64,000 nt of DNA. It comes from Actinomycetota bacterium. GTDB taxonomy: Bacteria > Actinomycetota > Actinomycetes > Nanopelagicales > Nanopelagicaceae. Both the position numbers and the translations under genes were made by a program. Below the pieces are notes generated by a model. It had not been told where the DNA came from, did not search any database, and saw only the letters and a program-made list of their open reading frames with translations. The stretch spans positions 248,001-312,000 of the forward strand of contig BGON01000001.1 in the NCBI GenBank assembly GCA_003569265.1, written 5' to 3'. Positions 1-64,000 of the stretch are shown here, in pieces; position 1 is the stretch's first letter, and the number at the start of each line of letters is the position of its first letter.

Positions 1-592
1 AGGACCCATCATGGAAAAGACGGGGCGCTTTGATATGGTCGTAATTTCCCCTGACGATCCAGAGGCGATGTTGCATCACTCTGATGTTTGTCGAAGCCAA
101 GGCATTGCATTTGCAGCTGATCCTTCCCAGCAGATGGCACGTATGAGCGGGGAGGAGATCAAACTTCTCATCGATGGCGCCTCTTACCTATTCCTCAATG
201 AATACGAATTAGCCCTGGCCATGCAGAAAACGGGCTGGAGTGATCGTGAGATTTTGGAGCATGTGAAAATCCGTGTAGTCACCTTGGGATCAAAGGGTGC
301 AAAGGTGGAAAACGCTGCAGGTGAGTTCGTCCAAGTGGGAGTTCCGCAAGAGAAATCAAAGACAGATCCAACAGGTGTGGGTGATTCCTTTAGATCTGGC
401 TTTATTGCAGGTCTGGCGTGGGGTTTGAGCCATGAGAGATGCGCCCAGTTAGGTTCTCTGATCGCAACCTACGTTATAGAGACGATGGGAACTCAGGAAT
501 ATCGATTTACTAGTGCGCAATTTCTTGCCCGTTTTCAAGATGCTTACGGGGCAAAAGCTGCGGCAGAGATAGCTCCACACCTGAATTTTTAG
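1..592 (+). CDS. adoK: PfkB-family sugar/nucleoside kinase, probably adenosine kinase (5' end outside window)
   Basis: This is the C-terminal part of a PfkB/ribokinase-family kinase; the frame is open through the left edge, so the start lies upstream. The family signature DPTGVGDSFRSG (about codons 120-131 of the visible part) carries the catalytic Asp of the GxGD anion-hole motif, and the preceding VTLGSKGA is the usual ATP-binding strand. The text AFAADPSQQ...SGEEI and QLGSLIATYVIETMGTQEY closely resembles, from memory, mycobacterial AdoK, which phosphorylates adenosine to AMP and lies beside ctaC in mycobacteria as here. The substrate (adenosine or a sugar) cannot be settled from this half of the protein. 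Confidence 0.75.
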   Translation, partial: GPIMEKTGRFDMVVISPDDPEAMLHHSDVCRSQGIAFAADPSQQMARMSGEEIKLLIDGASYLFLNEYELALAMQKTGWSDREILEHVKIRVVTLGSKGAKVENAAGEFVQVGVPQEKSKTDPTGVGDSFRSGFIAGLAWGLSHERCAQLGSLIATYVIETMGTQEYRFTSAQFLARFQDAYGAKAAAEIAPHLNF

Positions 593-665
593 TCCTTAAG
601 AATCTGTGACACGAACCACCAGGGTGGCCCCTTAAGCCGATGTCACCCCAGCGCGCTTTGCGCTC

Positions 666-671
666 TATCCT
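666..671 (+). promoter_or_regulatory. Candidate -10 box for leaderless ctaC
   Basis: TATCCT ends seven bases before the ATG at 679. The TANNNT-N6-8-start arrangement recurs in the window and points to a leaderless ctaC mRNA. No convincing -35 was seen. Confidence 0.4.
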
Positions 672-678
672 TAGCCCT

Positions 679-1428
679 ATGCCGCTAACAACGCTTAAGT
701 TTATTCGTGGGGTTGTTTTTCTTGCTCCCGCACTCTTGCTCACGGGCTGCTCAAAAGTTTCAGGTCTTGGCTTTGAAGAGGGGCTATCTAGTGTTAATGA
801 TGAGTCTTTATCCCTTTGGCAAGGCGCATGGATTGCCGCCGGTGTTGTTGGGGTCTTCACATTAATTTTGATTCTATGGCCAGCGTTTTTCCATCGTCTT
901 AAAAAAGACAGCCCAGAGTTTCCAAAGCAGACCCAGTACAACATTCCTGTTGAAGTTCTCTACACAATCATTCCTTTCATCATCGTGGCAGTGCTTTTCT
1001 ATTTCACAGCGAAGAAGGAAACGATAATTTCTGCAAAGACAGATACCTATAAGCATGAAATTACTGTTGAGGGAATTCAATGGTCGTGGCAGTTTGGTTA
1101 TCCAGAAGCTGGTCCTGATGCTCTAGTCACTGGAACTCCTGCTCAAGCACCAGTTCTCTATGTGCCACTGGGTGAAAAGGTCCGCTACACAATTACATCT
1201 AATGATGTTATTCATGGATTCTGGATTCCAGCATTTATGATTCAGATGCAGAATCTGCCAGGTGTCACCAACCACTTAGAGTTCACCGCTAATAAGCTGG
1301 GTGACTATCCTGGGCGATGCAATATTTTGTGTGGACGAAGTCACGCACAAATGTTGTTCACAGTTCGCGTTGTAACACCAGCGCAGTACCAGACTTATCT
1401 TGAAACCTTGAAGGGGAGCAGCGCATGA
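679..1428 (+). CDS. ctaC: Cytochrome c oxidase subunit II (lipoprotein, CuA domain)
   Basis: Subunit II of the aa3 oxidase takes electrons from the bc complex through CuA on the outer face of the membrane. The ATG at 679 gives a short n-region, a hydrophobic stretch and lipobox LLTGC, and is preceded by a TANNNT box; an in-frame ATG at 640 adds 13 residues and is less likely. Two membrane segments follow, then the cupredoxin domain with the His of SNDVIHGFW and the CuA loop [12 protein letters not shown], which has both Cys, the His and the Met. The usual Glu of this loop (CxExC), a ligand of the Mg/Mn site, is Ile here (codon 1324-1326). The stop overlaps the ctaD start by 4 bases. Confidence 0.95.
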
Positions 1429-3077
1429 CAACATATGCAGAACGTCCAACGATTACTGAGATGCCTCCAGTACCAGCTATCAAGGGCAAGGCTTTTGTAA
1501 AGTGGGTTACTTCAACTGACCACAAAACAATCGGCTACTTGTATTTGATTACATCATTTGCCTGGTTTCTCATTGCTGGCCTGTTGGCCCTCTTGCTGCG
1601 CTCTGAACTTGCCCGCCCAGGAATGCAGTTCTTGAGCGCAGAGCAGTACAACCAGATTTTCACCATGCACGGAACGATTATGTTGCTGATGTTTGCAACA
1701 CCGTTGTTCGTTGGTTTTACTAACGTGATCATGCCGCTGCAAATCGGTGCGGCTGACGTAGCTTTTCCGCGCTTGAACATGCTCTCTTACTGGCTCTACC
1801 TCTTTGGTGGCATCATGGCATTTGCCGGATTCCTTACACCTGGAGGAGCAGCATCATTTGGTTGGACAGTTTATGTTCCACTTTCAAATGCATCGTATTC
1901 ACCAGGAATTGGCGCAGACCTTTGGTTATTAGGCCTTGCAGTAAGCGGTATCGGAACAATTCTCGGTGGCGTTAATTTCGTTACAACAATTTTCACAATG
2001 CGCGCACCAGGTATGACGATGTTCCGCATGTCAATTTTTTCTTGGAACGCATTGCTGACTTCAATCCTTGTTCTTCTTGCGTTCCCTCCACTTGCAGCAG
2101 CTTTACTAGGGCTCGAAGCAGATCGTATTTATGGCACACATCTTTTTGATCCAGCAAACGGTGGAGCAATGCTGTTCCAGCACTTGTTCTGGTTCTTTGG
2201 ACACCCCGAGGTGTATATCTTGGCGCTTCCATTCTTTGGTATTGCTACTGAGATTTTGCCAGTATTTAGCCGCAAGCCAATCTTTGGATATAAAGGTTTG
2301 ATTGCAGCAACGATCGCAATTGCCGCACTCTCGGTTTCAGTCTGGGCCCACCACATGTTTGCAACGGGACAAGTTCTCTTGCCATTCTTCTCATTCATGA
2401 CTTTCCTTATTGGTGTTCCAACTGGTGTGAAGTTCTTCAACTGGATCGGCACGATGTGGCGTGGTCAGGTTACTTTTGAAACTCCCATGCTCTGGGTGAT
2501 GGGATTCCTTGTCACCTTCCTTTTCGGTGGATTAACTGGAATCATCCTGGCTTCACCTCCTCTAGATTTCGCAGTCTCTGCTAGCTACTTCGTCGTTGCC
2601 CACTTCCACTATGTTCTATTTGGAACTGTGGTCTTTGCAATGTTTGCTGGTTTCTACTTCTGGTGGCCAAAGATGACTGGTCGCATGCTCAATGAGCGCC
2701 TAGGAAAGATTCACTTCTGGACAACTTTCTTTGGTTTCCACCTCACTTTCCTTATTCAGCACTGGGTTGGAATTAAGGGTTTCCCTCGTCGTTATGCAGA
2801 TTACCTACCAACTGATGGCTTCACCTTTATGAATGAAGTGTCAACAATCGGTTCATTTTTACTAGCGTTTTCAATGATTCCATTTATGGTCAACATCTGG
2901 ATCACACGCAAAGCACCAGTAGTTGGCGTTGATGATCCTTGGGGCTACGGTGCATCACTTGAGTGGGCAACAACATGTCCACCACCTCGCCACAACTTCC
3001 TTTCAATGCCTCGCATCTCATCAGAGCGACCAGCATTTGATCTGCACTATCCACACATTAAGACTGAAGGGCACTAA
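1425..3077 (+). CDS. ctaD: Cytochrome c oxidase subunit I
   Basis: Catalytic subunit of the proton-pumping aa3 oxidase, 550 residues with about twelve membrane helices. Visible hallmarks are the haem a His in FTMHGTIM, the D-channel Asp in GAADVAFPR, the CuB/Tyr motif GHPEVY with the gating Glu, the CuB His pair in VWAHHMF, and the haem ligands in [11 protein letters not shown]. The C-terminus [23 protein letters not shown] is typical of actinobacterial CtaD. Residues 385-386, eight positions before the first His of AHFHY, are Ser-Ala where the family normally has His-Asp (Mg/Mn site). Translationally coupled to ctaC. Confidence 0.97.
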
Positions 3078-3083
3078 CAAACT

Positions 3084-3488
3084 ATGAAGGTTTCTTGGCA
3101 GCTATTTATCGGTCTCTCGTTGTTCTATGTCTTGATGACAGTTATTTATTGGCAAGTGGGCGGTGAGCCAGTAGGAATTGGCGGCATGCTTCTTGCAGCA
3201 GCACTTGCTGGCATGGTTGGCTTTTATGTGTGGTTCACACAACGCCGCATCGGACAAATTCTCCCTGAAGATAATATGACGGCACTAATTTCAGATGGTG
3301 CAGGAGATCTTGGTTTCTATAGCCCTCACTCATGGTGGCCATTGCCAGTTGCTTTGAGCATGTGTGCACTGACGCTTTCACTCATTATTGGATGGTGGTT
3401 GACCGTGATTTCACTAGGGGCACTTGTTATCTCCATTATCGGAATGGTGACGGAGTATGAAAAGCCGGCTACGGTTTCTGCACACTAA
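3084..3488 (+). CDS. ctaF: Actinobacterial cytochrome c oxidase subunit IV
   Basis: A 134-residue membrane protein with two N-terminal hydrophobic segments, a short middle loop and two C-terminal segments (about residues 90-125), the layout of the actinobacterial subunit IV. It sits six bases after ctaD, its usual place, and has the FYSPHSWWPL motif common in this family. It is a structural subunit of the bc-aa3 supercomplex without redox centres. The stop shares one base with the next start. Confidence 0.9.
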   Translation: MKVSWQLFIGLSLFYVLMTVIYWQVGGEPVGIGGMLLAAALAGMVGFYVWFTQRRIGQILPEDNMTALISDGAGDLGFYSPHSWWPLPVALSMCALTLSLIIGWWLTVISLGALVISIIGMVTEYEKPATVSAH

Positions 3489-3961
3489 TGTCACAAGTAC
3501 GCGCAGAGATTCTGGATGTTGATTATCCAAATACTGCTGCAGCACGCATAGTAATTAATGCCCCCGCATCAAAAATATTTCAAGTACTAGCTGATCCACG
3601 TGCTCACGCATCTTTTGATGGTTCAGGCACAATAGAGAAAAGTATTTCAGGGCCAGAACGTCTGTATGTTGGTGCAAAATTTTCAATGGCGATGAAGATT
3701 AAGGTGCCCTATCGCATTACCAACACAGTTGTGGCATTTGAAGAGAATCAAAAGATAACGTGGTGCCATCTTATGAAGTGGACCTGGTCGTATGAGCTCA
3801 AAGATTTGGGTAATTCAACCACTCAGGTAACTGAGATTTTTGATGGCCATTCAATTCCTGCCTTTTCCCGTTGGTGGCTAAAGAAGACTGGCGCTGTGGC
3901 TAGAAATCCAAAGTTTATGGCTAAGAGTTTGGTACAACTTAAAGCGTTGTGTGAAGGTTGA
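3488..3961 (+). CDS. SRPBCC (START/polyketide-cyclase-like) protein
   Basis: A 157-residue soluble protein beginning with the SRPBCC pattern AARIVINAPASKIFQVLADPRAHASFDGSGT, a helix-grip fold that binds hydrophobic ligands in a cavity. Ligand and role are unknown. It has no catalytic motif, signal peptide or membrane segment. It overlaps the ctaF stop by one base and the next start by four, so it is cotranscribed with the oxidase genes; whether it has anything to do with respiration is open. Confidence 0.8.
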   Translation: MSQVRAEILDVDYPNTAAARIVINAPASKIFQVLADPRAHASFDGSGTIEKSISGPERLYVGAKFSMAMKIKVPYRITNTVVAFEENQKITWCHLMKWTWSYELKDLGNSTTQVTEIFDGHSIPAFSRWWLKKTGAVARNPKFMAKSLVQLKALCEG

Positions 3962-4818
3962 AAACTGCACGCTTAGTGCCTTGTCTGTTTGTTTTCCTAT
4001 GGAGTACCGGCTTTGTCGGTGCTAAATACGGCCTTCCCTTTGCAGATCCCTTCATTTTCTTATCACTTCGCATCTTTATAGCAGCTGGAATTCTCTTCAT
4101 CGCAGCTCGCCTCATGCACGCACAGATTTCACTGACTCGCAGTGATATTGGTAAATCATCACTCATAGGGTTATTTTTGCATGCCTTTTATCTTGGGGGA
4201 GTCTTCTTTGCAATCTCCAAGGGTGTCTCGGCCGGAGTTGCAGCAGTAATCACGAGTTTGCAACCAGTATTTGTCTCAATCCTGGCAGTCAAAGTTCTAG
4301 GTGAAAAACTTCGTTGGAGTCAGTTTGCAGGGCTAGTGACTGGTCTAATTGGTGTGGTTTTAGTTCTGGGACCAACTTTTGATAGCTCGGTCTCCAAGAT
4401 TGGAATTGCAGGTGTTTTCCTTGCCTTATTAGGCAGTACTACAGCAACGCTGATGCAAAAGAAGTTTGGTGCAGATATTCCTATGGTGGTTGGAACGGCT
4501 TATCAATACGTAGCCGCTGGTGCCGTCCTTGGTTTTGCAGCTATTGCAACTGGTGGCACACGCATCGAGTTCACACCAAAGTTTGGCGTCGCAATGATCT
4601 GGTTGATTCTTGCCCTATCTGTCGGCGCTGTGCTGCTTTTACTGCGCCTTCTCAATAGCGGCAGCGCAGCCTCGGTTTCATCCTTGTTTTATCTCGTTCC
4701 ACCAGCAACAGCTCTTGAGGCCTATGTTTTATTTGGCGAAAAAGTAAACACCCAAGGCTTCCTTGGAATAGGAATTACCGCCCTGGGTGTTTGGCTTGTA
4801 ATACGCAAAACCAACTAG
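3958..4818 (+). CDS. EamA/DMT-family transporter
   Basis: A 286-residue integral membrane protein with about ten hydrophobic segments arranged as two EamA repeats (roughly residues 5-130 and 145-283); each repeat ends in the typical LGEKLRWSQFAGLVTGLIGVVLV or LFGEKVNTQGFLGIGI pattern. Such drug/metabolite transporters usually export small metabolites; the substrate cannot be read from sequence. The start is TTG at 3958, overlapping the SRPBCC stop. The 3' end overlaps the convergent qcrB stop by four bases. Confidence 0.88.
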   Translation: MKTARLVPCLFVFLWSTGFVGAKYGLPFADPFIFLSLRIFIAAGILFIAARLMHAQISLTRSDIGKSSLIGLFLHAFYLGGVFFAISKGVSAGVAAVITSLQPVFVSILAVKVLGEKLRWSQFAGLVTGLIGVVLVLGPTFDSSVSKIGIAGVFLALLGSTTATLMQKKFGADIPMVVGTAYQYVAAGAVLGFAAIATGGTRIEFTPKFGVAMIWLILALSVGAVLLLLRLLNSGSAASVSSLFYLVPPATALEAYVLFGEKVNTQGFLGIGITALGVWLVIRKTN

Positions 4819-6401
4819 TGGCTCTCGATCTCCTTTAACTCTTGCTCAGTTACCTTAGGCACAGAGACTGCATGGGCCTTGCTGAGACGGCGTTGAATCT
4901 TGTTCTTAAGAGCACCTGGTCTGCGCACACCACGAGCATCAACATCTTCAATCTCAAGTGGAGTGAGCTGTTCGTGTGATTGCAAAAGGAAAGCCTTCTC
5001 TGGGGAAATTGGTGTGTGAACTTCAACGAACTCACCATGAGGCAAGCGCAGTAGGCGACCAGACTCTGCTCCATGAAGAAGAAGTTCGCGATCTGCGCGT
5101 TGCAGAGACAAGCACAGACGCTTGGTAATGATGAAAGCTAGCGGCGGAAGAACAAAGATTCCTATGCGAGAGAACCACATGATTTGGTTAATCGATAGAT
5201 CAAAATTCGTCGCAATAATGTCATTTCCACCATTGATCAGTGAAATCATGACAAAAGTAATTGACATGACGCCAAGGGCGGTGCGGTTTGGCACATTGCG
5301 TGGTCGATCTAGCAAGTGGTGCTCACGCTTGTCACCCGTAATCCAACTTTCAATAAATGGATAGAACGCCATTCCTGTGAAGATGATTCCAGGCACGATT
5401 AATGTCGGAATTAAAATGTTCCAGGAAATAGTGTGGCCGAAGGCATGTGTTTCTAATGGGGGAGCCATGCGTACAAGACCGTCGAGCCAACCCATGTACC
5501 AGTCAGGTTGTGAACCTGCTGAAATCTGTCCTGGCGTGTAAGGGCCATAAAGCCAGATCGGGTTAATCGATGCAACGGCAGCTAAGAACGCGGTGATTCC
5601 AAATACAACGAAGAAGAATCCACCAGCTTTAGCCATGTAGACGGGCAAGATGGGATGTCCCACAACGTTAGTTTCTGTGCGACCAACACCTGGGAACTGT
5701 GTGTGCTTTTGGTACCAAACAAGCATTACGTGAATTGTGATGACGGCTAGGAAGATTCCAGGAATGATCAAAATATGCAGGGTAAAGATCCGGGGGATAA
5801 AGCCAACACCAGGGAAGCCTCCACCAAATAAGAAGAATGTTATATATGTTCCAACAACTGGGACCGCCTGAATAATCGCTGAAGTAATGCGCATTCCAGT
5901 TCCAGATAGCAAGTCATCAGGAAGTGAGTATCCAAGCAGACCCTCTACTAGTCCAAGAGTCAGTAGAAGAATTCCAAGAATCCAGTTGAACTCTCGTGGC
6001 TTTCTAAATGCACCCGTAAAGAAAACACGCAAAAGGTGAGCAACGATTGCTGCCATAAATATGTTTGCTGACCAGTGGTGGATTTGGCGCATCAATAGGC
6101 CTCCGCGCACTTCAAATGAGATATCTAGCGTTGAGGCATATGCAGCTGACATCTTTAAACCTTTGAGTGGCTCATAAACACCTTCATAGATGACATCTCT
6201 TTGTGAAGGATCAAACCAGAAAGTTAAGAATGTTCCTGAAAGTAGCAGGATCACAAATGAATACATGCATACTTCACCGAACATGAACGACCAGTGATCA
6301 GGAAAGACTTTGTTAAGTGACTTCTTCACCCAGCGCGCAGCGCCTAACCTTTCATCAACAAAGTTAGCAACATTTCCAACTGCTTTTTCAGTTGTTGTCA
6401 T
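4815..6401 (-). CDS. qcrB: Cytochrome bc1 complex cytochrome b subunit
   Basis: Di-haem cytochrome b of the menaquinol:cytochrome c reductase, 528 residues. The two haem-binding His pairs are in RQIHHWSANIFMAAIVAHLL and in HILIIPGIFLAVITIHVMLVW; the Qo-site motif is PDWY, the actinobacterial form of PEWY. The long hydrophilic C-terminal tail (about residues 430-528) is typical of actinobacterial QcrB and contacts the oxidase in the supercomplex. It starts with ATG overlapping the qcrA stop by four bases; last gene of ctaE-qcrC-qcrA-qcrB. Confidence 0.96.
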   Translation of the reverse strand: MTTTEKAVGNVANFVDERLGAARWVKKSLNKVFPDHWSFMFGEVCMYSFVILLLSGTFLTFWFDPSQRDVIYEGVYEPLKGLKMSAAYASTLDISFEVRGGLLMRQIHHWSANIFMAAIVAHLLRVFFTGAFRKPREFNWILGILLLTLGLVEGLLGYSLPDDLLSGTGMRITSAIIQAVPVVGTYITFFLFGGGFPGVGFIPRIFTLHILIIPGIFLAVITIHVMLVWYQKHTQFPGVGRTETNVVGHPILPVYMAKAGGFFFVVFGITAFLAAVASINPIWLYGPYTPGQISAGSQPDWYMGWLDGLVRMAPPLETHAFGHTISWNILIPTLIVPGIIFTGMAFYPFIESWITGDKREHHLLDRPRNVPNRTALGVMSITFVMISLINGGNDIIATNFDLSINQIMWFSRIGIFVLPPLAFIITKRLCLSLQRADRELLLHGAESGRLLRLPHGEFVEVHTPISPEKAFLLQSHEQLTPLEIEDVDARGVRRPGALKNKIQRRLSKAHAVSVPKVTEQELKEIESH

Positions 6402-7348
6402 TGTGAGTTCCTCTCCCAGAAACTAGGTCCGACTGCTTCATTAAATGGTGCACGTGCTACTAAATATCCTTCGGCATCCACCGTGATGTCGAGTTGGGGA
6501 AGTGGTCTTGCTGCAGGCCCAAAGATGACTTTGGCAGCGCGTGTCACGTCAAATGTTGACTGGTGACAAGGACACAACAGGTGTTTTGTCGTTTGTTCAT
6601 AGAGTGCGACGGCGCAACCCATGTGTGAACAAATCTTTGAAAAAGCGATGATTCCTTCATGCGTCATTGCTAAGCGCTCTGGAGTTAACTGGAAATCTTG
6701 TGGGCGCAATCTAATAAGAAGGACTGGGTCCTTTGCAATATCACTCAGTGGTCGCTCATCCTCATGTTCAACAGCAGGCAGAACCTGCACAACAGAGCCC
6801 ACCTCAAGATCTGAAGCCAAGATTGGGCGGTTACCTGGATCAGTGAGCAGACGAGTTCCCGCTTTCCAATTCGTCATCTCCAACTGCTTTCCAGGTAGTG
6901 GACCAAGATCGCGAAGAAGAAGAACTGGTGGAAGAGCAAAGAGACCAACGGCTGCGCCAAGTGAGCGCTTAATTAACTTACGGCGTCCTAGTTGAACTCC
7001 TGCCACACCCTCTTTAACGGTTTGAACTAACTCTGCGCGGTCTTCATCACTTGAGCGGAATTCATGGCGATGATTAATAACTTCTTTATCTGGCATTAAA
7101 GTCTTGGCCCAGTGAATTGCAGCAATGCCGATGAAAAATAACGACATGGCCATACCAATTCCAATACCTAATTGCTGTGCGTTTTGATTACCCATAATTG
7201 GGATAAAGATAAAGACATCACTGGCGACATAAACATATGAATAAATCAGAAGTAAAGAGCCAACACCAGATAGGCCAAAGAGAATTGCAATCTGCCGTTC
7301 TGCGCGCTTTTCAGAGGCAGGGTTGATGTCGGTAGCACGCGGTTGCAT
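6398..7348 (-). CDS. qcrA: Rieske iron-sulfur subunit of the bc complex
   Basis: A 316-residue Rieske protein of the actinobacterial type with three N-terminal membrane segments (about residues 20-80 and 130-150) and a C-terminal Rieske domain. The 2Fe-2S ligands are in CSHMGC and CPCHQS, with the two Cys-x-His motifs and the extra disulfide Cys present. It transfers electrons from menaquinol to the QcrC haems. It lies between qcrC (53-base gap) and qcrB (overlap). Confidence 0.95.
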   Translation of the reverse strand: MQPRATDINPASEKRAERQIAILFGLSGVGSLLLIYSYVYVASDVFIFIPIMGNQNAQQLGIGIGMAMSLFFIGIAAIHWAKTLMPDKEVINHRHEFRSSDEDRAELVQTVKEGVAGVQLGRRKLIKRSLGAAVGLFALPPVLLLRDLGPLPGKQLEMTNWKAGTRLLTDPGNRPILASDLEVGSVVQVLPAVEHEDERPLSDIAKDPVLLIRLRPQDFQLTPERLAMTHEGIIAFSKICSHMGCAVALYEQTTKHLLCPCHQSTFDVTRAAKVIFGPAARPLPQLDITVDAEGYLVARAPFNEAVGPSFWERNSQ

Positions 7349-7401
7349 GTTGTGGTGCTACTGAGTTATCAGTGGGTACTAATTCATTAGACACGTTGCG
7401 C

Positions 7402-8194
7402 CTACCTTGCTCTCATAGTTAGCCAGACTGCAATACCAATGAGCAGTCCAAGTCCTAGTATCCAAGCCACCAGACCTTCAGTAACTGGTCCAATTCGCCC
7501 CATTGTTGCACCACCTAGATTTGGTTCAGCTTCAGCGGCCTTGATCCATTTGATTACTGAAAGCTTTTCAGCAGGTGTAATGGTTTTATCACTAAATACT
7601 GGCATTGATTGTGGACCAGTGATCATGGCTTCATAAATATGTTTTGGTTCAACACCCATAAGAGTGGGTGCGTACTTACCTTGTGATAACGCACCACCTT
7701 GACCAGCAAAGTTGTGACACATGGCGCAGTTATTTCTAAATAGCTCCCCACCTTGGGCAGAGTTTCCATCGCGTTCATAATTAAGGGCTGATTCCTCTGG
7801 AATTGCAGGGCCAGGGGCAAGAGATGCGACATATACAGCTAGCGCCGCAACTTCTTCTTCGTTATAGACAGGTGCTTTGCGCATCGCTTGTGTGCTCATG
7901 TCAGCCATCGGCATACGGCCAGTTCCAACTTGGAAATCAACTGAGGCAGCTCCTGTGCCAATTAGAGAAGGCGCTACAGATCCACCTTCAGCGTTGAGTC
8001 CGTGGCAAAGAGGAACAACCTTTAAGGAAGATCTGCTTGCCTTCTTCAATGGAAGCTGATCTAGAAAAAACGTTTTGTGATTCTTTAACAGTTGTACTGG
8101 CAACAGAAAAAGTCGTTCCAATAGTTAGTAGAGCAAATATAAGTAGGAATGGGCCAGCGGCTTTGTGTCGACGGTAACGCGATAAACGCTTCAC
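7402..8194 (-). pseudogene. qcrC: Di-haem cytochrome c subunit of the bc complex, interrupted by a frameshift
   Basis: The N-terminal frame (GTG at 8194) gives a membrane anchor and ...GKQIFLKGCSS, then runs out of frame; the other frame resumes with CHGLNAEGG and continues through the second haem motif CAMCH and a C-terminal membrane helix to 7402. Removing one A from the AAA run at 8007-8009 (one T on the coding strand) restores KGCSSCHG, the first CxxCH haem site, and a normal-length QcrC of about 263 residues. QcrC passes electrons from the Rieske centre to CuA and is the only cytochrome c of the supercomplex, so real loss would be severe. A sequencing or assembly indel is the simplest explanation. 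Confidence 0.9.
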
Positions 8195-8211
8195 GAAGAA
8201 ATTGTGCTCCC

Positions 8212-8841
8212 TTACTTAATTAGGTAGATCGCCGAGAAGAGTGCGATCCACACGACATCGACAAAGTGCCAGTAGTACGAAACAACGATTGCTGTTGTTG
8301 CCTGTTCATGAGTAAAGCGACGCGCCTTAGAAACACGAATGAGCACAATAAGAAAGGCAAGAAGACCACCGGTCACGTGCAGTCCGTGGAAACCAGTTGC
8401 TATGAAAAAGATTGAGCCGTAAGCATTAGAAGAGAGAGTTAAACCTTCTTCAACAAGTGCTGCATATTCAAAAATTTGACCGCCAATAAAGAATGAACCC
8501 ATCAAGAAAGTCAAAGCAAACCATTCACGCATTCCCCATTTATTCATCTGCAGAATTGAACCTGTGCGATGATTTTGAAAACGCTCTGCAGCAAAGACTC
8601 CGAACTGACAGGTGACAGAGGAGAGAACAAGAACTGTTGTATTAAGTGCTGCAAATGGAATATTGAGAATCTCACTTGATTCTGTCCAGATGCTTGGACC
8701 CTGCACTGCGCGAGTGGTGAAATAAATAGCAAAGAGTGCGGCAAAGAACATCAGCTCACTGGATAGCCACACGATTGTTCCCACGGCAACGGCATTGGGG
8801 CGTGTGATCTTGTGGTGGGCAGCGATGGATGTACTCGACAT
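8212..8841 (-). CDS. ctaE: Cytochrome c oxidase subunit III
   Basis: A 209-residue membrane protein with five hydrophobic segments, the short actinobacterial subunit III. Characteristic stretches are [25 protein letters not shown] near the N-terminus, [12 protein letters not shown], and [19 protein letters not shown] at the C-terminus. It stabilises proton uptake by subunit I. First gene of the ctaE-qcrCAB unit, 17 bases upstream of qcrC; the region between it and the divergent gene at 8992 must hold its promoter. Confidence 0.95.
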
Positions 8842-8979
8842 GGGCCTTATTATTCCCGAAAACTACGCCTACGTCTTACGGGAGACCCCTCATATGCAGG
8901 TTATTCACCCCGTTCTAGAGTGAAACAGCCCACAGATATTTGAGAGTAAAAATCAGCTCACGCAGCCATTGTGGGCGCT

Positions 8980-8985
8980 TAGACT
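8980..8985 (+). promoter_or_regulatory. Candidate -10 box (leaderless) for the receiver-like gene
   Basis: TAGACT lies six bases before the ATG at 8992, matching the leaderless spacing seen at thrS and the gmk fusion. The rest of the 150-base divergent gap (8842-8991) shows no clear repeat or RNA structure. Confidence 0.5.
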
Positions 8986-8991
8986 TAGGCC

Positions 8992-9393
8992 ATGGCAAAA
9001 AAGCAGATACTGGTTTACGCAGATGATTCATCTGTGCGAAAGGCGGTCATTGATGCCTTGGGAACCAGAACTGCAAGTGATGTAGGCGAGCATCAGATTC
9101 ATGAGTTTGCAACCGCCGCTGCTCTTCGTTCCTATGTTGATAACAATAAAAACATCGATCTTTTCATCCTAGATGGCGAAGCCGTCCCAGAGGGTGGACT
9201 AGGCGTGGCCCGACAACTCAAAGATGAAGTATTTAACTGCCCACCTGTTTTAATTATTACAGGGCGCAAAGAAGATGCTTGGCTTGCTGCATGGTCCATG
9301 GCTGAAGCATCAATTGTTCACCCAATAGATCCATTCACTCTTGCTAAAAGTGCGGCAGAGCTACTTCGCGGCACAACCCCTGCTGTAGTTTAA
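8992..9393 (+). CDS. Response-regulator receiver-like protein without output domain
   Basis: A 133-residue single-domain protein resembling a CheY-like receiver: the acidic pair Asp11-Asp12 after strand 1 (QILVYADD), a candidate phosphoacceptor Asp61 in DLFILDGEAVPEGG, and a final VHPIDPFTL element. At the position of the conserved KP lysine it has His (HPIDPF), and the Thr strand reads LIITGRKED, so phosphorylation may be impaired. No histidine kinase is nearby. It lies two bases upstream of trpD and is probably cotranscribed. Function unknown. Confidence 0.7.
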   Translation: MAKKQILVYADDSSVRKAVIDALGTRTASDVGEHQIHEFATAAALRSYVDNNKNIDLFILDGEAVPEGGLGVARQLKDEVFNCPPVLIITGRKEDAWLAAWSMAEASIVHPIDPFTLAKSAAELLRGTTPAVV

Positions 9394-9395
9394 AA

Positions 9396-10441
9396 ATGTC
9401 CAAGGAGTTGTGGGATCGCTATTTCTTAATTCTTGAAAGCGGACTGGATTTAGAACCAGCCGATGTTGCGTGGTGCATGAAGCAGATTCTTGATGGCCAA
9501 GCCGATAATGAGTTGATTAAAAAGTTTTTACTTTCCCTAAAAGCAAAAGGTGAGACCAGTGAAGAAGTGGGTGCGCTAGTTGCCCAGATGTATGAGCATT
9601 CCGCGCCAATCTCCATTACAGAACGCGCAGTCGACACAGTTGGAACCGGTGGCGACGGTGCCCACACAATCAATATTTCAACCACTGCTGCAATTATCGC
9701 TGCAGCTGCAGGAGCCAAAGTAGTTAAACACGGTAACCGCGCAGCATCATCTAAATCAGGGGCTGCAGACTTACTAGAAGCTCTGGGCGTTGCAGTAACG
9801 CTAGATGGCAAAGGCGTCGAAACTACTTTTGCACAGCTTGGAATTGGGTTTTGTTTTGCCCCTGTTTTTCATCCAGCAATGCGATTTGCAGCACCTGCCC
9901 GTAAAGAGTTAGGCGTCCCCACGGTTTTTAATATCTTGGGCCCTCTATCTAATCCAGCTAAACCAAAGGCTGCAGCTATAGGTGTTGCAAATGATCGGAT
10001 GCATTTAGTGATGGCTCAGGTACTAGCAGATAAGGGCGTTGATGGCTTCGTCTTCCGGGGCGATGATGGTCTTGATGAAATAACTCTTGCAACAACTACT
10101 TCTGTTTTAACTTTAGGTAATGGCCAAATAGCCAGTGGGTTATTGGACCCACTTGATTTCGGAATTGCTAGAGCCCCGGTCTCAGCCCTTGCTGGGGGAG
10201 ATGCAAGTGAGAATGCCAGAATCACTAGCGCTATTTTTGCCGGCGAAAAGGCGCACCGCGTGATGCTGTTGTATTAAATGCAGCTGCTGCCATCGCAGCC
10301 TTTGAGGCTGAGATGGAGTTGAGCCTTCACGATCGAATCCAAAAGGGTGTCGAAAGAGCCGAAAACGCCATTGATAGCGGTGCTGCGGCAACTCTTCTTT
10401 CACAGTGGGCAGCTCTTAGCCAGAAACTAGCCGCTTCTTAA
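9396..10441 (+). pseudogene. trpD: Anthranilate phosphoribosyltransferase, frameshifted near the 3' end
   Basis: TrpD joins anthranilate to PRPP in tryptophan synthesis. The PRPP-binding motif GTGGDGAHTINIS, the HGNRAASSKSGAAD element and the LGPLSNPA motif are all intact. The open frame ends early at 10277 (...FAGEKAHRVMLLY). Adding one G to the GG at 10250-10251 gives ...FAGEKGAPRDAVVLNAAAAIAAF and continues to TAA at 10439-10441, a normal length of about 348 residues. Only the last ~60 residues are affected. An assembly indel is as likely as a real mutation. The repaired 3' end overlaps the convergent exonuclease gene by 26 bases. Confidence 0.9.
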
Positions 10442-11012
10442 GTTTTTTGAACTGTGGCAAAGTGGTAATTCCGAAGCCACCCAGTCTTTCGATAATGCCA
10501 TGCAAAACATCTACCGTGGCACGGGCATCATCGAGGGCACGGTGTGTGGGAGAAGTTGTTGCTCCGAAGAACTCTGCCAAGGTAGCAAGCTTGCAGTTGA
10601 TGACATCATCTTTAGTTAATACATACCTAGCTAATCTGGCAGTGTCTGCGACATGGTGATTGGGCCATGGGTAATTCAAATGCGCAGCTGCAGCCTTCAA
10701 AAAGCCAACATCAAAGGGCGCGTTATGGGCAACAAGTACATTTTCAGCCTCTGGCCCTAAGAACTCTATAAATGAGGGGAATACTTGGCCGATAGTCGGA
10801 GCGCTAGCAAGCATGCGATCTGTAATTCCAGTGAGTTGTGTGATGAATTCTGAAATCTGAACGCCAGGATTTACAAAGGTTTCAAACTCACCGATGATTA
10901 CGCCGCCGCGCACTTTAACTGCACCAATCTCTGTAATTCCTGCACCAGTAGATGGGGCTGCACCTGAGGTTTCTAAATCCACAACCACAAAGGTGGCCTC
11001 CGATAAATGCAT
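10416..11012 (-). CDS. DEDDh 3'-5' exonuclease (DnaQ/epsilon-like)
   Basis: A 198-residue exonuclease domain. ExoI is VVDLETSG (Asp12, Glu14), ExoII is AHNAPFDVGFL (Asp101) and ExoIII is HRALDDA (His157, Asp162), so all catalytic residues of a DEDDh nuclease are present. It could be proofreading-like or an RNase T/oligoribonuclease relative; no polymerase subunit is nearby. The ATG at 11012 is chosen because TACTAT sits seven bases upstream and because the longer start at 11069 would run over the promoter and start of the divergent gene. Confidence 0.85.
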   Translation of the reverse strand: MHLSEATFVVVDLETSGAAPSTGAGITEIGAVKVRGGVIIGEFETFVNPGVQISEFITQLTGITDRMLASAPTIGQVFPSFIEFLGPEAENVLVAHNAPFDVGFLKAAAAHLNYPWPNHHVADTARLARYVLTKDDVINCKLATLAEFFGATTSPTHRALDDARATVDVLHGIIERLGGFGITTLPQFKKLKKRLVSG

Positions 11013-11019
11013 AGTGGCG

Positions 11020-11025
11020 ATAGTA
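11020..11025 (-). promoter_or_regulatory. Candidate -10 box (leaderless) for the exonuclease
   Basis: On the minus strand TACTAT ends seven bases before the ATG at 11012. It supports the shorter start. Confidence 0.45.
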
Positions 11026-11054
11026 AGTGATTGGACCGTCATTGACAGCACGCG

Positions 11055-11060
11055 TATTGT
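11055..11060 (+). promoter_or_regulatory. Candidate -10 box (leaderless) for the alpha/beta hydrolase
   Basis: TATTGT ends seven bases before the ATG at 11068, pairing with the opposite-facing box at 11020-11025. A TTGACA at 11042-11047 is too close to act as its -35. Confidence 0.45.
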
Positions 11061-11067
11061 GTTACCC

Positions 11068-11853
11068 ATGGCAGTTGAGACAGCACCCCCAGGTTGGATG
11101 CAGGATTGGTCAGCTCAAGGCTCAGGAAAGAATGCTCGAATCGGAGTGTTACTTGTTCATGGATTTACTGGAGCTCCACCATCGATGCGCCCATGGGGAG
11201 AATTCCTGAACTCCAAGGGTTACACCGTTCGAGTCCCATTACTTCCGGGCCATGGAACAAAACCAGAAGATCTCAATAAAGTTAAGTGGCAAGAGTGGCC
11301 AGCAAAAGTAGAGTCCGAATTAGATGAACTCTATAAGAGCTGTGATCAAGTTTTTATCGCAGGTCTATCAATGGGTGGGGGAACAGCGCTCAATGTTGCC
11401 CAATCACATAATGATCGACTTGCAGGTTTGATTTTAGTAAATCCAATGATTCACGTTGCTTTCTTGCCACATCAACTGGCTTACCTTGTCTCACATTTTC
11501 AAAAACTTCGCTCCAGTGTTGGTAACGATATTAAGCGTCCTGGGATTACAGAGCATGGTTATGACGCGCTTCCCACTCGCGGAATAGCTGAATTACTTAA
11601 GATGCTCAAAATAACGCGAAAGAACCTCAGCACAATTACCATTCCAATTCAGCTTTTTCATTCGGTGGAAGACCACACATTGCCAGTTTCAAACACTGAC
11701 ATCATTATGGCCGGACTAAGTTCTACAAATAAATCTCGCATTGAATTGGTCAATAGTTACCATGTTGCGACTTTGGATTATGATCAAGAACTGATTTTTC
11801 AGAATTCCCTCATCTTTATTGAAGGATTAGCGACTCATCTAGCTAAGGATTAA
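11068..11853 (+). CDS. Alpha/beta-hydrolase, carboxylesterase/monoacylglycerol-lipase-like
   Basis: A 261-residue cytoplasmic serine hydrolase. The oxyanion motif is HGFTGAPPSM (residue 31 on), the nucleophile elbow GLSMGG puts Ser at residue 101, and the acid and base are likely the Asp of HSVEDHTLP and the His of NSYHVATLDYD. The pattern resembles Est30-type carboxylesterases, which act on short-chain or monoacylglycerol esters; the real substrate is unknown. The frame is open upstream to 10894, but that stretch lies over the opposite exonuclease gene, and the TANNNT box favours the ATG at 11068. Its 3' end overlaps the convergent Nramp gene by 11 bases. Confidence 0.87.
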   Translation: MAVETAPPGWMQDWSAQGSGKNARIGVLLVHGFTGAPPSMRPWGEFLNSKGYTVRVPLLPGHGTKPEDLNKVKWQEWPAKVESELDELYKSCDQVFIAGLSMGGGTALNVAQSHNDRLAGLILVNPMIHVAFLPHQLAYLVSHFQKLRSSVGNDIKRPGITEHGYDALPTRGIAELLKMLKITRKNLSTITIPIQLFHSVEDHTLPVSNTDIIMAGLSSTNKSRIELVNSYHVATLDYDQELIFQNSLIFIEGLATHLAKD

Positions 11854-13078
11854 TGCTAAAAGAGAGTAATGCAAGAACGCAGATCGCCACTAAAGAGATG
11901 ATGAAGGCATAAACACCACGCATTCGCTTGCTAGATGCAAACTCACCCATGAGACGTTCATCTTTAGATATTCCATACATAAAGATCAGCAGTGGTAGTA
12001 ACAAGATGGCGTTTAGAATCTGTGTGAAGACTAGAACCTTAATCAACGGCAGATCGGGAATGAGAATTAGTCCTGATGCCAATAGCGTCATCACACCAAA
12101 GGTTGCATAAAACAAGGGAGCTTCTTTTGGGCCATCATCGAGGGCTGCAGGTTGTCCGGTCAGATCGCCGACAGAGTAAGCAGTTGATAATGGCAAGATA
12201 GATGCTGCAAGTAATGCCGCTCCTACTAGGCCAATTGCAAAAAGGGCTTTTGCCATCGTGCCGGCTAAAGGTTCAAGTGCGCGTGCTGCTTGGGCAGCAT
12301 CGGTGATTTCAGTGAGTCCTTCTTTGTTTAAGGTCGCAGCGCATGTAATAACAACAAAGAATCCGATGATGCCGGTGAGTAAAGATCCAGTCCACACATC
12401 AATGCGTAGAAGTTTTAAATCGTCGCGAGTTAAACGCTTATCTACCGCATACGACTGGATGAAAGCCAGACCCCATGGGGCAAGTGTTGTTCCCAGAGTA
12501 GCCGTCGCTAGAAAAAGAGCGTCATGGGTAAATGGCAAAGATGGAACAAAGACGCCACGAGCGGCTTGACTCCAGTCTGGTTGTGCCATGAAACCAGCAA
12601 CGATGTAAGAGATAAACACGGCAGAGAGTGCAAAGAAAACTTTTTCGATGTTGGCAAAAGATCCTCGAAGAACCAGGAATGAAACTATGAGGGCACCTGC
12701 AGGAACTGTTACAAATCGTGAGAGACCAAAGAGTTCTCCTGCTATTGCAATACCTGCAAATTCAGCAGTGAGGGTGCCAAAGTTAGCAATAATCAAAGCA
12801 CTGGCACTAAGTGTTCCAGAGCGAGCACCATACTTTTGGCGCACTAAACCGATGAGTCCCTGGCGTGTAACAACACCAATGCGTGCACCTAGATCTTGGA
12901 AAATAATCAGAGCGATAGTGGAAAGAACTACTACCCATAGCAGTTGATATCCAAACTTTGCGCCCAGCTGAGAATACGTGGTGATACCGGCTGGATCATC
13001 ATCTGAAAGCCCCGCAATAATTCCTGGGCCCATGACCGAGAGAAGTGCGGCTAAACGAATCTTGCGCGTTGTTGTCAT
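11843..13078 (-). CDS. Nramp-related divalent metal transporter, probably Mg2+ type (NRMT)
   Basis: A 411-residue protein with eleven or so membrane helices of the Nramp fold. In helix 1 the canonical DPGN metal site reads DPAG (Asp28-Pro-Ala-Gly31): the Asp is kept and the Asn is Gly. In helix 6 the canonical Met-Pro-His reads Ala200-Pro-Trp. As I recall the literature, Asn-to-Gly and Met-to-Ala are the changes that mark Nramp-related Mg2+ transporters, which lack the soft Met ligand used for Mn/Fe. The start overlaps by four bases the stop of a gene with MgtE sensor and CBS domains, supporting a role in Mg2+ uptake. Substrate is inferred. Confidence 0.85.
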   Translation of the reverse strand: MTTTRKIRLAALLSVMGPGIIAGLSDDDPAGITTYSQLGAKFGYQLLWVVVLSTIALIIFQDLGARIGVVTRQGLIGLVRQKYGARSGTLSASALIIANFGTLTAEFAGIAIAGELFGLSRFVTVPAGALIVSFLVLRGSFANIEKVFFALSAVFISYIVAGFMAQPDWSQAARGVFVPSLPFTHDALFLATATLGTTLAPWGLAFIQSYAVDKRLTRDDLKLLRIDVWTGSLLTGIIGFFVVITCAATLNKEGLTEITDAAQAARALEPLAGTMAKALFAIGLVGAALLAASILPLSTAYSVGDLTGQPAALDDGPKEAPLFYATFGVMTLLASGLILIPDLPLIKVLVFTQILNAILLLPLLIFMYGISKDERLMGEFASSKRMRGVYAFIISLVAICVLALLSFSINP

Positions 13079-14421
13079 GAGAGCGCACCTGTTCCTTTAG
13101 AGAGTCCTTGTTGTTCTTCAGGCTTGAGTGCATCGACCAAGTCATCGGCCAAAATGCGACCAACAGGCCTACCTTTATCATCAATAACAACAATTGAGGA
13201 ACCACGGTTATTTGAAAACTCTTCAATTACCTCTTCTAGTGGTGAATCAATTTGCACAGATGTTGGGTAAGGAGGTCCAATCAGAGTGCTCAAAAGCGCG
13301 TTTGATTTAGCGGCCACAAGCTCAATAATCTGAATGTGATCAACTAATTTGCCTTTGCTATCCACGATAACAACACCATCGGAAATATCACGATCGCGAT
13401 TTTCAACAAGGCGGGCAAGGGCTGCACCGACTGTGTCATTGTCTTGAGCAAAGACCATGTGAGTGGTCATGATTCCGCCAGCTAAAGTCTCATCAAATGC
13501 AATGAGCTGGCGCAACTGCCTCGCCATCTTGGTATCCATGGCCTCTAAAATATCTTCACGGTGCTCATCATCTAAATCACGCAATACTTCAGCCGACTCA
13601 TCTGGCTCCATACGGCTAAGGAGTTCGGCTGCACGTCCTTCACTCAAACCACGAAGTAGACCTTGCAATTCTTCGTCTTCCATTTCTTCCAGAGCATCTG
13701 CAGCTAACTCGGGGTCCAACATTTCAATAAGTGCGTTTTGTTCACGGCCAGCAAGATCTTCAATGAGGTCAGCTAAGTCGGCTGGGCGAAGTTGAGAAAG
13801 CGCGGTCTTTGAACCTGAGGTCTTAACAACACCTGAAGTGTCGGCAAGAGATGCAACTGTTGCCCAATCCAGAACATGTTGCGGCGTTGCACGGCGACCA
13901 AGTGCGCCAGGAAAGATGCGGCGAAGGAAAGTAACGAAAGAAATATCCACTCCCACAACACGGATCTCTTTATCTAAAGGTGCCAAATACAGATCAGATG
14001 AGCGCACAACCCGTAAGCCGTTCACATCCACAATCTGGTGATCTAAGACGTCGGCATCTAGTAAAGATTCATCACTGCGGCGCTTATAGTCAGTCAAATT
14101 AATTGTCGTTGAAGAGAGCTGGATTTGATGGCGCTCTAGCTTTGCAATACGGGCTCCATCGATGAAAGAACGACGCAGACCAACTTTTACGATTAATCCT
14201 GATACTGGGGGATAAGCATCTTGTCCATGCTTAACAACAACATCTACTAAACGTCCGATTTCACGGCCATCTTCATTGGTAACTGGGCAGCCCAATAATC
14301 CTGCAAGTGAAACAACAGAATCTCGAACACCTTTGCGCGCCAACACCAGATCACGCCGCCCCACGGCGCGCTCAACGGTATTGACCACACGGTCAATAGG
14401 CTTTTTTGTTGGGGCTTTCAT
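13075..14421 (-). CDS. Soluble PRC-barrel / MgtE-N / CBS-pair protein, putative Mg2+ sensor
   Basis: A 448-residue soluble protein with no membrane segment. Order: PRC-barrel-like (about 40-108), second PRC-like segment (120-165), MgtE N-domain of acidic helical repeats (207-310), CBS pair (about 318-372 and 385-432). In true MgtE channels the N and CBS domains bind cytosolic Mg2+ and gate the pore, but here the transmembrane domain is absent and an Nramp-type transporter follows in an overlapping reading frame. The likely job is control of that transporter by Mg2+, an inference from domains and coupling. A leaderless -10 (14429-14434) precedes the ATG. Confidence 0.85.
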   Translation of the reverse strand: MKAPTKKPIDRVVNTVERAVGRRDLVLARKGVRDSVVSLAGLLGCPVTNEDGREIGRLVDVVVKHGQDAYPPVSGLIVKVGLRRSFIDGARIAKLERHQIQLSSTTINLTDYKRRSDESLLDADVLDHQIVDVNGLRVVRSSDLYLAPLDKEIRVVGVDISFVTFLRRIFPGALGRRATPQHVLDWATVASLADTSGVVKTSGSKTALSQLRPADLADLIEDLAGREQNALIEMLDPELAADALEEMEDEELQGLLRGLSEGRAAELLSRMEPDESAEVLRDLDDEHREDILEAMDTKMARQLRQLIAFDETLAGGIMTTHMVFAQDNDTVGAALARLVENRDRDISDGVVIVDSKGKLVDHIQIIELVAAKSNALLSTLIGPPYPTSVQIDSPLEEVIEEFSNNRGSSIVVIDDKGRPVGRILADDLVDALKPEEQQGLSKGTGALS

Positions 14422-14428
14422 GAGTCAA

Positions 14429-14434
14429 ATTGTA
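14429..14434 (-). promoter_or_regulatory. Candidate -10 box (leaderless) for the MgtE-N/CBS-transporter operon
   Basis: TACAAT on the minus strand, seven bases before the ATG at 14421. It lies between tRNA-Val and the gene, so the operon can be transcribed independently of the tRNA. Confidence 0.5.
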
Positions 14435-14493
14435 TCGGCTGACATTGCACGCATTCCGATAGTTTTCTCTACGCCTAGATGAACTTACAGAAG

Positions 14494-14565
14494 TGGACCG
14501 TACTGGGATCGAACCAGTGACCCCCACAATGTCAATGTGGTGCTCTACCGCTGAGCCAACGATCC
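14494..14565 (-). tRNA. tRNA-Val (GAC)
   Basis: A full cloverleaf of 72 nt: acceptor GGATCGT pairs with ACGGTCC, D-stem GCTC/GAGC, anticodon stem CCACA/TGTGG with loop TTGACAT (anticodon GAC), T-arm ACTGG/CCAGT with TTCGATC loop, discriminator A. CCA is not encoded. Third tRNA of a Gly-Cys-Val set on the same strand. Confidence 0.96.
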
Positions 14566-14607
14566 TTGCTTGAGTGAGAAATGATACCTCACGGGGATAT
14601 GTAGTGA

Positions 14608-14946
14608 TTAGCGGTTGTAGTCATCCTCAATGCGCTCAATATCATCTTCACCAAAGTATGAGCCGCTCTGAACTTCGATGAAAACTACTGGCTCACTGCC
14701 GATGCTTGCTAAACGATGAAGGTCACCTTGGGCGATGTCTATTGAGTCGCCAGCTCCCATAGTGAATTCAACTCCGTTGTGGGTGATTTTTGCCTGCCCG
14801 CTGACGATGAACCAATGTTCAGAGCGATGTTGATGGCGTTGATAAGAAAAGCGAGCACCAACATTAACAATGATTCGTTTTACTTTGTGATCTGAACTTT
14901 CAGACAAGATTTCATAGCGACCCCACGGTCTGACGTCTTCGCCCAT
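14608..14946 (-). CDS. Small cupin, type II mannose-6-phosphate isomerase-like
   Basis: A 112-residue single cupin matching the C-terminal isomerase domain of bifunctional ManC/AlgA proteins: RPWGRYEIL at the start, metal-binding YQRHQHRSEHWFIVSGQAKI, and the closing GEDDIERIEDDYNR. Such domains interconvert mannose-6-P and fructose-6-P using a bound metal; as a stand-alone protein the activity is unproven. AAGGAAGAG lies eight or so bases before the ATG, so unlike many neighbours it has a clear Shine-Dalgarno. It sits between tRNA-Cys and tRNA-Val on the same strand and may be cotranscribed with them. Confidence 0.87.
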   Translation of the reverse strand: MGEDVRPWGRYEILSESSDHKVKRIIVNVGARFSYQRHQHRSEHWFIVSGQAKITHNGVEFTMGAGDSIDIAQGDLHRLASIGSEPVVFIEVQSGSYFGEDDIERIEDDYNR

Positions 14947-14974
14947 GAACTCTTCCTTTTACTCGTTCTACTAA

Positions 14975-15048
14975 TGGAGGTCGGAACGGGATTTGAACCC
15001 GTGTAGAGGGATTTGCAGTCCCTTGCCTCGCCTCTCGGCCATCCGACC
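14975..15048 (-). tRNA. tRNA-Cys (GCA), CCA encoded
   Basis: Acceptor GGTCGGA pairs with TCCGACC, followed by discriminator U and an encoded CCA (14975-14977). Anticodon stem AGGGA/TCCCT holds loop CTGCAAA (anticodon GCA); the T-arm is ACGGG TTCAAAT CCCGT. U73 is the expected identity base for Cys. Confidence 0.95.
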
Positions 15049-15057
15049 AAAAACTAA

Positions 15058-15084
15058 CGCCGTTCATTTTTCACGTGAACGGCG
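15058..15084 (-). terminator. Hairpin with T-rich tail between tRNA-Gly and tRNA-Cys
   Basis: Perfect 9-bp inverted repeat CGCCGTTCA (15058-15066) and TGAACGGCG (15076-15084). Read on the minus strand, downstream of tRNA-Gly, it is followed by TTAGTTTTT, like an intrinsic terminator. It ends right at the tRNA-Cys 5' end, which leaves no room for a separate tRNA-Cys promoter, so it may instead be an attenuator or processing hairpin. Confidence 0.55.
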
Positions 15085-15096
15085 ATAAGTTTTGAG

Positions 15097-15169
15097 AGCG
15101 GACGACCGGGTTCGAACCGGCGACCTGAACCTTGGCAAGGTTCCGCGCTACCAACTGCGCTACGTCCGC
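15097..15169 (-). tRNA. tRNA-Gly (GCC)
   Basis: A 73-nt cloverleaf: acceptor GCGGACG/CGTCCGC, anticodon stem GAACC/GGTTC with loop TTGCCAA (anticodon GCC), T-arm CCGG TTCGAAC CCGG, discriminator U, no encoded CCA. It begins four bases from the divergent pabB start, so its promoter must overlap pabB codons. Confidence 0.95.
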
Positions 15170-15172
15170 GAG

Positions 15173-16228
15173 GTGGCCAAATCTATCGTAGGTGAGGCCA
15201 TAGCGCCAAAGTGGGAATTCAATGACTACCGTTACCTTGTGACTTCATCGCAGAATGCGCCTATTTTTTGGATGAATGGGCGATTAGCAACTGGCCATTC
15301 TCAGAGCTCCAATGATCCTGCATGTTTAGAAGATGGGGGATTCTGGGCCGTCTCAACAACATTTGAAGGTGATTTTCGCGCCGCTAAATTTGATCACGTT
15401 ATAGAAGCACCGTTTCCACAAGCACCGTGGGAGAAAATAAGTGGAACATGGTCGAGTAGTTTCAATGAAAGCCAATACATCGCGTATGTGAATAAGGTGA
15501 AAGAGCATGTTGCTCAAGGGTGGGTTTACCAGGTAAATGCTTGTAGAGAGATCTCAATTGATGTGCAAGTTGAAAATCTTCGTGGGCTATTTTCTCTTAT
15601 TCTGGAAGGTAATCCTGCGCCATGGGCTTGTTATTTCCAAGCACCTGGAATCGATATTGCTTCAGCATCACCTGAACTCTTTCTTAAGCGAGTGGGAAAG
15701 CGAATTCGCACTTCACCCATCAAGGGCACAGCACCGGCTGGCACAGTTGATTTTGGCGTGAAGGACAAAGCCGAGAACGTCATGATTGTTGATCTGATGC
15801 GAAATGATTTAGGACAGATTTGCAAGAGTGGAAGCGTGAGCGTGCCACGGTTGTTATCAACTGAAGTTCATCCAGGCCTGGTTCATTTGGTTTCAGATAT
15901 TGAAGGCGAACTCAAAGATGAAACTTCTTGGGCAGAGATCTTCACTCGCTTGAGTCCACCGGGATCCATTAGCGGTGCTCCTAAATCATCTGCTGTATCT
16001 GTCATTGAAGAAAATGAGGGCAAGCGCGGAGCTTATTGCGGCGCACTGGGGTGGGTGCAGGGAGATCAGTGTGAGCTCTCTGTCGCCATTCGAATCTTTT
16101 TTAAAGATGACAAATTGCGCTTTGGCACAGGTGCTGGAATTACATGGGCCAGTGTGCCAAGTGATGAGTGGGAAGAAACGCAACTTAAAGCAAGACGTTT
16201 AGTCTCACTTGCTGGTGGTGTTTTATGA
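15173..16228 (+). CDS. pabB: Aminodeoxychorismate synthase component I
   Basis: A chorismate-binding enzyme that aminates chorismate on the way to p-aminobenzoate and folate. The motif PIKGT, with the nucleophilic Lys typical of PabB (TrpE has PIAGT), is followed by the conserved AENVMIVDLMRNDLG, LSPPGSISGAPK and FGTGAGITW elements. At about 351 residues it is short because the N-terminal non-catalytic domain is reduced. GTG at 15173 is chosen since further upstream codons lie inside tRNA-Gly on the other strand; the start is uncertain. The glutaminase partner (PabA/TrpG) is not in the window. It overlaps pabC by four bases. Confidence 0.9.
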   Translation: MAKSIVGEAIAPKWEFNDYRYLVTSSQNAPIFWMNGRLATGHSQSSNDPACLEDGGFWAVSTTFEGDFRAAKFDHVIEAPFPQAPWEKISGTWSSSFNESQYIAYVNKVKEHVAQGWVYQVNACREISIDVQVENLRGLFSLILEGNPAPWACYFQAPGIDIASASPELFLKRVGKRIRTSPIKGTAPAGTVDFGVKDKAENVMIVDLMRNDLGQICKSGSVSVPRLLSTEVHPGLVHLVSDIEGELKDETSWAEIFTRLSPPGSISGAPKSSAVSVIEENEGKRGAYCGALGWVQGDQCELSVAIRIFFKDDKLRFGTGAGITWASVPSDEWEETQLKARRLVSLAGGVL

Positions 16229-16977
16229 AAGTGATTTATAACGGCGAATTGAAAAACATCAACGAAGTTCCTGCAACAAATGATGGATGGCTAGAAGGTG
16301 AAGGCATATTTGAGACGATTAAGAGCGTTGGGAACCGCCCTTTTTCACTAGGTAGACATATTGTTCGTGCACAAAGAAGTGCACAAGAACTCGGTTTAAG
16401 GATTCCAACTCCTGAACAGATTTCACACGGTGTGGCTGAGCTTTTTGCTGCAGTATCACAGGGCCTAGGAATGCTTCGCATATCTTTTGATAATCAAGGC
16501 AACTGGTTGGCCGGCCATTTGCCTTATATAGAACAAACAAGGGGCTGTGATGTGCGAGTGCATCCAGAACGAGTACTTGGTGATGTTCATAAAAGATTTC
16601 CATATACGAACCGTCTTGCAATTCTTGAGCAAGCCCGCCTTGCTGGCTTTGATGATGCGATCGTTGTCAATGCCAATGGCAACATCTGTGAGGGCTCAGT
16701 TACAAATCTGATTGCCCAGATTGATAGTCGATGGATAACACCACCAACTGCTGATGTTCTCTTGCCTGGGATTATTCGCCAGATGCTTATCGAAAATGAG
16801 CTTGTTGCTATTGAGAGCATCCCAGTAGATCGGATTTCAGAAATCACTTCAGCCTTTTTTATTAGTAGTTTGCGTTTATCTCACGCTATTTCATCGATTG
16901 ATTCAAGGCCTTTGCATCTTTCACGCGCCTTCGGTGAAGAAATCCACGTGTTGGCACATAGGTATTCGGTAGGCTAG
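16225..16977 (+). CDS. pabC: Aminotransferase class IV, probable aminodeoxychorismate lyase
   Basis: A 250-residue PLP enzyme of fold type IV. The start [15 protein letters not shown] and [13 protein letters not shown] correspond to the N-terminal domain; [15 protein letters not shown] is the class IV motif around the PLP phosphate. The Schiff-base lysine is most likely Lys123 in [10 protein letters not shown], though the spacing to the following Asn differs from E. coli PabC. Coupling to pabB suggests it splits aminodeoxychorismate into p-aminobenzoate and pyruvate; a branched-chain or D-amino acid aminotransferase role cannot be excluded. Confidence 0.82.
16970..16975 (+). promoter_or_regulatory. 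Candidate -10 box (leaderless) for thrS
   Basis: TAGGCT lies exactly six bases before the thrS ATG at 16982, inside the last codons of pabC. Confidence 0.5.
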
Positions 16978-16981
16978 CCAC

Positions 16982-18964
16982 ATGATTCAGGTAAGCGTTG
17001 ATGGCGCTGCGTGCTCCGTAGAGGCAGATCAACGCCCCACCCATCTTTTTGCAGATAATAAAGATGTAGTCGTTTGCCGTATTAACGGAGTTCTCAAAGA
17101 TTTATGGACAGACCTGCAGGAAGGTGATGTTATTGAGTCAGTCTCAATCAACTCACCTGATGGTCTCTTTGTTCTTCGTCACTCAACTGCCCACGTAATG
17201 GCACAAGCCGTGCAAGAAGTATTTGCTGATACAAAGCTGGGTATCGGGCCACCGATTAAAGATGGCTTCTATTACGACTTTGATCCAAAGACACCCTTTA
17301 ATCCAGATGATTTAACCAAGGTAGAAAGCGTCATGCGAAAGATTATTAAAGATGGTCAGCGCTTTCGTCGCCGCGTAATTACTGAAAAGGATGCGTTAGC
17401 CGAACTTTCACATGAGCCATATAAATCTGAGTTGATTGGCATTAAAGGACCAGCTGGGGAAGAAGCCAGTGTGGAAGTTGGGGGAGCAGAGCTGACCATT
17501 TATGACAACTTAGGTCGTGATGGAAATCCGGTGTGGTCAGATTTATGTAGAGGTCCGCATCTACCTTCAACTAAACACATCCCTGCATTTAAATTGATGC
17601 GAAGTGCAGCAGCGTATTGGCGGGGATCTGAAAAGAATCCCATGCTCCAGCGAATCTATGGCACAGCATGGCCATCACAAGATGAACTCAATGCTCACTT
17701 AGAACTTCTTGCAGAGGCTGAAAAGCGCGATCACCGTCGCCTTGGAACAGAGTTAGATCTCTTTTCATTTCCAGAAGAGATTGGCTCAGGCCTTGCTGTC
17801 TTTCATCCCAAGGGCGGAATCATTCGCCGTGCTATGGAGGATTACTCACGCAAGCGCCATGAAGAAGAAGATTATGAGTTTGTCTATTCACCACATTTGA
17901 CTAAGGCAGCCTTGTTTGAAAAATCTGGCCACTTGGATTGGTACTCCGAGGGAATGTATCCTCCAATGATCATGGATGAAGAACTCCATGCTGATGGAAC
18001 TATCAAAAAGCCTGGCCAGCAGTACTACATGAAGCCTATGAACTGCCCCTTCCACAACCTTATTTTCCAAGCACGTCAACGCTCTTATCGCGAGCTTCCG
18101 CTTCGTTTATTTGAATTCGGAACTGTGTATCGTTATGAAAAATCTGGCGTACTCCATGGCATCACTCGCGCCCGTGGTTTTACCCAAGATGATGCGCATA
18201 TCTATTGCACAAAAGAGCAGATGGCAGATGAGTTAGATTCATTATTGACTTTCGTACTAAACCTTTTGCGTGATTATGGCCTTAATGATTTCTATTTGGA
18301 GCTATCAACTAAGAACCCAGAAAAATTTGTGGGCGAAGATTCAGATTGGAAGGAGGCAACCGAGACATTGCGCAAAGCCGCAGTAGCTCAAAAACTTGAG
18401 TTAGTACTAGATGAGGGCGGCGCAGCCTTCTATGGACCAAAGATCTCTGTTCAAGCTAAAGATGCCATTGGTCGCACATGGCAGATGTCAACGATTCAAG
18501 TTGATTTTCAACTTCCACTGCGTTTTGAACTTGAGTACTCAGCAGCAGATGGTTCACGCCAGCGTCCGGTAATGATTCATCGCGCTCTCTTTGGTTCCAT
18601 TGAAAGATTCTTCGGTGTTCTGACAGAGCATTACTCAGGTGCATTCCCTCCATGGCTTGCACCAGTCCAAGCCGTGGGAATTCCAGTTGCCGAAGCTTTT
18701 GCTGATTACTTAGCTGATGTTATTGCGCAGATGAAGAAGGCTGGTATTCGTGCAGAGCTAGATGCCTCTGATGATCGCATGCAGAAGAAGGTTCGCAACG
18801 CTCAGATGCAAAAGGTGCCATTTATGGTTATTGCAGGTGAGGAAGATATGGCTGCAGGTGCGGTCTCATTCCGCTATCGCAATGGCGAACAGAAAAATGG
18901 AATTCCAATCGCCCAAGCAATCGCCGAAATTCAAAAAACTGTAGCTGAGCGCACACAGGTTTAA
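16982..18964 (+). CDS. thrS: Threonyl-tRNA synthetase
   Basis: Class II synthetase of 660 residues with the full bacterial layout: TGS domain (about 1-60), editing domain with zinc-like motif HSTAHVMAQ and later DLCRGPH, catalytic core with PMNCPFHN (zinc Cys), [26 protein letters not shown] (motif 2), the second zinc His and [13 protein letters not shown] (motif 3), and the C-terminal anticodon-binding domain (from about residue 555). It charges tRNA-Thr and hydrolyses Ser-tRNA-Thr. First of the thrS-HIT pair, two bases before the next gene. Confidence 0.97.
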
Positions 18965-18966
18965 TC

Positions 18967-19488
18967 ATGCATATCGATGGTGCAGGAATGCCTGATGGTT
19001 GGCAACGCCTATGGGCTCCCCATCGCCTTGAGTATTTACGTGGTGAAAATCGCCCATTAGAGGGTAATGAAGTGGAGTGCCCCTTCTGCCGCACCCCCAC
19101 ATTAAGTGATGAAGAGGGATTAGTTGTTCACAGAGGTGTCAGCGCTTTTGTTGTGATGAATTTATATCCATACAACCCAGGACATTTGTTGGTCTGTGCT
19201 TATAGGCATGTAGCTGATTTAACAGATTTAAGTGATGACGAGCGCAATGAGATCTCTTCTCTGAGCGCTCATGCCATGAAAACTATTCGTAAGGTTTCAT
19301 CTCCTGCTGGATTTAATTTAGGTATGAATCAAGGCGCAATCTCTGGGGCAGGAGTTGCAGACCATATTCATCAGCATATTGTGCCGCGCTGGAGTGGGGA
19401 TGCTAACTTCATGCCGATAATAGGTAAAACTAAAGTGCTACCGCAATTACTTCATTTGACGCGCGAAGAGATATCTGCTGCCTGGTAG
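18967..19488 (+). CDS. HIT-family hydrolase/nucleotidyl transferase (Ap4A phosphorylase-like)
   Basis: A 173-residue protein with the histidine triad HIHQHIVPRW near residue 138 and a CxxC in CPFCRTP upstream, likely a zinc site with later His residues. The family acts on dinucleoside polyphosphates or nucleoside phosphoramidates; the mycobacterial orthologue in the same thrS-HIT-pgsA position has been described as Ap4A phosphorylase. Immediate linkage to thrS is suggestive because synthetases make Ap4A as a by-product. The 3' end is two bases from the convergent EF-G-like gene. Confidence 0.88.
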   Translation: MHIDGAGMPDGWQRLWAPHRLEYLRGENRPLEGNEVECPFCRTPTLSDEEGLVVHRGVSAFVVMNLYPYNPGHLLVCAYRHVADLTDLSDDERNEISSLSAHAMKTIRKVSSPAGFNLGMNQGAISGAGVADHIHQHIVPRWSGDANFMPIIGKTKVLPQLLHLTREEISAAW

Positions 19489-19490
19489 CA

Positions 19491-20071
19491 CTAAGTAAGT
19501 TCGGATAGATATCTTTGTATAACATCTAGTCCGATACCTTTATTAATCACTAAAGGTATAGCTGGGAAGAGAACTCCAGCGGCAAATGCTCCCTGGCCCA
19601 TGGATGTCACCAATTCTAAATATTCATCGCGAAACTCCTGAACCAAGTTTCATGCTCTGGCTCGCATGGATTGTGAGTGGGGGGAGTAGTTGAATAGTCA
19701 GTGATAACCATGTTAGAGAGTGAAATAAGGGCTCTAGGTGAACCATCCTCATCATGGAGAACTAAGTAGGGTGTTGCAACTTGGTCAAAGACTCTTGTGG
19801 CCAACATAACTGCATCATCAAAATCTGAACTATTTCCATCTAGCTCAGTCACCACAATCATGCGTGGTGTTAGAAACTCATCAAATGATTGCCAATGATT
19901 AATGGTCTCTTGATCGATTCCCGTATTGGGATTAATAACAAAGAGTGCGCAGGTAATGTCTCCGTGTGCCTCTGTGCCAAGTGCGGCCCCTAGGGCTTTG
20001 GCAACTTCATCTGGCTGGGCTGAAGGGTGGCCAAAGACGCAGAGATTGAGGGGCGATGTGGGATTCTGCAC
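19491..20071 (-). pseudogene. Stand-alone EF-G-like degenerate G-domain protein, with one frameshift
   Basis: The gene starts with GTG at 20071. The intact part reads to ...HETWFRSFAMNI and stops at 19616; adding one C to the CC at 19643-19644 gives ...HETWVQEFRDEYLELVTSMGQGAFAAGVLFPAIPLVINKGIG... to a stop at 19491, about 193 residues. From memory this matches the first third of the actinobacterial EF-G2-like protein that occupies this site (between HIT and pgsA) in Streptomyces. The P-loop is degraded to FGHPSAQPDE, the switch regions are missing, the NKxD motif reads VTELD, and the translocase domains II-V are gone, so it should be unable to act as a GTPase. Function unknown. The frameshift may be an assembly error. 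Confidence 0.7.
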
Positions 20072-20077
20072 TGGGTC

Positions 20078-20087
20078 AGCCTACGAT
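20078..20087. promoter_or_regulatory. Overlapping divergent -10 boxes for the EF-G-like gene and pgsA
   Basis: TAGGCT on the minus strand (20078-20083) lies six bases before the GTG at 20071. TACGAT on the plus strand (20082-20087) lies eight bases before the pgsA ATG at 20096. The two boxes share two bases, so polymerase could occupy only one at a time. Confidence 0.45.
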
Positions 20088-20095
20088 GTGCAGTG

Positions 20096-20695
20096 ATGCT
20101 AAGTCGCACATTAAAACCAGCGGTTACGAGATTAATAACACCCGTAGCCTCATTTGCGCTGCGCATTGGAATTACTCCTAATGCTGTTACATGGGTGGGG
20201 GCGGTGGGAGTCGTGGCTTCAGCGCTCTATTTCTATCCTCGTGGTGATTTCTTCATCGGAACTACAGTGATTTTCATATTTGCCCTCAGCGATCTCTTTG
20301 ATGGCACCATGGCGCGCATCTCAAAAGCAGGAGCGAGTAAGTGGGGAAGTTTCCTAGATTCCACAATTGATCGCGTGACTGATTCAGCGATCTTATTGGG
20401 TGTGAGTATTTATCTGATTAACAAGCAAGATCCACTGAGCTATGTCGTTATTGCTACTTTGGTGACAGGAATGCTTGTCCCATACATCCGTGCTAAAGCT
20501 GAGAGTTATTCAATCACTTGTTCAGGTGGCATCGCAGAGCGCACTGAGCGTTTGATAATGGCGATGTCTGCTATTGCTCTCGATGGTCTTGGGATTCCCT
20601 ATGTTTTGGCCGGTGGAATGTGGTTACTAGCCGTACTGGGAGTAGTAACAGTAATTCAACGCATGGTGATCGTTCGTAGGGCATTTCATTTATGA
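20096..20695 (+). CDS. pgsA: CDP-alcohol phosphatidyltransferase, phosphatidylinositol phosphate synthase
   Basis: A 199-residue membrane enzyme with about six helices. The CDP-alcohol motif is complete: DLFDGTMAR then GSFLDSTIDRVTD, matching D-G-x2-A-R-x8-G-x3-D-x3-D, which binds two metal ions and CDP-diacylglycerol. In Actinomycetota this gene makes phosphatidylinositol phosphate from inositol-1-phosphate. The frame is open upstream, but ATG at 20096 is supported by the -10 box and by protein length. It overlaps the acyltransferase gene by four bases; together with pimA it forms the lipid operon. Confidence 0.92.
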   Translation: MLSRTLKPAVTRLITPVASFALRIGITPNAVTWVGAVGVVASALYFYPRGDFFIGTTVIFIFALSDLFDGTMARISKAGASKWGSFLDSTIDRVTDSAILLGVSIYLINKQDPLSYVVIATLVTGMLVPYIRAKAESYSITCSGGIAERTERLIMAMSAIALDGLGIPYVLAGGMWLLAVLGVVTVIQRMVIVRRAFHL

Positions 20696-21576
20696 TACAA
20701 AACATCACAGCGTTAGGTTATTTTGCTGCCTGGCGTATTCTGAGATGGTTACCAGAGAGATTTGTATATTCAAACGCTGACCGAGTCGCAGATTATTTAG
20801 TGCGCAAAAACGGAAAATTCACCATTCGCTTCCGCTCGAATTTGCAGCGTACGCAGCCAAATATTACGCCTCTTGATTTAGATCTTCTTGTTTACAAAGC
20901 CACACGTTCAGCTTTTCGCTATTGGTGTGACACCTTTAGATTTCCTGATTGGTCAAAAGAGCGAATACTGAGCACGGTCACTGTCAATGATGAAAGAATC
21001 TTGATGGACGCAGTCGCTGCTGGCAACGGGGCAATTGTGACCTTGCCACACTGCGGTAATTACGACCATGCAGCTGCATATTTCTGTGCTCGCGGAGCAA
21101 AGATTGTTACCGTTGCAGAGCATCTAAAGCCAGAGAAGCTTTTTAAGAAGTTCATGCAATACCGCGCTGAATTTGGCATGGAGGCTCTACCGTTAGATGC
21201 CCGAGTTCTTCCAACTCTCATGCAGCGCATAAGAAGTGGATGCGTTATTGCCCTTGCTGCCGATCGTGATCTCTCTAAATCTGGAATTGATGTGACTTTC
21301 TTTGGAGGACCAGCCAGAATGCCAGCAGGCCCAGCGTTGCTTGCAATACGCACAGGTGCACCGCTTATTAGCGCTTATGTTTCCTATACCCAAAGCGGTA
21401 TTCATATCGATTTCACACGTATCAATCTTCCTACAGAGGGAAGTGAAAGTGAGCGAGTAGTTGCACTGGTCCAAAAGTGCGCAGATTTATTTGCCGAAGG
21501 AATAGCCCAATACCCACAGGATTGGCACATGATGCAACGTATTTGGACTGATGGCGATTTTAAGGATCGCGACTAA
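20692..21576 (+). CDS. patA: Phosphatidylinositol mannoside acyltransferase (LpxL/HtrB family)
   Basis: A 294-residue member of the lysophospholipid/lauroyl acyltransferase family. The catalytic HX4D motif is visible in LPHCGNYDHAA, followed by the substrate-site pattern FFGGPARMPAGPALLAIRTGAPLI. In mycobacteria PatA acylates the mannose of PIM1 on the cytoplasmic face of the membrane. Position between pgsA and pimA with overlapping ends supports the same role. No signal peptide was seen; the N-terminal region is amphipathic. Confidence 0.9.
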   Translation: MIQNITALGYFAAWRILRWLPERFVYSNADRVADYLVRKNGKFTIRFRSNLQRTQPNITPLDLDLLVYKATRSAFRYWCDTFRFPDWSKERILSTVTVNDERILMDAVAAGNGAIVTLPHCGNYDHAAAYFCARGAKIVTVAEHLKPEKLFKKFMQYRAEFGMEALPLDARVLPTLMQRIRSGCVIALAADRDLSKSGIDVTFFGGPARMPAGPALLAIRTGAPLISAYVSYTQSGIHIDFTRINLPTEGSESERVVALVQKCADLFAEGIAQYPQDWHMMQRIWTDGDFKDRD

Positions 21577-22760
21577 TGCTGAGGACGAAGCTGCGAATTG
21601 GAATTGTGTGTCCGTATGGTTGGGACACACCGGGCGGGGTGCAAAATCATGTCCGCGATTTAGCAGAGTTTCTTATTGCCTCTGGTCACTCTGTCTCTGT
21701 TTTAGCACCAGCGATAGATGAGACAAAACTGCCAGATTATGTTGTCAGTGCTGGAAAGCCGATCTCTATTCCTTATAACGGCGCAGTTGCCCGTGTTCTC
21801 TTTGGTCCAATCGCTTATGCCAGAGTGCGTCAATGGATTGGTTCTGGAAACTTTGATTTGCTGCACTTGCACGAGCCCGCAATTCCATCCATCTCACTTC
21901 TAGCCTGCTGGGCGGCAGAAGGCCCAATGGTTGGAACTTTCCATGCTGCAGCAAAGCGCCAGAAAGTTATTTTTGCTATCGGTCCTATTTTGGAACCTGC
22001 AATCGAGAAGTTGTCTGCTCGTATTGCAGTATCTGAAGCTGCACGCCTTACCCTTACAGACCACCTTGAAACTGATGCCGTAGTTGTTCCTAATGGCATT
22101 TATGCCAAGCGATATTCAGATGGAACCGCGCAAGGCAAGTGGTCTGGAAATACCATTGGTTTTATAGGCCGATTTGAAGAACCGCGCAAAGGGCTGCAAG
22201 TTTTAGTAGATGCCTTGCCTATCATCGCTCGCTTTGCTCCTGATGTGAAAGTCTTTGTTGCAGGACCTGGAGACCCTAAAGATTTTGAGAAAGAGATTGA
22301 TCCACAGTTGCGTGATCGCTTTGAATTCCTTGGCAAAATCTCTGAGCAAGAAAAGGCGGATTTCATGTCTTCGGTTTCAATCTATGTGGCACCAAATACT
22401 GGTGGTGAGTCATTTGGAATTATTCTGGCTGAAGCTCTAGCTGGTGGTGCCTGCGTAGTCGCAAGCGACATCCCGGCTTTCGATTCTCTTTTGGGTGGCG
22501 GGGAATATGGAGCCCTCTTTGAATCTGAAAACTCAACTGATTTAGCTAAGGTAATCATCGATCTTTTGCGCGATGAAGAAAAGCGAAAAGAGTTAGCGAT
22601 TGCTGGTAAGCGTCGGGCGCAGCTCTTTGATTGGGAAGTGGTTGCTCAGCAGATTTTCTCTATTTATGAGATGGCTATGGTTGGCAGCACGGGTGTGACA
22701 TTGGGCTCTGATCAGCGTTCTTGGAATCGATTCTTATCTCGAGATGAGCAGAAGCGATGA
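21576..22760 (+). CDS. pimA: GT4 glycosyltransferase, phosphatidylinositol mannosyltransferase
   Basis: A 394-residue GT-B enzyme. N-terminal motif IGIVCPYGWDTPGGVQNHVRDLAEFL, the HLHEPAIPSIS loop, the linker GFIGRFEEPRKGLQVLVDAL and the nucleotide-sugar motif GGESFGIILAEALAGGA (with E-x7-E) match actinobacterial PimA, which transfers mannose from GDP-mannose to phosphatidylinositol. It shares one base with the acyltransferase stop and overlaps the next gene by four. With PgsA and PatA it makes acylated PIM1. Confidence 0.93.
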   Translation: MLRTKLRIGIVCPYGWDTPGGVQNHVRDLAEFLIASGHSVSVLAPAIDETKLPDYVVSAGKPISIPYNGAVARVLFGPIAYARVRQWIGSGNFDLLHLHEPAIPSISLLACWAAEGPMVGTFHAAAKRQKVIFAIGPILEPAIEKLSARIAVSEAARLTLTDHLETDAVVVPNGIYAKRYSDGTAQGKWSGNTIGFIGRFEEPRKGLQVLVDALPIIARFAPDVKVFVAGPGDPKDFEKEIDPQLRDRFEFLGKISEQEKADFMSSVSIYVAPNTGGESFGIILAEALAGGACVVASDIPAFDSLLGGGEYGALFESENSTDLAKVIIDLLRDEEKRKELAIAGKRRAQLFDWEVVAQQIFSIYEMAMVGSTGVTLGSDQRSWNRFLSRDEQKR

Positions 22761-23260
22761 AGACTTCATTCTTCCTTGGCTTTCTGCTTCTACTTGGAAT
22801 TTGGTACTTAACATTCTCAGCCACACGTCTAGATCGCCTGCATCATCGAGTTGAGACGAGTTGGGCTAACTTGGATGCGTTGTTGCAGAAAAGAGCTGCC
22901 ATTGCACTTGAGATAGCGCACAGTGATTTAGCTGATCCAGCTTCCTCAATGCTTCTCACAGCTGCTGCATATCAAGCCCGTGATGCTGATATCAAAAACC
23001 GTTCAATGGCAGAGAGTGGTTTATCAGGAGCTTTAGGTCTAATCATTTCCGATGGATTGGCACATGCCACAGTTTCCGAGCAAGCTTTATTGCAAGAGCT
23101 CTCAGCCTTAACAGCAAAAATACGAGTGGCTATTTCTATTCACACTGATGCCGTTTCATCAACGGTAATGGTGCGCCGAAAGCTTGTTGTTAAAACCTTT
23201 AGATTGGCGGGTACTGCGCCTTTGCCTGTTACATATGAGTTCGAATCTGATGTTTTATAG
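22757..23260 (+). CDS. LemA-like membrane-anchored coiled-coil protein
   Basis: A 167-residue protein with one N-terminal membrane helix (about 3-20), then a helical region starting RLDRLHHRVETSWANLDALLQKR and ending RVAISIHTDAVSSTVMVRRKLVVKTFRLAG...FE. The spacing of these blocks resembles LemA proteins, but identity is low. Expected topology is N-out/short or C-out; function is unknown. It is coupled to pimA by a four-base overlap and overlaps the following lipoprotein start, so it belongs to the envelope operon. Confidence 0.65.
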   Translation: MKTSFFLGFLLLLGIWYLTFSATRLDRLHHRVETSWANLDALLQKRAAIALEIAHSDLADPASSMLLTAAAYQARDADIKNRSMAESGLSGALGLIISDGLAHATVSEQALLQELSALTAKIRVAISIHTDAVSSTVMVRRKLVVKTFRLAGTAPLPVTYEFESDVL

Positions 23261-24254
23261 GCGCGCCGTTCTGGCACTTGTTTTGACCTTTCTACTTTCA
23301 GGCTGTTCTGCGATTTCGGATTTATTGCCTAAAGCCGCCGAGCGCAATGTTCTTAGTGGTCGAGAAGGTAGCAACGGTCCGGTCCTTGCTGTAAAGATTG
23401 ATGATACAAACGCTGCGCATCCACAAATTGGTTTAGAAGATGCAGATGTTGTTTATATTGAACAAGTAGAAGGTGGCCTCACGCGACTTGCTGCGATCTT
23501 TTCATCGGTAATTCCCGAGCGCGTAGGTCCTATTCGAAGTGCTCGTATCTCCGATATCGAAATGCTGGCGCAGTATGGCCGTGTGGCATTTGCTTATAGC
23601 GGTGCACAGAAGAAATTATTGCCAGTTATCGATGCAGCAAATTTACAAAATCTAGGAGCACAGGCACAGCCTCCATCTATCTACACTACTGATCCCAATC
23701 GCGTTGCACCAGTTGCAATGGTTTTGCGGGCAGATCTTTTAATGGCCAAGGTGCTTGAGAAGAATTATCAAATCACTACTGCTAACAATGTTGGTTGGAG
23801 TTTTGGAGATGCGCCGCAACGCGGCAAACCAACGGAGTCGGTAATCATGCATTGGCCAGCAGCTAGATACAGCGCTGCTTGGTCAGAGTCACAATCTCGT
23901 TGGTTACTCTCACATAACTCAGAGAGCAATGTGGCAGAATCTGGAATAGTTCTTGGACCAACAACTTTAGTGATTCAAATGGTCTCGATCACAGATTCGG
24001 AATACCGCGACAAAGTGGGAGGCATCACTCCGTTTTCGCAAACCGTTGGCAATGGCCGTGGCTTCATTTTGCGGGACGGTAAAACATTTAACGCCCTTTG
24101 GAGTAGAGCATCTGAAGGCGTTGGCACTACATGGACATCGAGTGATGGCAAGGAAATAAAGTTTGCCCCTGGTCAAATATGGGTAGCCCTGACCGATAGG
24201 GAGCCTGATTTCACCTATTTAACTGCGAGCGCGAAACCGACAAAGACAAAGTAG
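23250..24254 (+). CDS. DUF3048 (YerB-like) lipoprotein
   Basis: An about 334-residue secreted protein. Start ATG at 23250 gives MFYRRAVLALVLTFLLSGC, a textbook lipoprotein signal with lipobox LSGC; the ATG at 23235 is a possible alternative. The mature part opens with PVLAVKIDDTNAAHPQIGLEDADVVYIEQVEGGLTRLAAIF and contains PERVGPIRSARISDIEML, the DUF3048 hallmark. The family has no firmly known function but is cell-envelope located. It overlaps the LemA-like gene. Confidence 0.87.
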   Translation: MFYRRAVLALVLTFLLSGCSAISDLLPKAAERNVLSGREGSNGPVLAVKIDDTNAAHPQIGLEDADVVYIEQVEGGLTRLAAIFSSVIPERVGPIRSARISDIEMLAQYGRVAFAYSGAQKKLLPVIDAANLQNLGAQAQPPSIYTTDPNRVAPVAMVLRADLLMAKVLEKNYQITTANNVGWSFGDAPQRGKPTESVIMHWPAARYSAAWSESQSRWLLSHNSESNVAESGIVLGPTTLVIQMVSITDSEYRDKVGGITPFSQTVGNGRGFILRDGKTFNALWSRASEGVGTTWTSSDGKEIKFAPGQIWVALTDREPDFTYLTASAKPTKTK

Positions 24255-24292
24255 GATGTTCCCCTACACAGATGAAGGTGAGCAAAGAGTAA

Positions 24293-25180
24293 ATGTCAGA
24301 AGTAAAAGGCACAGGGCGAGTAAAGCGCGGTATGGCAGAGATGCTCAAGGGCGGCGTCATCATGGATGTCGTTAACGCTGAGCAAGCAAAGATTGCCGAA
24401 GATGCTGGCGCAGTAGCAGTCATGGCGCTAGAGCGCGTGCCTGCAGATATCCGTGCACAAGGCGGAGTAGCCCGTATGTCTGATCCTGACATGATTGAAA
24501 AGATTCAAGCCTCAGTCTCAATCCCTGTTATGGCCAAAGCACGTATTGGCCACTTTGTTGAAGCTCAAGTTTTGCAATCTCTGGGTGTTGATTACATCGA
24601 TGAGTCAGAAGTTCTTACTCCTGCAGATTATGAAAACCACATTGATAAGTGGGACTTCACAATACCTTTCGTGTGTGGTGCTACAAATCTAGGTGAGGCA
24701 CTTCGCCGCATTAATGAAGGCGCAGCAATGATTCGCTCTAAGGGTGAAGCTGGCACGGGCGATGTTTCAAATGCTATGCAACATATGCGCAAGATCGGCG
24801 GAGAAATTCGTCGCCTTTCTTCAATGCGCGAAGATGAACTCTATGTTGCAGCTAAAGAACTACAAGCTCCTTATGAATTAGTTAAAGAAGTAGCGCAAAG
24901 CGGCAAGTTGCCAGTAGTTCTCTTTACTGCCGGTGGAATTGCAACTCCAGCCGATGCTGCGCTCATGATGGCCATGGGCGCCGATGGTGTCTTTATTGGT
25001 TCTGGTATTTTCAAATCAGGAAACCCAGCTCAACGGGCAGCGGCGTGCGTGAAGGCAACGACGTTTTGGCAGGATGCAAAAGTTGTTGCTGATGCATCTC
25101 GTGGTTTGGGTGAGGCGATGGTAGGTATTAACGTCGCAGATCTTCCAGCTCCACACCGCCTTGCCGATCGCGGCTGGTAG
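24293..25180 (+). CDS. pdxS: Pyridoxal 5'-phosphate synthase, synthase subunit
   Basis: PdxS builds PLP from ribose-5-phosphate, glyceraldehyde-3-phosphate and ammonia. At 295 residues it has normal length. The two catalytic lysines are in [15 protein letters not shown] and [13 protein letters not shown], and the phosphate-binding glycine motifs ([28 protein letters not shown]) are intact. The 38-base gap before it carries TAGGAT and a GGTGAG Shine-Dalgarno-like element, so it may have its own promoter. pdxT follows after 12 bases. Confidence 0.97.
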
Positions 25181-25192
25181 TTCACTTCGCTC

Positions 25193-25789
25193 ATGAAGGT
25201 CGGAGTTCTCTCACTCCAGGGTGATGTACGCGAGCATGTGAGTGCATTGATTGCATGCGGCATTGATCCAGTAGAGGTGCGCCGTGCATCTGAGTTAGCA
25301 GAAGTAGATGCCCTCGTTTTACCCGGGGGAGAATCAACGACCATTGCTCAACTCTCTGAAATCTTTGGAATCTTTGAACCTATAAAGCAACGCATTGGCG
25401 CAGGTATGCCGGTCTATGGATCGTGTGCGGGAATGATTTTGTTAGCGGATTCAATTTTAGATGCCAAGCAAGGTCAGAAAACCTTTGGTGGATTAGATAT
25501 CACTGTGCGCAGAAATGCATTTGGTCGCCAAGTCGATTCATTTGAAAAAGATCTCTCATTTGATGATGGATCAACAGATTTGATCAGGGCCGTCTTTATC
25601 CGTGCACCATGGGTAGAAAAGGTCGGGGCTGGCGTTACGGTTTTAGCATCTGTGGATTCACACCCAGTGGCCGTTCGCTCTGCCACTCTTCTTGCCACAT
25701 CTTTTCATCCAGAGCTCACAGCAGATCATCGAATTCACCGCTACTTTATAGAGGAAGTGGCAAAGCCTGCATTAGAGAAGGTAAAGTAA
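25193..25789 (+). CDS. pdxT: Pyridoxal 5'-phosphate synthase, glutaminase subunit
   Basis: A 198-residue class I glutamine amidotransferase that feeds ammonia to PdxS. The oxyanion motif is GGESTT, the nucleophile Cys is in GSCAGMI, and the His/Glu pair is in SFHPELT. Immediately downstream of pdxS, as in most bacteria of this pathway. Confidence 0.96.
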   Translation: MKVGVLSLQGDVREHVSALIACGIDPVEVRRASELAEVDALVLPGGESTTIAQLSEIFGIFEPIKQRIGAGMPVYGSCAGMILLADSILDAKQGQKTFGGLDITVRRNAFGRQVDSFEKDLSFDDGSTDLIRAVFIRAPWVEKVGAGVTVLASVDSHPVAVRSATLLATSFHPELTADHRIHRYFIEEVAKPALEKVK

Positions 25790-25828
25790 GTTTCATAATC
25801 AGAGTTAATGAGATTGAAGGTGTAAGCC

Positions 25829-26581
25829 ATGTCCGGCCATTCCAAGTGGGCGACGACCAAGCATAAGAAGGCGATTATCGATAGTCGCCGTGCAAAGGTT
25901 TTTGCAAAGCAGATTCGCGCAATTGAAGTAGCAGCACGCAATGGCGGGGCTGACATGGAAGGCAATCCGACTTTATTTGATGCTGTTACTAAGGCTAAGA
26001 AATCCTCAATGCCGGCAGATAACATTGATCGTGCAATCAAGCGCGGTGCGGGTTTAGAGGCTGGTGCTAAAGACTGGATCACGATTATGTATGAAGGCTA
26101 TGGCCCAAACGGTGTGGCAATCATGATTGAATGTTTGTCCGATAACCGCAATCGCTCTGCATCAGAGATCAAAGTTGCAGTCACACGTAACGGTGGTTCA
26201 ATGGCAGATCTGGGCTCTGTTTCCTACCTTTTCAATCGCAAGGGTGTAATCATCGCTAATAAAGTTGACGGCTTGACCGAAGATCGAGTTCTTGAAGCAG
26301 TTCTAGATGCCGGGGCTGAAGAAGTAAATGATTTAGGTGAATCTTTTGAAGTCGTGTGTGAGCCAGTTGATTTGGTGCAAGTGCGAACTGCTTTGCAAAG
26401 CGCTGGAATTGACTATGAATCAGCGGATTCATCTTTTCTGCCTTCTATGTCGATACCGCTAGATGCCGATGGGGCCAAGAAGGTATTCGAACTTATCGAA
26501 GCGATTGAAGAGCTCGATGATGTGCAGAACGTATATAGCAACTTTGATGTTTCAGATGAGGTTATGGCGAGCCTGGAATAA
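25829..26581 (+). CDS. YebC/PmpR-family protein
   Basis: A 250-residue YebC-type protein with the invariant start [27 protein letters not shown] and the [14 protein letters not shown]...[10 protein letters not shown] block. YebC proteins have been described as transcriptional regulators and, more recently, as factors that relieve ribosome stalling at proline-rich stretches. It lies upstream of ruvCAB, a classical position; an AAGGTGTAAGCC stretch before the ATG is a probable ribosome-binding site. Confidence 0.95.
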
Positions 26582-26644
26582 GTTCGTCATAGGTAAGGCC
26601 TAGGCTAGAAACCTTGCAATGAACCTAAGGAAATGGTGGCCGTG

Positions 26645-27181
26645 ATGCGCGTACTAGGGATTGATCCTGGTCTAACGCGCTGCGGTATCGGAATCGTTGA
26701 AGGTAGCCCAGGATTAGCGTTAAAGATGGTGGGTGTTGGGGTAATTATGACGCCGACAGACATGGCTCTTGAAAATCGTTTACTTGAAATCGATAAAGGT
26801 TTAAATGAATGGATTGCACTATGGAATCCAGATGTGATTGCTGTGGAGCGAGTCTTTGCTCAGCACAATGTGCGCACAGTTATGGGTACTGGACAAGCAG
26901 CGGGCATTGCTCTACTCATTGCCGCTAAAGCCGGAATACCGGTCATGATGCACACACCCAGTGAAGTAAAGGCGGCAGTCTCAGGTTCAGGTCGTGCCAA
27001 TAAAGCACAAGTTGCCCAGATGGTGCAAAAGATTCTCAACCTTGATTCAATTCCAAAACCAGTAGATGCAACTGATGCACTCGCACTTGCTATTTGCAAT
27101 ATTTGGCGAGGCGGAGCAACAGCTAGAATTAATCAAGCTGTGGAAGTTGAAAAAACTCGCCTAAGAAAACTGCGTGGATAA
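26645..27181 (+). CDS. ruvC: Crossover junction endodeoxyribonuclease RuvC
   Basis: Holliday-junction resolvase of 178 residues from ATG 26645. Catalytic acidic residues are in [20 protein letters not shown] and [10 protein letters not shown]. In-frame starts at 26633 and 26642 exist; AAGGA at 26628-26632 is best spaced for 26642 or 26645, and the family begins with MRVLGIDPG. One base separates its stop from ruvA. Confidence 0.95.
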
Positions 27182-27796
27182 ATGATTTCAACTCTTAGCG
27201 GAACTATTCGCTCTCTTTCACAAGACAAACTTGTCATTGAAGTAGGGGGAGTGGGTTTAAGTGTTCTTATCAATGCGCCGACAAGTGCTGGGTTAACTCT
27301 TGGTTCCCAATCCACTCTCTACACATCCCTTGTTGTGCGTGAAGATTCACTGACTTTGTTTGGGTTTTTAACTGAAGAGGTTCGCAATCTTTTCGAACTT
27401 GTCCAGACCGTCTCTGGCGTTGGTCCAAAAGTTGCGCTTTCTATTATGGGTGCACTCACCCCAGAAGATTTAGCACGCGCTATTTCACAGGAAGACACAT
27501 CGGTAATTGAGCGGGTTCCTGGGATTGGTAAAAAGGGAGCACAGCGCATGATTTTGGAGTTAAAGGGCAAGCTCAGCGACCTTTCATCGGGTGCAACATA
27601 TAAAGGTCATCAACCACCATGGCGCGAACAACTTCTGAGTGCACTGGTCTCACTTGGGTTTTCTCCCAAGGAGTCAGATTCTGCAATTAGTTATGTGGTT
27701 AATGATTTACATGGCAACGACCAAGATCCAGCCAGCATGGAGTTAAGTGAGCTATTGAAGCTAGCGCTAGCCAGTGGAAAGAGTTCACGTGGCTGA
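27182..27796 (+). CDS. ruvA: Holliday junction branch migration protein RuvA
   Basis: A 204-residue junction-binding subunit: N-terminal OB fold ([25 protein letters not shown]), two helix-hairpin-helix motifs ([18 protein letters not shown] and [18 protein letters not shown]) and a C-terminal domain that binds RuvB. Starts one base after the ruvC stop; the ruvB start lies inside its last codons. Confidence 0.95.
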
Positions 27797-28835
27797 TAAT
27801 CAGGAGCGCTTAGTGGGCTCGAATATTAAGGGCGAGGAATCAGCGCTAGAACAAGCGCTGCGCCCCAAGACTCTTAAGGATTTCATTGGACAGCATCGTG
27901 TGCGCGAACAGATAGATGTTTTGTTAACGGCTGCGCGCCATAGAAATACACCAGCAGATCACATCTTGCTATCAGGGCCTCCAGGACTCGGAAAAACAAC
28001 GTTGGCGCTTATTTTGGCAAGTGAGATGCAGGCACCTATACGTATTACAAGTGGACCAGCGATTACACATGCGGGGGATTTAGCTGCAATTCTCTCTTCT
28101 CTTGTTGAAGGTGAAATTCTTTTCCTAGATGAGATTCATCGCCTGCCTCGTCCAGCAGAAGAGCTTTTGTATTTAGCGATGGAGGATTTTCGGGTGGATG
28201 TTGTTGTGGGCAAGGGTCCTGGGGCAACTGCAATTCCACTGCAACTGCCGCATTTCACATTAGTGGGTGCAACAACTCGAGCAGGTTTGTTGCCAGGACC
28301 ATTGCGCGATCGCTTTGGTTTCACTGCTCATCTTGATTTCTATGAGGATTCAGAGTTAGCACAAGTCATTTCCAGAAGCGCCCAACTACTCGACATTGAT
28401 ATTCACGCCGATGCAATCACTGAAATATCAGGCAGATCACGTGGCACACCACGTATTGCCAATCGATTACTTCGCCGCGTGCGCGATTACGCGCAGGTCA
28501 ATGCCAGCACATCCATCTCACTTAAAGATGCCCGTGCAGCGTTAGAAATGTATGAAGTAGATGAGATCGGATTGGATCGTCTCGATCGCGGCGTATTAGT
28601 GGCATTAGTTGAGCGCTTTAATGGAGGACCTGTGGGCCTTTCCACATTGGCAATTGCGGTGGGTGAAGAGGTAGAAACCGTTGAAGCAGTTGCTGAGCCT
28701 TTCCTAGTTCGAAATGGCCTCATGGCTAGAACAGCCCGTGGAAGAGTTGCAACTGCTGCGGGTTTTGCCCATATAGGACGCACACCACCTGCGCCCATCG
28801 CCTCGCTTTTCGACACACCAGCACCTGACGCCTAG
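27789..28835 (+). CDS. ruvB: Holliday junction branch migration helicase RuvB
   Basis: AAA+ motor of about 348 residues. Walker [10 protein letters not shown], Walker B LFLDEIHR, sensor 1 GATTRAG and the arginine-finger region LRDRFGFT are present, and the winged-helix C-terminal domain ends GFAHIGR. GTG at 27789 is chosen because GGAAAGAG lies about six bases upstream; the GTG at 27774 is inside that element. It overlaps ruvA by eight bases. Confidence 0.95.
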
Positions 28836-28838
28836 ACT
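28833..28838 (+). promoter_or_regulatory. Candidate -10 box (leaderless) for secD
   Basis: TAGACT overlaps the ruvB stop and lies eight bases before the secD ATG at 28847. Confidence 0.45.
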
Positions 28839-28846
28839 CTGCACCT

Positions 28847-30358
28847 ATGTCTACAACTACTAAACCAGTAAAGACGACTGCCCGCCCAGCGCGCTCATTG
28901 GCAATCCTGGCCCTAGTGCTCATCACACTCACAGGTCTTGCCTTTATTCAAAGCGCTACAGCAGTACGTCTAGGTCTTGATCTTCGAGGCGGAACTTCAG
29001 TCACTCTTCAACCGCGAATCGCGCCGGGAGAGAATGGAAAAGTTACCAACGAAGCAATCGATCAAGCAGTCTCCATCATCCGCCAGCGCGTTAACTCACT
29101 CGGTGTTGCCGAATCTGAGGTAGCTGCGCAGGGAAGTGGAACTAATCGCCAGATTGTTATCTCTGTTCCTGGAGATACCGGTCGTCGTGTAGTTGAACTT
29201 GTAGGACAAACTGCAGAGCTTCGCTTCCGCCAAGTGTTGGCAACTGCTGCATCAACTGGCGCAGCCGATCCTGCTGCAACTCCAGCCACTGGAGTCAGCG
29301 CTGAAGTAAATGCAAAGTTTGCAGCACTTGATTGTACAAAGGCTGAAAATCTTCAAGGCTCAGGTGCTGATGCACCAGGAGACACAATCGTTGCTTGCGA
29401 TCGTTCTGGTGGTGCAAAATATATTTTGGCGCCAGCAGAAGTACTCGGCCGTCAGATTTCAAAGGCATCTGCAGGACTTGATGCTCAAAGCGGTAGTGCT
29501 TGGTATGTAAGCCTTACTTTTAATGGTGAAGGCACATCAGCATTTGGTGCAATCACTTCACGTGTGACATCTCTGGCTCCACCACTTAACCAGGTGGCAA
29601 TTGTGCTCGATGGTTTAGTTGTTTCAGCCCCAAGAATTAATGAAGCGATTCCATCTGGAAATGCTCAAATCACGGGAAGTTTCACACAACTTGAAGCCCA
29701 AGATTTAGCCAACGTTCTTAAATACGGTGCGCTGCCACTTGCCTTTGATCGCGGTGAAGTTCAGCAAGTATCACCAACATTAGGTGCTGATCAGCTCAAC
29801 GCAGGTCTATTAGCAGGAGGACTGGGTCTAGGCCTTGTTCTGCTCTATTCACTCCTCTACTACCGAGGTTTAGGTCTAGTAACTGTTGGTTCATTAGCAA
29901 TAGCCGGCTCCCTTGTTTATCTACTCTTCTTACTTCTAGGCAAGTGGATCGGATTCACATTAACCCTTGCAGGTATTGCGGGAGCAATTGTGGCTATTGG
30001 TGTTACCGCCGACTCATTTATTATCTACTTCGAGCGTATTCGAGACGAGATTCGAGAAGGTCGCTCATTGCGCACTGCGGTTGAGACTGGTTGGAGTCGA
30101 GCACGTAGAACTATTCTGGTTGCTGACTTTGTTTCAATAATCGCTGCAGTCCTGCTGTATTTCTTTGCAGTAGGTGGCGTTCGAGGATTCGCATTTACTC
30201 TAGGTTTAACAACACTTGTTGACTTAATTGTTGTCTTTGCCTTTACAAAGCCAATCGTCACGATCCTTGCCAAGATGAATTTCTTTGCATCCGGTCATCC
30301 TCTATCAGGACTATCAGCCAAGAGCACTGGAACACTGCCAGTAGCAGGGGAGGCATAA
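28847..30358 (+). CDS. secD: Protein translocase subunit SecD
   Basis: An RND-type membrane protein of 503 residues that uses the proton gradient to complete Sec-dependent export. One N-terminal helix, then LGLDLRGGTSVTLQ (the conserved D-x-RGG motif), a periplasmic domain with an alanine-rich insert at about 135-150, and five C-terminal helices with GALPLAFDRGEVQQVSPTLG, TLAGIAGAIVAIGVTADSFIIYFERIRDE. The YajC partner usually encoded just upstream is missing; only 11 bases separate it from ruvB. Followed by secF after three bases. Confidence 0.95.
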   Translation: MSTTTKPVKTTARPARSLAILALVLITLTGLAFIQSATAVRLGLDLRGGTSVTLQPRIAPGENGKVTNEAIDQAVSIIRQRVNSLGVAESEVAAQGSGTNRQIVISVPGDTGRRVVELVGQTAELRFRQVLATAASTGAADPAATPATGVSAEVNAKFAALDCTKAENLQGSGADAPGDTIVACDRSGGAKYILAPAEVLGRQISKASAGLDAQSGSAWYVSLTFNGEGTSAFGAITSRVTSLAPPLNQVAIVLDGLVVSAPRINEAIPSGNAQITGSFTQLEAQDLANVLKYGALPLAFDRGEVQQVSPTLGADQLNAGLLAGGLGLGLVLLYSLLYYRGLGLVTVGSLAIAGSLVYLLFLLLGKWIGFTLTLAGIAGAIVAIGVTADSFIIYFERIRDEIREGRSLRTAVETGWSRARRTILVADFVSIIAAVLLYFFAVGGVRGFAFTLGLTTLVDLIVVFAFTKPIVTILAKMNFFASGHPLSGLSAKSTGTLPVAGEA

Positions 30359-30361
30359 GAA

Positions 30362-31411
30362 ATGTCAAAGCGTTCAGGTTTAGGCGGCCGTCTCTATCGT
30401 GGTGAAACTTCCATTGAAATCATCGGCCGACGTCGTCGCTGGTATGCAGTCTCTGCTGTTTTTGTTTTGCTTTCTCTCGGTGCACTGAGCATTCAAGGCT
30501 TGCACTTGGGTATTGAGTTCAAGGGTGGCTCTTCTTTTACTGTAACTAAGGTTGGTGCATCTGTTGAAGATGCTCGTGCTGCAGTTGCTTCTGCCGGAGT
30601 TCCTGGAGAGGCAATAGTTCAGACAGTTGGCAGTGACAAGGTACGAGTTCAAACTGGTGCGCTCAATACCGTGCAAAACAACGCAGTTCAAGATGCCCTC
30701 GCTGCTAAATTCTCAGTTCCAGTTGAATCAATCGACACTCAGATTGTTGGGCCTTCCTGGGGTAAGGAAATTACCCGCAAGGCTCTCTATGGTCTTTTCG
30801 GTTTTTTGATCTTTGTGATGCTTTATCTGGCTATGGCATTTGAGCCAAAGATGGCTATTGCAGCTATTGCTGCAGTGGTTCACGACGTATTCATCACTGT
30901 TGGTATCTACGCACTCGTTGGCTTTGATGTAACACCTGCGACGGTGATCGGGTTCTTAACCATTTTGGGCTATTCGCTCTATGACACTGTTGTTGTGTTC
31001 GACAAGATTCGAGAAAACACACGCACAATTACTGCTACCTCGAAGAGCACCTACTCACAGGCTACTAACTTGGCCGTTAATCAGACAATCGTTCGTTCGA
31101 TTAACACCTCGATTATTGCCTTGTTGCCGGTAGGTTCTATTCTCTTTGTTGGTGCTGGATTACTAGGTGCAGGAACTTTGAAGGATCTCTCTCTTGCACT
31201 CTTTATCGGTTTAGCAGTGGGTACATACTCTTCAATCTTTATTGCACCTCCTGTTCTGGCTCAGCTACGTGAGAGGGAGCCTGCGATGAAAGCTCTAGCC
31301 AAGCGTGTTAATGGTCGTGGTGCACCAGCTGGTGTAGCAACACCTGCTCCTGCGCATTCAAATGAGCGCCGTGGACCTCGTAATCAACCAAAGCGCAAAC
31401 ATCGCAAATAG
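30362..31411 (+). CDS. secF: Protein translocase subunit SecF
   Basis: Partner of SecD, 349 residues. LHLGIEFKGGSSFTV carries the conserved FKGG motif after helix 1; the C-terminal helices include TVIGFLTILGYSLYDTVVVFDKIREN, the SecF signature. The tail is basic and rich in Arg/Lys/Pro (ERRGPRNQPKRKHRK), expected in the cytoplasm. rel follows after 10 bases, with no apt gene between them. Confidence 0.95.
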   Translation: MSKRSGLGGRLYRGETSIEIIGRRRRWYAVSAVFVLLSLGALSIQGLHLGIEFKGGSSFTVTKVGASVEDARAAVASAGVPGEAIVQTVGSDKVRVQTGALNTVQNNAVQDALAAKFSVPVESIDTQIVGPSWGKEITRKALYGLFGFLIFVMLYLAMAFEPKMAIAAIAAVVHDVFITVGIYALVGFDVTPATVIGFLTILGYSLYDTVVVFDKIRENTRTITATSKSTYSQATNLAVNQTIVRSINTSIIALLPVGSILFVGAGLLGAGTLKDLSLALFIGLAVGTYSSIFIAPPVLAQLREREPAMKALAKRVNGRGAPAGVATPAPAHSNERRGPRNQPKRKHRK

Positions 31412-31421
31412 CGGTAACTAA

Positions 31422-33584
31422 ATGGATACTTTGATTGCACCAGTTATAAGTGCGCTCAAAGAGCACCATGCAACGAATAACTTTGCAGATGTTGAACGTG
31501 CTTTCATTGTTGCTGAAAAGGCCCACGATGGGCAACTTCGTAAATCAGGTGATGCATACATAACTCACCCAGTTGCTGTGGCCAATATCCTGGCCGAACT
31601 GGGCTTAACTTCTGAAGCGATCATTGCGGCGCTATTGCATGACACAGTCGAAGACACCCCCTATTCACTCAGAGAGCTGCGTCATGATTTTGGAGATGAG
31701 ATTGCTGGATTAGTTGATGGTGTGACAAAGCTGGACAAACTCACATATGGACCAACGGCAGAGGCTGAGACTGTGCGCAAGATGGTTGTTGCAATGTCTC
31801 GTGATATTCGAGTGCTGGTTATCAAGCTAGCAGATCGCCTTCACAACGCGCGCACATGGAAATATGTTTCCCCAGAGAACGCTGCGCGTAAAGCCCGTGA
31901 AACGCTAGATATCTATGCACCCCTTGCACACCGTTTAGGTATGAACGCCATGAAGTGGGAGTTAGAAGATCTCTCCTTTGAAGTGTTAGAGCCTAAAAAA
32001 TTTGAAGAGATAGCTCGTTTAGTTGCTGAACGATCACCCTCGCGCGATAAGTTAACACATGATGTGATTGAGGTTGTTACACAAGATCTAGATGCAGATG
32101 GAATCAAGGCAACTGTCACTGGGCGGCAAAAGCACTTCTTCTCGGTCTATCAAAAGATGGTGGTTCGCGGGCGAGAATTCAATGATATTTATGACTTAGT
32201 TGGTATCCGTGTTTTAGTTGAGGATGTTCGTGACTGCTACGCAGTTCTTGGCGCAATCCATGCTAGATGGAGTCCAGTTCCAGGTCGATTTAAAGATTAC
32301 ATCGCTATGCCCAAGTTCAACTTATATCAATCACTTCACACCACCGTCATTGGGCCAACGGGTAAAGCGATTGAGATTCAGATTCGAACATTTGACATGC
32401 ACTCACGTGCTGAGTTTGGTATTGCGGCTCATTGGAAATATAAGCAAGGCCCTGAAAATAATGAGGCTTCGCCAGAAATGCTATGGCTGCGACAGTTGCA
32501 TGAATGGCAGAAAGAGACTGAGGATCCATCTGAGTTCTTAGAAGCTCTGCGCTTTGATTTAGGCACACCTGAGGTCTTCGTCTTTACGCCCAAGGGAAGC
32601 GTTATTGCTCTTCCAGGAGGTTCTACTCCGGTGGACTTTGCCTTCTCTGTCCATACCGATGTTGGTATTCGTTGCGCCGGTGCAAAAGTAAATGGCCGAC
32701 TTGTTCCACTGGAATCACGGTTAAATAATGGTGATGTAGTTGAGATTGTTACTAATAAGGGTGAACACGCAGGACCAAGTCGAGACTGGCTTAACTTTGT
32801 AAAAAGTCCTCGTGCCCGTTCAAAGATCAAAGCCTGGTTTAGCAAGGAACGGCGCGAAGAAGCAGTTGATGCAGGACGTGAATCTATCGCTCGCCAGATG
32901 CGAAAAGCTGGACTTCCCCTGCAAAAGATTTTCGCAGGTCACTCTCTTCTTGAACTAGCACACGAACTTCGCTATCCAGATATTGATGCGTTGTATTGCG
33001 CGGTGGGGGATGGCCATGTTTCAGCGGCCTCAATTATTGACAAGCTGGTTGTATCAATGGGGGCTGAGGATTCACATCCAGAACCGACGATGGATACTTT
33101 TCCTTCTCGTGCTCCAGCAATAAGACGCTCTAGCAATGCCATCGATGTTGAAGGCACAGATGATGTATTGGTGAAGTTAGCGCGTTGCTGCACCCCTGTT
33201 CCGGGTGATGCAATTATTGGATTTATCACTAAGGGCAGTGGAGTCTCTATTCACAGAAATGACTGCATTAATGCAGATGATTTACTGCGAAATCAAAGTG
33301 ATCGTATTGTGAATGTTTCTTGGCGCTTGGGCACAGCCAGCGTCTTCTTAGTCAATATTCAAGTAGAAGCTCTAGATCGTGAGTCACTGTTGGCAGATGT
33401 GACACGCACCCTCTCTGACCAACACGTGAACATTCTCAGCGCTGCGGTGAGTACTTCAAAAGATAGAACAGCAATCTCACGCTTCACATTTGAAATGGCA
33501 GATGCAACGCATTTAGATGCGGTGATCGCAGCTGTGAGAAATATTGAAGGTGTGTACGATGTTTATCGCACCACAAACAATTAG
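31422..33584 (+). CDS. rel: Bifunctional (p)ppGpp synthetase/hydrolase Rel
   Basis: A long RSH protein of 720 residues. The HD hydrolase domain has AALLHDTVEDTPYS and KLADRLHNARTW; the synthetase domain has TGRQKHFFSVYQKM and GRFKDYIAMPKFNLYQSLHTTV. The RFKD form of the synthetase loop is the RxKD type found in bifunctional enzymes rather than the ExDD type of RelA-only enzymes. TGS domain (VFVFTPKGSVIALPGGSTPVDFAF), zinc-finger-like RCCTPVPGD segment and C-terminal ACT domain follow. It is the only stringent-response enzyme in the window. The stop overlaps the convergent DUF349 gene by four bases. Confidence 0.96.
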   Translation: MDTLIAPVISALKEHHATNNFADVERAFIVAEKAHDGQLRKSGDAYITHPVAVANILAELGLTSEAIIAALLHDTVEDTPYSLRELRHDFGDEIAGLVDGVTKLDKLTYGPTAEAETVRKMVVAMSRDIRVLVIKLADRLHNARTWKYVSPENAARKARETLDIYAPLAHRLGMNAMKWELEDLSFEVLEPKKFEEIARLVAERSPSRDKLTHDVIEVVTQDLDADGIKATVTGRQKHFFSVYQKMVVRGREFNDIYDLVGIRVLVEDVRDCYAVLGAIHARWSPVPGRFKDYIAMPKFNLYQSLHTTVIGPTGKAIEIQIRTFDMHSRAEFGIAAHWKYKQGPENNEASPEMLWLRQLHEWQKETEDPSEFLEALRFDLGTPEVFVFTPKGSVIALPGGSTPVDFAFSVHTDVGIRCAGAKVNGRLVPLESRLNNGDVVEIVTNKGEHAGPSRDWLNFVKSPRARSKIKAWFSKERREEAVDAGRESIARQMRKAGLPLQKIFAGHSLLELAHELRYPDIDALYCAVGDGHVSAASIIDKLVVSMGAEDSHPEPTMDTFPSRAPAIRRSSNAIDVEGTDDVLVKLARCCTPVPGDAIIGFITKGSGVSIHRNDCINADDLLRNQSDRIVNVSWRLGTASVFLVNIQVEALDRESLLADVTRTLSDQHVNILSAAVSTSKDRTAISRFTFEMADATHLDAVIAAVRNIEGVYDVYRTTNN

Positions 33585-34879
33585 TTAAATTCAGCTAAAC
33601 TCTTTTCAGCCTCTTCTAACCAGACTCTACGAGCTGCAGCAGATTCTTGAGCCTCTGTTGCTTTTTTAGCATTTCCAGCCGCCTCTGATTTAGCAGCAAT
33701 CTTTTCATAACTCTCAATTGAATCAGTAAGCTGCTTAACAACTTCGGCAGCGCGTGCCTTTGCTGTTGGATCTGTTTTTCGCCAGATTTCAGCTTCAGAT
33801 TCTTTGATGACGCTCTCCACAGCTTGCACGCGGGCATCAAGGGATGCGCGCTTATCGCGGTGAGTCATACCGATCTTGCTCCAAGCGTTCAAGTGATCGC
33901 GTAGAGCCTTCTTGGCTTGATCCACATTAGTGATAGGCAAAAGTGCTTCGATCAGCACAACTAACTCTTCGCGCTTAATAAGGTTGGCAGCCATAGTTGT
34001 GTTGCGCTTTTCGAGATCGGCGTTCTTAGCACTGAAGAATTGATCTTGCGCGGCCTTAAATCTCGCCCACATCTTTGCATCATCACTTGGCTTTCCACGT
34101 CCAGCAGCTTTCCAAGCATCCATAAGAGCTTTGAAACGCTTAGCAGTTGGAACCCATTCAGTTGATGTTGCCAATTTTTCCGCTTCTTCAATGATGGTCT
34201 TTTTGGCATCCACTACAACCTTTTGAACAGATTCAAGGGCCGCAAAGTGGGTGCGACGGCGCTTATCAAATTTGTTTCGAGATGATGAGAAACGCTTCCA
34301 AAGATCAGCATCTGCCTTTTTATCTAAGCGGGGTGCAGATTTCCATTCATCAAGAAGAACTTTGAGACGATCACCGGTTACTTTCCAACTCTCAGAGAGT
34401 GCAAGGCTTTCAGCTTCTGCAACAATCTTTTCCTTCTCAACAAGAATCTGTTCGCGACGAGCGGCCTTAGCTGCAGTTTCGGCTGCCTTCTTGGCTTCAT
34501 AGGCTTCGCGATGGCCTTCAATGAGTGGCTCAATCTGTTCAACTGATGCAGCAAGGGCATCGAGATCGCCAACACCGTTTAATTCTTTGACTTGATCACG
34601 CAGTTTCTTCACTGCCGTGTATGCATCTGATGGAACTAGTGCGCCACTTTTGATGCGGGCTGCAAGGAGCGCAACTTCTGCTGCAAGGAGTTCGAATTTT
34701 CGAACGAAGTAAGCCAGAGCTTCTTCTGAAGTCTTACCAGGATATGAGCCAACTGCTTTTTCACCGGAGGAGGTGCGAACATAGACTGTTCCATCTTCGG
34801 CCACTCGGCCAAATTCTGAAGGATCTCCGATTAGTGCTGATGCTGCACTGGCTTGATGTGTTGGATTGAACTCGCTCAT
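33581..34879 (-). CDS. DUF349-repeat protein
   Basis: A 432-residue, highly charged helical protein with at least three DUF349 repeats (about residues 130-200, 205-275 and 285-355), each containing a pattern like WKSAPRLDKKADADLWKRFSSSRNKFDKRR or WKAAGRGKPSDDAKMWARFKAAQDQFF. No enzyme motif, signal or membrane segment. DUF349 proteins are common next to rel in Actinomycetota, but their role is unknown. An AAAGGGA Shine-Dalgarno-like element precedes the ATG. Confidence 0.88.
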   Translation of the reverse strand: MSEFNPTHQASAASALIGDPSEFGRVAEDGTVYVRTSSGEKAVGSYPGKTSEEALAYFVRKFELLAAEVALLAARIKSGALVPSDAYTAVKKLRDQVKELNGVGDLDALAASVEQIEPLIEGHREAYEAKKAAETAAKAARREQILVEKEKIVAEAESLALSESWKVTGDRLKVLLDEWKSAPRLDKKADADLWKRFSSSRNKFDKRRRTHFAALESVQKVVVDAKKTIIEEAEKLATSTEWVPTAKRFKALMDAWKAAGRGKPSDDAKMWARFKAAQDQFFSAKNADLEKRNTTMAANLIKREELVVLIEALLPITNVDQAKKALRDHLNAWSKIGMTHRDKRASLDARVQAVESVIKESEAEIWRKTDPTAKARAAEVVKQLTDSIESYEKIAAKSEAAGNAKKATEAQESAAARRVWLEEAEKSLAEFN

Positions 34880-34902
34880 GGTGTGTTCCCTTTCAGCGCG
34901 TT

Positions 34903-34917
34903 GTTCTAATGTAGAAC
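34903..34917. repeat. 15-bp inverted repeat in the DUF349/MBL divergent gap
   Basis: GTTCTA-ATG-TAGAAC forms perfect 6-bp arms 24 bases upstream of the DUF349 start, over a possible minus-strand -10 (TACATT). It could be an operator. The arm orientation is opposite to the actinobacterial LexA box (GAAC-N4-GTTC). The remaining part of the gap (34918-35051) contains TATTTT at 35021 as a possible -10 for the plus-strand gene. Confidence 0.3.
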
Positions 34918-35051
34918 GTCGCTATCAGTGTGCGTGCTCACTCAAGGCGCACCTTGGATGAGCGTGAATCGTGCGGAGGTAAAAGGTACCCTGTCCAGGT
35001 GTGTGAGCGTCAATCGCTCCTATTTTAAGCGTGGGCGAAGGGGTGAATTCG

Positions 35052-35714
35052 ATGCTAGTCGACTCTTTTGCAGCCCCCTTGTATGCCACTAACTGCTGGG
35101 TCATAGCCCCAAAGGCTGGCAGCGAGTGCGTTGTCATCGATCCAGGTATGCCCGATGTTTCAGCGATGTTGGATGAGATTCTAAAGAAACACTCGCTCAA
35201 GCCTGTTGCCGTGATTGCCACTCATGGCCATCTTGACCACACCTTTTCTATTCAACCTATCGCAGATGGATATTCCATCCCTGCCTATATTCACTCACTT
35301 GATCGCATCGCTCTTTTGCACCCTGAGCGATATTTAAGCCCAGAATTTGCAGCGACATTATCGGCAATGGACTTTGTCGAACCTGGGGATGTAAGAGAAT
35401 TGCGCAATGAAGAAGTTGTGGAGCTAGTGGGCATGAAATTTAAAGCCATCCACGCCCCTGGTCACACACCAGGCTCTTTGGTTTTTGTAGTCGATGACGA
35501 ACTATTAGTCAGCGGCGATGTGCTCTTTGCTGGTTCGATAGGTCGCACTGATCTACCCGGCGGATCAGCCGAGGCGATGGAGCAAACTTTGCGCAAAAAA
35601 ATTATGCCAATGGCAGATCACTTAAGAGTCCTACCTGGGCACTATGGCGATAGCACCTTGGGTGCAGAGAAGAAGAGCAATCCTTACTTAACTGCCCTTA
35701 AGGCTCGTTACTAA
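35052..35714 (+). CDS. MBL-fold metallohydrolase (glyoxalase II-like)
   Basis: A 220-residue metallo-beta-lactamase-fold hydrolase. The metal-binding motif is THGHLDHT, with further His in HAPGHTPGS, Asp in [16 protein letters not shown] and His in LPGHYGDST, the glyoxalase II-like set of ligands. The ATG at 35052 is preceded by GAAGGGG at good distance; an upstream in-frame GTG at 35031 is less likely. In many Actinomycetota it sits between the rel region and hisS; its substrate is unknown. It shares one base with the hisS start. Confidence 0.87.
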
Positions 35715-36964
35715 TGGCCGGACAAAAGATACAAGCGCCTAAAGGCGTGAGTGAATATGTTCCACCGCGTTCTGCAGCTTTTGAGTTTGTGCGTGAATGT
35801 CTAATTGAGCCAGCACGTAAAGCGGGTTATCAGTTAATTGAACTTCCAGTCTTTGAAGATACAGAACTCTTTACTCGCGGTGTTGGCGAATCAACTGATG
35901 TTGTCTCAAAAGAGATGTATACATTTCAAGATCGCGGAGATCGCTCTATCACATTGCGTCCGGAGGGGACTGCGGGGGTGATGCGTGCAGTTATTGAACA
36001 TGGATTAGATCGCGGTCAACTACCTGCCAAACTTTGGTATTCGGGTCAGTTCTTTCGAGCAGAGCGTCCACAAGCTGGGCGATATCGCCAGTTCTACCAA
36101 GTGGGTATTGAAGCAATTGGATTAGATGATGCAGCTATTGATGCTGAAGTAATTGCCATTGCAGATGCTGGTTTCAAAGCTATTGGTCTAAGTAAATATC
36201 GTCTTGAAATTACTTCTTTGGGTGATTCTCAATCACGAGCTGCCCACCGAGTTGATTTAGTGAAATTTATCTCCAGCATGAGTTTGGATGAGGCAACCAG
36301 TGCACGGGTAGCCCTCAATCCGCTGCGATTATTTGATGACAAGCGTCCTGAGATAAGAGATGCCATGGCCAAAGCACCATTGCTTATTGATTATTTGAAT
36401 GAGAGTTCGCGCTCACACTTTGAGCAAGTCAAGAGGTATCTTGATGTCTTAGGCATTTCTTACACACTAAATCCACGGATGGTGCGTGGTTTGGATTATT
36501 ACACCGGCACTACTTTCGAATTTGTCCATGATCTTCTAGGCGCCCAATCTGGAATTGGTGGGGGAGGCCGTTACGACGGTCTTATGGCAGAACTAGGTGG
36601 ACAAGCCTTATCTGGGATTGGTTTTGGTTTAGGTGTTGATAGAGCCTTGCTTGCTGCAGAGGCTGAAGGGGTAATTAATGAAACCGCTTTTGTTTCAGAT
36701 CTTTTCATCATTCCACTGGGTGATGCAGCTAAAGAGATGGCAATGAAAATCGCTGGTGAACTACGAAGTGCCGATAAAAGCGTTGAAATTGCTTTCGGAA
36801 ATCGGGCCTTAAAGGGTGCTATGAAAGGCGCGGACAAAAGCGGTGCGCGCTATGTCATCGTTTTGGGCGATTCAGAGATTTCTAGCGCAACGGTGGAGCT
36901 AAAAGAGATGAAAACTGGCGCCACTTCATCGGTTAAGATTGCCTCATTAATCAGTGTAATTTAG
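35714..36964 (+). CDS. hisS: Histidyl-tRNA synthetase
   Basis: Class II synthetase of 416 residues. Motif 2 is [11 protein letters not shown]...[18 protein letters not shown], the histidine-binding loop is [14 protein letters not shown], and motif 3 is [15 protein letters not shown]...[11 protein letters not shown]. The C-terminal anticodon-binding domain covers about residues 325-416. Tandem with aspS, 23 bases apart. Confidence 0.96.
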
Positions 36965-36987
36965 TTATAGGGATGTAGAACGCAACT

Positions 36988-38739
36988 ATGTTAAGAACAC
37001 ACGATGCAGGTTCATTGCGCAAATCCCATGCCGGCACGACCGTTACTTTGGCCGGCTGGGTTTCCAGGCGGCGCGATCATGGTGGAGTTGCTTTTATCGA
37101 TCTGCGCGATGCCTCAGGTTCAGTTCAGGTAGTTATCCGTGATGAAAAGATTGCAAGTTCACTGCGTGCTGAGTGGTGTCTTCTCATTACTGGTGAAGTG
37201 TTAGCAAGACCAGCAGGAAATGAAAATTCAAATATTCCGACTGGTGAAATTGAAATTATGGGTGACATCGTTGTTGTTTTGAGTGAATCGGCGGCGCTGC
37301 CGTTTCCGGTTGATTCCGGAAATGATTCAGATATCAGCGAAGAAGTGCGCTTGAAGTATCGTTATTTAGATCTACGCCGTGAAAAGCCAGCAGCTAATCT
37401 TCGTCTGCGCTCAAAGGTGACTTCAGTAATCCGTCGGGTGATGGAAGATGAAGCTTTTCTTGAGATTGAAACACCATATTTAACCCGCTCAACACCTGAA
37501 GGTGCTCGTGACTTTTTAGTTCCAGTTCGTCTGCAACCAGGTAGTTGGTATGCCTTGCCACAATCACCGCAGCTCTTTAAGCAGCTGTTGATGGTGGCTG
37601 GAATGGAAAAGTACTACCAAATCGCACGTTGTTTTCGTGATGAGGACTTTAGAGCCGATCGCCAACCAGAGTTCACACAGCTCGATATTGAAATGTCATT
37701 TATTGATCAAGAGGATATCTTGGCTGTTGCTGAAAAGATTGTCGCAAAAATTTGGAAAGAGGCAATCGGTCACACAATTCCACTTCCACTACAGCGCATG
37801 ACTTATGCCGATGCAATGTCTCGATATGGTTCAGATAAGCCAGACCTTCGTTTTGGTTATGAACTTAATGAACACACTGCATATTTCGCACAAACCACTT
37901 TTAGAGTTTTCCAAGCACCATATGTTGGAAGCGTTGTTATGCCTGGGGGAGCAGCATCACCTCGCCGTGAATTAGATGCGTGGCAAGACTGGGCTAAGGC
38001 GCGCGGTGCTAAGGGTCTTGCATACATCTTGGTAAATGAAGATGGAACGTTAGGTGGACCTGTTGCAAAAAATCTTTCAGAGAAAGAATCTGCAGGGATT
38101 GCAACAGCGGCTGGAGCAAAGCTCGGAGATGCAATCTTCTTTGCTGCAGGTGAGCGCACTGCATCCTTGAATTTGCTAGGTGCGGTTCGTTTAGAGATTG
38201 GTAAGCGTTGTAATTTAATTCCAGCAGATAAGTGGGAGTTCCTGTGGGTTGTTGATGCACCTATGTTCGAGCCAACTGATAAGGGGGGTTGGACTGCCGT
38301 TCACCACCCGTTTACTGGACCAAAGCCAGAGTTTGCCCAAACATTTGCTAAGGATCCAGCTTCAGCTCTTGCCTATGCCTATGACATTGTTTTAAATGGA
38401 ACTGAACTGGGCGGTGGATCTATTCGTATCCATGATCGTCAAATACAAAAAGATGTTTTCAGCGTTATTGGTTTAAGTGATGAAGAAGCACAAAGCAAGT
38501 TTGGTTTCTTATTAGAAGCCTTCAACTACGGACCGCCTCCGCATGGAGGAATTGCATTGGGTCTTGATCGCGTGTGTGCTTTGCTCACCGGTTCAGATTC
38601 GATCCGTGAAGTTATTGCTTTCCCAAAGACTGCAAGCGGTGGAGACCCATTAACTGGTGCTCCAACTCCTATTACTACGGCGCAACGCAAGGAGAGCGGT
38701 ATTGATGGCGCTCCTAAAGCAGGGCCTCAGGTAGGCTAA
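36988..38739 (+). CDS. aspS: Aspartyl-tRNA synthetase
   Basis: Class II synthetase of 583 residues with N-terminal OB anticodon-binding domain ([26 protein letters not shown]), catalytic core motifs [27 protein letters not shown] (motif 2) and [17 protein letters not shown] (motif 3), and the bacterial GAD insert. Whether it is discriminating or also charges tRNA-Asn was not determined. Upstream of DUF948 and alaS. Confidence 0.96.
38732..38737 (+). promoter_or_regulatory. Candidate -10 box (leaderless) for the DUF948 gene
   Basis: TAGGCT lies exactly six bases before the ATG at 38744 and overlaps the end of aspS. The same hexamer and spacing occur at thrS and at the EF-G-like gene. Confidence 0.5.
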
Positions 38740-38743
38740 CAAC

Positions 38744-39103
38744 ATGGGTCCAGGTGGAATTGCAACAATAATCGCAAGTTGTGCGCTGATGGTTATCGCT
38801 ATCGCAGTTGCCTACGTTATTATTCGTTTAGGTCGTTTTATCGATGAGGCTAAAGCTTCTCTCAAACTAATCACCGATGAAACTGCACCGTTAATTGATG
38901 AAGTTCATACCACTGTAACTCTGGTCAACGGGCCACTTAAAAGTATTAATCGCATTACGAAGAATGCTGAAGATTTATCCGACAAAGTAAATGAAGCCAC
39001 CACCTCATTCATTAACAAAAATGGCTCAGCAGTTAAAGTCGCTGGAGCTCTACTTTCTGCTGCATCGATGAAGAAGTCTCGATCTAAGAAGAAGGCTGAG
39101 TGA
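38744..39103 (+). CDS. DUF948-type membrane-anchored protein
   Basis: A 119-residue protein with one N-terminal membrane helix (about 5-28) followed by an amphipathic helical region (FIDEAKASLKLITDETAPLIDEVHTTVTLVNGPLKSINRI) and a very basic C-terminus (KKSRSKKKAE). It resembles DUF948 proteins found between aspS and alaS in Actinomycetota. Function unknown. Stop is nine bases before the alaS start. Confidence 0.75.
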   Translation: MGPGGIATIIASCALMVIAIAVAYVIIRLGRFIDEAKASLKLITDETAPLIDEVHTTVTLVNGPLKSINRITKNAEDLSDKVNEATTSFINKNGSAVKVAGALLSAASMKKSRSKKKAE

Positions 39104-39112
39104 TCCCCACAA

Positions 39113-41785
39113 GTGGAATCCGCCGAGATCCGTTCGCGCTGGCTGCGCTTCTTTGAATCAGATAACCGTCAAGGCCTAACCCACACCGTCGTTCCTTCAG
39201 CATCTTTGATTGCTGATGATCCCAATCTTTTGCTTGTTAATGCAGGAATGGTTCCTTTTAAGCCATATTTTTTGGGGGAGATAACCCCTCCATATAAACG
39301 CGCTACTTCGGTTCAAAAGTGTGTTCGAACATTAGATATAGATGAAGTCGGTAAGACAACTCGTCATGCTTCATTTTTCCAGATGTGCGGAAACTTCTCC
39401 TTTGGTGATTACTTCAAGGCGGGTGCGATCGCACTTGCGTGGGAGCTACTGACTCGTCCCATTAATGATGGTGGTTATGGTTTTGCTGAAGATCGTTTAT
39501 GGGTCACGGTTTATCTAGATGATGACGAAGCTGCAGATATTTGGCATACCAAGGTGGGTGTGCCAAAAGAGCGCATCCAACGGCGTGATATGGAAGATAA
39601 CTTTTGGTCGATGGGTGTCCCAGGACCATGTGGTCCGTGCTCTGAGATTTATTATGATCGCGGCCCTGCATATGGCGCAGAAGGTGGACCGATCGCAGAT
39701 GAAAACCGTTATATGGAAGTGTGGAATCTGGTGTTCATGCAAAATGAACGCGGAGTTGGTTCTGGCAAAAACAATTTCCCTATTCTTGGAGAACTTCCAG
39801 CAAAGAGTATCGATACTGGTTTAGGACTTGAGCGCATGGCCGCTCTTTTGCAGGGTGTTGAGAACATTTATGAAATTGACACAACAATGCAGATTCTAAC
39901 TAAGGCATCACAGCTCACTGGTGTTAAATACGGTTCATCTGAAAAATCAGATGTTTCACTGCGCATCATTGCCGATCATGCTCGCACGTCAGCAATGCTT
40001 ATCGGTGATGGTGTAACACCTGGAAATGAAGGCCGTGGTTATGTTCTGCGTCGCATGATGCGTCGCACCATTCGTAACATGCGCTTACTTGGATCTATGG
40101 ATCCCATTATGTCTGAGCTCACCGTGGCAGCAATTGGTGCAATGGGGGCCCAGTATCCAGAGCTTGTTAATGATTCAAAGCGCATCCTTTCAGTCAGTGT
40201 TTCGGAAGAAGAAAGTTTCTTGCAAACACTCAAGAGTGGAACACAGATTTTCGATGTGGCAAGTGCAGCGTTGAAGAAGAGCAAGAGCGCAGTTCTTCCC
40301 GGGGAAGATGCCTTCAAACTCCACGACACATACGGTTTCCCCTTTGATTTAACTCTTGAAATGGCCCGTGAAGAGGGTCTAGAAGTAGATGAAGATGGCT
40401 TCCGCCGTTTAATGAAGGAACAAAAGGATCGCGCTAAAGCCGACTCTAAAGCTAAAAAGAGTGGTCATACAGATCTCTCAGTTTATCGCCAAGTGGCAGA
40501 TAAGAATGGTAAATCAGAGTTCATTGGCTATTCACATCTAACAAGTGAAGCCAGAGTAACTGCTGTTTTAGTTGATGGAAATCTAGTTGGCTCAGCTGGC
40601 GCAGATGAGGATGTCGAAATTGTTCTAGATCGAACTCCTTTCTATGCTGAAGGTGGTGGTCAGCTAGCCGATGGCGGAAGGATTACTTTGGCTAACGGCG
40701 CCGTCGTTGAGATTGATGATGTGCAAACTCCAGTCCCAGGTGTATTTGTTCACCGTGGTCGAGTTCTCTCTGGATCACTTGAAAGTGGATCCAAGGGACA
40801 AGCAGCTATCGATGTTGAACGCCGGGATGCAATTTCTCGTGCTCACACCGCAACACATATGGTTCACAAAGCCTTTCGCGAACTATTAGGAGAAACTGCA
40901 ACACAGGCAGGCTCTGAGAATTCACCAGGAAGATTCCGTTTTGATTTTCCGGCAACCGGTGCAGTTCCTGCATCAGTATTAAATGATGTTGAGTCACGTG
41001 TTAACACTTTGCTACTAGATAACCTTGAAGTAAGCGCAGAAGTGATGTCACAAGAGGCCGCAAAAAAGATTGGCGCAATGGCCCTCTTTGGTGAGAAGTA
41101 TGGTGATCAAGTACGTGTCGTGAGCGTCGGTGACTGGGCCCGCGAACTCTGCGGTGGAACACACGTATCTCGCTCTGGTCAATTGGGAGTAGTTAAACTT
41201 TTGAGTGAATCATCAATTGGTGCCGGAGTCCGCCGCGTTGAAGCTCTTGTGGGTATTGATGCCTATAAGTTTTTGGCTCGCGAACATATTTTACTGAACT
41301 CTCTTACAGAGATTATCAAGGGTGCCCGTGTTGAAGAGCTTCCAGAGCGCATAAATGGATTGATTAACTCAATGAAAGAGATTGAAAAAGAGCTCAGTGG
41401 TTTGCGATCGGCCCAAGCACTTTCACAAGTGGGAGAGATTGCCAAGAGTGCAAAGGTTATTAATGGAACAACGGTCATTACATCTGTTTTAGGCGATGGT
41501 ATTTCTGGAGATGATCTAAGAAAGATTGCTTTGGAATTGCGTTCAAAGGCTGCCAACAGCGTTGTTGCACTCATCAGTGTTAACGATTCAAAGCCGGTAT
41601 TAGTTGTGGCGGCAAGTGACACTGCTCGTGCTGGTGGTATTAAGGCGGGAGCGTTAGTAAAGATTGGTTCAACGGTATTAGGTGGCGGTGGAGGCGGCAA
41701 AGATGACTTCGCCCAAGGCGGAGGAATAGATGCGGCTAAATCAGTTGATGCATTAGCTGCAATTTCACAAGCCATCGTTGGATAA
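39113..41785 (+). CDS. alaS: Alanyl-tRNA synthetase
   Basis: Full-length enzyme of 890 residues from a GTG start; the actinobacterial N-terminus [15 protein letters not shown] supports it. Catalytic domain with [15 protein letters not shown] and [17 protein letters not shown], editing domain with zinc motif [11 protein letters not shown] and later [11 protein letters not shown], and the C-terminal domain with [15 protein letters not shown]. It clears mischarged Ser- and Gly-tRNA-Ala. No clear Shine-Dalgarno precedes the GTG. Confidence 0.96.
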
Positions 41786-41792
41786 TTACTCC

Positions 41793-42218
41793 ATGCAAAG
41801 AGGTCGCCGAATCGCCTTTGATTATGGCGATGTCAGAATCGGCGTTGCAGTCTGTGATCCAGATGGCATATTAGCTACGCCACTCACAACATTGCAGGCC
41901 TCTGATAACAAACTCAAGTCTCAAATTGCTCAGATCTTTTCAGAGTATGAACCTATTCATATCTATGTGGGCAAACCTTCACATATGGATGGGCGGGAGA
42001 GTGAGTCGGCGGAGAAAGCTTCCACTTTTGCAAAGATGTTAACTGAACTGACTTCATCTCCCGTAACACTCATTGATGAGCGGTTGAGTACTGTTACTGC
42101 CACTCGCGGTATGCGGGATTCAGGTGTTAACAGCAAGGATGCACGCGCTTCGATAGATCAAGCTGCTGCGGTTGAGATTCTTAACTTTGCCCTCGAAATT
42201 GAAAAGAACAAAGGATGA
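41793..42218 (+). CDS. ruvX: YqgF/RuvX-type Holliday-junction resolvase-like protein
   Basis: A 141-residue RNase H-fold protein with FDYGDVRIGVAVCDPDGILATPL at the start, LIDERLSTVTA in the middle and SIDQAAAVEIL near the end, carrying the conserved acidic residues. Homologues act in 16S rRNA 5'-end maturation or junction resolution. The frame also allows TTG at 41778 overlapping alaS; ATG at 41793 is preferred. It overlaps mltG by four bases. Confidence 0.9.
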   Translation: MQRGRRIAFDYGDVRIGVAVCDPDGILATPLTTLQASDNKLKSQIAQIFSEYEPIHIYVGKPSHMDGRESESAEKASTFAKMLTELTSSPVTLIDERLSTVTATRGMRDSGVNSKDARASIDQAAAVEILNFALEIEKNKG

Positions 42219-43246
42219 AGATATTCAATAACCCTCTTATCCGTGTGGTTGCGGCCTTTCTCTTTGTCGCACTTCTTAGCCTTTCCATCCACACAGTCAG
42301 ATCCAATGTTTCCTCTGCGCCTGATTTTCCAACAGCTAATTTAGGAGCTAATTCACCGGTTGTAGTTGTTGAAATTCCAGCGGGTGCTAGCGGATCTGCG
42401 GTGGCGCAAATACTTTATGAGAACAAGGTAACCAAGTCTGCGCTGGCATACTTTAGAGCAGCAGTTGCGGATCCTCGTTCTGCCAAAGTTGCACCCGGTG
42501 CACATGAACTAAATGTGGGAATCTCTGCGCGTCAGGCGTTAGCTCAACTTCTTGACCCTGCACGTATACCGAATTTGATCAAAGTTTTCGAGGGTGGTTG
42601 GAAGAGTGAAGTAATTGATTCTTTAGTTAAGTATGGTTTCACAAAGAGAGATATTGATACTGCCTTCAAGAAAGTTGTTTTGCCTGCCGGATTTTCGAAT
42701 GCTGAAGGTTTACTTTTCCCAGCGCAATATTCATTCCCTGCTGGCACAAGTGCATTAGATGCTGTGCAATCAATGGTTGATCGATTCTCGGATGAAGAAA
42801 CGGGACAAAGACTTTTGGCTGCAAAAGGAAAATACTCTCCAGCACAGCTGTTGACCATCGCATCATTGATACAAGCTGAGGGGGGCGCAGGGGATTTCTA
42901 TAAAGTTTCTAGAGTCATCAGAAATCGCCTAGAAATCTCTATGCCTCTGCAGTTAGATGCCACGGTTCACTATGTGAAGAAGCTTCGTGGGGAAATCTTT
43001 TTGAGTACCAATTCCACCCTGATCAAGTCTCCCTACAACACCTATAGAAATTATGGTCTTCCACCAACACCTATTGGAAATCCAGGAAATGATGCAATAG
43101 CTGCGGCATTAAAGCCTGCCGACGGGGATTGGCTGTATTTCATTACAGTTGCACCTGGGGACACACGTTTCACTCGCTCTCATGATGAATTTCTTACATG
43201 GAAAGCCCTCTTTGTGAAAAATAGAAAGGCAGGAGTATTCAAATGA
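42215..43246 (+). CDS. mltG: Endolytic peptidoglycan transglycosylase MltG
   Basis: A 343-residue single-pass membrane protein (helix about 10-28) with a LysM-like segment (VVVEIPAGASGSAVAQILYENKV) and the YceG domain. The catalytic Glu is in LTIASLIQAEGG, followed by RVIRNRLEISMPLQLDATVHYV and SPYNTYRNYGLPPTPIGNPG. It cuts nascent glycan strands. Overlaps by four bases with both ruvX and aroE. Confidence 0.94.
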   Translation: MKIFNNPLIRVVAAFLFVALLSLSIHTVRSNVSSAPDFPTANLGANSPVVVVEIPAGASGSAVAQILYENKVTKSALAYFRAAVADPRSAKVAPGAHELNVGISARQALAQLLDPARIPNLIKVFEGGWKSEVIDSLVKYGFTKRDIDTAFKKVVLPAGFSNAEGLLFPAQYSFPAGTSALDAVQSMVDRFSDEETGQRLLAAKGKYSPAQLLTIASLIQAEGGAGDFYKVSRVIRNRLEISMPLQLDATVHYVKKLRGEIFLSTNSTLIKSPYNTYRNYGLPPTPIGNPGNDAIAAALKPADGDWLYFITVAPGDTRFTRSHDEFLTWKALFVKNRKAGVFK

Positions 43247-44046
43247 TAAAAGCTGCTGTCTTGGGATCACCTATTTCTCACTCGTTGAGTCCATTGCTGC
43301 ATAACACCGCTTACGAACAGCTTGGTGTAAAAGGCAGTTATGAAGCTATAGAAGTCAATGCCGGCGGATTAGCTAAGTTCATGGATGGCAGAGATAAGAG
43401 TTGGACTGGGTTCTCATTAACTATGCCGCTAAAAGAAGAGGCCATTGAGTATGCCGATCACGTTGATGATTTGGCAAAGAGAATTAATAGTGCAAATACT
43501 TTGTATAAGGATGGGGGAGCGTGGCGCGCTAGTTCAACAGACGTTATCGGTTTCGCTCACGCACTTAAGTCTCACAAGGTTGAAATCAAGGGCCACGTTG
43601 TCATTCTTGGCGCTGGAGCAACAGCGCGTGCTGCTGCTGCAGCTTGCGATGGTGCAGCGGAGCATATAACTGTTATTAACCGTTCTCTTTCAAGAGTTGC
43701 AGGGATGTCAGATGCAGTTCTTGAGTCTGAGTTGAGTTTTCTTAATTGGGATGATCTGAGCGTTCTTTCTGATGCTGATTTAGTAATTAGCACAGCACCA
43801 GCGGGTGTTACGGATTCAATTGATTTACCTAAAAAAACTTCCTCTCCTTTTTTTGAAGCTCTCTATAAGCCCTGGCCAACACCTGCTTCAGCGCTATGGG
43901 CATCACGCGGTGGAACTGTCATTGATGGTTTAGACCTGTTGATTCATCAAGCGATTGCGCAGATATCAATTTTCTCAGGCACAGCCTTTGATACTTCAGC
44001 GATGTATACCCAACTGCGCAGCGTGGGGTTAGCCGCGCTTAAGTAA
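43243..44046 (+). CDS. aroE: Shikimate dehydrogenase
   Basis: A 267-residue NADPH-dependent enzyme. The substrate site includes SPISHSLSPLLHN, the catalytic Lys of LTMPLKEEA, NSANTLYKDGG and the Asp of STDVIGFAHAL; the nucleotide-binding loop is ILGAGATARA. It reduces 3-dehydroshikimate to shikimate. The other shikimate enzymes follow after an A24 peptidase gene. Confidence 0.93.
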   Translation: MIKAAVLGSPISHSLSPLLHNTAYEQLGVKGSYEAIEVNAGGLAKFMDGRDKSWTGFSLTMPLKEEAIEYADHVDDLAKRINSANTLYKDGGAWRASSTDVIGFAHALKSHKVEIKGHVVILGAGATARAAAAACDGAAEHITVINRSLSRVAGMSDAVLESELSFLNWDDLSVLSDADLVISTAPAGVTDSIDLPKKTSSPFFEALYKPWPTPASALWASRGGTVIDGLDLLIHQAIAQISIFSGTAFDTSAMYTQLRSVGLAALK

Positions 44047-44093
44047 TCCACACTCTACATCCGCAGTGATTTCAAAAACTCTACTCTTGATCA

Positions 44094-44495
44094 GTGCTCT
44101 ATCTTCTCTTTGCGATTCCGATATCGATAGCGGATCTATCACAGCGTAAGATTCCAAATATCTATCTACAGATCTACGCCTACTACGTTGGAGCCCTCTT
44201 CATAGTCAACGGTTTGCCAGGTGCACAATTGATGCTCGTGGTCATCGTTACTCTTGGCATCTTATTCATTTTCGGAGTTGGGATGGGCGACTGTAAGTTA
44301 TTGGCTTTGATTGTTTTGATGGCAGAGATTTCCTACCTCCAAGAATTTGAGCAGCTTTTAATAGCGATACTTTTAACCTCTCTCATTGACATTATGCTCA
44401 GATGGGGATATTCCAAGGTATTCCCGAGAACGATTGCCATGGCTCCAGCGATATTTCTGGGAACAAGCCTTTATTTGGCAACGGGCGGGAGCTAA
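44094..44495 (+). CDS. A24-type prepilin peptidase-like protein
   Basis: A 133-residue membrane protein with four or five helices. The two catalytic Asp of aspartyl prepilin peptidases appear in [11 protein letters not shown] and [10 protein letters not shown] (GxGD). The N-methyltransferase domain of large PilD proteins is missing, as in CpaA/TadV. GTG at 44094 follows directly after an in-frame stop, so it cannot begin earlier. No pilin or secretion-ATPase genes are present in the window; its location between aroE and aroC is a common actinobacterial arrangement. Confidence 0.82.
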
Positions 44496-44514
44496 CTTCT
44501 GCAAGAATAGGCAC

Positions 44515-45696
44515 ATGCGTTGGTTAACTGCGGGTGAATCACATGGTCAAGCACTTACTGCCATCATCGAGGGAATCCCCGCTTCGGTAGAAATCACGAC
44601 TGCAGATATCGATCGCCATCTTGAGCGACGTCGCCTTGGTTATGGGCGAGGGGCTCGACAAAATTTTGAAGCAGATAAGGTCACGATTCTTGGTGGAATT
44701 CGTTTAGGACTTACGCAAGGTGGACCAATCGCAATTCAGGTGGGTAATTCAGAGTGGCCTAAATGGGAAAAAGTTATGTCAGCAGATCCTGTTGCCGAAG
44801 ATGAGATCAAAGATTTAGCCCGTAATGCACCATTAACTAGACCACGTCCTGGTCATGCAGATTTAGTTGGAATGCAAAAATATGATTTTAGTGATGCTCG
44901 ACCAATTTTGGAACGGGCAAGTGCCCGAGAAACGGCTTCCCGAGTTGCACTTGGCGCAGTTGCTCGCAGTTTCCTCGAACAGAGTGTTGGAATCACTATT
45001 TTGTCTCACGTTTTATCTATTGGAAAAGCGCGTGTGAGCGATGATTATGTGCTGCCTGATGCAAAAGACATGGCAAGAATAGATAAGGATCCAGTTCGTT
45101 GCGCTGATGAAGCAACAAGTGCCCAAATGATCAAAGAGATCGAAGCTGCTCACGCAGATGGTGATACTTTAGGCGGAGTAGTAGAAGTTCTAGCATTTAA
45201 TATGCCACCAGGTTTGGGTTCATATGTTCATTCCGATCGCAGACTGGATGCTCGCTTAGCGGGAGCGCTGATGGGAATTCAAGCCATTAAAGGCGTTGAG
45301 GTCGGCGATGGCTTTGAAACTGCAACGCGCCGTGGATCAGTTGCACATGATGAAATTGAAAAGAATAAGCAAGGCAAGATTGTTCGCCGCACAGATCGAG
45401 CAGGGGGAACAGAGGGCGGGATGTCTAATGGCGAGGTCCTACGCGTTCGCGCAGCGATGAAGCCAATCTCTACCGTGCCTAAAGCTTTAGATACGATCGA
45501 CGTTGCTACTGGAGAAAGTGCCAAGGCAATAAATCAACGCTCTGATGTCTGCGCAGTGCCTGCAGCCGGAGTAGTTGCTGAAGCGATGGTGGCACTTGTT
45601 TTAGCCGAGGCAGTACTCGAAAAATTCGGTGGTGATTCAGTAACCGAAACACGCCGCAATTTCAATAGCTACATGCAGAACCTGAACTTTTCATAA
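44515..45696 (+). CDS. aroC: Chorismate synthase
   Basis: A 393-residue FMN-dependent enzyme converting EPSP to chorismate. It begins [23 protein letters not shown] and has [41 protein letters not shown] and [11 protein letters not shown]. The frame is open upstream to 44386, but that overlaps the A24 gene in another frame and adds no conserved sequence. EPSP synthase (aroA) is not in this window. Confidence 0.96.
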
Positions 45697-45698
45697 AG

Positions 45699-46199
45699 AT
45701 GCCTCGCCTTATATTGATTGGGCCACCGGGTTGCGGTAAATCCACTGTGGGCGCTGCATTAGCCGACAAACTCTCTATTGAGTTCATCGATACTGATACT
45801 GCAATCGAAGCTTCTTACGGTCATAAGATCTCAGATATTTTTGTCGATAAAGGTGAAGAGTTCTTTCGCGATTTAGAGTTCACCACCTTGACCAATTCTT
45901 TATCTGTGAGCGATTGCGTTCTCTCTCTCGGTGGAGGCGCACCGATTGCATCGAGATCCCAGGATTTACTTAAAGGCTCACAAACCCCAGTTTTCTTTCT
46001 TGATGTTTCATTAGCAGTTGCAGCACCACGAGTGGGCTTTAACCGTGACAGACCTCTTCTATTGGGTAATCCAAGAGCACAATGGCAAGCACTAGCAGAG
46101 ACACGTAGGCCAATCTATGAATCTTTGGCTAGCTTTGTCATTAAAGTTGATGCCATGTCAGTCAAAGATGTTGTTGACGAGATTGAAGCAAAATTATGA
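45699..46199 (+). CDS. aroK: Shikimate kinase
   Basis: A 166-residue P-loop kinase: Walker A GPPGCGKSTV, shikimate-binding Asp in FIDTDTAIE, GEEFFRDLE (Arg), and the GGG motif in LSLGGGAPI. Phosphorylates shikimate at the 3-OH. Two bases after aroC and overlapping aroB by four. Confidence 0.94.
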   Translation: MPRLILIGPPGCGKSTVGAALADKLSIEFIDTDTAIEASYGHKISDIFVDKGEEFFRDLEFTTLTNSLSVSDCVLSLGGGAPIASRSQDLLKGSQTPVFFLDVSLAVAAPRVGFNRDRPLLLGNPRAQWQALAETRRPIYESLASFVIKVDAMSVKDVVDEIEAKL

Positions 46200-47254
46200 T
46201 TAACACAATACGGGTTCATGCAGAGCATGAGTATGACGTAGTCATTGGTTGCCAGTGGCAAAAGCATCTAAAGCAATCGCTAGATTCATACACCCGTGTT
46301 GCCCTCATCTATTCATCAGCAATGCGTGATCAAATCAAAGGTTTTCAACCAGAGAACACCGAGATCCATTATTTCGAAGTTGCCGATGGTGAAGCAGCAA
46401 AGAGCGCTCAATCCCTGCAATCGTTATGGAACTGGTTAGGGGCTGCTGGATTTACTCGATCGGATGCCCTCGTTGGTGTTGGCGGGGGAACCATCACAGA
46501 TTTAGCAGGTTTTGCCGCAGCATCGTGGCTACGTGGTATCGACTGGATCGCAGTGCCAACAACAGTAGCTGGAATGGTTGATGCAGCAATCGGTGGAAAA
46601 ACTGGAATAAATAGTGATTACGGCAAGAATCTCATCGGTGCATTTCATTCACCGCAGAAGGTTCTGATTGATACCTCGTGGCTAAAAACATTGAGTGATA
46701 GAGATTTTTCGGCAGGACTGGCAGAAGTAGTCAAGTGTGGCTTTATTGTAGATGAACAGATCCTAGAGTTAATGAAAGGTAAGAATCTGTCGCAGATCCG
46801 CGGTGATGCCTCACTTGTTCAAGATTTGATTACCCGTTCGGTTGCAGTCAAAGCCCATGTTGTGGCAAGTGATTTCAAGGAGTCGTTTGGGCGAGAAGTT
46901 CTCAATTACGGACACACTTTGGGTCACGCCATTGAAACCCATAGCAAATATTCATTGCGCCATGGTGAAGCCGTGGCAATTGGTCTGGTCTTTGCAGCCC
47001 AACTCTCTGGTGTAAAAGGCTTGCTGGATTCAAAGAGCATCGCTCTGCACCAACAAATTTTGAATGACATTGGGTTGCCTACTAAATACCCAAGTGATGC
47101 TTGGCAACATCTTTATCCACTGCTTGCCTTGGATAAGAAGTCGCGCGGTTATCAACTCCGATTTGTGGGTTTATGCGGCATCGGTAAGACCTTGCGCATA
47201 GAGGATGCAAATGAAAGCGAACTTCGCTTAGCGTATGAGAGAATTAGCTCATGA
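46196..47254 (+). CDS. aroB: 3-dehydroquinate synthase
   Basis: A 352-residue NAD- and zinc-dependent enzyme converting DAHP to 3-dehydroquinate. GVGGGTITDLAGFAAASWLRGIDW binds NAD; zinc ligands are the Glu of GLAEVVKCGFI and the His residues of NYGHTLGHAIE and LRHGEAVAIG. Normal length, coupled to aroK and aroQ. Confidence 0.95.
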   Translation: MINTIRVHAEHEYDVVIGCQWQKHLKQSLDSYTRVALIYSSAMRDQIKGFQPENTEIHYFEVADGEAAKSAQSLQSLWNWLGAAGFTRSDALVGVGGGTITDLAGFAAASWLRGIDWIAVPTTVAGMVDAAIGGKTGINSDYGKNLIGAFHSPQKVLIDTSWLKTLSDRDFSAGLAEVVKCGFIVDEQILELMKGKNLSQIRGDASLVQDLITRSVAVKAHVVASDFKESFGREVLNYGHTLGHAIETHSKYSLRHGEAVAIGLVFAAQLSGVKGLLDSKSIALHQQILNDIGLPTKYPSDAWQHLYPLLALDKKSRGYQLRFVGLCGIGKTLRIEDANESELRLAYERISS

Positions 47255-47682
47255 AAATCATGGTTATCAACGGCCCAAATCTGGCCCGGTTAGATATTCG
47301 TGACTCTTCAATTTATGGAGATCTCAATTACGCTGAACTAAAATCTTTCATTGAAGCCAGTGCGGCCTCGTCGGGAATGCAGGCTGATGTTCGACAGAGC
47401 AATGATGAGGCCATAATTATTGGATGGCTGCATGAAGCCGCTGATGCCAAGTTGCCGGTCATTATCAACCCTGCAGCCTTTACACATTATTCTTATGCAA
47501 TCCGCGATGCTGCAGAACTTTTGAAAGCACCATTGATTGAAGTGCATTTATCAAATCCAATGGCACGTGAAGAGTTTCGTCACACTTCAGTAATCTCTGG
47601 TGTGGCAACGGGGACAATTGCCGGTTTTGGTCCCAATTCCTATGTTTTAGCGATTAGCGCCCTTAAATCCTTGCTTGGCTAA
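47251..47682 (+). CDS. aroQ: Type II 3-dehydroquinate dehydratase
   Basis: A 143-residue dodecameric-type dehydroquinase. INGPNLARLDIRDSSIYGDLNY holds the catalytic Arg and Tyr of the flexible lid, NPAAFTHYSYAIRDA the substrate-binding Asn and His, and VHLSNPMAREEFRHTS the second conserved block. In the lid the usual NLLGxREPxxYG is altered to ARLDIRDSSIYG but keeps the Arg and Tyr. Overlaps aroB by four bases. Confidence 0.92.
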   Translation: MKIMVINGPNLARLDIRDSSIYGDLNYAELKSFIEASAASSGMQADVRQSNDEAIIIGWLHEAADAKLPVIINPAAFTHYSYAIRDAAELLKAPLIEVHLSNPMAREEFRHTSVISGVATGTIAGFGPNSYVLAISALKSLLG

Positions 47683-47782
47683 GTTGAAAAATCACCCTGC
47701 AAATACGGGTATCCTTGGCCTCTTGTCATTGAGAATCAATGGCCGTAAATAATCACCTACAGATATGAGTGGAGCTTGAACC

Positions 47783-48343
47783 GTGGCAACAACAGCTGAT
47801 CTAAAAAATGGAATTACTCTTGAGATTGAAACCCAACTTTGGACAGTCGTTGAGTTCCAGCATGTTAAGCCAGGTAAGGGTCCAGCTTTCGTTCGTACAA
47901 AGCTCAAGTCAGTACTTACTGGAAAAGTTATTGATCGAACATTCAACTCTGGCGTGAAGATTGATATAGCCATCTTAGAAAAGCGCGATATGCAGTATTT
48001 ATACAAAGAAGGCGATGACTTCGTATTTATGGATAGCAAGACCTATGATCAGATGACTATCTCAGCAGCTGTTGTGGGCGATATGGCTAAGTACATGCTA
48101 GAAAATACTGATGCAGTAGTTGCAGTCAACGAAGGAAATCCTCTCTATATTGAGTTAGCGGCGTCAGTGCCTTTGCGTATTACATATACAGAGCCGGGTA
48201 TCCAGGGAGATCGCTCTTCTGGCGGAACTAAGCCAGCAACAGTTGAAACAGGAATTGAAATTCAAGTACCACTCTTTATCAAGCAGGATGAAATCGTCAT
48301 GGTTGATACACGTGATGGCTCATACCAAGGCCGCGCAAACTAG
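47783..48343 (+). CDS. efp: Elongation factor P
   Basis: A 186-residue three-domain OB-fold protein that relieves stalling at polyproline. GTG start at 47783 with GGAG about ten bases upstream. The modification-loop region reads [21 protein letters not shown] with Lys at the tip; the C-terminal domain has [25 protein letters not shown]. The 100-base gap before it contains a small CATTGA/TCAATG hairpin of unclear meaning. Shares one base with nusB. Confidence 0.96.
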
Positions 48344-48765
48344 TGTCTGCTCGCAGTAAGGCAAGAAAGCAAGCGTTAGACCTGCTTTTCGAAGCTGATA
48401 TTCGGGGGACAAACTCTTTAGAGCTTCTCAATGCTAGAGATATTGTTGAAGAAGGTCCCGATGCCAGACCGATCCGTGAATACACACGCTTACTTGTTGT
48501 TGGCGTCAATGAAAACACTCGAAAAATTGACGAACTTATTACAACCTATGCCCAAGGCTGGGATATGGATCGACTTCCACATGTTGATCGCAACATCTTA
48601 CGTTTAGCCATTTATGAGATCTTGTGGGCAGTAGATATTCCAGACAGTGTTGCTATAGATGAGGCTTTGAGTTTGGCTAAAGAGCTCTCTACCGATGAAT
48701 CATCTGGCTTTATCCATGGTGTTTTAGGTCGAATCTCTTCACTTAAAGAGAATTTGTCTCTTTAG
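48343..48765 (+). CDS. nusB: Transcription antitermination factor NusB
   Basis: A 140-residue helical protein, start GTG: SARSKARKQALDLLFEADIR, LPHVDRNILRLAIYEILW and DESSGFIHGVLGRI are family hallmarks. It binds boxA RNA with NusE in rRNA antitermination. Its 3' end overlaps the convergent bldD-like gene by 23 bases. Confidence 0.94.
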   Translation: MSARSKARKQALDLLFEADIRGTNSLELLNARDIVEEGPDARPIREYTRLLVVGVNENTRKIDELITTYAQGWDMDRLPHVDRNILRLAIYEILWAVDIPDSVAIDEALSLAKELSTDESSGFIHGVLGRISSLKENLSL

Positions 48766-49240
48766 TTTCAAAGATCAGTTTATTTTGGGCTAGATACAGG
48801 CGTAGCTCTTCATGGCTGCAACCTATGGTGATGGTCAGAAAATCAATATCACTTTTTCGCAGAGATAAGAGTTCACCATTGAAGTCCTGCCGTTCCTTAA
48901 TGATTCCAAAAAGGAATGAGAATAGGATCCTTTGAGTAGATGCGCCATAGCCTTCGGAGTGAGAAAGAGCTCTCACTCTGCGCAGGTCAATCATGATCCT
49001 TTTTTCAATGCTGTGTGTTGGTGAATGGCCAGTTAGGAGATATGACAAAGGGACTTCATAAAACTCCGATAATTGGGCTGCTTTCTTCACACTCAATGTT
49101 CTATCCCCGCGCTCATAGGAGCCAAGGGCGACTGCTCGTAACTGCTTGTGGCTTTTGCTTTCAACATCGGCCAAAGTCAGATTGCGGGAGATGCGGATTG
49201 ATCGAAGTCGTGCGGCTATTTCTTCCATTTCTATGTTCAT
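48743..49240 (-). CDS. bldD: BldD-like XRE-family regulator with c-di-GMP signature
   Basis: A 165-residue protein with an N-terminal HTH (about 8-70, AARLRSIRISRNLTLADVE...ALGSYERGDRTLSVKKAAQLSEFYEVPLSYLL) and a C-terminal domain. Residues 117-131 read RQDFNGELLSLRKSD, an exact match to RxD-x8-RxxD, which in Streptomyces BldD binds tetrameric c-di-GMP to drive dimerisation. Synteny (efp-nusB-bldD-pyrR) matches Streptomyces. It may act as a repressor near pyrR, which it faces divergently, but its targets here are unknown. Confidence 0.88.
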   Translation of the reverse strand: MNIEMEEIAARLRSIRISRNLTLADVESKSHKQLRAVALGSYERGDRTLSVKKAAQLSEFYEVPLSYLLTGHSPTHSIEKRIMIDLRRVRALSHSEGYGASTQRILFSFLFGIIKERQDFNGELLSLRKSDIDFLTITIGCSHEELRLYLAQNKLIFETKETNSL

Positions 49241-49303
49241 GGGGCAAGGCTATGGATGTGATGCCACACCCTTTTTTGGATATCCACAGAGGCCGGCAGT
49301 TGC

Positions 49304-49312
49304 TGATATAGT
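49304..49312 (+). promoter_or_regulatory. Extended -10 promoter of the pyr operon
   Basis: TGATATAGT matches the extended -10 (TGnTATAAT). Transcription would start near 49319, giving a leader of about 45 nt that carries the PyrR hairpin and the Shine-Dalgarno. Confidence 0.5.
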
Positions 49313-49333
49313 CTGCCCCGCATCCTTTAACGA

Positions 49334-49351
49334 CCCATCCTGCGAGGTGGG
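49334..49351 (+). promoter_or_regulatory. PyrR-binding hairpin in the pyr leader
   Basis: Bases 49336-49349 read CATCCTGCGAGGTG, whose core fits the PyrR binding-loop consensus RUCCNGNGAGGY. CCCA...TGGG closes the lower stem around a bulged U. The hairpin abuts the strong Shine-Dalgarno GGGGAAGGAG (49349-49358) of pyrR, so PyrR-UMP binding should block translation initiation, as reported for mycobacterial pyr leaders. There is no T-rich terminator, which argues against Bacillus-type attenuation. Confidence 0.75.
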
Positions 49352-49364
49352 GAAGGAGATTTAA

Positions 49365-49898
49365 ATGAGCGTAGCCCTGTCCGCACAGGATATTTCACGT
49401 GCGTTGACCCGCATTTCCCATGAGATTCTAGAAAAAAATCATGGTTCATCAGATATCACAGTCCTAGGTATTCCGACTCGTGGTGCTCACTTAGCTGCGC
49501 GTATTGCAGCGATCATGAAATCGATTGAAGGCAAAGAGATTGCCCATGGAACCTTAGACATCACTTTATATAGAGATGATCTGCGCCTTCGTGCTCCCCG
49601 CGCAATCATGCCTACGTCCATTCCTCCGATTGGAATTCAAGGGCGCGATGTCATCTTGATCGATGATGTCTTGTATTCAGGGCGCACAATACGCGCAGCA
49701 TTAGATGCTCTCGGAGAAGTGGGACGTCCACGCACGGTGCAGTTGGCTGTTCTGGTTGATAGAGGGCATCGCCAGCTGCCTATTCGAGCAGATTTTGTAG
49801 GCAAAAACCTTCCAACGTCAGAGAAGCAATCTGTAAAGGTCTCTCTGACTGAAATCGATGGCGTCGATGAAGTCGTTATCGAAGGGGAGGCAAACTAA
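49365..49898 (+). CDS. pyrR: Bifunctional pyr operon regulator / uracil phosphoribosyltransferase
   Basis: A 177-residue PRTase-fold RNA-binding protein. The PRPP motif is [23 protein letters not shown]-terminal [14 protein letters not shown] and the RNA-binding basic residues ([12 protein letters not shown]) fit PyrR. It senses UMP/UTP and acts on the hairpin just upstream, closing a feedback loop on the whole operon. First gene of pyrR-B-C-carA-carB-pyrK-D-F; shares one base with pyrB. Confidence 0.95.
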
Positions 49899-50845
49899 TG
49901 CGCCACCTACTCTCCATTAACGATCTGAGTGCGACAGATGCAATTGGAATTCTCGATACTGCAACAGAGCTAGCACGCATCAATGATGGGCAAGTCAAGA
50001 AGCTGCCAACGCTACGAGGTCGCACAATAGTTAATCTCTTTGCAGAAGATTCAACGAGAACTAGAATCTCATTTGAAGCTGCAGCAAAGCGTCTCTCAGC
50101 CGATGTTATTAACTTCTCAGCTAAAGGTTCGAGTTTGAGCAAGGGTGAATCACTCAAAGACACGGCCCAAACTCTGCAAGCGTTGGGTGCAGATGCTGTG
50201 GTAATTCGCCATTCTGCATCAGGTGCAGCGCAGCGTTTGGCTGACCTTGAATGGATGTCAGGAAGTGTTATCAATGCTGGCGATGGTACTCACGAACACC
50301 CTAGCCAAGCTCTTCTAGATGCCTTCACGATTCGCAAGCATCTGGGTAAGGGAGCAAGTGATCTGACTGGGTTGCGCATTGCCATCGTTGGTGATGTCCT
50401 GCACTCTCGTGTTGCACGCTCAAATGTATTACTACTCTCAATGCTAGGCGCTGATGTTGTTCTAGTAGCGCCACCGACATTGCTTCCAGTGGGTGTTGAA
50501 AGTTGGCCAGTAACGATCTCTTATGATTTTGATGCAGTAATTCCAAATGTTGATGCAATCATGATGTTGCGCGTGCAGCAAGAACGAATGAGCGATCTCT
50601 TCTTTCCTAATTCACGTGAATATTCACGCTACTTTGGTCTTAATTCAGAGAGAATGTCGGCAATGGCAAAACATGCAATTGTGATGCACCCCGGACCAAT
50701 GAACCGCGGATTAGAAATAGCTGCAGACGTTGCTGATAGTGCACGTTCAGTCATAGTTGAACAAGTAACTAATGGAGTAAATGTGCGAATGGCAATCTTG
50801 TATGTATTACTTGCAGGTGGACCTCTAGAAGTAGGGAGCAACTAA
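49898..50845 (+). CDS. pyrB: Aspartate carbamoyltransferase catalytic subunit
   Basis: A 315-residue enzyme with carbamoyl-phosphate site [11 protein letters not shown], aspartate-site Lys in [24 protein letters not shown] and HPGPMNRG. No regulatory PyrI gene is present. Shares one base with each neighbour. Confidence 0.96.
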
Positions 50846-52152
50846 TGACTCAACAACGTTTCTTACTTAAGGGTGGAAAAGTACTTGGTGGCAAGGCCTC
50901 TGATCTTTTAATTGCTAATGGTCGAATTGAAGCAATGTCAGTATCACTTTCTGATGAAGCAGCTACTGTCATTGATCTCAAAGGCAGCATCGTTCTGCCA
51001 GGTCTTGTCGATCTGCACACTCACCTGCGCGAACCGGGAAGAGAAGATAGCGAAACTGTTGCAAGTGCTAGTCGCGCGGGAGCAAGAGGTGGTTTCACCG
51101 CACTTTCTGCAATGGCTAATACTTCACCGGTTGCAGATACAGCTGGTGTTGTTGAGCAGGTGTATCGCTTAGGACAAGAAGCTGGATTCTTAGATGTCTT
51201 TCCAATCGGCGCCGTCTCACAAGGACTTAAGGGGGAGCAACTCTCTGAAATTGGTGCAATGGCCGATTCGCTGGCACGTGTGCGTGTCTTTAGTGATGAT
51301 GGTAATTGTGTCTTTGATCCACTTGTTATGCGTAGAGCTTTGGAGTACATCAAGAAATTTGATGGCGTCATTGCACAACATGCCCAAGAGCCTCGCTTAA
51401 CCGTTGGTTCTCAAATGAATGAAGGCGTTGTCAGCTCAAAGCTGGGTTTAAAGGGCTGGCCAGCTATCGCTGAAGAAGCAATCATCGCAAGAGATGTTTT
51501 GCTCGCTGAGCACGTGCAATCGCGACTACACATCTGCCATGTCACAACAGCCGGAGGAGTTGAAATCATTCGCTGGGCTAAGGCACGTGGCATTCGAGTT
51601 ACTGCTGAAGTTACACCTCACCACTTATTACTAACAGATGATTTAGCAAGCTCCTATGATCCTGTCTTTAAAGTCAATCCTCCACTTCGCACAACAAAAG
51701 ATGTTATGGCCCTCCGTGAAGCCTTATCCGATGGCACAATCGACATCGTCGCTACGGATCATGCACCGCATACAAGTGAGACTAAGGATTGTGAGTGGGC
51801 CGAAGCATCATTTGGAATGATCGGGTTAGAAACAGCCCTCTCAATAGTTAACATGACGATGGTTGAGAGTGGTCTGTTGGATTGGGCAGGAGTCGCAGAT
51901 CGTATGTCGAGCGCTCCAGCAAAGATTGGACATTATTCAAATCATGGACAAAATCTAACGGTGGGCTCTGTCGCACACATCACTGTGATTAATCCAACCA
52001 GTAGTTGGATAGTGGATCGCGATTTGGTTCTCTCAAAGAGTCGAAATACTCCATATCATGGCTTTGAATTACCAGGATTAGTTACTCACACATTCTTTGG
52101 TGGTCGAGCAACAGTGATTGATTCGAAAATAGTGGCCAAGGTGGTGCAGTAA
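50845..52152 (+). CDS. pyrC: Dihydroorotase
   Basis: A 435-residue class I dihydroorotase of the amidohydrolase fold. Metal site [12 protein letters not shown], later His in [10 protein letters not shown] and HHLLL, and the catalytic Asp in [14 protein letters not shown]. Closes carbamoyl aspartate to dihydroorotate. One-base overlap with carA; the PH-domain gene often found between pyrC and carA in Streptomyces is absent. Confidence 0.95.
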
Positions 52153-53267
52153 TGACGCAGGCATATCTTGTTTTAGATGACGGCAGAATCTTTGAAGGTC
52201 GCTCATGGGGAGCAACGGGGCGCACCTTTGGTGAAGCGGTGTTCCAAACTGGTATGACTGGTTATCAAGAAACGCTGACTGATCCTTCATACCACAAGCA
52301 GGTTGTTGTTATGACTGCGCCACATATCGGTAACACTGGTATGAATAAAGAAGATAATGAATCTGCGAAGATCTGGGTTGCTGGCTATGTAGTTCGTAAC
52401 CCATCCACGTTGACATCTAATTGGCGCTCAGAAAATGATTTAGAAGCGCAGTTAATAGCTCAAAATATTGTTGGAATCCAAGGTATAGATACGCGTGCAA
52501 TTACTCGCCATCTGCGTGATCGCGGATCAATGCGCGTTGGAATCTTCTCAAGTTTGGAACTCACACGCGAAGAGATGGTCGTTGAAGTTCGCAAATCTCC
52601 TCAAATGGCAGGTGCGTATCTTGTTAAAGATGTTTCAACTCCTCAGACCTATGTTGTTCCATCTATCGGCAAGAAGAAATATGTGGTTGCAGCCTTAGAT
52701 CTTGGTATAAAGGCTGCTACGCCAAGAATGTTGGCTGAACGTGGCGTAGAAGTTCATGTGATGCCATATGACTCAACTTTTGAAGATATACAAGCGATAC
52801 ATCCAGATGGTGTTTTCTTATCGAATGGTCCTGGAGATCCAGCAACTATGATTGAGACAATCGAGTTAGTTCGAACAGTCTTAGCTGCTCACATTCCTAT
52901 CTTTGGTATTTGTTTTGGACATCAAATCCTAGGCCGGGCCCTGGGCTTTGAAACCTACAAGTTGCAGTTTGGTCATAGAGGTATTAATCAACCTGTTATT
53001 GATAAGAATACGCAAAAGGTTGAAATTACCGCCCACAATCATGGTTTTGCATTGAAAGCTCCCACTGATGCTGCCTTCACAACGGTGTATGGACCTGGAG
53101 AGGTAACACATGTGTGTTTGAACGATGGCGTAGTAGAAGGGCTGCAGTTACTTGAAGGTGCTGCCTTTTCTGTTCAGTATCACCCTGAGGCTGCAGCTGG
53201 ACCACATGATGCGGCATATCTCTTTGATCGCTTTATAGATTTGATGGGTAAGAGAGTGAAGGTCTAA
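52152..53267 (+). CDS. carA: Carbamoyl phosphate synthase small subunit
   Basis: A 371-residue glutamine amidotransferase. N-terminal domain opens [20 protein letters not shown]; the class I GATase domain has FLSNGPGDP, the nucleophile in [15 protein letters not shown] and the His/Glu of [13 protein letters not shown]. Delivers ammonia to CarB for arginine and pyrimidine synthesis. One-base overlap with carB. Confidence 0.96.
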
Positions 53268-56200
53268 TGCCTCTAGATCCTTTGATAAAGAGCGTCTTAG
53301 TAATTGGTAGTGGCCCTATTGTTATTGGACAAGCATGTGAATTCGATTATTCAGGAACCCAGGCTTGTCGTGTGCTTCGAGCAGAAGGTATCCGCGTCAT
53401 TTTGGTTAATTCAAATCCTGCAACCATCATGACAGATCCAGAGTTTGCAGATGCCACGTATATCGAGCCTATTACGCCCGAGATCATTGAGCAGATCATT
53501 GCTTTGGAAAAGCCTGACGCTGTTCTTGCCACTTTAGGTGGTCAAACAGCTCTGAATGCAGCGATTGGTTTATTTGAGCGCGGAACTTTAGCAAAGTACG
53601 GTGTCAAGCTTATCGGTGCTGATGTAGACGCAATTCAACGTGGTGAGAACCGTGAATTGTTTAGAGGCATAGTTGAGAAAGTTGGGGGAGAGTCAGCCAA
53701 ATCAATTATTTGCCACACGATGGAAGAGATCTTTGCCGCTGTCATACAACTAAATTACCCAGTCGTTGTACGCCCTTCTTTTACTATGGGTGGCCTTGGT
53801 TCAGGTATTGCTTTCAATGAAGAAGAGCTTTCACAAATTGCAGGAGCAGGTTTGCGCCATAGCCCAACTTCTGAGGTGCTACTCGAGGAATCGATTTTGG
53901 GTTGGAAAGAATACGAACTTGAAGTAATGCGTGATCATAAAGATAACGTGGTTATTGTGTGCACCATTGAGAATCTTGATCCTATGGGCGTTCACACAGG
54001 AGATTCCATCACCGTGGCACCTGCAATGACTTTAACTGACGTTGAGTATCAAAAGCTGCGTGATTTATCTATCGATATCATTCGCGAAGTTGGTGTTGCC
54101 ACTGGTGGTTGCAATATTCAATTTGCAGTGAATCCTCAAAATGGTCGAATTATTGTCATTGAGATGAACCCTAGAGTTTCTAGGTCGAGTGCTTTAGCCT
54201 CAAAAGCCACTGGGTTTCCAATCGCAAAGATCGCAACAAAGCTTGCAATTGGTTATACCCTGGATGAAATCCAAAATGACATCACTAAAACGACCCCAGC
54301 CTCCTTTGAGCCGACTCTTGATTACGTCGTAGTCAAAGTTCCTCGCTTTGCTTTTGAGAAATTTAGCGACGCTGATCCTCGTTTAACAACAACAATGAAA
54401 AGTGTTGGCGAAGCAATGGCAATCGGTCGTTCCTTCTCAGAAGCGCTGATGAAGGCGCTGCGCTCACTAGAGCGTAAGGAAGCTATCTTTAGTTGGTCGC
54501 AGATAAGTGAACAAGAGAAACAGAACCTTTTAGTATCGATGAAGATTCCTACGGAGTATCGTCTGCAGCAAGTGCAAAAAGCAATGTGGGCGGGAGCGTC
54601 AATTGAAGATGTCTTTGCTTCTACCAAGATTGATCCGTGGTACTTACGTCAGATTCAGATTATCAACGAACAGGCTTTTGCCCTCACACAGTTGGGGGAG
54701 TTGACCGCTGAGAAGCTACGTGAAGCGAAGGGCAATGGATTTTCAGATAATCAAATAGCAACTTTGCGTGGGTTACAGGAAGAGGATGTGCGACGTGAAC
54801 GCCATCATTTAGGGATTCGTCCGGTCTATAAGACAGTTGACACATGCGCAGCAGAGTTTGAAGCATTCACGCCGTATCACTACTCAAGTTATGAAGAAGA
54901 AACCGAAGTGAAGCCTCGCACCACACCGGCAGTCATCATTTTAGGTAGTGGTCCTAATCGAATTGGACAAGGCATTGAGTTCGACTATTCATGTGTGCAT
55001 GCTTCTTTTGTTTTGCGTGAAGCTGGATATGAAACCATTATGGTAAACTGCAACCCTGAAACTGTTTCAACAGATTATGACACCAGTAATCGTCTCTACT
55101 TCGAACCATTGACTCTAGAAGATGTGATTGAAGTCGTACACGCTGAGTCACTTGCGGGTCCGGTTCTTGGTGTTATTACGCAGTTAGGTGGACAGACTCC
55201 GCTCGGACTTGCGGCAGGATTAAAAGCGGCTGGAATCACGATTCTTGGAACATCACCAGATGCCATCAACTTGGCTGAAGAGCGTGGTGCATTTGGAAAT
55301 ATCCTTAAACAGCAGGGCCTCACCGCTCCAGATTTCGGCATGGCAGCTTCGCAGTTAGAAGCAATCACCATTGCACAAAGAATTGGCTATCCAGTATTAG
55401 TGCGCCCTTCCTTTGTTCTGGGTGGGCGCGGTATGGAAATTGTTTATGATGATGCTGCTTTGGGTGGGTTTATTACGAGAGCGACAGATATAACGCCTGA
55501 TCATCCGGTCTTAGTAGATCGATTCTTAGATAGCGCCATTGAAATTGATGTTGACGCACTTTTTGATGGAGAAGATCTATTTTTGGGTGGTGTGATGGAA
55601 CACATCGAAGAGGCAGGAATTCATAGTGGTGACAGTGCTTGCGTGCTGCCATCAATGACAGTGACACAAGCGCAACTGGTAGAAATTCGCCAGGCAACTG
55701 AGAAGATTGCTCGTGGTGTTGACGTACGCGGATTAATCAACATTCAGTTCGCTATAGCAGAAAATATTTTATATGTGCTCGAAGCAAATCCTCGAGCCTC
55801 TCGCACAGTCCCATTTGTTTCTAAAGCAACAGGGGTCCCGCTTGCTAAAGCAGCAGCGCGTATTGCAGTTGGTTCAACGATCGCCAAGCTACGTGAAGAG
55901 AAACTTCTCCCAGCAACAGGCGATGGAATAGCTAAAGGAATCTCAGTAAAGGAAGCAGTACTTCCATGGAATCGATTCCGTAGAAGTGATGGTCGTGGAG
56001 TCGATTCTGTACTTGGGCCAGAGATGCGCTCTACTGGAGAAGTAATGGGCATTTCTCCAGCTTTTGGTGAGAGTTATGCCAAGAGTCAGATTGCCGCTTT
56101 CGGGCCTCTGCCAAAGTCGGGCACAGTTTTTATCTCCTTGGCCGACAAAGACAAGGAATCTGGTATCCAAGCAGCCCTAGGTTTGCAAGAGTGCGGATTT

Positions 56201-56527
56201 AGAATTTTAGCCACGGAGGGAACTGCAGCCTTTTTAAATACCCATGGCGTAACCTGCGTGACTGTGCGAAAGAACTCCGAGGGTACTGGTCCAATGGGCG
56301 AGAGAACCATTGTTGAAATTATTAACTCTGGAGATATTGATTTAGTAATCAACACGCCTGTCGGTAGAGGAACGCGCCAAGATGGTTGGGCCATTCGTAC
56401 TGCTTCAGTGCAACGCTCCATTCCGATTATCACCACAACAGCGGGCTTTAGCGCCGCAGTTGAGGGTATTCGCTTCCTGCAAAGCAATAACCTTTCTATC
56501 AGATCCTTACAAAAATGGTTGAGTTAA
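53267..56527 (+). CDS. carB: Carbamoyl phosphate synthase large subunit
   Basis: A 1086-residue protein with two homologous ATP-grasp halves. Each starts with a conserved block ([22 protein letters not shown] near residue 10; [21 protein letters not shown] near 562) and has [15 protein letters not shown] or [18 protein letters not shown]-terminal MGS-like domain (from about residue 945) usually binds allosteric effectors such as UMP. Followed by pyrK after one base. Confidence 0.97.
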
Positions 56528-56528
56528 A

Positions 56529-57365
56529 ATGGCAACCATCAATAAGAATGCTGCGCAGATTCGCGCAAATGTCGTCAGCAATAAACGAGTAGGGCAGTAC
56601 CACCAACTTATTATCAATATTGGTGATCTGGCTCAGGTTTGTAAGCCAGGAAATTTTGCAGCAATAAGTGTCGGTGGCGAGAATTCACGGATGATATTGC
56701 GTAGAGCTTTTGCAATTTCTCGAGTTTCAATTAACTCTGTCTCTGGCGGAACAATGGAGTTGATTGTTGCACCTCATGGTCAGGGAAGTAAGTGGTTGTG
56801 CGCACAGGGTGAAGGTGCGATTTTAGATATCGTCGTGCCACTTGGAACTGCCTTTGGAATTCCGACTGAACCTGTTCAAGTTTTATTAGTCGGTGGTGGT
56901 TATGGATCAGCACCTCTTTTCGGTTTAGCTGAGGTTCTCAACGCCAAGGGTTGTCGGGTAGATATGTTGCTTGGTGCAAGTACTGCATCAAAAATATACG
57001 CACCTATGGAGGGCAAGCGCGCAGTCAATTCACTGCGCATCTATACCGAGGATGGTTCTATGGGCCAGAGCGGCCGCGTAACTGAACCTATTGCGGGACT
57101 AATCGCAGATCTTAATATTGCAGTTATATATTCGTGTGGTCCAATGGCAATGCTGTCAGCTATCGATGAGATAACACGTGGCACTCATGTAGTCCACCAA
57201 TGTGCGGTGGAAGAGTCAATGGCCTGCGGTATCGGAATTTGTATGACATGCGTATTACCTGTCGCTGATGAGAATGGAAATATCTCAATGTTGCGCTCAT
57301 GCGTTGATGGACCAGTTATGGATGGTTCGCTGGTTATATGGGACAAAGTTGGTAAAGCTCTATGA
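56529..57365 (+). CDS. pyrK: Dihydroorotate dehydrogenase B electron-transfer subunit
   Basis: A 278-residue flavoprotein of the ferredoxin-reductase fold. FAD-binding motif RRAFAISRV, NAD-binding LLVGGGYGSAPLFGLAEVL, and a 2Fe-2S cluster from CAVEESMACGIGICMTCVLP with a last Cys in LRSCVDGPVM. It transfers electrons from PyrD to NAD+, so this genome uses the class 1B (NAD-linked) enzyme. Overlaps pyrD by four bases. Confidence 0.93.
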   Translation: MATINKNAAQIRANVVSNKRVGQYHQLIINIGDLAQVCKPGNFAAISVGGENSRMILRRAFAISRVSINSVSGGTMELIVAPHGQGSKWLCAQGEGAILDIVVPLGTAFGIPTEPVQVLLVGGGYGSAPLFGLAEVLNAKGCRVDMLLGASTASKIYAPMEGKRAVNSLRIYTEDGSMGQSGRVTEPIAGLIADLNIAVIYSCGPMAMLSAIDEITRGTHVVHQCAVEESMACGIGICMTCVLPVADENGNISMLRSCVDGPVMDGSLVIWDKVGKAL

Positions 57366-58300
57366 CGGCCCTTGATTTCTCAACAACTTTAGCAAACGCC
57401 TGGTTTCCAGCCCCAACTTTCACAGCAAGCGGTTGTGCTAGTTCAGGACGCGAGTTATCTCAATTTTTCGATATCACGACAATGGGTGGAGTGGTGACAA
57501 AGTCAGTCATGCTCAAAGCACGTAATGGGCGGGCAACACCACGCATGGCTGAAACACCTAGTGGCATGCTCAACTCCATCGGGTTACAGGGCCCTGGAAT
57601 CGATGCATTCCTAACTAAAGATGTTCCCTATCTTGTTGAACAAAAGGCTCGAATTATTATTTCAATTGCAGGTGAAACTATTGAAGAGTATTCAACTTTG
57701 GCGAGGAAATTGCGCTCAGTTTCTGGCATCAGTGCTATAGAAGTCAATATTTCATGTCCCAATGTTGAAAATAGGGGATTGGTCTTTGCCTGTGATCCAG
57801 AAGCATCGAGGCGAGTCATCGACGGTGTGCGCAGAACTATTGGGGGCGAGTTACCGATAATTGCGAAGTTATCACCTGATGTGACAGATCTTGTTTCTAT
57901 CGCTCGCGGTGTGGTTGATGCTGGTGCAGATGGATTGGCGTTAATCAATACAGTTTTGGGAATGGTTATCAATCTAGACACAATGCGTCCGCATCTAGGT
58001 GGTAAAACTGGTGGTTTATCAGGCCCAGCTATCAAGCCAATTGCAGTCAGAGCGGTCTATCAAGTACACGCTGAGATGCCACAAGTTCCAATTCTTGGAA
58101 TGGGTGGTATTTCAACTGGTCGTGATGCGCTCGAAATGATAGCCGCCGGTGCTAGCGGGGTTTCTATAGGAACGGCTAGCTTTGGTAATCCAACAGCAAT
58201 AATGTCGATTCAAAATGAACTCAAGGATTTGTTGATCGCTAAAGGTTTCTCATCATTGCGCCAAGCGATTGGCTATGCACACCGACCAGAGAATGATTAG
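57362..58300 (+). CDS. pyrD: Dihydroorotate dehydrogenase B catalytic subunit
   Basis: A 312-residue FMN TIM-barrel enzyme. NISCPNVENRG, AKLSPDVTD, INTVLGMVINLDTMRP and ILGMGGISTGRDALEMIAAGASGVSIGTA fit class 1B PyrD, which works with the pyrK product encoded just upstream. No N-terminal membrane helix is present, unlike quinone-dependent class 2 enzymes. pyrF follows after three bases. Confidence 0.94.
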   Translation: MTALDFSTTLANAWFPAPTFTASGCASSGRELSQFFDITTMGGVVTKSVMLKARNGRATPRMAETPSGMLNSIGLQGPGIDAFLTKDVPYLVEQKARIIISIAGETIEEYSTLARKLRSVSGISAIEVNISCPNVENRGLVFACDPEASRRVIDGVRRTIGGELPIIAKLSPDVTDLVSIARGVVDAGADGLALINTVLGMVINLDTMRPHLGGKTGGLSGPAIKPIAVRAVYQVHAEMPQVPILGMGGISTGRDALEMIAAGASGVSIGTASFGNPTAIMSIQNELKDLLIAKGFSSLRQAIGYAHRPEND

Positions 58301-58303
58301 ACG

Positions 58304-59011
58304 ATGAATAAACCAGCGCCCATTGTTCTAGCTGTTGATACCAATGATTTGGACGTTGCCAAGCAATGGGTAACTGCAACAGATGGGGTCATATCAGTAG
58401 TTAAGTTGGGCTTAGAATTTTATACAACTTTCGGTAACGAAGGAATTAGAGCCATCACTGATAATTGCGGTACAGATATTTTCCTTGATTTAAAGTTGCA
58501 CGATATTCCACACACAGTTGCAGGGGCTGCACGTGCCGTCTCAACCTTGCGACCTAAGTTTCTAACGGTGCATGCAGCAGGTGGAAGTGCAATGGTTCAG
58601 GCAGCAGTAGATGCAATGCCTGCAACTCACATTACTGGTGTGACCATTCTGACTTCTCTATCTGAAAAAGATGTCGCGGATATTGGATTTAGATCTCACG
58701 CTTTAGATTCTGCTGTTGGTTTGGCAAAGATTGCGATCTCAGGTGGAGCACGGGCAATCGTCTGTTCACCTCTTGAAATCTTGGCGATTCGCCAAAATCT
58801 TGGTGCTGACATAACCATCATCACACCAGGCGTTCGTCCAGCCGATTCTGCAGGCGATGATGACCAAGCACGAACAATGACGCCGCGTGAAGCTATCGAT
58901 CGCGGAGCAAACTATGTCGTTATTGGCCGTCCGATCACGCAAAGTTTTGCAAATGGTGCTCAAGCCATGCGTGAGCGAGCAATAGAGCTTGCTGAGCAGA
59001 TTCTCAATTAA
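58304..59011 (+). CDS. pyrF: Orotidine 5'-phosphate decarboxylase
   Basis: A 235-residue type I enzyme. The catalytic Lys-Asp array is DIFLDLKLHDIPHTV; the phosphate-binding end reads ITPGVRPADSAGDDDQARTMTPREAIDRGANYVVIGRPIT. It makes UMP, the effector sensed by PyrR at the start of the operon. Many Actinomycetota have a longer type 2 PyrF; this one is the short bacterial type. Confidence 0.95.
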   Translation: MNKPAPIVLAVDTNDLDVAKQWVTATDGVISVVKLGLEFYTTFGNEGIRAITDNCGTDIFLDLKLHDIPHTVAGAARAVSTLRPKFLTVHAAGGSAMVQAAVDAMPATHITGVTILTSLSEKDVADIGFRSHALDSAVGLAKIAISGGARAIVCSPLEILAIRQNLGADITIITPGVRPADSAGDDDQARTMTPREAIDRGANYVVIGRPITQSFANGAQAMRERAIELAEQILN

Positions 59012-59024
59012 CTTAACATGCAGT

Positions 59025-59030
59025 TAGGGT
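59025..59030 (+). promoter_or_regulatory. Candidate -10 box (leaderless) for the mIHF-gmk gene
   Basis: TAGGGT lies exactly six bases before the ATG at 59037, so the fusion gene is probably transcribed independently of the pyr operon as a leaderless mRNA. Confidence 0.5.
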
Positions 59031-59036
59031 TAGTGC

Positions 59037-59909
59037 ATGGGAGCACCTCCGATACTGACCCCGCAGCAACGCGCTGATGCTTTAGCCAAGGCAGCAACTT
59101 CCCGAAAGCGACGTGCGGAGGTTAAGTCGAAAATCAAATCGGGTGAGTACACCATTGATACTGTTTTAGAGCTAGCGCAGAAAGATGATGCTGTAGCTAA
59201 GATGCGAGTGCGAGAACTATTGGAAGCCCTCTCTGGTGTTGGAAAAGTTCGAGCGCAGAGCCTTATGGAGAGATTAAATATCTCACCCACCCGTAGAATT
59301 CAGGGACTTGGTCGTCATCAAATTAAGGAACTGCGTAGCGAATTTATGAAGAGTACACATGCGGTCCGTCCAGGGAAACTTATCGTTCTCTCTGGCCCAG
59401 GGGGAGTAGGCAAAAGTACAGTTGCTGCACTTCTGCGCAAGTCTGGAGATTTCTGGGTCAGTGTCTCGGCAACAACGAGACAACCTCGAAACAATGAACT
59501 TAACGGAATCGATTATTTCTTTATTTCAAATGAGGAGTTCGATCGCAGAATTAAAGAGGATGGGTTCTTAGAGTGGGCGAAGTTTGCTGGAAATCGTTAT
59601 GGCACACCTAGTGTTGAAGTGCAGGATGCACTTTTGCGTGGTGAGAATGTATTGCTTGAGATTGAAATCGACGGTGCTAAGCAAGTTAAAGCACATCTGC
59701 CACAAGCAATTCTCGTATTTCTAGAGCCGCCATCATGGGAGGAGTTAGTAGCTCGTCTTGAAGGACGGGGAACTGATGATCCAGAGAGAAGGGCTCAGCG
59801 GTTGCAGTTGGCCCAAGAAGAGCTTGCTGCAGCCTCATTTTTCGATCATGTCATCGTAAATGACGCCGTAGAGCGGGTCGTTGCACAACTGGTAGCATTG
59901 GCCTCTTGA
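59037..59909 (+). CDS. gmk: Fusion of actinobacterial IHF (mIHF) and guanylate kinase
   Basis: One uninterrupted frame of 290 residues. Residues 1-103 are an actinobacterial integration host factor: [56 protein letters not shown] and [18 protein letters not shown] (helix-two-turn-helix DNA binding). Residues 112-290 are a complete guanylate kinase: P-loop GPGGVGKST (120-128), [19 protein letters not shown] for GMP, and [18 protein letters not shown]. In most relatives these are two adjacent genes. An internal ATG at 59346 (Met104) could also start a separate Gmk; AAGGAA lies 15 bases before it, too far to be convincing. rpoZ follows. Confidence 0.9.
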
Positions 59910-59958
59910 GTCCGCAGACGGATTCTCACAGCGCACTAGATTTGAGCGGGGTATAAAT

Positions 59959-60207
59959 ATGGATGGCATTACAAATCCACCTATTGATGAACTTCTAGAC
60001 AAGAGCGGCTCTAAGTACAGTTTAGTTTTGTATGCAGCTAAGCGCGCTCGTCAGATCAATGCCTATTACTCACAGCTAGGTGAAGGTCTCCTGGAGTATG
60101 TCGGACCGCTAGTTGAGACACATGTTCATGAGAAGCCATTATCAATCGCACTTCGCGAGATAAATGAAGGCTTACTCACGATTGAAAATCTAGAACCAAC
60201 AGCTTAA
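59959..60207 (+). CDS. rpoZ: RNA polymerase omega subunit
   Basis: An 82-residue protein with [34 protein letters not shown], the omega signature, and [18 protein letters not shown] at the C-terminus. It stabilises the beta' subunit. A TAGATT at 59938-59943 and GAGCGGGG before the ATG may serve as promoter and ribosome-binding site. gmk-rpoZ-coaBC order is widely conserved. Confidence 0.94.
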
Positions 60208-60218
60208 GTACCAAACCT

Positions 60219-61403
60219 ATGAGCGCCACTAACCGCGAGGTTATCCTCGGTATCGGTGGTGGAATTGCTGCATATAAATCCGCTGATTTATTGCGACGCT
60301 TACAAGACAATGGCTTCGCTGTAACTGTTGTTCCCACCCCAAATTCACTTAACTTTGTCGGTGTAGCAACGTGGCAAGCTCTTTCTGGTCGCCCGGTAAC
60401 AACACAGGTGTGGGAAGACGTAGATCAAGTCCGACATATTTCACTAGCAAAGTTGGCTGATTTTTTCATTATCGCTCCAGCAACTGCAGATTTGATTGCA
60501 CGATTAGCCATGGGCCGAGCCGATGATTTACTCACCAACCTCGTCTTAGCTAGCGCAGCTCCGAAGTTAGTTGTTCCAGCGATGCATCCGTCAATGTGGC
60601 TAGATCCTGCAACGGTTACGAATGTGGCAACATTGCGATCTCGTGGTTTTGTTGTCATGGAACCCGAAGTTGGACGCTTAACTGGATCTGACTCGGGTCA
60701 AGGGCGCTTCCCGCAGACTCAAGTGATAATCGATAGATTCTTTGCGATGAGTGGAATCAAACGCGACCTTATTGGCAAGAAAGTGTTAGTTACAGCCGGA
60801 GGAACACGTGAAGCTATTGATCCCGTGCGCTACATTGGAAATAGATCTTCGGGAAAGCAAGGGGTTGCCGTAGCCAAAGCTGCGGCAGCACGTGGTGCCA
60901 CAGTACATCTGATTGCTGCCAATGTTGAAATAGCTGATTGCGATGGCGTGATGACAACACATGTTGAAAGTGCAGAACAGATGCTAGCTGAATTAGAGAA
61001 GAGTTTTACTGATGCTGATATCTTGGTGATGAGCGCAGCGGTAGCCGATGCTAAACCTAGGCACAGTTCAATAGAAAAAATCGATAAGAACGATTTTACC
61101 TCCATAGATTTACAAGTTAATCCGGATCTTCTAGCAAATTTGTCTGCAAAGAAAACTAAGCAAGTGATGGTTGGATTTGCAGCTCAAACTAGCGAACTCA
61201 TAGCATCTGCTCAATCTAAACTCATCTCTAAAGGCTTAGACCTCATATATGTCAATGATGTCACTGGAGGAGCTATTTTTGGTAAGGACGAGACTGAGGG
61301 TACGATTGTGCTTCGCAATGGGGAATTAATCCCTATCGCACGTCAATCCAAAGACACGCTTGCCCATCATCTACTCGATTATGCTCTTGAGCAGTTAGGT
61401 TAG
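60219..61403 (+). CDS. coaBC: Bifunctional phosphopantothenoylcysteine decarboxylase / synthetase
   Basis: A 394-residue protein of the CoA pathway. CoaC half (1-190): [20 protein letters not shown], the catalytic His in [15 protein letters not shown]-binding [14 protein letters not shown] and PAMHPSMW. CoaB half (from about 190): [40 protein letters not shown] and the active-site Lys region near [14 protein letters not shown]. It makes 4'-phosphopantetheine from phosphopantothenate and cysteine. Confidence 0.95.
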
Positions 61404-61407
61404 GACA

Positions 61408-62598
61408 ATGTCACAACGTCTATTCACATCAGAGTCAGTAACTGAGGGCCATCCGGACAAGATTGCAGATGCAATCTCCGACGCTGTATTGGATTCTTTA
61501 CTATCTCAAGATAAGAAATCCCGCGTAGCAGTCGAAACACTCATCACAACTGGACAAGTCCACGTTGCTGGTGAAGTTACAACTGATGGTTATGCCGATG
61601 TTATGGGGATTGTTCGCGATACTGTCTTGAATATTGGTTATGACTCATCGGATAAAGGTTTCGACGGCAATAGCTGCGGAGTCTCTATCTCAATTGGTCA
61701 GCAATCTCAGGATATTGCGCAAGGTGTTGATGATGCATATGAGCATCGCGTTGGTTCACAAGTAGATCCACTAGATCTACAAGGTGCCGGAGATCAAGGT
61801 TTGATGTTTGGTTACGCTTGTGATGATACGAAAGAGTTGATGCCGCTTCCTATTTGGTTGGCACACGCGCTTGCTCAACAGTTAACTAAGGTTCGAAAAT
61901 CTGGATTATTGCCTTATCTTCGCCCAGATGGAAAGACTCAAGTAACCATTGAATATGATGGTGACCGCGCAGTAGCGCTCAACACTGTCGTTATTTCAAG
62001 CCAGCATGCTGAAGAAGTAGATGTTGTAAAGAAACTCACTCCTGAAATTATTGCGCATGTCATCGACCCAATCTTGGCAACAATCGATTTACCTCGTAAA
62101 GATTTGCGCACATTAATCAATCCAACTGGTCGCTTCGTCATTGGTGGACCTATGGGCGATGCCGGCTTAACTGGGCGCAAGATTATTGTCGATACTTACG
62201 GTGGAATGGCCCGTCACGGTGGAGGAGCATTTAGTGGCAAAGATCCATCTAAGGTGGATCGTTCTGCGGCATATGCAATGCGATGGGTGGCAAAAAACGT
62301 AGTTGCAGCTGGCTTGGCCAGGCGCTGTGAAGTACAGGTTGCCTACGCGATTGGTAAGGCGCAACCTGTAGGAGTATTCGTCGAGACTTTTGGTACCGAA
62401 ACAGTGCCAGTATCTAAGATTCAAAACGCAGTGACAACTGTTTTTGATCTGCGACCAGCAGCCATCATTCGCGATTTAGATCTCCTGCGTCCTATCTATT
62501 CACTTACAAGTGCGTACGGACACTTTGGTCGCGAACTTCCAGAGTTTGCTTGGGAACGCACCAATCGCGTTTCAGAGCTGCAAAACGCAATTAAGTAA
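61408..62598 (+). CDS. metK: S-adenosylmethionine synthase
   Basis: A 396-residue enzyme with [36 protein letters not shown], and [27 protein letters not shown], all family signatures. It makes SAM from methionine and ATP in a tetramer. Four bases after coaBC and five before priA. Confidence 0.97.
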
Positions 62599-62603
62599 TC
62601 ACT

Positions 62604-64000
62604 GTGGCAACGCCACGGCTATTTAGACTCAAATCGCAGGTTGCACCTGCGCCTAGCGGTCCTGTGGCAAATGATTTACCGTATGCACGAGTCTGGGTTG
62701 ATACAGGTGTCTTTCATTTAGATGCTCCCTATGACTACGAAGTACCAGAAAAGTTTGCAAACGTTGTGACTACTGGGGTGCGCGTACAAGTTCCATTCGG
62801 AAGGCGCGAAGTAGAAGGTCTGGTTATCGAACGAGTAGTCGCCCCCAAGGTTACTAGTGGGTTGAAATCGATCACAAAAATCCTTTCTGTGCATCCAGTC
62901 GCCACAGCGAAATCTCTTGAACTGATTACCCAATGCGCACAAAGATGGGCTACCAATCCTTGGGATGTCATCAGGAGCGCTATTCCACCCAGAGTGGCAT
63001 CAGTTGATAAAAGTTATCAGCCCTTTCAACCGCAAACTATCAGGAGGATTAATCAATCAGATGTGTGTTTTCGCGCCTTTGAGCCGCACCTTTCAGCACA
63101 TGCTCAAGTTGCATCGATTGCACTTGATGCGATTCGAAAAGGATCGGTGTTAATTGTTGTACCGGATGAACGTGACATCCTTGCCATTTGCGCGCAGCTT
63201 GAAAGTTGCTCACAACCTGTTTTACGTATAGATAGTTCTCTTTCACGCAATGAAAGATATTCGAATTTTTTGCAGGCTATGGAAGTTCAAGATCAGATTA
63301 TCATTGGTTCAAGAAGTGCCATCTTTACGCCCTTACCCCCAGGATCCACAGTGATTGTCTTTAAGGAGTCTTCACCAGGTCTCTATGAGGTGCGTTCACC
63401 TGCGTGGAATGCACGTGATGTGGCACTGATGCGCAAATCCATAGATTTCGCCCGTGTAATTTTGTGTGGATATGTTCCTTCGCTAGATGTTGCTGCACTT
63501 ATTGATACAAAGAGAATTGCCTATTTCAATTCAAATGCGAAGGTATTGGTCAAAGCTTTCACTCCAGTAGACTCCACTCTCTTGCCTGGGCGAATCTTTA
63601 GTGATATTCGTTCGAATATTTCTCAGGGTGCAGTCTTATTTTTATTACCTCGCAAAGGTTACGCAAATGGAATTCTCTGTGCGCACTGTAAAAATATTGC
63701 CTTGTGCATATGTGGCGGTCGACTTCATCTAACTAGCAAGAATGCCGATCCAGCTTGTCGAATCTGCGGAGTAACGACTAAAGAATGGAAATGTAGTTTT
63801 TGCACGAGAGATAAGAAATTCGTTGTCTCTCGTGGCATAGAGAGGGCGCAAGAGGAGATTGCTCGAGCATTTCCAAATACCCCCATAGTTCTTTCTTTTG
63901 CAGATGTGATTAAGGATCACGTTGAGAGTAAACCCTGCATAGTTCTGGCAACTCCTGGAGCCATACCGCAAGTAGATGGTGGATATAGCGCAGTTGTGAT
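62604..64000 (+). CDS. priA: PriA-like primosomal protein without intact helicase motifs (3' end outside window)
   Basis: The frame is open from GTG 62604 to the window end (465 codons). The N-terminal 3'-DNA-binding domain is recognisable (ARVWVDTGVFHLDAPYDYEVPEKF...RVQVPFGRREVEGLVIE). Where PriA has Walker A GxTGSGKT there is only SAHAQVASIALDAIRKGSVLIVVPD, and where it has DEEH there is VIVFKESSPGLYEV; RSPAWNARDVALMR matches PriA motif III-type text. Zinc-binding Cys pairs follow (CAHC, CICGG, CRICG, CSFC). Such helicase-dead PriA is typical of Actinomycetota and may serve only in primosome assembly. Confidence 0.88.
   Translation, partial: MATPRLFRLKSQVAPAPSGPVANDLPYARVWVDTGVFHLDAPYDYEVPEKFANVVTTGVRVQVPFGRREVEGLVIERVVAPKVTSGLKSITKILSVHPVATAKSLELITQCAQRWATNPWDVIRSAIPPRVASVDKSYQPFQPQTIRRINQSDVCFRAFEPHLSAHAQVASIALDAIRKGSVLIVVPDERDILAICAQLESCSQPVLRIDSSLSRNERYSNFLQAMEVQDQIIIGSRSAIFTPLPPGSTVIVFKESSPGLYEVRSPAWNARDVALMRKSIDFARVILCGYVPSLDVAALIDTKRIAYFNSNAKVLVKAFTPVDSTLLPGRIFSDIRSNISQGAVLFLLPRKGYANGILCAHCKNIALCICGGRLHLTSKNADPACRICGVTTKEWKCSFCTRDKKFVVSRGIERAQEEIARAFPNTPIVLSFADVIKDHVESKPCIVLATPGAIPQVDGGYSAVV

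Follow-up and report, generated by a model that had tools for sequence, protein, structure and literature searches.

Known IHF proteins and guanylate kinases

The closest described relatives of the protein considered here are the actinobacterial IHF proteins, sIHF from Streptomyces and mIHF from Mycobacterium, and the bacterial guanylate kinases (Gmk). In published work, mIHF is free and about 105 residues long (PMC6155035, PMC3724605), and its gene precedes gmk and rpoZ (PMC6155035). IHF is reported to be very abundant and essential in Mycobacterium tuberculosis (PMC6155035), and in Streptomyces it ranks among the most abundant proteins that bind DNA in the nucleoid (PMC3784963). Deletion of mihF in M. 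tuberculosis was polar on the genes that follow and required gmk and rpoZ in trans (PMC6155035), which shows an operon link in a species where the genes are split. In M. smegmatis, msIHF-EGFP at the native locus is reported to co-localize with the chromosome marker HupB (PMC10028186), so a bulky partner need not abolish the association of IHF with DNA.

The window, which is the whole stretch of 64,000 nucleotides that was analysed, has these two proteins joined in one gene. Its IHF part shares the domain of sIHF and mIHF above the curated cut-off as well as the fold of sIHF (6bek), and like the mIHF gene it precedes Gmk and rpoZ. It is therefore a member of the IHF family as a domain, but no stop codon separates it from Gmk, and instead of a free protein of about 105 residues it is the front half of a kinase. 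The Gmk part passes the equivalog cut-off and shares fold and P-loop with bacterial Gmk (e.g., 1znw); however, bacterial Gmk starts a few residues before its first strand, whereas a DNA-binding domain precedes the kinase in the fusion. Also among the sequence and fold matches are the animal proteins MAGUK and LRGUK, which resemble the fusion in having a guanylate kinase domain within a multidomain protein, but these are eukaryotic, have different partner domains, and imply no common origin with the fusion. The kinase is mostly inactive in MAGUKs. No paper on an IHF-Gmk fusion, its spread, or its repeated origin was found in the open-licence literature, so while the domains belong to known families, the description of the fusion seems to be new. 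The sequences themselves are presumably not, as we take it that databases very likely list these fusions as long guanylate kinases.

The fused gene in the window

A single open frame at 59037-59909 on the forward strand, which also carries all features given below, has an ATG start and 290 codons and is free of stops through the junction. The IHF domain, with an H2TH fold, covers residues 1-103 (59037-59345); residues 5-103 score 125.3 bits against NCBIfam actino_IHF (NF041260; curated cut-off 60) and 91.5 bits against Pfam H2TH_5 (PF22525; cut-off 27, E 3.4e-26), and a structural model matches 6bek. The NCBI model NF041260 is typed “equivalog_domain,” and our guess is that this type was chosen because curators already knew such fusions. 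The guanylate kinase domain, residues 113-290 plus the stop codon (59373-59909), scores 218.1 bits over residues 113-288 against NCBIfam guanyl_kin (TIGR03263; equivalog cut-off 160.45), is also above the Pfam Guanylate_kin cut-off, and matches 1znw in the model. The stretch between the domains is about 10 residues long. It holds an internal ATG (Met104, 59346-59348), which was assessed by codon comparison across loci as a candidate independent start for Gmk, and the junction proper (residues 105-112, 59349-59372), placed by low model confidence and by the spacing between the GLG and P-loop motifs. The upstream neighbour is pyrF, for orotidine 5'-phosphate decarboxylase (58304-59011; PF00215, E 1.1e-39), and the downstream neighbour is rpoZ, for RNA polymerase omega (59959-60207; TIGR00690, E 1e-22).

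An earlier note on this DNA had described one in-frame fusion of IHF and Gmk, whose genes are normally adjacent and separate. The domain scores and the full-length frame without a stop agree with the first part of this description, and split loci of relatives, which have the two genes as neighbours, agree with the second. Its wording that the domains are joined “without a linker” is nearly right, with only a short gap in the model between the last IHF helix, ending at residue 107, and the first strand of Gmk, starting at 115.

With 641,603 bases in 3 contigs and a completeness of 41.7%, the genome that the window comes from is incomplete, and the fused gene is the only Gmk match in it. An incomplete genome might suggest an assembly or sequencing error that deleted a stop codon, but the same full-length stop-free frame is present in more than 100 other assemblies from the window genus and family, including 13 single-contig genomes of the genus in which copy number was examined as well, and a stop-free fusion is found in cultured, named species as well. 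The recurrence of the frame in so many independent assemblies rules out an artefact for all practical purposes, and with it the missing stop or frameshift at the junction that the earlier note had asked about.

A -10-like box of the kind expected for a leaderless-type start, TAGGGT, was found by consensus match at 59025-59030, ending 6 nt 5' of the start codon. Among the 53 fused loci of the window genus, which are related to one another, 52 have TANNNT within nucleotides -17 to -4, mostly as TAGATT and likewise by consensus match, and none has an SD-like motif before the start codon. This is in line with leaderless-type transcription of the fused gene in the window genus and supports the promoter type proposed in the earlier note. 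The TANNNT rule fails elsewhere (7 of 25 loci in the other fused genera of the family, 3 of 19 in family f36). A cTAGATTT-like box lies directly 5' of the start, between pyrF and the fused gene (59020-59037 in the window, and in the same place in loci L003-L054), and would mark a genus-specific promoter of leaderless type.

Distribution of fused and split genes

The window family, f1, belongs to a one-family order and has genomes of about 1.2-2.2 Mb. Of 296 genomes searched at order level, 273 have a match, all from f1 among the matches listed; the 20 listed genomes with no match are 54-83% complete, and all 108 genomes with at least 90% completeness and at most 5% contamination have one. By representative loci, the genes are fused in 11 of the 17 genera of f1 (g1, g25-g28, g30-g32, g35, g37, and g39) and split in six (g29, g33, g34, g36, g38, and g40), with a single genome behind each of g26, g28, g35, g37, and g38. 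The metagenome bin Umea3 (L215) is placed within the fused part of f1 on trees.

A class-wide search of 394 genomes extended the stop-free fusions to family f36 and, within family f34, to genus g103, and found no further ones beyond these and f1 among the matches listed. In a phylum sample of 149 genomes, no stop-free fusion besides the window's own was among the matches listed; class and phylum genomes with one match only (e.g., G353 and G533) were resolved in part. Family f36 is Microbacteriaceae, since its locus L111 has 96% identity to Cryobacterium flavum over 305 residues. All 19 f36 loci fetched from the class-wide sample are fused, and in a twentieth genome (G451) IHF and the initial portion of Gmk share an open frame before the contig breaks off within the Gmk domain. 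Genus g103, from the third family, has the fusion in both of its two genomes.

In a scan of named collections, the best 80 of 462 relatives included 32 fused and 48 split loci, shares that are not frequencies, as the relatives were ranked by likeness to a fused Microbacteriaceae query. The fused loci comprise 29 with Microbacteriaceae names and 3 metagenome bins (L160, L177, and L215); none of the Microbacteriaceae-named loci among these 80 is split (29 of 29 fused). The split loci are from Arthrobacter, Rothia, Cellulomonas, Brevibacterium, Nocardioides, Streptomyces, Mycobacterium, and others. The f36 loci (19), the named loci (29), and bin L160 together form the 49 rows called Microbacteriaceae-type below. 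Duplicates (L001 and L124) and loci cut by contig ends (L064, L083, and L084) were left out of the counts, and no IHF was found in the examined stretch of L065, L077, L080, and L140. The survey of domain architecture across actinobacteria that the earlier note had proposed finds the fusion in most f1 genera, in the sampled Microbacteriaceae, and in f34/g103.

As a separate observation, IHF seems to have been lost in several actinobacterial lineages. When 13 single-match or related genomes were tested for IHF, none was found in 12, the thirteenth being G451 from f36. The 12 genomes without H2TH_5 are 70-100% complete and come from families f5, f34, f39, f6, and f31 (G040, G326, G374, G357, G467, G497, G513, G550, G564, G423, G041, and G334). 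Eight of these were also searched for Gmk, and six have it above the cut-off. G041 (97% complete) and G334 (87%) have neither IHF nor Gmk by these models, which reflects either gaps or a replaced guanylate kinase.

Origins of the fusion

Quick trees, with SH-aLRT as their sole measure of support, were made for the Gmk domain alone and for IHF and Gmk combined (91 rows, 49 of them fused, hand-picked for spread across genera). Fusion state changes at least five times on these trees, and three changes are forced by well-supported branches alone. Placing all fused rows in one clade costs 114.6 log units and is rejected by the AU test (p=0.00044), as is one clade of the f1 and Microbacteriaceae fusions (110.6 log units, p=6e-5). 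Because a single clade of all fusions is rejected, the IHF-Gmk merger happened at least twice. The placement of the f34/g103 lineage shifts between trees, and its fusion is perhaps an independent third origin. For the f1 fusions alone, the AU test does not reject a single clade (p=0.30). The split genera g34 and g40 nest among fused f1 genera with modest supports (83-89), so there may have been fissions or repeated fusions within f1. Genus g32 (L061, L063, and L103) has 38-39 residues between GLG and the P-loop, compared with 24-29 in other f1 genera, and groups with split genus g40 on the trees; its fusion is possibly separate in origin.

The split loci suggest how the merger could occur. In 4 of 19 split f1 loci (L055, L057, L058, and L060) both genes are in frame with a single stop between them, and several others have an ATGA overlap of the IHF and Gmk genes. 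In L057 and L058, both from g40, the IHF stop TAG is immediately followed by the in-frame ATG of gmk, an arrangement that is one substitution short of fusion or else a recent fission. The 48 split loci from the best 80 of 462 relatives include 18 that are in frame with one stop, in a ranking that favours in-frame cases. As one substitution in such a stop would create a fusion, these pairs would offer an easy route to it.

Integrity of the two domains

All 32 near-complete genomes that were searched (29 fused, 3 split) have exactly one H2TH_5 match and one Gmk above cut-off, so the fusion is the only source of IHF and the only source of Gmk in the 29 fused genomes. HU, another nucleoid protein, is present in all 23 genomes tested. 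The IHF residues R23, R26, K30, G69, R87, G90, and G92 are all present in the window, and each is kept in at least 81 of 84 split rows, at least 47 of 49 Microbacteriaceae-type rows, and at least 34 of 36 fused f1 rows. R87, G90, and G92 belong to the conserved RRIQGLG motif (residues 86-92, 59292-59312), which we take to contact DNA; they are kept in 84, 84, and 84 of the 84 split rows, in 47, 49, and 49 of the 49 Microbacteriaceae-type rows, and in 35, 36, and 36 of the 36 rows of the fused f1 subset. R23, R26, and K30 are each found in 49 of 49 Microbacteriaceae-type rows. Q95 is likewise kept, and R86 is replaced by K in 48 of 49 Microbacteriaceae-type rows.

In the kinase, the P-loop (GPGGVGKS, residues 120-127, 59394-59417) is intact, as the earlier note had read it: G120, P121, V124, G125, and K126 are invariant in 27 aligned fusions. 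The same is true of S142, S144, R148, R151, E154, Y160, E179, Y188, and T190, among which are residues of the GMP site. That the fusion phosphorylates GMP is likely, as it is the sole Gmk in near-complete relatives.

An AlphaFold model of the fusion has a mean pLDDT of 93.8 and a pTM of 0.67. Residues 101-110 (mean pLDDT 67) are the sole ten-residue block below 70, with all others above 85; one weak patch together with this pTM is as would be expected for two rigid domains and a loose joint. Residues 16-104 of the model match sIHF bound to DNA (6bek) with Z 16.6 and rmsd 0.9 over 89 residues, and 4itq with Z 15.9, while the match to guanylate kinase 1znw has Z 26.1 and rmsd 2.0 over 179 residues.

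The H2TH_5 score is 43-51 bits in seven Microbacteriaceae fusion genomes, compared with 109, 118, and 65 (the last in G076) in three split f1 genomes. Judged against two of those three, the lower scores suggest that IHF function may have changed in the Microbacteriaceae fusions. For pairs with a Gmk distance of 0.1-1.0, the median ratio of IHF to Gmk distance is 2.00 in Microbacteriaceae-type fusions, 2.56 in split Micrococcaceae, 1.37 in the window genus, 1.58 in fused and 1.46 in split f1, and 0.98 in other split lineages. As the groups differ in depth and kind, these ratios neither demonstrate fusion-specific decay of IHF nor rule out modest decay.

One protein or two

The cell may make Gmk separately as well, or even chiefly so, if translation starts inside the frame near the junction or the protein is cut there. 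No segment of the model is less ordered than the junction. Of the 53 loci of the window genus, 31 have ATG at the position of Met104, as the window does; none of 26 loci in the other fused f1 genera (25 loci and bin L215) has it, nor do more than 1 of 49 Microbacteriaceae-type rows, and no SD-like motif precedes the ATG of the window. Some in-frame ATG, GTG, or TTG does occur at the junction in 46 of the 53 genus loci and 25 of the 26 loci from other fused f1 genera, but in places that shift between genera, and such a codon is absent from the segment linking the IHF motif to the kinase in 32 of 49 Microbacteriaceae-type fusions. A junction start codon follows an SD-like motif in 7 of 53 genus loci and 11 of 25 loci from other f1 genera (4 of 4 in g25, 3 of 4 in g31), but in none of 19 f36 loci. 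A conserved internal start was thus searched for and not found, while shifting possible starts are common in f1. Since Met104 is not conserved and most Microbacteriaceae-type fusions have no start codon there, separate initiation of Gmk is not conserved among the fusions, although it may occur in part of the window family. As an account of the fusion, a separate Gmk is improbable, and the suggestion in the earlier note that Gmk is made independently from Met104 is weakened, with other shifting starts still available in most of f1.

Coupling, streamlining, and the preferred reading

The reading we consider probable is a constitutive two-domain protein that arose by stop loss and was kept with no need for coupling between its parts. 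One gene would give one two-domain protein. Its N-terminal domain, predicted to be the only actinobacterial IHF of the cell, would bend DNA, and its C-terminal domain, predicted to be the only guanylate kinase, would convert GMP to GDP, with the domains folding independently on either side of a short flexible junction. The stop codon between adjacent genes would have been lost, the same event occurring independently in Microbacteriaceae and perhaps also in the third lineage, and the fusion would have been retained because the cell needs both domains and makes them together. Several points can be held against this. Proteolysis or internal initiation could give two proteins after all. The fusion forces equal amounts of IHF and Gmk, which is wasteful unless useful, given how abundant free IHF is in M. 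tuberculosis and Streptomyces. The fusion has also arisen repeatedly and been retained for long, which hints at some benefit not explained by this account.

Such a benefit could be functional coupling, in which tethering to the nucleoid, or a kinase that senses GMP, GDP, or ppGpp, alters DNA binding or brings the supply of GDP and GTP close to transcription, with repeated fixation of the fusion by selection. More than one origin by AU tests would suit this, as would a fused state in all sampled members of a family with ordinary genome size (Microbacteriaceae), a junction that is short and bounded (24-39 residues from GLG to the P-loop in 131 fusions), and a next gene downstream that encodes an RNA polymerase subunit. 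On the other hand, the predicted joint is loose, with a pTM of just 0.67, and the nesting of split g34 and g40 among fused f1 genera means that the fusion may be dispensable there, although a single clade of f1 fusions is not rejected. In-frame split pairs with a single stop are frequent, in a ranking that favours them, so fusion would be easy by chance, and since split genomes also keep the genes adjacent, proximity alone is no signal of coupling. On balance coupling is unlikely, though the least unlikely of the alternatives. A more specific version, that a metabolite-responsive nucleoid protein was built more than once in which GMP, GDP, or ppGpp bound by the kinase alters DNA binding by IHF, is more doubtful still; if true, the guanine nucleotide state would directly shape chromosome structure and transcription.

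Genome streamlining, which the earlier note had offered as a possible cause, does not hold as a general one: the fusion is found throughout the sampled Microbacteriaceae, where the 20 sampled f36 genomes are 2.8-4.3 Mb, and six f1 genera with small genomes have split genes.

Significance of the fusion

In the sampled Microbacteriaceae and in most f1 genera, a nucleoid protein that is essential in M. tuberculosis exists only within a metabolic enzyme. Unless a separate Gmk is also made, the fusion would fix the ratio of IHF to Gmk activity, and it would bring the kinase to DNA. A merger of repeated origin and relatives with split genes make these bacteria a natural experiment on whether gene neighbours fuse by accident or because joining helps, and because the merger also arose in an easily cultured family, the purpose of the fusion can be tested in the laboratory. 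For Microbacteriaceae, a long guanylate kinase is the place to find the IHF of the cell.
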